Shown here: positions 1 to 35,264 of the stretch, in pieces
Layout of the letters: every line of letters starts with the position of its first letter
How positions within the stretch are numbered: the first letter of the stretch is position 1
Source: Bacteroidia bacterium
Lineage (GTDB): Bacteria; Bacteroidota; Bacteroidia; SpSt-205
DNA length: 35,264 nt
Direction of reading: 5' to 3'
Assembly (NCBI GenBank): GCA_025059915.1
Contig: JANXDD010000007.1
Span: forward strand, 1 to 35,264
Position numbers and translations under genes: made by a program
The notes under the pieces: generated by a model
Databases searched by the model: none
Seen by the model: only the letters and a program-made list of their open reading frames with translations
What the model was told of the DNA's origin: nothing

Positions 1-1
1 G

Positions 2-1123
2 AAGGCGCTGGCGCGCCCCACACAAACCAGCTGGCAAATCTTCCGTGAAAAATATCTCCCCTCCCACGCTCAAAAGCGCTGGATACTCATCCTCCATCGT
101 CCCACCCGCACCCTCGTAGATAGCTTCTTAGCTGCGGGCATTCAGATAGTCCGAATATACGCCCCTGAACACGGTCTTTTCGGCGAGATGCCTGCTGGCG
201 CTTCAGTGAAAGATACTACGTACCGAGGTATTCCTGTGCTTTCTCTCTACGGTACGCGAAACTCCCTTACTGTAGAAGAGCTACAACATGCGGATGCTGT
301 ACTCTTTGCTCTGAGAGATGTAGGGGTTAGACATTACACTTATCTCACTACGCTTTCATACACCCTTCAAGCAGCCGCCCAAGCTCAGAGGCCCGTGTGG
401 GTATTAGACTTTCCCAATCCTCATTCTCATTATGCCTATGGGCCTATCTTAGAGAAGAGGCTTTTTTCATTTGTAGGGCTTCACCCTACACCTCTTGTCT
501 TGGGGCTTACTATTGGAGAGTATGCTCAGCTTTTAGTTGGAGAAGGGTGGGTTCCGCCAGTTTCCCTTCACATTGTTTTTTGGGAAGGGTGGCGCAGGGG
601 CGAGCCGCTTCCTGTAGAGGCTCCCTTTTTTACCGAACCGCCTTCTCCCGCTTTGCGCTCTCCGCAAGCCATAGAACTATATCCAATCTTAGGCTGGTAT
701 GAGGGAGCGCGCTGGGTTAGTGTAGGACGGGGTACAGAACGCCCTTTTGAACAAGTAGGCGTACTCAAAAAATATCCCCTTCCTGTGAGGGATACCCTTC
801 TGTATGGCTATAAGCTGGAGTATGTAAGCTTTACTCCTGCAGGTGAAGCGCAACCTTATCACGGCTGGCGCATCAGGCGTCTATATAATGGGGCGGTATC
901 CCCCGATAGCCTTTTTCGGCTTGGGTTTTGGCTTCTGAAAACCTTCTACCACGCTTGTGGGGATACGCCAGAATTTTACCAAGCTGAATTTTTTGACAAA
1001 CTATTTGGCACTTCTGCTCTGCGGCACAAAGTAAAAGAGGGAGTAGAGAGCCTCTACCACTATTTCAAAGCGCCTCCTGAGTGGCAACAGAAGCTTAGTA
1101 GGTATAGGAAGTATCCGGACTAA
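2..1123 (+). CDS. NamZ-like exo-beta-N-acetylmuramidase (DUF1343 family), 5' truncated by window edge
   Basis: Frame 2 is open from base 2. Motifs APEHGLFGE, GIPVLSLYGTRN, DAVLFALRDVGVRHYTYLTTLSY, VLDFPNP and GPILEKRLFSFVGLHPTPLVLGLTIGEYA match DUF1343/NamZ. Stop TAA at 1121-1123. Confidence 0.85.
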   Translation, partial: KALARPTQTSWQIFREKYLPSHAQKRWILILHRPTRTLVDSFLAAGIQIVRIYAPEHGLFGEMPAGASVKDTTYRGIPVLSLYGTRNSLTVEELQHADAVLFALRDVGVRHYTYLTTLSYTLQAAAQAQRPVWVLDFPNPHSHYAYGPILEKRLFSFVGLHPTPLVLGLTIGEYAQLLVGEGWVPPVSLHIVFWEGWRRGEPLPVEAPFFTEPPSPALRSPQAIELYPILGWYEGARWVSVGRGTERPFEQVGVLKKYPLPVRDTLLYGYKLEYVSFTPAGEAQPYHGWRIRRLYNGAVSPDSLFRLGFWLLKTFYHACGDTPEFYQAEFFDKLFGTSALRHKVKEGVESLYHYFKAPPEWQQKLSRYRKYPD

Positions 1124-1786
1124 TCAAACTATCAAGCCAGTACTTAGTTGGAGAGCCCGCAGCGCTTCTTTCCGGTCAGCAGCTCCTAATAAGCTCTGAC
1201 CTGCAACTAAAACGTCAGCTTGCTGCACAAGCGGAGCTGTTTCGGCGGTGATACCCCCATCTACTTGGATGAGAGATTGAGCTCTGACCTCTTCTCGTAG
1301 TCGTAGGAGACGATGAAGCTTCTGACCAGTGTAGGGGATAAAACGCTGACCTCCAAACCCCGGATTTACGCTCATCACGCAAACTATTTCTATTTCGGGC
1401 AAAATATCCACGAGAACTTCTACGGGAGTGGCAGGATTGATAGCGATCCCTGCTTTTTTCCCTAAGCTATGAATCAGCTGGACAATCCGATCTGGATGGG
1501 GTGTAGCTTCCCAATGAAATGTCAAAATATCCGCCCCTGCCTTAGCAAAAGCTTCAATATAACGCTCAGGAGATTGAATCATTAGATGCACATCTACGAG
1601 GCTTTTAGAATATCGCCGAATAGCTTCAATCACAGGTATGCCAAAGGAGATATTTGGGACAAAAGCCCCATCCATTACATCGCAATGGAGCCAATCTATT
1701 CCCAATCCCTCTAACTCGGCAATCTCTTCTGCCAGCCGTCCGAAATCTGCCGAAAGAAGAGAGGGTGCTATGCGAGGCTTTTTCAC
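1124..1786 (-). CDS. rpe: Ribulose-phosphate 3-epimerase
   Basis: IAPSLLSADFGRLAEEI, DWLHCDVMDGAFVPNISFG, DVHLMI, MSVNPGFGGQRFI and QVDGGI are classic Rpe motifs. Confidence 0.96.
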   Translation of the reverse strand: MKKPRIAPSLLSADFGRLAEEIAELEGLGIDWLHCDVMDGAFVPNISFGIPVIEAIRRYSKSLVDVHLMIQSPERYIEAFAKAGADILTFHWEATPHPDRIVQLIHSLGKKAGIAINPATPVEVLVDILPEIEIVCVMSVNPGFGGQRFIPYTGQKLHRLLRLREEVRAQSLIQVDGGITAETAPLVQQADVLVAGQSLLGAADRKEALRALQLSTGLIV

Positions 1787-2811
1787 TTTAGCAAAGTTGG
1801 GGAAAGCTCTTCAAGGAGAGAGGGTTCAGGAAATCGCTCGGGACTGAGCCCCATCTTGTCCAAAAGCAGCCAATCCAGTCCTCCTAAGAAGGAAGCTATA
1901 TCTGTCAGAAGCAAAAGTCCCCATGTCCCCAATACTACTTGGGGACTGAAAGCATTCTTTCCTGTTCTTTCAGTAAAGAGGGACTTGAAGAGGATAATTC
2001 TTCTGAGAGCGCGAATGCCTCCCCCTCCTATTATGGTTAGGCCTAGTACAGCCAACCCTACTCCTACCCCCCTAAAAAGCGTGGCTATTAGAGCTAAAGC
2101 AGCGTAAGAGCCGTAAATCTTTACCAGAGAGCCGTACCAGTCCTTGGGGCTGCCAGAGAGGAGGTTGTGCCGAGCATATATGCGAGCTTTGCGAAAAAGC
2201 TGAAGCCATGTATCGTCAGGTGTCCAGTAGGTTATTGCTTCAGGGATGAGGTGTATCCGCGGAGAGAGAGCCTCAACTCTCTGACGAAAGTCTCCATCCT
2301 CTCGCGCTCTCCAAGGACGGAAACCTTGTACCTTTTCCCAGAGGATTTTTTTGAAGGCAGCACATGCTACCGGAGGAATATATACTGTTGTGTGATTATC
2401 AAGTCTGTGAGTGTAAGGAGCGTTTAGTAGTAGAAAGTATAAGCTTGCGGCAAAGGTTTGGGGTTTGATTTTCAACTCTCCTGAACACCAGTCTGCTTCA
2501 TCAGCCAGGAGTGGAGCACTTAGCTTTTCAAGGGTATCTCGCTCTAAATACATGCCAGCATCCCAAAAGGCTATGATGTCATGTTTAGCATGCATGACCC
2601 CGATATTACGGGCTTGTCCTGGGTAAGCGCGGTCCACTCGGAGCACTCGTGCTCCGTACGAGGCAGCTATCTGAGCAGTTTCATCAGTGGAGCCAGCATC
2701 TACGACAATCACTTCTGCCGGCGGCTTCGTCTGCGCAAATAGACTTTCTAAAAGCCGCCCAATGTTATGCGCTTCATTCTTAGCAGGAATAATCACGCTG
2801 ACGGGGAGCAT
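1783..2811 (-). CDS. Glycosyltransferase family 2 with C-terminal hydrophobic segments
   Basis: PVSVIIPAKNEAHNIGRLLESL...EVIVVDAGSTDETAQIA GT2 signature. 4-nt overlap with rpe and 19-nt overlap with the upstream GT4 gene (operon). Confidence 0.9.
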   Translation of the reverse strand: MLPVSVIIPAKNEAHNIGRLLESLFAQTKPPAEVIVVDAGSTDETAQIAASYGARVLRVDRAYPGQARNIGVMHAKHDIIAFWDAGMYLERDTLEKLSAPLLADEADWCSGELKIKPQTFAASLYFLLLNAPYTHRLDNHTTVYIPPVACAAFKKILWEKVQGFRPWRAREDGDFRQRVEALSPRIHLIPEAITYWTPDDTWLQLFRKARIYARHNLLSGSPKDWYGSLVKIYGSYAALALIATLFRGVGVGLAVLGLTIIGGGGIRALRRIILFKSLFTERTGKNAFSPQVVLGTWGLLLLTDIASFLGGLDWLLLDKMGLSPERFPEPSLLEELSPTLLK

Positions 2812-3953
2812 AGTTGAGTATAGAGCTTTTCGTATGCCCGATTGATGACTGAATAATGAAATTTCGCAGTTACCATCTGTCTGCCAGCTTTCCCGAGGGC
2901 TTCTCGTAATGAGGGCTCTCCTACTAAGCGTCTTAGCCCTTCGTACAAACTCTTTTCATCCCCTATCTGAACAAGCCACGCTGTTTCTCCATGCTTGAGG
3001 TACTCTTTGGCTCCAGAGACAGGCGTGATTACAACGGCTCGTTCCAGGGCCAGTGCTTCTACCATCACTTGGGGAAATGCTTCTGAATAGCTGGGATGAG
3101 CGATAATATCTGCTGCGCCCATCAGCTGTCGCACTTCCTCGCCGCTCCTCCATCCTAAAAAGCGTATGCCGGCATCAAGCCCTTGGGCGATTTCCTGAAG
3201 CTTCCTAGTGTCTGGTCCCTCCCCAATTAGCCAAAGTTGCACCTTGTCTCCGTACTCTGCATAGAGCTGCTTGAAGGCACTGATAAGCTCACGCTGTCCT
3301 TTTAGGGGGCGATGGCTGCCAACATTTGCAATGATTACTGTTCCTTCTTCGACTCCATATTGAGCCCGTATGCTTTGCCGCTCCTCAGGAAAAAGGGGAT
3401 GATACTTGAGAGCCTCAAATTCAAACCCGTAAGGAATCTCATAGATAGAAGGCAGAGCGTCTGGCGGATGGAGTTCTTGAACAAACTCTCGGATAGTGCG
3501 GCTGGGCACTACCAGCACATCGGCTTGGCGGTAGCTCCACCTTTCTAAAGACAAGAGTATTTTCCGGCGCCAGCCCTTTAGGCGAGTGATATCTTCGGTA
3601 TAATGACGATGAATAATGAGGTGAAACCGAGGATAGAGTTTTTTAGCCATTGCTCCTACTACGCCTTCCCAAAAGTGATGCGTATGAAGAAGATGAATCT
3701 GCCGAGTTCTCAACAACTCAGCGAGCCTATAAGCTGCTTTTAGATACGCTAAATATGCTCGCATGTGCGGCACAGGAATCACATGATGCGGAATGCCTAT
3801 GCTCTCGTAAGTGGGAGAATGGATATTGGATGTTTTTTCAAAGGTAGCTGCTTCTAAGTGAAATCGTTCCAACGGCAAATATCGTATGATAGTGTCTATG
3901 AAGTCATACCGATTGATAACACGGGCTAAATGAAGCACCCGTACCTCTCTCAT
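2793..3953 (-). CDS. Glycosyltransferase family 4 (GT-B fold)
   Basis: HTHHFWEGV, VPSRTIREFV, GSHRPLKGQRELISAF, LIGEGPD and HPSYSEAFPQVMVEALALERAVVITPVSGAKEYL are typical GT4 motifs. Confidence 0.92.
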   Translation of the reverse strand: MREVRVLHLARVINRYDFIDTIIRYLPLERFHLEAATFEKTSNIHSPTYESIGIPHHVIPVPHMRAYLAYLKAAYRLAELLRTRQIHLLHTHHFWEGVVGAMAKKLYPRFHLIIHRHYTEDITRLKGWRRKILLSLERWSYRQADVLVVPSRTIREFVQELHPPDALPSIYEIPYGFEFEALKYHPLFPEERQSIRAQYGVEEGTVIIANVGSHRPLKGQRELISAFKQLYAEYGDKVQLWLIGEGPDTRKLQEIAQGLDAGIRFLGWRSGEEVRQLMGAADIIAHPSYSEAFPQVMVEALALERAVVITPVSGAKEYLKHGETAWLVQIGDEKSLYEGLRRLVGEPSLREALGKAGRQMVTAKFHYSVINRAYEKLYTQLCSPSA

Positions 3954-3961
3954 TTACAGAG

Positions 3962-3969
3962 CAAAGGTA
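3962..3969 (-). promoter_or_regulatory. Predicted -7 box TACCTTTG, 8 nt upstream of the GT4 ATG
   Basis: Exact TAnnTTTG on minus strand; start codon at 3953. Confidence 0.65.
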
Positions 3970-4009
3970 CAGGTAGGAGAGTTTAGAGGCGTTGTAGGGG
4001 TCAAAGTAT

Positions 4010-4017
4010 TATACTTG
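4010..4017 (+). promoter_or_regulatory. Imperfect -7 box TATACTTG, 7 nt upstream of the M43 protease ATG
   Basis: One mismatch to TAnnTTTG; positioned like the other promoters in the window. Confidence 0.4.
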
Positions 4018-4024
4018 CCTCGTT

Positions 4025-7000
4025 ATGGCTTTACGAGAGATAATTATCTGGGGGCTTTTAGGAGCTGTATGGGCTCAGAATGGCTGGATCCGTTGTGGGA
4101 CGATGCAGGCCGATAGTTTTTTACGAGCCCTATATCCAGATTGGCCCCGTCTAGAAGCATATGAGCCTATCATACGCCAGAAGGTATTGGAGAAAAAAAG
4201 CCTTATGGAAAGGGCTCGTACGATTGGCGGTGTCTATCGCATACCCGTCGTAGTCCATGTAATTCATAACGGGGAGCCAGTTGGTTCAGGCTCTAACATC
4301 TCCAATGCTAACATTTATCACCAAATAGAGGTTCTGAATGAAGATTTTCGTCGCATGCCCAATACACCTGGCTGGAACGCTCACCCTAACGGAGCAGACA
4401 CCCGCATAGAATTCGTACTCGCTAAAAGAGACCCAAATGGCAATCCTACGACAGGGATTGTTCGGTGGAATAGAAATACCCAAGGATGGAATGCCCCTCC
4501 TTACACCCAAGCGTACATGGAGGGGACCATCAAACCAGCTACCCAGTGGGATCCTAATCGTTACCTGAACATATGGGTAGCCGACTTGTCAGGAGGGCTT
4601 TTAGGATATGCCCAGTTCCCCGACGCTTCAGGCTTGCTGGGCATGCCAGGCGATCAAGGCATGGGCTCATGTACAGGTCCCGCTAACACAGATGGGGTAG
4701 TTATTCTTTACTCGGCCTTTGGTTCTGCTTTGAAGGGTTCTACAGGGCTGAACCCTCCTTATCACCTGGGAAGGACTACCACCCATGAAATAGGGCACTG
4801 GTTAGGGCTGCGGCATACTTGGGGGGATGGGGACTGTAGCGTAGATGACTTTTGTGACGATACCCCGCTCTGTAATGGTGCCAGCTATGGTTGTCCGGCC
4901 AATCCCTCTTCTTGCATTGCTGGGGTACGTCGGATGATAGAAAACTACATGGACTACTCCGATGACGGATGTATGAACATTTTCACCTTAGATCAGGCTT
5001 TGCGCATGCGCATCGTTCTGGAGTATTGTCCTCGGCGGCGTACGCTTATTACTTCTCCAGCGCTTGTTCCCCCAGCTACTACAGATGCAGCTTTGATTAA
5101 CTTACCCCTTCCTCAGGATGTATGTCCAGGCACCCACAACTTCACTGCGACTCTCCGCAATAATGGAACGACTACGCTCACGAGCATCCCTGTAGCTTAT
5201 AGGCTCAATAATGCTCCTTGGCAAACGCAGACTTGGACCGGAAGCCTTAGCGGAGGTGCATCGGCTACCTTTTCTTTGACGGGGATTGACCTATCCACTC
5301 CTGGAGAATATTACCTCACCGCTTGTACGAACCTTCCTTCTGACCCTGACCGTACCGAGGATACCGTAACATCCCGAGTATTTGTTCATAACGGGTTCTA
5401 TCCTTTGTACGAGACGTTTGAGCATGGGTGGGAGGGTCAGCCTTTGCCTCCCAACCTATGGAGGGTGGTAGACCCTGATAATGATTGCTTTACATGGCGT
5501 CCAGCAAACTGCATAGGATCAAATGGACAACCTACTATCGCCATGTATGTGAATTGCTGGGCCTATAGCCAAACTGGAAGGCGAGACGAGCTTTATACTC
5601 CCATTATAGACCTCACCTCGGCTCCAGCAGGAGTACAACTGTCCTTTGATGTCGCTTATCGCCGATATGACAATAGCAGTAACGACCAACTACGAATAGA
5701 AATTGCTACCGACTGTGGGGTAAACTGGGTAGCAACGCCGATATTTCAGCAGGCTGGGGCTGCTCTGGCAACAGGTTCTAATACAACCTCTCGTTTTATT
5801 CCTACTACGGCAGGGGAGTGGCAGACTCGCACTGTAAGTCTCAGCAGTTATGTAGGGCATCGGGTTCGTCTGCGATTCGTAACTGTCAATGCCTACGGCA
5901 ACTGCATATGGATAGATAATGTGCGAATAACTCATCAGCCGCTGGTTTTTTGGAGAGATACAGGACAAGTGGTACGAGAAGAGCTTACTTGGACGCCGCT
6001 TGCAGGGGACTGTCGCCGGTATAGAGACTTTCAAGTGCCTATGGGGATTTCAGCCGCTCCTTCTGCTGCTGTAACCGTCTCTGTCAATGCTGCTTCTACC
6101 AGTTCGGCTCGCAATGGAATAGATTTCTCTATTCTTACACCTACGGTTACTTTCCCTGCTGGGAGTACAGCTCCTCAAAACGCCATAATCCGTGTATATG
6201 ACGACCAGGCCATAGAACCGCTTCGGTATATTGATCTTCAACTTTCTGTAGTTAGCGGACCGGCCATCCCTACTGAAAATCGTCGGACTCATCGCTTCTG
6301 GATAGAGGACAATGACTTCTTCCCTCCCGAGGTGATTCTTTATCAGCAAGATTTTGAGACGAGCCCTACGGGTTTTATGCAGCTGGTTATAACCTCTGGA
6401 GCAAATCAGTGGGTGCGCGGCACTGGCGCAGCTATGGGGTCAGGTTTCTCTTTGTACGTCACTAATAATGCTGTTGGCAATCCGCCGCCGCATCAATATA
6501 GCACAAATTCCACCAGCCGAGTGGCTATAGTCTCCCCAGCTATCAATACCACAGGAGCAAGCAATTTGGTATTAGCTTTTGATGTGATGGTAGGAGGGGA
6601 GTATGGCTCTCCTAGCCTACAAGATTTTGGACGGCTTTTCTATTCTACCACCTCCGCAACAACCGACTTTCAGCCCCTAATCGGTTGCGACTGGGCAAAT
6701 AATACCTGCGTCCTGGCTAGTATGGCTCGTCAGCAAAGCCTGTATGGATATCCTACCCAAGTAAGGCGCGTATTTGTGCCCTTGCCTCCCGCTACATGGA
6801 ATCAACCTAACCTCTGGCTGGCGTGGCGCTGGGATAATGATAACGATGGAACTGGAACTCAGCCTCCGCTGGCTATTGATAACATCGTACTTTACGGACG
6901 AAAAACTCCGACCATTGAAACCGCTCTGGCCTCTACCAGTGTTTATTTCGGGCCGAATGACTCTCTGTACGCATATAGTAACGCTGATGGAAAACTAATG

Positions 7001-7693
7001 GCTTGCTTAGTCAACCTCAGCAGCACAGATCACGGATGTACGCAGGTGCAAATAGACCGCGTAGGGACTGGGGCTCAAGCACTTCGCCCTTCTCATACTC
7101 CCCCTCAATATGTAACGGATAAGACCTTTATCGTTCAGCCCTCTAATGCCGGTACGCCCTCTTATGCTATTACCTTATACTACACCAACGCCGAGGTAAA
7201 TGGATATGAGACAACTACAGGAGTGAGTTGGAACACGGGCCCATATGTAGTGAAGGCAACAGGCTCCATTAGTAGTGAATATTCAGGGCCCACACCGACC
7301 TATCAACTGAGTTCTGTGCGAAATGTAGGAGCTTACGGCTCCACAGGTAGGTGGATCAGAGGGGCTTTTAGCAGCTTTTCTGGTTATGCTGCTGGGGCGC
7401 CGCCTCCGCTTTCATACTGGCAAGAGGGTAGTCTGCTCACGCTCTCAGAAAGTCCCGATTTCTGGATAGCCTCGCCTTTTTCTGGTACGATAGAAATGCA
7501 TGTGGGGCGGCTATGTGAAAAGGTTCGGCTGGTTTCTTTAGAGGGGAAGGTGCTGTGGGAAGTCTCCGCTCGTTTTGAGAGCGGTTCATATACTTTATTA
7601 GCGCCAGCTATTCCAGCCGGAATTTACCTCTTTCAGTGGCTTGGAGAAGGAGAAACTCTTTTAGCTCAACAGAGGGTGGCTGTAATGCCGTGA
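4025..7693 (+). CDS. Secreted M43-family (pappalysin/cytophagalysin-like) zinc metalloprotease with Calx-beta-like region and T9SS type A-like C-terminal domain
   Basis: Zn site HEIGHWLGLRHTWGDGDC followed by CDDTP and NYMDYSDDGCMNIFT. Central Calx-beta-like segment ARNGIDFSILTPTVTFPAGSTAPQNAIIRVYDD. Ends in a T9SS-like domain (...IPAGIYLFQW...QQRVAVMP). Confidence 0.9.
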   Translation: MALREIIIWGLLGAVWAQNGWIRCGTMQADSFLRALYPDWPRLEAYEPIIRQKVLEKKSLMERARTIGGVYRIPVVVHVIHNGEPVGSGSNISNANIYHQIEVLNEDFRRMPNTPGWNAHPNGADTRIEFVLAKRDPNGNPTTGIVRWNRNTQGWNAPPYTQAYMEGTIKPATQWDPNRYLNIWVADLSGGLLGYAQFPDASGLLGMPGDQGMGSCTGPANTDGVVILYSAFGSALKGSTGLNPPYHLGRTTTHEIGHWLGLRHTWGDGDCSVDDFCDDTPLCNGASYGCPANPSSCIAGVRRMIENYMDYSDDGCMNIFTLDQALRMRIVLEYCPRRRTLITSPALVPPATTDAALINLPLPQDVCPGTHNFTATLRNNGTTTLTSIPVAYRLNNAPWQTQTWTGSLSGGASATFSLTGIDLSTPGEYYLTACTNLPSDPDRTEDTVTSRVFVHNGFYPLYETFEHGWEGQPLPPNLWRVVDPDNDCFTWRPANCIGSNGQPTIAMYVNCWAYSQTGRRDELYTPIIDLTSAPAGVQLSFDVAYRRYDNSSNDQLRIEIATDCGVNWVATPIFQQAGAALATGSNTTSRFIPTTAGEWQTRTVSLSSYVGHRVRLRFVTVNAYGNCIWIDNVRITHQPLVFWRDTGQVVREELTWTPLAGDCRRYRDFQVPMGISAAPSAAVTVSVNAASTSSARNGIDFSILTPTVTFPAGSTAPQNAIIRVYDDQAIEPLRYIDLQLSVVSGPAIPTENRRTHRFWIEDNDFFPPEVILYQQDFETSPTGFMQLVITSGANQWVRGTGAAMGSGFSLYVTNNAVGNPPPHQYSTNSTSRVAIVSPAINTTGASNLVLAFDVMVGGEYGSPSLQDFGRLFYSTTSATTDFQPLIGCDWANNTCVLASMARQQSLYGYPTQVRRVFVPLPPATWNQPNLWLAWRWDNDNDGTGTQPPLAIDNIVLYGRKTPTIETALASTSVYFGPNDSLYAYSNADGKLMACLVNLSSTDHGCTQVQIDRVGTGAQALRPSHTPPQYVTDKTFIVQPSNAGTPSYAITLYYTNAEVNGYETTTGVSWNTGPYVVKATGSISSEYSGPTPTYQLSSVRNVGAYGSTGRWIRGAFSSFSGYAAGAPPPLSYWQEGSLLTLSESPDFWIASPFSGTIEMHVGRLCEKVRLVSLEGKVLWEVSARFESGSYTLLAPAIPAGIYLFQWLGEGETLLAQQRVAVMP

Positions 7694-7718
7694 GGAGAAA
7701 ATGAGCCCCAAAACTCTA

Positions 7719-7754
7719 GGCGGTAGCCTGAAAGAGCTACCGCCTTTAGTTTTT
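7719..7754 (+). terminator. Intrinsic terminator downstream of the M43 protease gene
   Basis: Perfect 9-bp stem GGCGGTAGC/GCTACCGCC, 8-nt loop, followed by TTTAGTTTTT. Lies between two convergent units, so it may act for both. Confidence 0.85.
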
Positions 7755-7763
7755 ATAGGGGAG

Positions 7764-7837
7764 CGCACCCGGGAGGACTCGAACCCCCAACCGCCAGATC
7801 CGTAGTCTGGTGCTCTATCCAATTGAGCTACGGGTGC
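7764..7837 (-). tRNA. tRNA-Arg(ACG)
   Basis: Acceptor GCACCCG/CGGGTGC, anticodon arm CCAGA-CTACGGA-TCTGG (anticodon ACG), T-arm GGTTCGAGTCC. Confidence 0.96.
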
Positions 7838-7846
7838 TTAGCACTG

Positions 7847-7854
7847 CAAAGGTA
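7847..7854 (-). promoter_or_regulatory. Predicted -7 box TACCTTTG, 9 nt upstream of tRNA-Arg
   Basis: Exact TAnnTTTG motif. Confidence 0.7.
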
Positions 7855-7923
7855 TAAACTTTTCCCAGATGAATAACCTTGGTTAGAAAAGCTCTTTTCA
7901 CCTCCACTTAACGAGGGGGCGTC

Positions 7924-7931
7924 TATCTTTG
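7924..7931 (+). promoter_or_regulatory. Predicted -7 box TATCTTTG, 5 nt upstream of GTG start at 7937
   Basis: Exact TAnnTTTG motif. Confidence 0.7.
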
Positions 7932-7936
7932 CATTA

Positions 7937-10024
7937 GTGGTACGCTGGGGCTGGCTTATAAGTCTTCTCTGGGCGCAGGCAAGCTTTGTGGAGAAGCAAG
8001 CGGATCGGGGGAACTTTCGTATCACGATCAATAACCTTGGAATGATCGGGAATAGTTTTAAGGGCAGCTACCTCGTCCAAGGCTTCAAGTCCGCTGAATA
8101 TCCTAAGGGCTCAGGGATAGAGCACGTCTTTGAGGGTGGGCTATGGATCGGAGCTAAGAAGGGAAATACCATCGTGGTCTCTACGGGCGCTATAGATGAC
8201 CCTACTGGCTACTCTACTGGAAAAGCTGGATTTGAGTTCTCAGCGGAGCCGGGGGCTACCCTTCTGGAGCGAAGCTCCCTTCCTGACCAGATTACTTATG
8301 CTGTGGATGCGGTTTCTCATCAGGACTTTGTTTCGGACTTCACCGATAGATACACTATAGTGCCAGGTACGCAAATCCCCATTCAGAATCTGGAAAATGG
8401 GCCGCTGGGGGCTGATGTGCATTTTGAAGCCTACAACTGGAACTACTCCTTTGCGAACTTTTTCCTTATCTACAATTTCACTATCAAAAATACCAGCTCT
8501 GATATTTGGGACTCCTTGTATGTAGGGTATTGGGTGGATGCGGTCATTCGGAATACAAACATTACCCCTGCAGGGGCGGGGGGTACTCAGTTTTACAACA
8601 AAGGAGGCAATGGATACATAGACACTCTCTTCACTGCTTATGAATTTGACGTCAGTGGCAATCCTGGCTTCACGGATACCTACTTTGGACTGAGGTTCTT
8701 AGGAGCCGAGTACAATGGGGAATTCTACCATCCGGCGCGTCGTCCGCTGCCTCCCGCAGGCTTTGAGGTCAATTTCCAGAGTTGGACATTCCGTGACTTT
8801 ACGGGGCAGTTTAGGTCTCCTCAAAATGACAATGATCGCTGGATAAAAATGAGCACTTCTCTTACAGAGCGGGCTGACTGGGCTACTTTGGTAGTGCCTG
8901 CCCTGCGGATTGCAGGAAATCGTTCTATCATGGTTTCTGCTGGTCCTTTTCTGAATGTGCGACCAGGGGATAGCGTGCGAGTGGCTTTTGCCTTTGTGTT
9001 TGCTCGCAAAACGCCTGATGGCAACCCTAACTCCGCCGACACTCCTCAGCAAAAGGAGGAATTTGTTCGGCATCTTCGTTGGGCACAATCTACGTATGAT
9101 GGAGAGGATGCGAACTTCAACGGACGATTAGATGCCGGGGAAGATCTCAATGGGGATGGTCGTCTAACCCGTTTCGTTTTGCCCAGCCCACCGAATCTCC
9201 CTAAGATTCGCTATGAAATAGAACCCCATCTCATTCGCCTTTACTGGGATGCCTCAGCAGAGGAAAGTATAGACCCTATTTCACGTAAAAAGGACTTTGA
9301 GGGCTACCGAATTTACAAGACGACCCTGGGATTTGATGTGAAAGGTGTGGTAGATATTCTCAAGGAATTGCAGCTGGTAGCTCAGTTTGATAAGCCGGGC
9401 AATGGAATAGGATATGATAATGGCTTTTCCCGAATTCGTCTGCCCGAGCCAAAATACTTTCCCGGCGACCCGACGCCGTATGTGTATATGTATGAGTTCA
9501 GGGGTGTAGCGAACGGTTGGCAGCATGCAATAGCTCTGACGACTTTTGATGAAGGAGATGCGGACAGGAATATAGAGCCTCTGGAAAGCAGTAAGGAGGC
9601 TACTTTACGGCGAGTTTTTGCTGGAGCGCCGCCTAATCGGGGTTTCGTAGCAGGGGAGCCGTATGTGTATCCTAATCCGTACTATGAGCGGGCAAGGTGG
9701 GAGGGGAGTTCCCAAGCGCATGAAGATAAACGCATCATGTTTGCGAACCTTCCGCCCCACTGTGAGGTCTCTATTTACACGACAGCGGGGGATTTAGTAT
9801 ATCGTTTTGAGCATCATGAAGATAATCCCGGAGCGCAGGCTGCTGATAGTCGGTGGTTTGAAACTTATTCAGAGCCGAAGCAGCTGGTAATGAGCGGGGG
9901 AGAACATGGCTGGAACCTTCTCTCCCGTACAGGGCAAATTATTGCGCGGGGATTGTATGTCTTTGCGGTGAAAGATTTGGAAACGGGTCAAGTGCGCACG
10001 GGAAAATTTGTCATCATTCGTTGA
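7937..10024 (+). CDS. Secreted protein of unknown function with C-terminal T9SS-type sorting-like region
   Basis: N-terminal hydrophobic segment (MVRWGWLISLLWAQA). Tail contains PYVYPNPYYERARWEG...FANLPPHCEVSIYTTAGDLVYRF...GLYVFAVKD...GKFVIIR. EF-hand-like DANFNGRLDAGEDLNGDGRL. Confidence 0.8.
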   Translation: MVRWGWLISLLWAQASFVEKQADRGNFRITINNLGMIGNSFKGSYLVQGFKSAEYPKGSGIEHVFEGGLWIGAKKGNTIVVSTGAIDDPTGYSTGKAGFEFSAEPGATLLERSSLPDQITYAVDAVSHQDFVSDFTDRYTIVPGTQIPIQNLENGPLGADVHFEAYNWNYSFANFFLIYNFTIKNTSSDIWDSLYVGYWVDAVIRNTNITPAGAGGTQFYNKGGNGYIDTLFTAYEFDVSGNPGFTDTYFGLRFLGAEYNGEFYHPARRPLPPAGFEVNFQSWTFRDFTGQFRSPQNDNDRWIKMSTSLTERADWATLVVPALRIAGNRSIMVSAGPFLNVRPGDSVRVAFAFVFARKTPDGNPNSADTPQQKEEFVRHLRWAQSTYDGEDANFNGRLDAGEDLNGDGRLTRFVLPSPPNLPKIRYEIEPHLIRLYWDASAEESIDPISRKKDFEGYRIYKTTLGFDVKGVVDILKELQLVAQFDKPGNGIGYDNGFSRIRLPEPKYFPGDPTPYVYMYEFRGVANGWQHAIALTTFDEGDADRNIEPLESSKEATLRRVFAGAPPNRGFVAGEPYVYPNPYYERARWEGSSQAHEDKRIMFANLPPHCEVSIYTTAGDLVYRFEHHEDNPGAQAADSRWFETYSEPKQLVMSGGEHGWNLLSRTGQIIARGLYVFAVKDLETGQVRTGKFVIIR

Positions 10025-10027
10025 GAT

Positions 10028-12166
10028 ATGCGTATCCAGAGGATAACTTATGGCTTGCTGATGGGGTGGTTGGTGGCACAAACGCCGCCGCTTGTAACGA
10101 TTTCTCAGATTCAGACACCTAAAAATCTTGCCGCTGGCAATGACAGCTCTGTGCTTCACGGGCAATATGTCCGAGTGCGAGGGGTCGTCGCAACAAGGTG
10201 TAGTAGTCATAGGCATTTCGGAGTAAGTGGCGGACCTAACAGTAAGCGCTGCAGCATGTGGATTTTTGATACCATCCCCCCTTACCGAGGCCTGCAAATC
10301 CGTCGTCAGAATGTTTCTGATCTGCCCACTGGATTTACCAATCTCCAGCCTGGTCAATATGTAGAACTCAAAGGAACAGTCGGTTACTTTCAGGGAGAGA
10401 TCCAGCTCCTCATAGATACGGTAGATGCTAATAATCCCGTCCAGATTCTCAACATAGGCGTTCCTCTCCCCCCTGCTACTGAAATATCTCTGACGGATAT
10501 CAATCAGCCTAACGGCACACACAACCTCCAGCTCGGGGATCAGTGGCAAGGGCACTTTGTCAAGGTTCGCAATCTCACAGTGACGAATGTCCTTACAAAC
10601 CCTCTGCGTATCTCAGTAGTAGATGCAAATGGAAATCAGGGGCTCATTTTCGGTGAATTCAAGGATCTCACTAATAACTATCCAGTTGGAACGAGATTAG
10701 ATTCTGTCAAGGGAATTGTACTTCATTACTGGCCTTCTCAGGGTACTCCGATGTATGAGATATGCCCCTGGCATGACAGCCTGATGAAAGTAGGGAATGC
10801 TGTCCCGGGTGTGAGTAATCTGCGCCGCACGCCTGTATGTCCTCCTTCTTCCGCCTCTGTGACGGTGGAAGTAGAGGTTGTCGGTGCAGGAAATGATCCA
10901 ATAACTCAGGTTACTCTATTCTGGGCTACTGGAGCGAGTACTACCTATAGCCCTGTTCTTATGACGCAAGTGGGCACTACAAGTACTTATCGGGCGACCA
11001 TCCCCGCTCAACCACAAGGTACTTATGTGCATTATTATGTAGAAGCTCGGGATCAAAGCGGAGATGTGGTCAAGTTTCCGCGCTTTGAGCCCCAGAGCTA
11101 CCGCGTAAATGATGCGGGCTGTCACATCACGGACATTCAGTATGTTATTCCTTCGGTTTTATATGCTTACAATCCAACCGGTCGGCGAGATTACTTGGGG
11201 AGCGGCTACAATCGCTTGTCTGTTTCTAATGTACCAGGGGTAGTTACAGCCACAGAGAATGACTTAGGATACATCTATATTCAGCAGCCGGGGGCTTCCG
11301 AATGGGCAGGCATTTGGGTACGTCCATTATCTGCAGCTCCCCCTCTGCAGATAGGAGATAGTGTAGTAGTTACCAGTGCTCTCGTAGATGAGTATTTTGG
11401 GCTCACCAATTTGAGAGATGCGCAAATTTCTCGTGTGGGTTCTGCTTCAGCTCCGATTATGCCTATAGTGCTTCCGCTCAACTTAGTTTATGGAGATACG
11501 CAATATGCAGCTACGGAGCCCTATGAAAGCATGCTGGTACGTTTCCGTCATGACAATCCTTCTCAGAAGCTGAGGGTGGTTCAGCACCAAATCAGCACGA
11601 GCTATCCCCATCAGGGAGACTACCGGGTAGGCATGGATCCTGCTGACCCTCTGAAAGGCATTCGGGTTCTCGCAGGTCGCCAAACTCAGAATATTTTCTC
11701 CTCTCTGAAAGTCTCCTATGTAAATGATAGCGCGTGGGCGACCACAGATGGTCTTATTGATCCGACGCTGCCCCTATGCGAAGTGTATGACTCCACTACT
11801 CAGATGGACAGCCTACAGGGAATCTTCACTTACCAATGGAATTTCATCAAGCTGCTTCCCCGCTCTAACTCAGACTTTTTCAGAGTAAGTGGGACCTCGT
11901 GCGACAGGAGTACAGCGATAGCTTCAGCTTCTCATTTGCCTTTGCTAATAGGACCGAATCCCGCTCTGCATAGCCTCAATATTCAGGTGCCTGCGGAGCT
12001 TGGGGAGGTTCGGCTTGCTCTCTATACCCTTCAGGGGCAGTGCCTGGCAGAGAAAATTCAACAAGGGACTCAAGAGTGGGACCTTTCTATGCTTCCTGCG
12101 GGTACTTACCTTTTGAAGGTAGTAGCTGGAAGCAAGCAAGCGTTTTTCAGAGTAGTAAAGCTCTAA
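10028..12166 (+). CDS. Secreted T9SS type A sorting-domain protein, OB-fold-like repeats
   Basis: Starts 3 nt after the previous stop. C-terminus IGPNPALHSLNIQVPAELGEVRLALYTLQGQCL...LPAGTYLLKVVAGSKQAFFRVVKL is a canonical T9SS type A CTD. Repeated GQYVRVRGVV / GQYVELKGTV motifs. Confidence 0.82.
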   Translation: MRIQRITYGLLMGWLVAQTPPLVTISQIQTPKNLAAGNDSSVLHGQYVRVRGVVATRCSSHRHFGVSGGPNSKRCSMWIFDTIPPYRGLQIRRQNVSDLPTGFTNLQPGQYVELKGTVGYFQGEIQLLIDTVDANNPVQILNIGVPLPPATEISLTDINQPNGTHNLQLGDQWQGHFVKVRNLTVTNVLTNPLRISVVDANGNQGLIFGEFKDLTNNYPVGTRLDSVKGIVLHYWPSQGTPMYEICPWHDSLMKVGNAVPGVSNLRRTPVCPPSSASVTVEVEVVGAGNDPITQVTLFWATGASTTYSPVLMTQVGTTSTYRATIPAQPQGTYVHYYVEARDQSGDVVKFPRFEPQSYRVNDAGCHITDIQYVIPSVLYAYNPTGRRDYLGSGYNRLSVSNVPGVVTATENDLGYIYIQQPGASEWAGIWVRPLSAAPPLQIGDSVVVTSALVDEYFGLTNLRDAQISRVGSASAPIMPIVLPLNLVYGDTQYAATEPYESMLVRFRHDNPSQKLRVVQHQISTSYPHQGDYRVGMDPADPLKGIRVLAGRQTQNIFSSLKVSYVNDSAWATTDGLIDPTLPLCEVYDSTTQMDSLQGIFTYQWNFIKLLPRSNSDFFRVSGTSCDRSTAIASASHLPLLIGPNPALHSLNIQVPAELGEVRLALYTLQGQCLAEKIQQGTQEWDLSMLPAGTYLLKVVAGSKQAFFRVVKL

Positions 12167-12189
12167 GCAGGCGAGGGAAAGCCTGTATT

Positions 12190-12229
12190 AGCCCTGATTG
12201 GCTGAAAGCCAGTCAGGGCTCTTTCTTTT
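12190..12229 (+). terminator. Intrinsic terminator
   Basis: Long stem AGCCCTGATTGGCT-GAA-AGCCAGTCAGGGCT followed by CTTTCTTTT. Confidence 0.88.
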
Positions 12230-12265
12230 GATAGAAGAGGCTATTTGGGGATGGAGGGAAAGTTG

Positions 12266-12273
12266 TATATTTG
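12266..12273 (+). promoter_or_regulatory. Predicted -7 box TATATTTG, 8 nt upstream of tRNA-Tyr
   Basis: Exact TAnnTTTG motif. Confidence 0.72.
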
Positions 12274-12281
12274 CGGTCGCT

Positions 12282-12364
12282 GGGGAGTTGCCGGAGTGGT
12301 CAAACGGGCCTGACTGTAAATCAGGTGGCGCTCGCCTACGGAGGTTCGAATCCTCCACTCCCCA
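12282..12364 (+). tRNA. tRNA-Tyr(GTA)
   Basis: Class II tRNA; acceptor GGGGAGT/ACTCCCC, anticodon arm CTGA-CTGTAAA-TCAG, long variable arm, GGTTCGAATCC. Confidence 0.96.
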
Positions 12365-12367
12365 CCT

Positions 12368-12444
<77 letters not shown>

Positions 12445-12455
12445 TTTCAGCGAGG

Positions 12456-13163
12456 GTGGGGTATTTTCTCATCGTCTTCTGGCTTCAGCTTTGGCCCATC
12501 AATACCCATCGTCCCACTCAGGGCATAAATGCAATGGTCGTAGAAAAATCCGCGCTTCAGATAGAATCTGGCTATCAGCCTTTCTCTATCCCTGCTGTTT
12601 CATTTATGCATGAGGGGATTTTACAAGGGCGTTATGGAATAGGGGCTTTCTGGGAGCTATTTTGGACAGCAAGCGGGCTCCTTCCATCTCCGAAAGGCGC
12701 ATCGCTTTCTGTAGCTCTCAAGCGAAACTTTTACCGCTCTGCTAAGCTTTCCCTTGCCATCGCCGGCTGGGGCTATCTACCCATGCTCGGGCAATCGCTG
12801 GGAGGGCAGATATGGTCTCTTACTGATGTGACTCTATCGCCTAATGGCACTCTGTCAATAAACTTCGTCGGAGGCTACTTTGAAACAGGGGCACAAGGTT
12901 TTCTCACGGCTTTTTATACCCACACTTGGGAGGGAAAAACTTCGGCATGGGGGGAGCTTTTTGCCTACATCCCCAGCTCGCCGGGAGAGGCAAAGAACCG
13001 ATATGGTTTCGGTGCTGGAGTCCAGCGGCTTCTGGGAAAGAGACGGCTTACAGCGGTAGATATAGCGGCGAACTGCTCCCTTGATCGCCGAATTCAGCTT
13101 ATGATAGGATTGAGCCGTAAAATGCAAACCTTTTCCCTCCAAAGCCGCAAAAAGTCCTCATAA
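12456..13163 (+). CDS. Hypothetical protein, possible small beta-barrel outer-membrane protein
   Basis: GTG start 16 nt after tRNA-Gly. N-terminal hydrophobic segment MGYFLIVFWLQLWP, then alternating aromatic/small residue strands. No family recognised. Confidence 0.55.
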   Translation: MGYFLIVFWLQLWPINTHRPTQGINAMVVEKSALQIESGYQPFSIPAVSFMHEGILQGRYGIGAFWELFWTASGLLPSPKGASLSVALKRNFYRSAKLSLAIAGWGYLPMLGQSLGGQIWSLTDVTLSPNGTLSINFVGGYFETGAQGFLTAFYTHTWEGKTSAWGELFAYIPSSPGEAKNRYGFGAGVQRLLGKRRLTAVDIAANCSLDRRIQLMIGLSRKMQTFSLQSRKKSS

Positions 13164-13275
13164 GTCCTACTTGCTAAATGGAAAGGATGAAGTCTCTATG
13201 CTGAAGAGGGCACGCCCTTAGGCTCAGGAGATGAAAGCATATTTGGGGAGGTGCGTAGCCGGGGGAATTTTTTCG

Positions 13276-13283
13276 TATCTTTG
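13276..13283 (+). promoter_or_regulatory. Predicted -7 box TATCTTTG, 8 nt upstream of tRNA-Leu
   Basis: Exact TAnnTTTG motif. Confidence 0.72.
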
Positions 13284-13291
13284 CATCCACT

Positions 13292-13373
13292 GCCGAAGTG
13301 GCGGAACTGGTAGACGCGCACGTTTCAGGGGCGTGTGGGGTTTCCCGTGTGGGTTCGAGTCCCACCTTCGGCA
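13292..13373 (+). tRNA. tRNA-Leu(CAG)
   Basis: Class II; acceptor GCCGAAG/CTTCGGC, anticodon arm CACGT-TTCAGGG-GCGTG (CAG), GGTTCGAGTCC. Confidence 0.94.
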
Positions 13374-13399
13374 CAAAACGAGATTCATACCTTGCTCTC

Positions 13400-13912
13400 G
13401 TGCTGCCGCCTGCATATCCTTTCTGGCGTCAAAAAGCGCTGGACGTCTTTAGCCAAAAATATGCGCAATACGGAGAAAGCTGGAATGAGCTTTCTCTTCC
13501 ATCGCTGATAGACCTTCTTTACATAAAGGCAAGTCGGATTCGCACCCTTCTCCGAGGAGAGGGAGCGGCGGCGACAGGGGAATCTCCGATTCATGATTGG
13601 ATTGCTCTGGCAAATTATGCAGCGCTTACTTTGGCGAAGCTTCGGCAAGTGTCTCCGAGGGAGTCTCTTTCAGCTATGTATGCAGAGGCGCAGGCCCTTT
13701 TAGAGAAAAAGAATGCAGACTATGGCGATGCATGGCAGCACATGAGGCCGCTGGCTTTTGTTGAGTTTATACTTATGAAACTGGCACGACTGCGGCAGAT
13801 GGACTCAGCGCCCGATGAAAACGCCTCTGCTATAGCGGATAACCTCTTTGACATACTTAACTATGCCCTTCTATACTTGAGTCGGTATGGAGATGCGCTT
13901 GCTACCTCTTAG
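13400..13912 (+). CDS. DUF1599 (nucleotide-modification-associated domain 1) protein, internally duplicated
   Basis: Two related halves: [34 protein letters not shown] and [34 protein letters not shown]. The track start (13298) lies in tRNA-Leu; GTG at 13400 is the first plausible in-frame start after it. Confidence 0.78.
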
Positions 13913-14519
13913 AGTGTGGATGCAAATGGCAGTATTGGCAGCGCTCCTACATGTGATAGGAGCGCTGCTGATTGATTATCTGGCGTGGAAAGGTGGGTTT
14001 GTTTATCAAGTAATGGGAGGACAATTCCTACTTTTAGCAGGGGGGGTATGGCTTTTGATAGTGTTGGCGCTCTTCCTTGTGAGGATGCGTCGTTTTGGAT
14101 ATCTGGATCCCATACGAATTATTCTCTGGACCGTGGGGGTTGCTGCCCTCAGCGCCCCCCTCAAAGCTCTCGGCGAAAAGCTGATGGAGCCCCTTTTGAG
14201 GGCTGAGTATGAAGCGTATCCTGAGAAAAGAGCGGCGGCCTGGCGAGCCTATTTTCGGGCCCAATCAGAAGGAGGCCGCATAGATATCTCCCCCAAACAG
14301 CAAGAGGAGATCATTCAAAACCAGATCCGACTATATCACGCTTACCGAAAGCGAGAAGAGCACTTGGGCTATGCCATCATAGATCGGCTCAAGATTTTAG
14401 GGCTTTTAGGAATTCTATATGGTCTCATTCTCGGACTTCTTTTGCGAGGGGATGGTACTGGAGGACAGCCTGTGCCAAATCGCGTGGGAGGAGCTGAAGA
14501 TAATGTTGGGTCGTCGTGA
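13887..14519 (+). CDS. Hypothetical integral membrane protein
   Basis: At least three hydrophobic segments. Overlaps the end of the DUF1599 gene (operon) and the 3' end of the convergent recombinase gene. Confidence 0.6.
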   Translation: MEMRLLPLRVWMQMAVLAALLHVIGALLIDYLAWKGGFVYQVMGGQFLLLAGGVWLLIVLALFLVRMRRFGYLDPIRIILWTVGVAALSAPLKALGEKLMEPLLRAEYEAYPEKRAAAWRAYFRAQSEGGRIDISPKQQEEIIQNQIRLYHAYRKREEHLGYAIIDRLKILGLLGILYGLILGLLLRGDGTGGQPVPNRVGGAEDNVGSS

Positions 14520-15321
14520 GAGAGGCATGACCTAAAAGCTGTTGAAGGTAGGCGATATCCATTCCAGCCAGAAGGAGGTGGGTGGCATAGCTGTGCCGCA
14601 GAGCATGGGGACTAATAGGTCGCTCTATTCCAGCTAACCGAGCTGCTTCCCGTACGATGGTAAATGCTTGAATGCGTGTCAGCGCTCCACCTTTCTGGCT
14701 AAGGAGAAGGGCTGTAGTATTCTGCGTAGCCTGCTTGGCCCGGTGGGGAAGGTATGCCTCTAGTGCCGTGCGGATTCCCCGGCCGTAGGGAACCCAGCGG
14801 ACCTTCCCTCCTTTGCCATAGATCAGAAGCATCTCTTCTTGATGATTTATGTCTTCTAATCGCAGGTTGCATGCTTCACTTACGCGCAGACCTGCCCCAT
14901 AGAGCAGCTCAAGAAGAAGTCTATTTCTCCAGCCATGACGGCGGTCTGTGGGGTAGTTCTCTATCATTTGGCGAGCCTCCTCCGGGGTGAGATAGGTGGG
15001 TATTTTTCGCCAAAATCGTGGATTTTCCCAGAAGTTTGACAGGTCCTCGGCGAGATACCCCATTTCATACAGAAATCTCAATAGACTTCGCACCGCAGAG
15101 AGCTTACGAGCCAGAGTGATTGATTGCCATTCATTGGCTTGGGAAAGTAGGGCGAGCTTAGTTTCAATCTGATTGTACCTTAGGGGAGTTCCTATCAGGG
15201 GCATCAGGTCTCGTAGGTATGCTTGAAGGGTGGCTGGACGAAGCCCCTTTTCTATCTGGAGGTAATGGAGCCACTGAGTCAAAATATCTTTGGAAAGGTG
15301 AAGCGAATCCGCATTCTCCAT
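14425..15321 (-). CDS. Tyrosine recombinase, XerC/XerD type
   Basis: Catalytic set visible: GAGLRVSEACNLRLEDI (R), IYGKGGKVRWVP (K), HALRHSYATHLL (HxxR), LLGHASLTTTQHYLQ (H...Y). ATG at 15321 chosen because homology starts there and a -7 box precedes it; the track's upstream extension is antisense to aroQ. Confidence 0.92.
   Translation of the reverse strand: MENADSLHLSKDILTQWLHYLQIEKGLRPATLQAYLRDLMPLIGTPLRYNQIETKLALLSQANEWQSITLARKLSAVRSLLRFLYEMGYLAEDLSNFWENPRFWRKIPTYLTPEEARQMIENYPTDRRHGWRNRLLLELLYGAGLRVSEACNLRLEDINHQEEMLLIYGKGGKVRWVPYGRGIRTALEAYLPHRAKQATQNTTALLLSQKGGALTRIQAFTIVREAARLAGIERPISPHALRHSYATHLLLAGMDIAYLQQLLGHASLTTTQHYLQLLPRDLAQAVLQYHPLAKEVRE
15285..15292 (+). promoter_or_regulatory. 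Predicted -7 box TATCTTTG for aroQ, 5 nt upstream of its GTG; lies inside xerC/D coding sequence
   Basis: Exact TAnnTTTG. Confidence 0.65.
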
Positions 15322-15735
15322 GGTCCAAATGTAGCACAGATTGGAAAGGGCCGAGAGCCTCAGTGGTATGGGCATGAGCCATGGGAGCAGTTTTGGCTTA
15401 CTCTTCAGGAAAAATACGCGGGACAAGCAGAGCTTACTTACCTTAGTAGTGCCTCTGAGGGACAGCTGATTGAATGGATATGGGAAATAGAGAGGTATGA
15501 TGGGCTTATTCTCAATCCGGGGGCGCTGGCGCACACAAGTTTAGCTCTGTATGATGCTCTCCTCGGATGTGGAAAGCCCTGTATAGAAGTGCATTATAGT
15601 CAGATATATCGGCGGGAGCGCTTTCGTCAGCGTCTTATTACAGCGAGAGCGTGCTGGGGGGTCATCACCGGGCTGGGATGGATGGGGTATGAACTGGCGC
15701 TGCTTGCCCTCTTGCGTTATGAAGGAAGGGGATAA
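15298..15735 (+). CDS. aroQ: 3-dehydroquinate dehydratase, type II (divergent)
   Basis: IRILHGPNVAQIGKGREPQWYG, EGQLIEWIWE, DGLILNPGALAHTSLALYDAL, IEVHYSQIYRRERFR and GVITGLGWMGYELAL match type II DHQase. Active-site Asn (GPN), Arg/Tyr (REP..YG), Asn, His residues present. Confidence 0.88.
   Translation: MKRIRILHGPNVAQIGKGREPQWYGHEPWEQFWLTLQEKYAGQAELTYLSSASEGQLIEWIWEIERYDGLILNPGALAHTSLALYDALLGCGKPCIEVHYSQIYRRERFRQRLITARACWGVITGLGWMGYELALLALLRYEGRG
15326..15333 (-). promoter_or_regulatory. Predicted -7 box TACATTTG for xerC/D, 4 nt upstream of its ATG; lies inside aroQ coding sequence
   Basis: Exact TAnnTTTG on minus strand. Confidence 0.65.
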
Positions 15736-16682
15736 GCCTCTTGAAACTCTTCTTTTTTGCGGAGTATGCCCAGCATACCAGCGTAAATCACAACAAAAGT
15801 AGAGAAGGCTATACTGCCGAGCAGGGACAAAGCAATCACAAGATATGGATTCGGTCCAGTAGGGTAAGTGGGCTCGTATGGCGGTTGAATGAGAAAAATA
15901 GGCGAGGAATGTGCCCGAATAAAATCTTCACGACGGGCTTTCTCTTCCAGAAGGTGGGCGTAGGTCTCCTGCAGTTGGACTAAGCGGCTTTCCATGCTGA
16001 GTACCCTATCGTAATAGCTAAAGGCCTCTTTGGTCGGCAGAGAGGGGGTTCCCGAGCGCGTAGGTCCAGCAGTTAGAATCTGATGGGTCACACGTAGCTT
16101 AGAAAGCTCTTCTTCTAAACCCTTTATCTCCTTTAGAATGTCCTGGATTTGGCGCTGCTTCTCCGCAAGGGCTTCATTCATCCCTATGACATTTGTGCAG
16201 AACCTTTCTACCTTCTTCTGAAGAAATGTTGCGAGCTTGTAGGAAAAATTGGGCGAAGTGTCGGATACTCGAATAAGTATAGTGGCATTTTTTGTGATAC
16301 GGATTTGGATTTTGTCTTTTAGGACCGCTTCTGCTTTCTTGGCTCGGCGCTGGGGATTGGTAACTTTATCTAACCCGTATCGCCGATACAGATCAAAAGT
16401 ATCTATCAGCTCCCGCCGCAGGGAATAAGAGTGGAGATAACTATAGACTCGCTCTAAGTCGCTGGCGCTGCCGGGCACGAGAGCAGCATTTTCAAGAAGG
16501 GGAGAAGCCATACTAAAATCTGGCGGTACAAACTCTAATTCGCATACATATACCTCAGGAGCTGATAGAATGAAATATGACACAACGGAAGTAAAGCCTA
16601 CTGAAAACCCGACTATGACCTTCCAGTACAGTTTTAGGATGATTATAGCTCTATCCACTCTACTGAGGAGAGATGGGGGCAC
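15717..16682 (-). CDS. Wzz-like polysaccharide co-polymerase / chain-length determinant family protein (paralogue 2)
   Basis: TM segment near each terminus flanking a periplasmic coiled-coil region. Shares layout and motifs (YVCELEFVPP...LVPGSASDLERVYSYL, NPQRRAKK) with the adjacent gene. GTG start. Confidence 0.7.
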   Translation of the reverse strand: MPPSLLSRVDRAIIILKLYWKVIVGFSVGFTSVVSYFILSAPEVYVCELEFVPPDFSMASPLLENAALVPGSASDLERVYSYLHSYSLRRELIDTFDLYRRYGLDKVTNPQRRAKKAEAVLKDKIQIRITKNATILIRVSDTSPNFSYKLATFLQKKVERFCTNVIGMNEALAEKQRQIQDILKEIKGLEEELSKLRVTHQILTAGPTRSGTPSLPTKEAFSYYDRVLSMESRLVQLQETYAHLLEEKARREDFIRAHSSPIFLIQPPYEPTYPTGPNPYLVIALSLLGSIAFSTFVVIYAGMLGILRKKEEFQEAYPLPS

Positions 16683-16685
16683 AGA

Positions 16686-17663
16686 TTAGGACACTTTTTC
16701 AAGGATCTCAGCTTCTGATAGACGCCTCATGTGGTGAAGGTAAAGGCTGATCATGGAAAAAACTATGAACGATAGCAAAGCACTCACGACCGACCATCTC
16801 AGAGGACGAGGATAAGCTGGGGTTTTCGGCCGTTCTGGGGGTAAGATAAGCCATAGCTTGTCTTTGTAAAGGGAAAGATAATGAAGCCGTTCTATGCGGT
16901 AATTCATGAATTTCATTTTCAAATCCGTTAGGTATGCAAGCTCACGCTCCAGTACCATTACTTCATCAAACTTGCCGATGGCTTCTGGCCAGGTTGAGTT
17001 CCTATTTATGTCAAGGTTTATGTGCCCCGCGCGTGTATCCATTGCGATGATGATTCCATAGTCCTTTCTAAGCTGGGCGAGCCGAGCTTTAACCTCTTCA
17101 ATCTTAGCCTCTACATTTACTTCCTCTTCTAACTTGCCGACTTTTACCTTAGACTCCTGAGTGAATACATCCAGCTCTTTTCGTATCTTGTCTAAGATAA
17201 AGCGGGAAATCCGAACGGCGTACTCAGGGTCTCTGTCTAAGACGGAGAAGTATAAAGTTGAGTATTTAGTGATTCGGCATGATATTCGGCGGTCCAGTTC
17301 TCTTTGAAGGACTTTCAGTCGGCGAGTAGGGTTACTGATATGGCTCAAACCATAGTGCTCTACAAGATTGAAGCTATCCACGACCGATTTTAGCAAAGCA
17401 GGGGAGATAAGGTAGCTGTAGAAGTGTTCTAAATCTTCGGTTTCTCCCGGAACCAGTTGAGGGGGATGGGCAGAGAGATATTTTGTGGAAGGAGGTACGA
17501 ACTCCACTTCACAGAGGTATTCATTAGGCTCTAAGAGTTGCCATATACCTACCCCAGTACCGACGAGAAGAGTGCCGCCAAGTATCCATGGTAGAGACCG
17601 AAACCAAGCTTGGACATATGAAAAAGCGCCAGGGGGTAGCCAAACTAACCTATTTTTTAGCAC
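16686..17663 (-). CDS. Wzz-like polysaccharide co-polymerase / chain-length determinant family protein (paralogue 1)
   Basis: YLCEVEFVPPSTKYLSAHPPQLVPGETEDLEHFYSYL, NPTRRLKVL; TM near each end. GTG at 17663 preferred over the track start at 17747 because a -7 box lies 5 nt upstream. Confidence 0.7.
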   Translation of the reverse strand: MLKNRLVWLPPGAFSYVQAWFRSLPWILGGTLLVGTGVGIWQLLEPNEYLCEVEFVPPSTKYLSAHPPQLVPGETEDLEHFYSYLISPALLKSVVDSFNLVEHYGLSHISNPTRRLKVLQRELDRRISCRITKYSTLYFSVLDRDPEYAVRISRFILDKIRKELDVFTQESKVKVGKLEEEVNVEAKIEEVKARLAQLRKDYGIIIAMDTRAGHINLDINRNSTWPEAIGKFDEVMVLERELAYLTDLKMKFMNYRIERLHYLSLYKDKLWLILPPERPKTPAYPRPLRWSVVSALLSFIVFSMISLYLHHMRRLSEAEILEKVS

Positions 17664-17668
17664 AGAGG

Positions 17669-17676
17669 CAAAGGTA
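17669..17676 (-). promoter_or_regulatory. Predicted -7 box TACCTTTG, 5 nt upstream of Wzz-like GTG
   Basis: Exact TAnnTTTG. Confidence 0.68.
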
Positions 17677-17710
17677 GCAAAAACTATCAGGAGGCTAGGG
17701 GGATAAATCG

Positions 17711-17718
17711 TATATTTG
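17711..17718 (+). promoter_or_regulatory. Predicted -7 box TATATTTG, 6 nt upstream of cmk GTG
   Basis: Exact TAnnTTTG. Confidence 0.68.
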
Positions 17719-17724
17719 AGCTCA

Positions 17725-18411
17725 GTGCGGCCTATCGTGATTGCCATAGATGGGTATGCAGCTACGGGAAAAAGTACTACGGCCCGGGGTGTGGCGGAGC
17801 TTTTAGGGTATATTCATGTGGATTCTGGAGCGATGTATCGGGCAGTGGCATGGCATATTCGTCAGAAAGGAGTAGTCCGTCCGACCCCTGAGATGCTTCC
17901 TGAGCTGCTGGCGGATTTCTCTCTCCATATAGAAAGAAAAGGCTCGGAGATAGTACTTTTTGTGAATAGCCAGGAGGTGCATGAGGAGCTTCGCCTACCA
18001 GAAATAAGCGCTCTTGCAAGTGAAGTGAGCACGATTCCATGGGTACGGGAACGCCTCATAGCCGAGCAGCGTCGTCTCGGACAGCGGGGAGGCATCGTTA
18101 TGGATGGAAGGGATATTGGGACGGTAGTATTTCCTCAGGCAGAACTTAAAGTTTTCATGCAGGCTTCCCTCCCTTCCCGAGTGGAGCGCCGATACAGAGA
18201 GCTTATCGCTCGTGGTATTCAAATCACCCCTGAGGAAGTTCAAGCTGAGTTGATAGAAAGAGATAGGCGAGACGAGACCCGTTCTATTAGTCCTCTCAGA
18301 CGGGCTCCGGATGCACGGCTTTTAGACACAACTCATTTGAGCATTCCAGAGCAGATAGCGATTGTAGTGCGCTGGGCAGAAGCTCTCATTTATGCACCTT
18401 TCCCCTCTTGA
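17725..18411 (+). CDS. cmk: (d)CMP kinase
   Basis: IVIAIDGYAATGKSTTARGVAELLGYIHVDSGAMYRA and VMDGRDIGTVVFPQAELKVFM. GTG at 17725 preferred over the track's TTG at 17716, which lies inside the -7 box. Confidence 0.95.
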   Translation: MRPIVIAIDGYAATGKSTTARGVAELLGYIHVDSGAMYRAVAWHIRQKGVVRPTPEMLPELLADFSLHIERKGSEIVLFVNSQEVHEELRLPEISALASEVSTIPWVRERLIAEQRRLGQRGGIVMDGRDIGTVVFPQAELKVFMQASLPSRVERRYRELIARGIQITPEEVQAELIERDRRDETRSISPLRRAPDARLLDTTHLSIPEQIAIVVRWAEALIYAPFPS

Positions 18412-18430
18412 AAAGTTTTTACCTTAGGGG

Positions 18431-19300
18431 GTGTCTATGCCGACTGTTACCATCAGCCCCAGTTCTGGGTTTTGCTTTGGCGTTGTTTATGCGGTGGAAA
18501 TGGCAGAGGCTTACTTAGCGGAACATCCGTATTTGTACTGCTTAGGGGACATTGTTCATAATGATGAGGAGGTGCGTCGTCTCAAAGAAAAAGGACTCAG
18601 AACCATTACTCATGCGGACCTTCCTCGCTTAGCAGGAGAGACTGTGCTAATTAGGGCTCATGGGGAGCCCCCCGAGACCTACGAATTGGCTATGCGTCAT
18701 GGCATCCGGCTCTTAGATGCCTCATGCCCTGTGGTGCTCAAGCTGCAGAATCGTCTCCGAGACATTGACTTGCCAGGAGTGCAAATAGTCCTGTTAGGCC
18801 AACTCGGACATCCGGAAGTAATAGGGCTCGTAGGGCAGCTTCAGCATGCACGGCTTTTTGTGATATCTTCTCCAGAGGAGATAGATGCTCTCCCCTTAGA
18901 CCCAGATAAAACGACCTATCTCTTTAGCCAAACTACCAAAGCCCCAGCTCTTTTTGCGGCAGTTGCAGAGCGGCTCAGAGAAAGAGTACCCAATGCTATC
19001 ATTGCAGATACCCTTTGCCGACAGGTCTCTAATAGAGAGCCTCACCTAAAAGCTTTTGCGCAAGAGCAGGATGTAGTTTTATTTGTGGCAGGCAAGAAAA
19101 GCTCTAATGGCAAGTCTCTTTTCTCTATTTGTCAAGCGGCTAATCCCCGTAGCTACTATATATCTTCCCCCGAGGAGATTCAGTGGGAGTGGATAGAAGG
19201 GGCTGAGAAGATAGGAATTGCAGGTGCTACTTCTACGCCCCACTGGCTGATGGAAAAAGTCAAAGCCTACATAGAAGCGCACTTTGTCGGCGTGGTATAG
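18431..19300 (+). CDS. ispH: 4-hydroxy-3-methylbut-2-enyl diphosphate reductase
   Basis: GFCFGVVYAVEMAE, LGDIVHNDEEV, RAHGEPPETYE, DASCPVV and SNGKSLF IspH/LytB motifs. Start GTG 18431 or ATG 18437. Confidence 0.94.
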   Translation: MSMPTVTISPSSGFCFGVVYAVEMAEAYLAEHPYLYCLGDIVHNDEEVRRLKEKGLRTITHADLPRLAGETVLIRAHGEPPETYELAMRHGIRLLDASCPVVLKLQNRLRDIDLPGVQIVLLGQLGHPEVIGLVGQLQHARLFVISSPEEIDALPLDPDKTTYLFSQTTKAPALFAAVAERLRERVPNAIIADTLCRQVSNREPHLKAFAQEQDVVLFVAGKKSSNGKSLFSICQAANPRSYYISSPEEIQWEWIEGAEKIGIAGATSTPHWLMEKVKAYIEAHFVGVV

Positions 19301-20303
19301 GTTTCTCTGGCTGAGCATAGGGTGGGGGCAGATTGCGGGGGGATGGAGTTATGACTTCCTAAAGATGCCTCCTTCTGCTCGGAGCGCTTCCTTAGGCGGC
19401 TTAGCATGGGGAGGGGCGAATGACCTAGGCTGTGCTGCTCAAAATCCCTCGCTTCTGCGTCCTGCTTATCATAAAACATTTCACCTGACAGTGCAGCCCT
19501 ACCTTGCCGATATTTTTGTAGGTCAGCTGGCATATGCCCATCACTGGCAAAATGTGGGGACCTTCTGGAGCGGCTTACTGTACATCAACTATGGGGAGAT
19601 TAGACGCACCGATGAACTTGGAAATGCCTTGGGGACCTTTACGGCGTATGAGGGGGCATGGATAGTAGGAGCGGCTCGCCACTTCAGCCGCTGGCATGCT
19701 GGAATGAACCTCAAGGTGCCTTTTTCTGTCGTTTCCGTGGATGGGTATCGTCGCTTAGGGCTTGCGACAGATGTGGGAGTGGCTTATGAAGACAGTTTGC
19801 GTGGGCTCACCGCTTCTCTTCTACTGCGAAATTTAGGGACGGAGCTATATCGTCCTGCAATGCGTCCATTTGCGCAGCCGTTTCCTACTTCAGTACAAAT
19901 GACGATAAGCTATCGTGTGCCTCACGCCCCTTTTCAGATACACTTTGGAGCGGTGCATCTGGAGCGGTGGCGCATGGCATATAATGACCCCTTTCAGCCA
20001 GTGCGATATGACCTTCTGGGCAATCCTATTCCTCCACCACCGCCTAAATGGACAGAGCATCTATTTCGCCATGTGGTAGCAGGGGTGGAATTTTTCCCAG
20101 AAAGTGCTTTCCGTTTCCGCATAGCATATCATGTTCAGAGGCGCCGGGAGCTGAATCCGGTGGGGGCGACCTCCTTCGGAGGGATGAGCTTCGGAGCAGG
20201 CCTGGGAGGGCGCAGATGGCGGCTGGACTATGGTTATATGCTATTCTTTCGTCAGGCGGCTGCTCATGCTTTTTCTCTGGCGCTGAGACCTTTCCGTGGC
20301 TAA
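19284..20303 (+). CDS. porQ: Type IX secretion system protein PorQ-like
   Basis: GWSYDFLKMPPSARSASLGGLAWGGANDLGCAAQNPSLL resembles the PorQ/PorV N-terminal signature; beta-barrel-like. Located downstream of cmk-ispH. TTG start. Confidence 0.82.
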   Translation: MSAWYRFLWLSIGWGQIAGGWSYDFLKMPPSARSASLGGLAWGGANDLGCAAQNPSLLRPAYHKTFHLTVQPYLADIFVGQLAYAHHWQNVGTFWSGLLYINYGEIRRTDELGNALGTFTAYEGAWIVGAARHFSRWHAGMNLKVPFSVVSVDGYRRLGLATDVGVAYEDSLRGLTASLLLRNLGTELYRPAMRPFAQPFPTSVQMTISYRVPHAPFQIHFGAVHLERWRMAYNDPFQPVRYDLLGNPIPPPPPKWTEHLFRHVVAGVEFFPESAFRFRIAYHVQRRRELNPVGATSFGGMSFGAGLGGRRWRLDYGYMLFFRQAAAHAFSLALRPFRG

Positions 20304-21406
20304 TGGAAGAGCTTCTGGCGCTTATAGCGCTTCTACGCATAGAGGGAATCGGTGGGCGGCACATCCGCAAGTGGCGCAAAGCATGGGGCAGTTTAGAAGC
20401 TCTTTGGATGCCTCATGGAGAAAAAGCCCTTCCCCCTCAACTTCGCGAGCAGCTTTCTAACCTTTCCCGCCTACGCCGCGAGGCGGAGGTTATTGTTCAA
20501 ACGTGTGAGAGGCTCGGGATTCAGATTATCCCTTACTACAGCTCGGAGTTTCCTCCTCTATTAGAGGAGATTATGGCACCGCCGGCGGTTTTGTACAAAA
20601 AAGGTCCTCATTCCCTTATGGGGCAGCCAATGGTAGCTGTAGTCGGTACTCGCAAACCAAGCGCATATGGGCTCAAGGCTACGGAGTACTTTGTAGAAAG
20701 TCTCATAGCAGCAGGGGTGGCTATCGTTAGCGGGTTGGCGTACGGGATAGATGCGCAAGCTCATCGTACAGCGCTGGAGAGGGGAGGCAAGACTATTGCG
20801 GTGCTGGCTCATGGGCTGGATTGGGTGTATCCTCCTGCTCATCGGCGCTTAGCGGAAGAGCTTCTGAAAGAGGGAGCTTGGGTAAGCGAATATCCTCCTG
20901 GTACCAAACTTCATCCCCTCCATTTTCCGTATAGGAATCGCATTATTGCGGGCTTAGCTCATATGACCCTGATAGTAGAATCGCGAGTGGGAGGTGGGGC
21001 TTTTTTCACAGCACGAGCGGCTTTTGAAGCTAACCGCCCCGTCTTTGCTGTGCCGGGGGATATATTCTCTTCTACATCGGAGGGAACCCATACTCTCATT
21101 GCTGAACATATCGCTCAAATAGCCTATCATCCTGAAGCCCTTGTGAGAGAGCTTCGGCTACACACAGAACGGCTTCCCCTCCCTACGAATGCTTCAGACA
21201 CCCCTATGCCTGAGGACCCGCTCCAAGCTCAGATATACACCCTTCTGGAGAAAGGCTCCCGACACATAGATGAACTATGCAGCTTGACCGGCTATTCAGT
21301 ATCGGAGCTGAATAGGATTCTTATGCACATGGAAATAGAAGGGTGGATACGGCAGAAGCCGGGCGGCTTTATTTTTCGGGAAGTCCCTCCAAATGCCAAA
21401 TCTTGA
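20303..21406 (+). CDS. dprA: DNA-processing protein DprA
   Basis: AVVGTRKPSAYGLKATEYF, SGLAYGIDAQAHRTALERGGKTIAVLAHGLDWVYPPAHRRL, PGTKLHPLHFPYRNRIIAGLA and VESRVGGGAFFTARAAFEANRPVFAVPGD. ATG overlaps the porQ stop by 1 nt. Confidence 0.95.
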   Translation: MEELLALIALLRIEGIGGRHIRKWRKAWGSLEALWMPHGEKALPPQLREQLSNLSRLRREAEVIVQTCERLGIQIIPYYSSEFPPLLEEIMAPPAVLYKKGPHSLMGQPMVAVVGTRKPSAYGLKATEYFVESLIAAGVAIVSGLAYGIDAQAHRTALERGGKTIAVLAHGLDWVYPPAHRRLAEELLKEGAWVSEYPPGTKLHPLHFPYRNRIIAGLAHMTLIVESRVGGGAFFTARAAFEANRPVFAVPGDIFSSTSEGTHTLIAEHIAQIAYHPEALVRELRLHTERLPLPTNASDTPMPEDPLQAQIYTLLEKGSRHIDELCSLTGYSVSELNRILMHMEIEGWIRQKPGGFIFREVPPNAKS

Positions 21407-22265
21407 CCAGTCCATCATCGCCGCCTGAAGCCAGCGTATCTGCTCCGAGCCATATGAGGGCATTCACGCTGCGATGATGTCCGCTGAGAGTGAGGATTTT
21501 TTCGCCTGTGTGAGCGTCCCAGAGATGGATGAAACTATCTCGCCCCCCGGTAGCCAGGAGCTTCCCACTGGGATGCCAAGCTATGGTATTCAGAGTGAGG
21601 GTGTGAGCGGGCTTTTGCCACACAAGATTGAGGGTGGAGTCCCAGAGCTTGAGGATACCGCTTTTCCCGCCTGTGGCGAAGATACCATTCACAGGAGAGG
21701 CTTGAATCGCAAAAACAAAGTGCGGGTCTGCCTGGGTTTGTCCCAAAAGGGCTTTCTCCACGCGCCCTACTTCATATATGTATCCATCTCTTCCAGCGCA
21801 TAAGAAGGCGTTGCGGGGGAGAAACAACACAAATCCCCGAAGCCCTGCTGGGGAGACCCTCACAGCTGCAAAAGGCTCACTTCTTTCTGTATCCCAGAAA
21901 AGAAACTTTCCATCACGCCCAGAGCTCCACCCTTCCATCTCACTTGGGTGGGAGCTCAGGCCAAAAACGCTGCTTTCATGAGCACGGATAGAACGGTTCA
22001 GCTTCTTTTGAGCAAGGTCTAAAATGTAGATAACGCCTGAACTTTCTCCTACATACAAAAACTCAAGCTGGGGGATGAAGTGCAGGGAGTAGATAGCGTT
22101 GGGGGTTCGGGCTACAGCGCGGGCGTGCTTTCCGCTGGAGCAGCGCCATTCTGCGATGTACCCGTCCGCCCCCGCAGAAAAGAGGGTGTGCTTCTCATAA
22201 TCACAGGTAAGAGCATAAACCGGACCGCTATGCCCTGGTAGCGTCCACTCTCCCACAAGCCGCAC
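21369..22265 (-). CDS. WD40-repeat (beta-propeller) protein, apparently cytoplasmic
   Basis: Repeated GHSGPVYAL...SAGADGYIAEW, SGRDGKFLFWD, ATGGKSGILKLWD, ATGGRDSFIHLWD and SGGDDGLVKIWH. No signal peptide. GTG start. Confidence 0.9.
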   Translation of the reverse strand: MRLVGEWTLPGHSGPVYALTCDYEKHTLFSAGADGYIAEWRCSSGKHARAVARTPNAIYSLHFIPQLEFLYVGESSGVIYILDLAQKKLNRSIRAHESSVFGLSSHPSEMEGWSSGRDGKFLFWDTERSEPFAAVRVSPAGLRGFVLFLPRNAFLCAGRDGYIYEVGRVEKALLGQTQADPHFVFAIQASPVNGIFATGGKSGILKLWDSTLNLVWQKPAHTLTLNTIAWHPSGKLLATGGRDSFIHLWDAHTGEKILTLSGHHRSVNALIWLGADTLASGGDDGLVKIWHLEGLPEK

Positions 22266-22271
22266 ATGGGG

Positions 22272-22907
22272 TTAAACAATATCTACAAATAAGTTTTCCG
22301 CAAGCGTAGGCGGTAGAACATGCTCGCGTCCATAGTAGCGCACCCAGAGGGCTCCATCTACGGGAAATGGCCTTATAACTTCTATTAGCTCTCCAATCTG
22401 AAGGCCTAAAAGGAGGACAGCTTCTCTGATGGCAGGCTGATTAGAATATGCTTGCAGGCGTCCGCGCTGCCCACTGCGCAGCCGAGTCAAAGGATAAAGG
22501 GAAGGAGTAATCGCTGGTATTTCATCCCCGTGAGGGTCCAGCGCAGGGCGCCCTAAATACACATACAGGCGCTCAATAAACTCATCATCACACAGATGTT
22601 CTAAATCCTCCGCCAGCGCATGGATTTTTTCTCCAGTGTAGCCTAGCCTTTGGGAGACAAAAGTTTCCCAGATGCGATGCCTGCGGATGACGCGTAGAGC
22701 GATGTTCGCTCCTTTTTCAGTTAGTTCAGCTCCGTGATAAGGGCGATAATGAATGTATCCTTTTTCGGCGAGCCTTTTGACCATGTCTGTAATAGCCCCG
22801 GGCGTTGCTCCTATCTTCTGAGCCAGAGCTTGTAGGGAGACTTCTTTCTCTGCGCCACCCAGATGCCACAGAGCCTTGAGATAATTTTCCTCTGCGGGCG
22901 TCTGCAT
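22272..22907 (-). CDS. DtxR/MntR/IdeR-type metal-dependent transcriptional regulator
   Basis: EENYLKALWHLGG..VSLQALAQKIGATPGAITDMVKRLAEKGYIHYRPYHGAELTEKGANIALRVIRRHRIWETFV...ALAEDLEHLCDDEFIERLYVYLGRPALDPHGDEIP; FeoA-like C-terminal part. Confidence 0.92.
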   Translation of the reverse strand: MQTPAEENYLKALWHLGGAEKEVSLQALAQKIGATPGAITDMVKRLAEKGYIHYRPYHGAELTEKGANIALRVIRRHRIWETFVSQRLGYTGEKIHALAEDLEHLCDDEFIERLYVYLGRPALDPHGDEIPAITPSLYPLTRLRSGQRGRLQAYSNQPAIREAVLLLGLQIGELIEVIRPFPVDGALWVRYYGREHVLPPTLAENLFVDIV

Positions 22908-22911
22908 ATAG

Positions 22912-22919
22912 CAAAGATA
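22912..22919 (-). promoter_or_regulatory. Predicted -7 box TATCTTTG, 4 nt upstream of the DtxR-type ATG
   Basis: Exact TAnnTTTG. Confidence 0.7.
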
Positions 22920-22947
22920 CCAGTTGTTTATGGCAATAGAATGGCTT

Positions 22948-24561
22948 TCACATGGAAATAGAGCCTTTGCGGAAGTCAGTTTCTCCGATATGGACGTTGA
23001 CCAGTGCAGGTTTCTGAGCGTTAAGGGCTGCTTCTAAGGCAGACGGAAGCTCTGCCGTATCTTCTACAAAAGTGCCCCATCCCCCTAAGGCTTCTACCAT
23101 CTTATCATAACGGGAGAGGCGAAGCTCTGTAGCGATAGCTCGTCCATAGAAGGGCAGTTGAGCTCGCTTTATTTGCGTCCATGCGGCGTCATTGCCTATC
23201 ACTCCTACGAAAGGCAGATTGAAGCGGACAGCGGTGTCGTATTCCATTCCATTCAGACCGAAAGCCCCATCCCCAAAAATGACCCACACATCGCTCTCAG
23301 GATACAGCAGTTTGGCTGCGATAGCATAGGGAGCTCCTGCGCCCAGCGTGCCCAGCGGACCTGCATCCAGCCACTGCCCTAATCCCCGCGGTCGCACCGT
23401 ATAGGCTGCGCTTCCCACAATATCCCCCCCATCGCCAATCACGATACTTTTAGGAGTAAGAAACTTATTAATCTCCAGTCCTAAGCGCAAGGGATTGACG
23501 GGACGAGCAGAGGTTTCTGCCTCAGCATGAATGCGGCGTTCTCGCTCTTTTTCTTCCTGAAGGAGGATTTCTTTCCATGAATGCCAAGCATGAGAAGGAG
23601 GTGTAAAGACTTGCGCCAGCTTATGAAGGAAGCTGCCGGGGTCGGCACAGATAGATATTGTACCGAGTCGGTTACGCGTGAGCTCGGAAGGGTCTCGGTC
23701 TATACGAATAAGGTGAGCTTTCTCTGCAATAGAGCTGCCGTAGTTGAGCCGAAAATCTAAAGGGACTCCTGCCAAGATTACAACGTCCGCCTGCGAAAGA
23801 GCCGCTTTTCTGGCATGAAGGAAGAAAAGGGGATGTCTTTCTCCCAGTACGCCTCGCGCCATGCCGTTAGCGAAAGTGGGAATACTCAGAGCCTCTATCA
23901 GGGCTCGTATTTGAGAAGCATAGGGCGAAAAGAGTATTTGGCTTCCTACCAGGAGAACGGGACGCTCAGCGCTTTTTAGAATCTCCAAAGCGGCTTTTAC
24001 CTCCTCCTCTGGTGCTTCAAAGGGCTCTATTTCGGAGGCTATTTCTTCGTTCTCAGCGCTGGCTTTATCAAAAAGAATATCCATCGGACACTCTAAAAAC
24101 ACCGGCCCCATTACTCCTGTCGTAGCTGCTGTAAAAGCTCGTTTGAGGTACTCTGGAATAGCCTTAGGGGAAGGCACTTGAACAGACCACTTTGTAATGG
24201 GCTTGAGCACAGAGACGTGGTCCATCTCTTGGAGAGCCCCTTTTCCGATAGTGGGCAAGGCTGCCTGTCCCCCAATCACTATCATGGGAGTTTGTGAGCG
24301 CCAGGCATTAGCTACGGCGGTTACGACATTCATCACGCCGGGGCCAGCGGTTACGGCGCACACGCCTATTTTGCGAGTGAGGCGGGCTGCTGCCTCTGCC
24401 GCAAATCCAGCAGCTTGTTCATGACGAAAGTCTATCACTGGCACCCCTACATCAGCACACCCCTCGTATATCTCCATGATGTGTCCTCCTGACAGAGTGA
24501 AAAGATGCGTCATTCCCATCTCTTTCAGGAGGCGAGCCATGAGGCGACCGCCTGTACTCAT
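22948..24561 (-). CDS. ThDP-dependent enzyme, acetolactate-synthase-like / 2-hydroxyacyl-CoA-lyase-like (ILVBL/HACL-type)
   Basis: FRHEQAAGFAAEAAARLT (catalytic Glu), TAGPGVMNVVTAVANAW and the ThDP-binding run GDGAFGLNGMEYDTAVRFNLPFVGVIGNDAAWTQIKR; GPLGTLGAGAPYAIAAKLL resembles ILVBL/HACL more than catabolic ALS. Confidence 0.82.
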   Translation of the reverse strand: MSTGGRLMARLLKEMGMTHLFTLSGGHIMEIYEGCADVGVPVIDFRHEQAAGFAAEAAARLTRKIGVCAVTAGPGVMNVVTAVANAWRSQTPMIVIGGQAALPTIGKGALQEMDHVSVLKPITKWSVQVPSPKAIPEYLKRAFTAATTGVMGPVFLECPMDILFDKASAENEEIASEIEPFEAPEEEVKAALEILKSAERPVLLVGSQILFSPYASQIRALIEALSIPTFANGMARGVLGERHPLFFLHARKAALSQADVVILAGVPLDFRLNYGSSIAEKAHLIRIDRDPSELTRNRLGTISICADPGSFLHKLAQVFTPPSHAWHSWKEILLQEEKERERRIHAEAETSARPVNPLRLGLEINKFLTPKSIVIGDGGDIVGSAAYTVRPRGLGQWLDAGPLGTLGAGAPYAIAAKLLYPESDVWVIFGDGAFGLNGMEYDTAVRFNLPFVGVIGNDAAWTQIKRAQLPFYGRAIATELRLSRYDKMVEALGGWGTFVEDTAELPSALEAALNAQKPALVNVHIGETDFRKGSISM

Positions 24562-24565
24562 GTAG

Positions 24566-24573
24566 CAAAGGTA
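24566..24573 (-). promoter_or_regulatory. Predicted -7 box TACCTTTG, 4 nt upstream of ThDP-enzyme ATG
   Basis: Exact TAnnTTTG, with a TTTG 18 nt further upstream as candidate -33 element. Confidence 0.72.
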
Positions 24574-24607
24574 AGTAGCGGCTCAGTAGCCCAAATTCAT
24601 TAGCTGT

Positions 24608-25267
24608 CTATTCTGTACATAGCTGGCGCGCCTGCCTGAAAATCTCTATCCATGCCTCCCACCGAAGGCGCCCCGTGCGGGTGTTTTGCTGACTCGGATG
24701 ATAGGAAGCAAGAATTGTAATGGACTCCACCGAATGCTGCTTCCCATGACCAAAAGGCGGAAACTTCGCATTGGGAAAAAGACGAGCTACTTGTTTGTAG
24801 GCGATATGTCCAAGCGGAAGTATTACGCGCAGCGTAGGCTTCAAGAGCTGAAACTCCATGGAGAGGTAAGGAAAACAAGCTGCTAACTCAGTAGGAAGGG
24901 GTCTATTTTCAGGAGGGGCGCAGCGGGCCGCAGCAGAGATGTAGGCCCCCTCCAAAAGTAGTCCATCTTCTTTATGAAAGCTATCAGGCTGATTGGCAAA
25001 TCCTGTCTCGTATAATGCCCGATATAGCCAGTCGCCGGAGCTATCGCCAGTGAACATTCGTCCTGTTCGGTTTGCTCCGTGAGCTGCTGGCGCCAGGCCG
25101 ACCACCCATAGCCGAGCGGCTAAATCTCCGAAGCCAGGGACAGGCTTAGACCAATACTGCCAGGCTTTGTACCGCGGAGGGGGGCGCAGACCAATACTTT
25201 CCCTATAGGAAACGAGTCGGGGACAGCGCTTGCAGCTAATGATGCTTTCCGTCAGCTTTTCCCACAC
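24608..25267 (-). CDS. Uracil-DNA glycosylase, family 5 (UdgB-like, Fe-S)
   Basis: SCKRCPRLVSYRE, VVGLAPAAHGANRTGRMFTGDSSGDWLYRALYETGFANQP, RCAPPENRPLPTELAACFPYL and SYHPSQQNT. GTG start 6 nt after the nuoA stop. Confidence 0.88.
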   Translation of the reverse strand: MWEKLTESIISCKRCPRLVSYRESIGLRPPPRYKAWQYWSKPVPGFGDLAARLWVVGLAPAAHGANRTGRMFTGDSSGDWLYRALYETGFANQPDSFHKEDGLLLEGAYISAAARCAPPENRPLPTELAACFPYLSMEFQLLKPTLRVILPLGHIAYKQVARLFPNAKFPPFGHGKQHSVESITILASYHPSQQNTRTGRLRWEAWIEIFRQARQLCTE

Positions 25268-25273
25268 AATGCC

Positions 25274-25642
25274 TCATAGAGTATGCCGGCTCCAGTCAAA
25301 AATCCCCATTCGGAGAAGGTAGATATACCCTACCCCTAAGATAGCCGTGAAGGATACAAAAATCCCCAGTGCCCATACGGGGTCCTCTCGGAAAAAAGTA
25401 ACCCATGGATACAAAAGCGCCACTTCTACATCAAAGACCGTAAAAAGCATAGCCACCTTATAGTAATGGACTGAGAAGCGCTGGCGAGTTGTTCCGACAG
25501 GGTCCATTCCACTTTCATACGGAATCATCTTCTGGGGAGTGGGGCGGCGGGGCCCCAAAAGAGTTGGCGCATAGACGAGAACTATTCCCACAATAGCCCC
25601 CAGCCCTAAGAGAACTATTCCCCCGAGATAGGCTTCCAGCAT
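25274..25642 (-). CDS. nuoA: NADH-quinone oxidoreductase subunit A
   Basis: PYESGMDPVGTTRQRFSVHYYKVAMLFTVFDVEVALLYPW is a diagnostic NuoA motif; three hydrophobic helices. Confidence 0.95.
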   Translation of the reverse strand: MLEAYLGGIVLLGLGAIVGIVLVYAPTLLGPRRPTPQKMIPYESGMDPVGTTRQRFSVHYYKVAMLFTVFDVEVALLYPWVTFFREDPVWALGIFVSFTAILGVGYIYLLRMGIFDWSRHTL

Positions 25643-25646
25643 AAGG

Positions 25647-25654
25647 CAAAGGTA
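25647..25654 (-). promoter_or_regulatory. Predicted -7 box TACCTTTG, 4 nt upstream of nuoA ATG
   Basis: Exact TAnnTTTG; begins 3 nt after the preceding gene's stop. Confidence 0.7.
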
Positions 25655-25657
25655 CTT

Positions 25658-27556
25658 TTATCGGAGCACCGTAACCGTCCCTACCCGCTGAAGGCTCTGA
25701 CCTGAAAAAAGCCGAGCCTCAAATACGAAAGTATATGCATCCTCTGGCACGAATTCCCCCGCTGCATTGCGTCCGTCCCATTGCGGAGTTCCTACAATTT
25801 CCCTCACCAAGATTCCCCAGCGTGAATAGATTCGTAGCCGGCTCCATTCCAAAGGAGGTGCTACAATGAGAAAAACATCGTTGATGCCGTCTCCATTTGG
25901 GGAAAATGCAGTAGGTACAAATATCCCTGAAAATGGGCGCACATAAATTATGCGCGTGAAGGTATCTAAGCATCCTTCGGGGCTCCGAGCGATAAGGGTA
26001 ACGTTGTAAAAAGTGTCCCGGGGAAAGCTATAGCTTAGAGTAGGCGTGGGAGGAAAGGGGGTAGTTCCTATGAGCCATTGCCATACAGAGCCGCCGCGTG
26101 AGCTGTCTATAAAGGTTACAGGCTGCCCAACTTCCACAGAATCAGGCGGCACTGCTACGAAGTAAGCCGTCGGCAGCGGATACACATGTAGGACAAAAGG
26201 CTCGCTATTTATAGTGCCGCAGGCTTGGGTGACCTGAACAAAGTAGGTACCAGGCTGAGAGACAATAAGAACAGAATCATTTGCTCCTATGATAGGAAGC
26301 CCTTCATAAAACCATTGATAGCTTAGGGCAGGGGAAGCTACCAGACGCAGGCTATCTCCTCTACAGATTCCCTGAGGAGAGGCAGGGGAGATGCTTACCG
26401 AAGGGGCTGGCAGCCCCCGCACTTCTACGGCAGAACTGGTAGCTGTGCATCCAAAAGTGTTAGTGGCGGTTACAGTATAGGTGCCAGGTCCGTAGACCCA
26501 TGCGCTGGTACCTTGAGGGCCGTGGCTCCATGTATAGGTCCAGCCTGCGACGGGATTCTCTACGAATAAGTGTAGAGAGTCTCCCGGACAGAGGTCATGG
26601 GGTCCGGGCGGGATTATGGCTACCCGTGGATGCCGCACCGCTAAGGCAAAAGGAGTCGGAGAAAAAGCAGCGATTTCCTGGATCATCCAGCTGAATCCAT
26701 TGGCAGTATTTACGTTGCCCCCTACGCTATCCCACTGCATGCCCCTCCAGTGAGCAACTGCATCGTAGTTTCCATCCTGTGCCGGGTCAAAAGCTATCTC
26801 TAAAATTCCCCCACCAGGCCCAGAAAGGTGGTGAAAGAAATCAGGATTGATAAGGCACAAGCGGTTATCGCGTCGTGAGCGGTCGTATCCTTCGTTTGTA
26901 GCGTCAGTGGCGGCAAACCGTCCCGCATACTCCCCAGAAGCCGCAGGAGTAATATAAATAGGACGATACCGAAGCACCGGCAGCGAATCTCCTAAAGGGA
27001 AAAGGTACCTTCCTCCAGCTATGCAAGCTCTTTCTAAAGCTCCACCTAAGCTTGATTTTACAAATCCAGAGCTGCGTACGATAGACCCTACTGCTGGGTT
27101 CCGATGATAGAGGGTATCTGCATGGGTGTGTAGCATATGATCCCCTAAGTCAAGCCATTGCCGCACGTAGGCAGAGAGAGCCAGATTTTTACTGGAGGTT
27201 CCACGCAGCTCCAGCGTGTCAAAGTGAATCGGGTCTGTCCCTGTGATCCATTGATAGCCGCCCCTAAGCTGGACCTTACCAGGTGCTACCGGGGCACCGT
27301 TAGGGAAGGTCGCCAAAAACATCTCATTTCCTGCTTGATTGTCGAGCGTGTCGGTGATAAAGACAGCTCCTGACTGGTACCACCGCCCTCCGTTTCTATT
27401 GGTGACGCTGCCTATGACGCTGACAATAGTTGTGGGCTCCACCCGAATCACTTCTCCCCAGTTGCTCAAAGTTTGAGCTCCCCCCCCTTCGCTCAGGAGG
27501 AGCAGCATAAGCCCAAGTTCCGCAAGCCATTCCCTACGCCATAGGCTTCCGTACAT
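25658..27556 (-). CDS. Secreted PKD/Ig-like protein with gliding-motility-associated (T9SS type B) C-terminal domain
   Basis: IFVPTAFSPNGDGINDVFLI...LRIYSRWGILVREIVGTPQWDGRNAAGEFVPEDAYTFVFEA. PKD-like segment PDSVEVGQPVTFIDSSRGGSVWQWLIG. Confidence 0.9.
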   Translation of the reverse strand: MYGSLWRREWLAELGLMLLLLSEGGGAQTLSNWGEVIRVEPTTIVSVIGSVTNRNGGRWYQSGAVFITDTLDNQAGNEMFLATFPNGAPVAPGKVQLRGGYQWITGTDPIHFDTLELRGTSSKNLALSAYVRQWLDLGDHMLHTHADTLYHRNPAVGSIVRSSGFVKSSLGGALERACIAGGRYLFPLGDSLPVLRYRPIYITPAASGEYAGRFAATDATNEGYDRSRRDNRLCLINPDFFHHLSGPGGGILEIAFDPAQDGNYDAVAHWRGMQWDSVGGNVNTANGFSWMIQEIAAFSPTPFALAVRHPRVAIIPPGPHDLCPGDSLHLFVENPVAGWTYTWSHGPQGTSAWVYGPGTYTVTATNTFGCTATSSAVEVRGLPAPSVSISPASPQGICRGDSLRLVASPALSYQWFYEGLPIIGANDSVLIVSQPGTYFVQVTQACGTINSEPFVLHVYPLPTAYFVAVPPDSVEVGQPVTFIDSSRGGSVWQWLIGTTPFPPTPTLSYSFPRDTFYNVTLIARSPEGCLDTFTRIIYVRPFSGIFVPTAFSPNGDGINDVFLIVAPPLEWSRLRIYSRWGILVREIVGTPQWDGRNAAGEFVPEDAYTFVFEARLFSGQSLQRVGTVTVLR

Positions 27557-27563
27557 CTACAAG

Positions 27564-27571
27564 CAAATATA
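27564..27571 (-). promoter_or_regulatory. Predicted -7 box TATATTTG, 7 nt upstream of the T9SS type B protein ATG
   Basis: Exact TAnnTTTG. Confidence 0.62.
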
Positions 27572-27595
27572 CGCTTCGGCAAGAATTCAGGCTCG

Positions 27596-28609
27596 TTATG
27601 GGCAAGGGAGGGGATAAGTAGGTAAAGGGCGCTTGATAAAAGGAAGCGGACGATTTAGCACACCTACTAATTTCCTATAAGGAATCCGAGGAAGCCCATC
27701 AGATACCGGCTTTTGACGCAGATATCGGCGAAAGTCTCGGTGAGCCTGTACTACAGCCCAGAGGTGTTTCACCCCTCCACGCAGGAGAAGGTATAAAGCC
27801 GCCGGCATGTCTAAAATCATTCGCCACAGCACGCGCCAGCGCCGCTCAGAAAAGGGAAGGTTCTCCCACAGAAGGTAAAGGCTATTGCGGAAGTTATAGT
27901 AAGTCTTTTGAGGACTACTCTGCGCCAAGCTACCTCCCCCTACATGATAAACTATACTACGAGGCTCGTAGGCGATCATCCAGCCAGCTCTATTGAGCCT
28001 CCAGCAGAGGTCTATTTCCTCCATGTGCATGAAGTAGTAGGGTTTGAACAAAAGCCCTCCAAGGTCCTGCCAGATGGCTTGGGTGCGTATCACAAAGGCG
28101 GCTCCCCCTGCCCAGAAGATACGGCTGAATTCTTCGTATTGTCCTTTATCTATTTCTCCGCGCCCCCTGCAGGTAGGGTATCCCCAAGCATCCATTAGCC
28201 CACCAGCGGCTCCTGCGTACTCAAAGGCTTCTCGGTGAGCCCATGCTCGGATTTTTGGTTGAATCGCCCCTATCGTAGGGCATGCTTCCATGCGCTCTAT
28301 CAGAGGAGACAGCCAGCCAGGAGTTACCTCAACATCACTATTGAGAAGGGCTATGTACGGTACCTTATCCCCGTACTCTGCAAAGAACCTTTGATAACCT
28401 CCAGCATAACCTTCATTTTTCTCATAACGAACCGTCTTTACTTGGGGAAACTGCTCCGCTATCCACTGATAGATAGGGGGAGTGCTGGCATTATCTATGA
28501 CCCATACGGTAAAGTCTGGATACTCTGTGCGGAGGAGCGTGGGCAAGAAAGCTTCTAACCACTTTTTTCCTCCATGGGCTAATACGGCAATGTAGATGTG
28601 GGGAAGCAA
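27596..28609 (-). CDS. Glycosyltransferase family 2 (rhamnosyltransferase-like)
   Basis: FTVWVIDNASTPPIYQW, YIALLNSDVEVTPGWLSPLIERM, GAIQPKIRAW and YYFMHMEEIDLCWRLNRAGWMIAYEPRSIVYHVGGGSL. TTG start. Confidence 0.92.
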   Translation of the reverse strand: MLPHIYIAVLAHGGKKWLEAFLPTLLRTEYPDFTVWVIDNASTPPIYQWIAEQFPQVKTVRYEKNEGYAGGYQRFFAEYGDKVPYIALLNSDVEVTPGWLSPLIERMEACPTIGAIQPKIRAWAHREAFEYAGAAGGLMDAWGYPTCRGRGEIDKGQYEEFSRIFWAGGAAFVIRTQAIWQDLGGLLFKPYYFMHMEEIDLCWRLNRAGWMIAYEPRSIVYHVGGGSLAQSSPQKTYYNFRNSLYLLWENLPFSERRWRVLWRMILDMPAALYLLLRGGVKHLWAVVQAHRDFRRYLRQKPVSDGLPRIPYRKLVGVLNRPLPFIKRPLPTYPLPCP

Positions 28610-28615
28610 CTCGTC

Positions 28616-29530
28616 TTATTTCTGACTCAGAAGGGTAGAGAGGATATTCACAGCAGGAATGTCGTGAGGCAGGTCGCGCTGGGCTTCTTTGAGAGATTTC
28701 TGGGCTTCGGAGATGCGTCCCAAGCGGTAATACAAGGCAGCTTGGGTGAGATAGCCTACGCCAGTGGGGTCCTTTTTGGTGGAAAAAGTAACCCACTGGA
28801 TAGTTTCTGGTGGGGGGGCTTCCCAGTTCAGCAAGGCATAGGCAGCGAGCCATAAGGTCTGCTGGGGAGTGAGCTTTTGCTGCTGGTATAGCTTGTGATG
28901 CAGGGTGTGAAGGGCGGCTTCTTTTTGGCCTCGGCGCCATGCACTAAGTGCTCGTAGCACTTCTTCCGCGACACTTCCGCCAGCTGTACCCTCCACTGGC
29001 TCCGTGTCTATACGAGCAAGTTTAGCCTCAAAACTCGTATCCCATGTTTGCCGAGTCAGATCAGAAAAGAAGACCTTATACTGCTCCCGAAAGCTCTCCC
29101 AGCTGGGCTGCGAAGCTGGACGAGACTTAGCATACTGTTCAGAATATCGCCGCAGGATATTGAGAAAAGTAGGTGCATCCGCATAACCTATATGCCGTCC
29201 TATTTCATTTCCTTGCGGGTCTAAGAAAACTATCGTAGGGTATGCGCGTATCCGATATTGGTCTGCGAGCCGAACGCCATCCCCCTTCTCTGCATCCACC
29301 CGATAAGCGAGGTAGTTTTTCTCCACATAGTCTCCTACTTCCGGGTTAGAAAAGGTATATCGTTCCAACATCTTACATGGGCCGCACCATACGGTGTAAA
29401 AATCTACAAATATCGGCCTCTTTTGCTTCTGAGCCTCTGAAAGCAGAGCTTGCCATGAGCCCTGAAAAAAACGAACGCCTCCCCCCTGTGCAAATAACCA
29501 CGCCGCCCAAGCTACCAACCATATTCGCAT
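28616..29530 (-). CDS. Periplasmic/secreted thioredoxin-like protein with C-terminal TPR-like helices
   Basis: RPIFVDFYTVWCGPCKMLERYTF...YRIRAYPTIVFLDPQGNEIGRHIGY. N-terminal signal-like segment MRIWLVAWAAWLFAQG. Confidence 0.88.
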   Translation of the reverse strand: MRIWLVAWAAWLFAQGGGVRFFQGSWQALLSEAQKQKRPIFVDFYTVWCGPCKMLERYTFSNPEVGDYVEKNYLAYRVDAEKGDGVRLADQYRIRAYPTIVFLDPQGNEIGRHIGYADAPTFLNILRRYSEQYAKSRPASQPSWESFREQYKVFFSDLTRQTWDTSFEAKLARIDTEPVEGTAGGSVAEEVLRALSAWRRGQKEAALHTLHHKLYQQQKLTPQQTLWLAAYALLNWEAPPPETIQWVTFSTKKDPTGVGYLTQAALYYRLGRISEAQKSLKEAQRDLPHDIPAVNILSTLLSQK

Positions 29531-29534
29531 GCAG

Positions 29535-29542
29535 CAAAGGTA
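29535..29542 (-). promoter_or_regulatory. Predicted -7 box TACCTTTG, 4 nt upstream of thioredoxin-like ATG
   Basis: Exact TAnnTTTG. Confidence 0.7.
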
Positions 29543-29633
29543 TCAAACTAAAATCTATTAGCTACTCGCCCTGAAGAGAGGGGCTCTTTGGGGTTTCAGC
29601 TGCATTCCGTAGCATCGCGGGAAAAGGGCCCGC

Positions 29634-29717
29634 CTATTTCCCTCCTTCAAAGTAGAAGACCTTATAGCCATAGAGAGGAAGTATAGCAAAAAGCATCGGG
29701 CTGATCCAATTCGGCAT
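29634..29717 (-). CDS. Candidate small hydrophobic protein (27 aa), MPNWISPMLFAILPLYGYKVFYFEGGK
   Basis: Hand translation of the minus strand in an otherwise unannotated intergenic gap; ATG to TAG, one possible TM stretch. Below the ORF-track length cutoff. Confidence 0.25.
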   Translation of the reverse strand: MPNWISPMLFAILPLYGYKVFYFEGGK

Positions 29718-29789
29718 TTCTGGCTTATCATGTGGATAAGTTGGACTTTATGCCCGTAGCGAAGGGGTCGGAGATGTTAAAGAATTCCT

Positions 29790-29797
29790 TACCTTCG
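29790..29797 (+). promoter_or_regulatory. Imperfect -7 box TACCTTCG upstream of the histone H1-like gene (24-nt spacing)
   Basis: One mismatch to TAnnTTTG; leaves an A-rich leader before ATG 29822, in contrast to the other genes. Confidence 0.4.
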
Positions 29798-29821
29798 CTT
29801 GAAACCTAAAACTATCAGCAT

Positions 29822-30085
29822 ATGAGCAAGCGGTATGAAGAACTGGAAAAGCTCGTTGGCGAGCTGATGACAGATTTGCGTAAATTCTACGATGATGGAA
29901 ACAAAGCTGCCGGTACTCGGGCTCGTAAGGCTTTGCTAATGCTCAAAAATTGGTCCCACGAGGTGCGCAAGGAGATTTCAGCGCTTCGGGCCTCTGGAGA
30001 AGCCCAAAAAGAAGCCAAAGGAGAGGCGAAGTCTAAATCCGCGTCCAAGCCTGCGGCTAAAAAAGCTCCTCCCAAGAAGAAGTAG
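29822..30085 (+). CDS. Histone H1-like nucleoid protein
   Basis: MSKRYEELEKLVGELMTDLRKFYDDGNKAAGTRARKALLMLKNWSHEVRKEI, then Lys/Ala/Pro-rich tail KSASKPAAKKAPPKKK. Confidence 0.85.
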   Translation: MSKRYEELEKLVGELMTDLRKFYDDGNKAAGTRARKALLMLKNWSHEVRKEISALRASGEAQKEAKGEAKSKSASKPAAKKAPPKKK

Positions 30086-30109
30086 CTGCTCCACTTCGCC
30101 GAGAAGTTT

Positions 30110-30117
30110 TACCTTTG
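30110..30117 (+). promoter_or_regulatory. Predicted -7 box TACCTTTG, 9 nt upstream of tRNA-Glu
   Basis: Exact TAnnTTTG. Confidence 0.7.
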
Positions 30118-30126
30118 CAGCGCTTC

Positions 30127-30200
30127 GCCCCGTTCGTCTAGCCCGGTTAGGACACCTCTCTTTCAAGGAGGAAACAGGGGTTCAAATCCCCTACGGGGTA
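30127..30200 (+). tRNA. tRNA-Glu(TTC)
   Basis: Acceptor GCCCCGT/ACGGGGT (G1-U72), anticodon arm CCTCT-CTTTCAA-GGAGG, GGTTCAAATCC. Confidence 0.93.
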
Positions 30201-31156
30201 CGAAGGCTGCGGAGTAGCCGCATAAGAAGCGGCGGTCCCTCGTATATGAAGCCAGTGTAAACCTCTATCAGTTGAGCCCCTGCGTGCATAGCTTGATGCA
30301 TATCTTCTGGGGAGAAAATCCCTCCTACCCCGATGATAGGCAGCCCGAAAGGTCTGAGCAGGCTAATCAAACGCTGACGCAGAGGCCTCAGGGGTAATCC
30401 ACTTATTCCACCGGGTCCTAAGGCAGGGTACTGAATCTGCGTGGTAGTATTTCCTGCAACGAAGCCAGCGATGCCCGTCTCTTGAGCAGTCGTACCGATG
30501 GCGGCAATCTCTTCTTCTGAGAGGTCAGGGGATAGCTTGAGTAAAAGGGGTTTTTGAGAGGTATTATGCCGTTGTATAGCCTCTATGAGGGGGAGAAGGG
30601 CTTCTCGGCTCTGCAGCTGTCGTAAGCCGGGTGTATTAGGAGAGCTTACATTGATGACGAAAAAGTCTCCTAAGTCTCGCAGTATTTGGAAAGCATTAGC
30701 GTAATCTTGGGGGGCTTCGGTGAGGGCGGTATCGCGATTCTTGCCGATGTTTATTCCAATGATAAGGTGAGGGGGGCGCTTTTCTAAGCGACGAGCGATT
30801 GCTATCGCTCCATCGTTATTGAAGCCCATGCGATTGAGGAGAGCTTTTTCTTTGGGAAGCCGAAAAAGGCGGGGACGAGGATTGCCCGGCTGAGGGCGCG
30901 GCGTTACCGTACCTATCTCCACGAAGGCGAAGCCTATGTGTGCCCATAGGCGAAGTAGCTCTGCATTTTTGTCCAATCCGGCTGCCAAACCTATAGGATG
31001 GGGAAATCTAATATCCCAGAGTTCTATGGGAGCTACTTCAGGTGGCTGTTTAGTCCATATGCCCATCCAGTCTAAGAGCTTCCCTCCCCAGAAAGTTAGC
31101 TGATGAGCGGTCTCTGGGGGTAGAAGGAATAAAGTAGAGCGTATGACGGACCACAC
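30191..31156 (-). CDS. pyrD: Dihydroorotate dehydrogenase (quinone-type, class 2)
   Basis: HPIGLAAGLDKNAELL, FVEIGTVTPRPQPGNPRPRLFRL, NRMGFNNDG, IGINIGKNRDT, NVSSPNTPGLRQLQ, KLSPDLSEEEI and IGVGGIFSPEDMHQAMHAGAQLIEVYTGFIYEGP. GTG at 31156 preferred over the track's TTG at 31162, which is part of the -7 box. Confidence 0.95.
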   Translation of the reverse strand: MWSVIRSTLFLLPPETAHQLTFWGGKLLDWMGIWTKQPPEVAPIELWDIRFPHPIGLAAGLDKNAELLRLWAHIGFAFVEIGTVTPRPQPGNPRPRLFRLPKEKALLNRMGFNNDGAIAIARRLEKRPPHLIIGINIGKNRDTALTEAPQDYANAFQILRDLGDFFVINVSSPNTPGLRQLQSREALLPLIEAIQRHNTSQKPLLLKLSPDLSEEEIAAIGTTAQETGIAGFVAGNTTTQIQYPALGPGGISGLPLRPLRQRLISLLRPFGLPIIGVGGIFSPEDMHQAMHAGAQLIEVYTGFIYEGPPLLMRLLRSLRTP

Positions 31157-31159
31157 CCT

Positions 31160-31167
31160 CAAAAGTA
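31160..31167 (-). promoter_or_regulatory. Predicted -7 box TACTTTTG, 3 nt upstream of pyrD GTG
   Basis: Exact TAnnTTTG. Confidence 0.6.
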
Positions 31168-31209
31168 AGGTAGAACAAAGCGTCGCCGATATTTGTTTTT
31201 CATTTAGTT

Positions 31210-32970
31210 ATGAAGAGGAGAAAGTTGATACTCGGCGTAACCTTGTTGGTTGCGTTGGCACGGGCGCAGAACGCTTATGTCCAGCTTATTCATGCTGTGG
31301 CCGATGTGGTAGGGGTGTCATGGCCTTTCGTTTTGGACAGCGTTGATATCTATCTTTCTACGGATGGGGGAAATAGCTGGACGTTAGCAATCCCTGATTT
31401 TAAGTTTCGGCAGGCGACTCCATACATTCCCATTCCAGCAAACTCTTTCACTGTGAAAGCTGCCATCGCGCCTGGAAACTCTTCAGGGCCAGCGGATATT
31501 CTCCCCATACCCCCGTACGACATTCCTCCCTTGCCTGCTAACTCATACAATGTAGGAGTAGTGGCTGGCACCATAGATTTCGCCACCTCCCAAGTGAATG
31601 TGGACATCTACTACTACAATAACGCCCGCAATGCCGCTCAGAATAGCAATCAGTTTGACTTTATTGTATTCCATGGAGCTCCTCAGCTGGGCACGGTAGG
31701 AGTATATCTTGCTTGGGATAGGCCCGCTACGGCTTCGGCTTATCAGCCAGATTTCACTTTACAGCGATATGGGTACAGTTCAAGCTACACAAGCCTCTCC
31801 CTTGATAACCTTATTGTGTTAGACACTACACCCGCCAATCCCAACGATATTCTTCCGATAGGTTTTTATGTGCCTAACCCTAACCCTGCACTATTAGGAC
31901 AAGCAGGGGTGATTTTTGCCTCAGGCTATATTGGAAGCGCTGATCCCCGAAAAGCTTTTGGACTTCATCTGGCGCTTTCTAACGGTTCCGTTCTCTCTCT
32001 ATCTAATCAGCCGCAGGTGCGTCGCCTCCAGCTTATCCACAATGCAGCGGATCCCGCCTTGGCTCAAGTAGATATTCATGTAGGACAGGTGGGGCCGGAT
32101 CCCATTCGGCTGAACTTCCGACAGGCCACCCCGACCTTCTTCTTAGCGGGGCCGTCGGGAGCTTCTGTCCCCATAATCCTTACAGGTCGGGGCCAGACAG
32201 CGCCTTTAGCTACGCTGAACGTCTCCATACCAGCGGCGGGACAGAATCATATTGTCTTTGCACAAGGGGTGCTCACTCCTTCAAGCTTTGCGGCGAATCC
32301 AAATGGTATTTCCACCGCTTTTCGCCTGCATGCCCTGAACAACACTAAGGGGTGGGCTCCGTCTGGGCAGTTTATTTTCATCCCCTTCCATGGGGTTACG
32401 GATGCACCGGCGGTGGATGTGTATGCAGGAAGTACGCCTTTAGCGACGGATATCAAGTATTTAGAGGCTGATCCAGAGGTCATCTTGCCGGCGGGGACTG
32501 CGGCGACGGTAGAAGTGCGTCCGTCAGGCCAGGCTACGCCGGTGGCTTCCTTTTCTCTTTCCAGTGCGCAGTCTCAAAGTGGGAAAGGCACAGTCATTTT
32601 TGCCAGCGGCTTTCTCAACCCAAGTGCTAATCAAAATGGCCCCTCTTTTGGGCTGTTCATTGCTTATCCGGAGGGTGATGTGCAGCCGCTCAGTTTTGTT
32701 ACGGGGGTGCTCAGTTCTACAGGCTTAGCTGGCGTGCGCTTGAGTGAAAATCCTAATCCTTATGGGCAGTGGAAGCTTTCCCTTGAGGCTGCCCTTCCAG
32801 GCGAGATACCCTATACGCTTACCACCTTGTCAGGGGAGGTGCAGCGGAAAGGAAGCTTTGCAATTCCTGGCCCGGGCACATGGGTGTATGAGCTGAACGT
32901 TCCAGAGCTTCCCGCAGGTATTTACCTTTTCCAAATAGGGGGACAAGTTCTGCGTCTGGTGCGACTCTAA
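31210..32970 (+). CDS. Secreted DUF4397-repeat protein with T9SS type A-like C-terminal domain
   Basis: Repeated VQLIHAVADVVG...VDIYLS and LQLIHNAADPALAQVDIHVG modules. C-terminus SENPNPYGQWKLSLEAALPGEIPYTLTTLSGEVQRKG...LPAGIYLFQIGGQVLRLVRL. Confidence 0.88.
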   Translation: MKRRKLILGVTLLVALARAQNAYVQLIHAVADVVGVSWPFVLDSVDIYLSTDGGNSWTLAIPDFKFRQATPYIPIPANSFTVKAAIAPGNSSGPADILPIPPYDIPPLPANSYNVGVVAGTIDFATSQVNVDIYYYNNARNAAQNSNQFDFIVFHGAPQLGTVGVYLAWDRPATASAYQPDFTLQRYGYSSSYTSLSLDNLIVLDTTPANPNDILPIGFYVPNPNPALLGQAGVIFASGYIGSADPRKAFGLHLALSNGSVLSLSNQPQVRRLQLIHNAADPALAQVDIHVGQVGPDPIRLNFRQATPTFFLAGPSGASVPIILTGRGQTAPLATLNVSIPAAGQNHIVFAQGVLTPSSFAANPNGISTAFRLHALNNTKGWAPSGQFIFIPFHGVTDAPAVDVYAGSTPLATDIKYLEADPEVILPAGTAATVEVRPSGQATPVASFSLSSAQSQSGKGTVIFASGFLNPSANQNGPSFGLFIAYPEGDVQPLSFVTGVLSSTGLAGVRLSENPNPYGQWKLSLEAALPGEIPYTLTTLSGEVQRKGSFAIPGPGTWVYELNVPELPAGIYLFQIGGQVLRLVRL

Positions 32971-32993
32971 GAGATCAGACCTGATGGGAGAGA

Positions 32994-33031
32994 GGGGGCT
33001 TCACACGAACTGTGAAGCCCCCTTCAGTTTT
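32994..33031 (+). terminator. Intrinsic terminator
   Basis: Perfect 12-bp stem GGGGGCTTCACA/TGTGAAGCCCCC, 5-nt loop CGAAC, then TTCAGTTTT. Confidence 0.9.
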
Positions 33032-33057
33032 GCTGGGTAGGAGTAAAAGGAGATTTG

Positions 33058-33065
33058 TACCTTTG
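33058..33065 (+). promoter_or_regulatory. Predicted -7 box TACCTTTG upstream of the HtrA-like gene
   Basis: Exact TAnnTTTG; 8 nt before TTG 33074 or 23 nt before ATG 33089. Confidence 0.6.
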
Positions 33066-33073
33066 AAGAAGTT

Positions 33074-34498
33074 TTGTTTTTGTCTGGTATGCGTGCCCTC
33101 CTGGGAAATGCGGTAGTTGCGGTAATCGCAAGCCTAACGACCTGGTGGCTTGTACGAAAGAAAGACCCTGTGATGCCTTCTCCTCTACCGCCTTCCCTTT
33201 ACCTTCAGCCAGCTCGGTGGGAGATACATCCTCCTGTGGATTTTACGATTGCGGCTCAGATCGCGATGCCGGCGGTGGTACATATTCGTACTCAGACGAA
33301 GTCTGAGCTTCCGCCATTTCATCGCTTCTTTTTTGATGATGAGGGGGAAGGGGGCTTTTTCCCCGGTAGCGGTTCAGGAGTTATCATTAGCCCAGATGGC
33401 TACATCGTTACCTGTAATCATGTGATAGAGAATGCCTCTCGTATTCAAGTTACGCTCTATGATAACCGTTCTTTCCGAGCGAGCGTAGTAGGTGCTGACC
33501 CCTCTACGGATATTGCTCTTCTGAAGATAGATGCGAATAATCTGCCTTTCATGGAATTTGGGGATTCGGATCAGCTGCGGGTGGGGGACTGGGTGCTGGC
33601 TGTGGGCAATCCGTTCAATCTTACTTCAACAGTAACAGCAGGTATCGTCAGTGCAAAGGGACGGACGCTTGGCCTACTTCGCGAGAAATTTCGGGTGGAG
33701 TCTTTCATCCAGACTGATGCTGCCGTCAACCCTGGCAATAGCGGCGGAGCTTTAGTAAATCTGGAAGGAAAACTTGTGGGTATCAACACGGCGATAGCTT
33801 CTATGACGGGAACTTTCGCTGGGTACTCTTTCGCTGTGCCTGCCAGTATCGCTCAGAAAGTCGTAGAAGACCTTCGTAAGTATGGTAAGGTTCAACGGGC
33901 GCTTCTGGGGGTGATGGTGGAAAATCTCACTTCAGAGCGGCAAAGTGAGCTGGAGGTCCCTGTTTCCCAGGGTGCTTATGTGAGCGATGTATATGGAGGG
34001 AGTGCTGCCGAAGAGGCAGGCCTCAAGGCAGGTGATGTGATTGTAGAAATAGATGGGAAGCCAGTGCATAGTGCTTCTGAACTGACGGAGCTGGTGGCTC
34101 GTCATCGCCCTGGGGATCAGATTAAGATCACTTACTATCGCGGGAATAAGCGGATGCAGACCACTGCTCGGCTGAAAGGACGGTCTTCAGATGAAAATAG
34201 CCCAAGGGCGGAGGCAGGAACGCTGCTTCCAGCATTAGGGGCCCGAGTTCGCCCCCTTACGGCTGAGGAGAAGAGCGCCCTCGGCGTAAATAACGGGCTC
34301 AAGGTAATAGACCTCTCCCCGGGGCCTCTCATGGAGGCGGGGATGCGTACAGGATTCGTGATTACAGCTATAGACCGCAAGCCTGTCGCTACGCCAGAAG
34401 AAGCTGAGGCTATCTTGAGAAACTTGCAAGGGGGCGTTCTGATAGAGGGGCTTTATCGTAAGGGAGAAAAAGCCTATTATGCCATTTCTACCGATTAG
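33074..34498 (+). CDS. Trypsin-like serine protease, DegP/HtrA family with two PDZ-like domains
   Basis: GSGVIISPDGYIVTCNHVIENAS (His), DPSTDIALLKID (Asp), FIQTDAAVNPGNSGGALVNLEGKLVGINTAI (Ser); PDZ region AGLKAGDVIVEIDGKPV. Start TTG 33074 or ATG 33089. Confidence 0.94.
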   Translation: MFLSGMRALLGNAVVAVIASLTTWWLVRKKDPVMPSPLPPSLYLQPARWEIHPPVDFTIAAQIAMPAVVHIRTQTKSELPPFHRFFFDDEGEGGFFPGSGSGVIISPDGYIVTCNHVIENASRIQVTLYDNRSFRASVVGADPSTDIALLKIDANNLPFMEFGDSDQLRVGDWVLAVGNPFNLTSTVTAGIVSAKGRTLGLLREKFRVESFIQTDAAVNPGNSGGALVNLEGKLVGINTAIASMTGTFAGYSFAVPASIAQKVVEDLRKYGKVQRALLGVMVENLTSERQSELEVPVSQGAYVSDVYGGSAAEEAGLKAGDVIVEIDGKPVHSASELTELVARHRPGDQIKITYYRGNKRMQTTARLKGRSSDENSPRAEAGTLLPALGARVRPLTAEEKSALGVNNGLKVIDLSPGPLMEAGMRTGFVITAIDRKPVATPEEAEAILRNLQGGVLIEGLYRKGEKAYYAISTD

Positions 34499-34507
34499 GC
34501 TGAGTCT

Positions 34508-35264
34508 ATGACGGATACCAGCTACCTTTTTCGGGCAGATCCGGCTTATATAGAGGCTCTGCTGGAACGATATAAAACGGATCCTCAAAGCCTTCCTACT
34601 GATTGGCAGCGGTTTTTTGAGGGGTATTTTGCTGCGCTGGGAAATGGAGAGATAAAAGCTCCGCCAGTTTCTCCTTCTGCGGCAGAGGCTCGTCGCATAG
34701 AGAAAGAGACGGGGGTCATGCTCCTAATTGCTGCTTATCGCAATCGTGGTCATCTCTATGCACGAATCAATCCCCTCGCAGAATATCATGATTGGGAGAA
34801 GAAGTTAGACGAGGCATTTCCCTTAGAGGAATTCGGGTTAGATGCCTCGGACCTGGACGAGGTTTTTCAAGCAGGGAAGCAAGTAGGGATAGGCCCGGCG
34901 ACCCTGCGAGAAATCATAGCGCATTTGCGCCGAGTGTATTGTTCTACGATTGGAATTGAGTATCGTTACATCCGCATTCCAGAAATTCTGAAGTGGTTTG
35001 AGGAAAGGCTTGAGAAGCCTGAAAATCTTCCGAGATTTTCGCCAGAAGAGAAAAAGACCATCCTTCAGTGGTTATGTAATGCGACGACCTTTGAGCGATT
35101 TCTTCACAGGAAATTTGTGGGACAGAAGCGCTTCTCTTTGGAGGGGAATGAGACGATTATTCCAGCGCTTTATGAACTGGTAGAGAAAGGAGCCTTACTG
35201 GGTATAGAAGAGTTCGTGTTTGGTATGGCTCATCGGGGACGACTCAATGTCCTGACCAATATCA
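34508..35264 (+). CDS. sucA: 2-oxoglutarate dehydrogenase E1 component, 3' truncated by window edge
   Basis: Hand translation: MTDTSYLFRADPAYIEALLERYKTDPQSLPTDWQRFFEGY...LLIAAYRNRGHLYARINPL...IGIEYRYIRIPE...TTFERFLHRKFVGQKRFSLEGNETIIPALYELVEKG...EFVFGMAHRGRLNVLTNI. Confidence 0.94.
   Translation, partial: MTDTSYLFRADPAYIEALLERYKTDPQSLPTDWQRFFEGYFAALGNGEIKAPPVSPSAAEARRIEKETGVMLLIAAYRNRGHLYARINPLAEYHDWEKKLDEAFPLEEFGLDASDLDEVFQAGKQVGIGPATLREIIAHLRRVYCSTIGIEYRYIRIPEILKWFEERLEKPENLPRFSPEEKKTILQWLCNATTFERFLHRKFVGQKRFSLEGNETIIPALYELVEKGALLGIEEFVFGMAHRGRLNVLTNI

Follow-up and report, generated by a model that had tools for sequence, protein, structure and literature searches.

Organization of the aroQ/xer locus

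The window, i.e. the whole stretch of 35,264 nucleotides that was analysed, contains two divergent genes whose 5' ends overlap. The aroQ gene (15298..15735, + strand) encodes a type II 3-dehydroquinate dehydratase of 145 amino acids, and the xer gene (14425..15321, - strand) encodes a XerC/XerD-like tyrosine recombinase of 298 amino acids. AroQ was identified by PF01220 (E 7e-38, over the cut-off) and by the subfamily model NF003807, also over its cut-off; the cut-off of the TIGR01088 equivalog was missed (134 vs 170 bits). The domains PF00589 and PF02899 identify the second product as a Xer-type recombinase. Its best NCBIfam model was TIGR02225 (XerD), matched below the cut-off with 248 bits vs 330, and the cut-off of the XerC equivalog was likewise missed (224 vs 335 bits). 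Genomes of this genus carry two Xer-like genes each, of which the xer gene next to aroQ is one.

Each of the two start codons is preceded by a -7 box located within the coding sequence of the other gene. The box of the predicted aroQ promoter, TATCTTTG (15285..15292, + strand), ends 5 nt before the GTG at 15298 and lies within xer codons 10-13. The box of the predicted xer promoter, TACATTTG (15326..15333, - strand), ends 4 nt before the ATG at 15321 and lies within aroQ codons 10-12, where it coincides with the Pro-Asn-Val codons of the HGPN motif. The two genes overlap head to head by 24 bp (15298..15321). Boxes, spacings and overlap had already been given in a preliminary description of this DNA, and all of these coordinates proved correct to the base. 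That description also emphasized that the two antisense frames are in exact codon register. This is true, as 24 is divisible by 3, but such a register is expected by chance in one case out of three and is uninformative in itself.

The scan for sigma-70 promoters and terminators gave no match at the locus. Folding of the RNA at the two predicted 5' ends showed nothing out of the ordinary, and these ends were not unusually unstructured. The xer gene is overlapped antisense at both of its ends, by aroQ and by a + strand gene for a hypothetical protein (13887-14519). The latter overlap is tail to tail and comprises 95 bp (14425..14519); it is kept in the genus, with 95, 89 and 44 bp in seven, three and one species, respectively, and the third bases of xer codons 292 and 294-301 within it are invariant. 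Additionally, a DUF1599 gene (13298-13912) and the gene for the hypothetical protein, which follows it on the same strand, share 26 bp. Across the genus, the genes keep the order DUF1599 gene, hypothetical gene, xer (- strand) and aroQ.

Conservation of the overlap and of both boxes in the genus

The locus was compared in 11 genomes of the genus, one per species, comprising the genome of the window and ten congeners found by alignment; all are metagenome-assembled genomes and several are incomplete. Those with names, among them KatS3mg025, KatS3mg026 and the SKW/SKY isolates, are uncultured Bacteroidia, and from these names we read a hot-spring origin of the genus. The AroQ and Xer proteins of the congeners are 64-78% identical to those of the window.

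The start positions of both genes are invariant in the 11 species. The aroQ gene starts with ATG in nine species and with GTG in two, and xer with ATG in ten and with GTG in one. In three species (loci L034, L036 and L041) an in-frame TAG immediately precedes the aligned aroQ ATG. Together, the TAG codons and the invariant positions pin down the start codons as they had originally been called. An alternative aroQ start, the ATG at 15265 behind a GGAGG sequence, was considered and rejected; it is not conserved, and in three species it is followed by in-frame stops.

Alignment of the locus in related genomes, proposed earlier as a check, showed the 24-bp overlap and both boxes in 11/11 species. 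Every species has a perfect TAnnTTTG as its aroQ box, exactly 5 nt before the start, and the xer box is TAyATTnG, always exactly 4 nt before the start. Compared with the consensus TAnnTTTG, the xer box is perfect in four species and has one tolerated change in the other seven; both boxes are perfect in the window. Among the six fixed positions of the xer box, variation (T, C or A) is confined to a single T; genome-wide, too, this position tolerates the most change, and its commonest variants are TTCG (10 seen vs 1.3 expected) and TTAG (7 seen vs 2 expected). The variants of the xer box found in the relatives, TTCG and TTAG, are thus exactly the changes that are most tolerated genome-wide.

Because each box sits in a coding sequence, third-codon bases can be used to test it. 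Synonymous sites elsewhere in aroQ and xer are well diverged among the species. In aroQ, the third base is invariant at only 2 of 125 usable codons, 11 and 12, both of which are within the xer box. In xer, the invariant third bases outside the 3' end are those of codons 3, 6, 10, 11 and 12, the last three of which belong to the aroQ box. Codon 12 of xer encodes Asp, Ser, Gly or Asn in different species, and its third base is always T. The combinatorial probability of this coincidence, with the species treated as independent, is 4e-4 in aroQ and 3e-6 in xer.

On each strand, TAnnTTTG is found 0.35-0.39 times per kb; the probability of a box 3-7 nt upstream is therefore about 0.002 for one start and about 4e-6 for both starts of a pair. 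The conservation in 11 species makes chance untenable as the origin of the boxes. The full combination of both boxes, both starts and a 24-bp overlap was found once in each of the ten genus genomes sampled (10/10). Elsewhere it was found in 2 of 279 other Bacteroidia genomes, both times in unrelated sequence and at a rate like that of the reversed control (2 matches).

A -7 box at start codons throughout the family

The genome-wide distribution of the box was analysed in a single-contig relative within the genus (G005). The 1.6 Mb searched do not include the aroQ/xer locus; this locus (L037) was examined separately and has the same arrangement. Before in-frame starts, TAnnTTTG shows a sharp peak at 4 nt (ATG 152, GTG 50), and in the same 1.6 Mb its distribution before TTG, CTG and ATT is flat, without a peak. 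The pattern TANNTTTGNNNNATG was then counted in whole genomes and compared with the reversed pattern as a control. The counts were 185 vs 10 in the genome of the window (G000), 223 vs 16 in G005 and 155 vs 7 in a member of another genus of the family (G011). Outside the family they were 55 vs 41 in a member of the next family (G012), and the ratio was mostly 1-3 fold in other Bacteroidia. The contrast was sharper with the GTG version, which gave 66 vs 4 in the genome of the window and about 1:1 in most others. No comparable start-linked box signal was found in a sample of 297 genomes of the phylum, and in 47 other families it was at most partial. One family of the same class (f41, genomes G051 and G404) shows partial enrichment, with 357 vs 75 for ATG and 62 vs 21 for GTG in G051; this is perhaps an independent move to leaderless transcription.

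With genes called as uncurated longest ORFs, the box was present before 43% of the genes with divergent starts, 32% of those far from a co-directional neighbour and 12% of those closely following another gene or internal to an operon, against a background of 1-5%. By this distribution the box marks transcription units, which fits a promoter and does not fit a signal for translation. Shine-Dalgarno motifs are rare before every gene class (about 4-6%). The box motif of the genus is (G)TA[CT]C-TTTG, in which TTCG, followed by TTAG, is the most tolerated change. No enrichment of TTG as part of a -33 TTG/TTTG element was detected 10-40 nt upstream of 128 genus boxes, and no such element could be read at aroQ/xer. 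These position statistics and the conservation bear out the suggestion that the two boxes are genuine Bacteroidota -7 elements, each inside the other gene.

The window itself contains 12 candidate boxes about 4 nt before an ATG or GTG, at 7924, 15285, 17711 and 18420 on the + strand and at 31167, 29542, 27571, 25654, 24573, 22919, 17676 and 15333 on the - strand. A search with RF00177 gave no 16S rRNA match in five genus genomes (G000, G002, G005, G007 and G010), the single-contig one included, possibly owing to masked data or a limit of the search.

In Flavobacterium johnsoniae, transcription starts 4-5 nt after the -7 box (PMC6847099). With the box 4 nt before the start and this Flavobacterium spacing, the RNA is expected to begin with the start codon itself. 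The spacings of 5 and 4 nt at aroQ and xer fit such a placement, as does the genome-wide mode of 4 nt, and the predicted transcription start sites are 15297-15298 for aroQ and 15321 for xer. Both mRNAs are therefore predicted to be leaderless and complementary to each other over their first 24 nt, including the start codons. Taken together, these data strongly suggest leaderless transcription throughout the family for most promoter-proximal mRNAs, with start sites predicted from the Flavobacterium spacing. That the whole family appears to be leaderless had escaped the preliminary description. In the Bacteroidota studied so far, median leaders are 24-32 nt long, and leaderless or very short leaders account for 3.7-5.5% (PMC7366714, PMC9723704, PMC6847099).

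Geometry and origin of the divergent pair

In the 1.6 Mb of G005, 70 head-to-head gene pairs have boxes at both starts. Their start-to-start gaps range from 27 to 176 nt and are at most 48 nt in 38 of them; none of the 70 has a gap below 27 nt or an overlap. A gap of 27 nt leaves just enough room for two boxes and two 4-nt spacers. In these ordinary pairs the boxes are placed back to back, and the intergenic region is little more than both boxes, so that overlapping polymerase footprints can be inferred at many ordinary pairs in the genus. At aroQ/xer the gap is -24, and the boxes lie outside the two starts and face each other. This unusual orientation, with all other pairs being back to back, had not been noticed before. 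The aroQ/xer pair is the sole interlocked pair found in the DNA that was searched.

Outside the genus, aroQ and xer are divergent neighbours in 23 of 40 Bacteroidia loci, and the gaps measured between their starts are 36-151 nt, with one of 5 nt. In G011, whose genome is 66% complete, a search for aroQ gave no match, and a Xer gene near aroQ was not found in G012. The interlock looks like the end of compaction from an old and ordinary neighbourhood.

Interpretation of the interlocked promoters

The arrangement is probably best explained by two constitutive leaderless -7-box promoters that were fixed in this position by genome compaction and show at most mild mutual interference. Each gene would be transcribed from a promoter of the housekeeping sigma factor (sigma-ABfr type) consisting of little more than a -7 box, with transcription beginning at or within one base of the start codon, so that both mRNAs would be leaderless; such an anatomy would be the normal promoter of the family. 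The divergent pair probably goes back to early Bacteroidia, in which its spacing is usually normal. In the genus, the start of each gene would have shifted beyond that of the other, ending in a coding overlap of 24 bp; each box would thereby have come to lie within the opposite gene and would have been retained there ever since. Both promoters are most likely ordinary and constitutive; two polymerases oriented towards each other at a distance of 24 bp would probably interfere mildly with one another and not form a bistable switch. The analysis shows the positions of the features, their conservation, the genome-wide motif statistics and, for the DNA that was searched, that the interlock is unique; the transcription start sites, leaderless translation, constitutive expression and the degree of interference are inferred.

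The preliminary description had instead predicted a transcriptional either/or switch, in which the firing of one promoter excludes the other and the cell expresses either the shikimate enzyme or the recombinase. Part of its reasoning holds. With 24 bp between the predicted start sites and transcription directed inward from both, two polymerases cannot form open complexes there together, and each transcript crosses the box of the other gene; moreover, the arrangement does not vary in 11/11 species and is the only one of its kind among the boxed pairs. Steric exclusion, however, is not a switch. A chromosome-resolution-type recombinase and a shikimate enzyme are ordinary constitutive housekeeping functions, and a second Xer-like gene is present in the genome. 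Neither a regulator site nor any other part of a switch was identified at the locus. Crowded divergent promoters are the rule in the genus (38/70 gaps of at most 48 nt in G005), and the divergent neighbourhood is old in the class, with aroQ and xer normally spaced in most Bacteroidia. E. coli bidirectional promoters do compete when one side is strongly activated, but five of them that were tested showed no polymerase competition at basal activity (PMC12825309). A switch is thus unlikely; in a weaker form of the idea, interference may still trim or balance the output of the two genes.

We regard it as quite improbable that the two genes control each other as mutual antisense RNAs, with a 24-nt duplex hiding both leaderless start codons and balancing the two proteins post-transcriptionally. 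Provided that both transcripts begin with their start codons, the sequence itself makes them complementary over 24 nt, and this is kept in all species. The complementarity is, however, forced by the overlap itself, transcripts from one locus need not meet, and no sign of selection on pairing beyond the overlap was found.

It is also very improbable that the boxes are translation-initiation signals and that the mRNAs begin elsewhere. A fixed distance from the start codon would suit such a signal, but the motif is identical to the -7 consensus of Bacteroidota sigma-A and is located at the distance that places the transcription start at the start codon (PMC6847099), and operon-internal genes are preceded by it 3-4 times less often than divergent ones. 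Finally, an origin of the boxes by chance or as a by-product of codon choice in the overlapping gene hardly deserves credence: TAnnTTTG is short and the GPN motif of AroQ gives most of the xer box (TTnG) regardless, but the remaining free positions are third-codon bases that are invariant (GTA/ATA, AAA, xCC and xxT, 11/11), and both boxes would arise by chance in about 4e-6 of cases.

The Bacteroidota studied so far do have leaders although they are without Shine-Dalgarno signals, and a few per cent of their mRNAs are leaderless. If the proposed reading is true, a family with a genome-wide start-attached -7 box would be the counterpart in this phylum to Actinobacteria and Deinococcus. Transcription start sites and start codons could then be predicted straight from the sequence, and the family would be a natural test of the limits of promoter compression. 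The aroQ/xer locus would mark such a limit, as its two promoters are wholly within each other's coding sequence and the conserved GPN motif of AroQ, on the opposite strand, provides the larger part of the xer promoter. A more far-reaching proposal is that the family switched to leaderless transcription as its main mode by way of a -7-only promoter fused to the start, with aroQ/xer as its one fixed interlocked, face-to-face case whose reciprocal interference sets a functional protein ratio; in this full form it is rather doubtful.

Comparison with known systems

The boxes share the -7 consensus of the sigma-ABfr promoter (-33 TTTG and -7 TAnnTTTG) known from Bacteroides fragilis, B. thetaiotaomicron and Flavobacterium. 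The genus differs in having no visible -33 element; this element is also not evident in F. johnsoniae, so its presence is not a strict criterion. A second difference is that the family has the box 4 nt before the start as a rule, whereas the median leaders in the studied relatives are 24-32 nt. The promoters pR and pL of coliphage 186 are, like those of aroQ and xer, placed face to face (convergent) a short distance apart, and they show transcriptional interference. The aroQ/xer pair differs from them in having no identified regulator and no sign of a bistable output.

In the E. coli bidirectional promoters described by Warman et al. (PMC12825309), as at aroQ/xer, the polymerase sites on opposite strands are too close for joint occupancy. 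These promoters have a pseudo-symmetric core and outward transcription start sites; the aroQ/xer pair does not belong to this type, as its boxes lie outside and its predicted transcripts converge and overlap by 24 nt.

In the leaderless genes of Actinobacteria and Deinococcus-Thermus, a promoter element likewise makes transcription begin at the start codon for a sizeable fraction of the promoter-proximal genes. The phylum and the core promoter are different there, the element TANNNT being located some 12 bp upstream of the start (Zheng et al. 2011, PMC3160421). That survey, whose search was tuned to Pribnow-like boxes, reported leaderless genes in 1 of 37 Bacteroidetes/Chlorobi genomes (2.4%; PMC3160421).

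Divergent (5'-5') overlapping gene pairs are very rare, with 2 among 663 overlapping pairs in E. coli (PMC4161906). The aroQ/xer pair belongs to this class by its overlap of 24 bp in 11/11 species, and it is distinguished from other such pairs by the fact that both of its predicted promoters are identified and embedded in the opposite gene and that the overlap is fixed in the genus.
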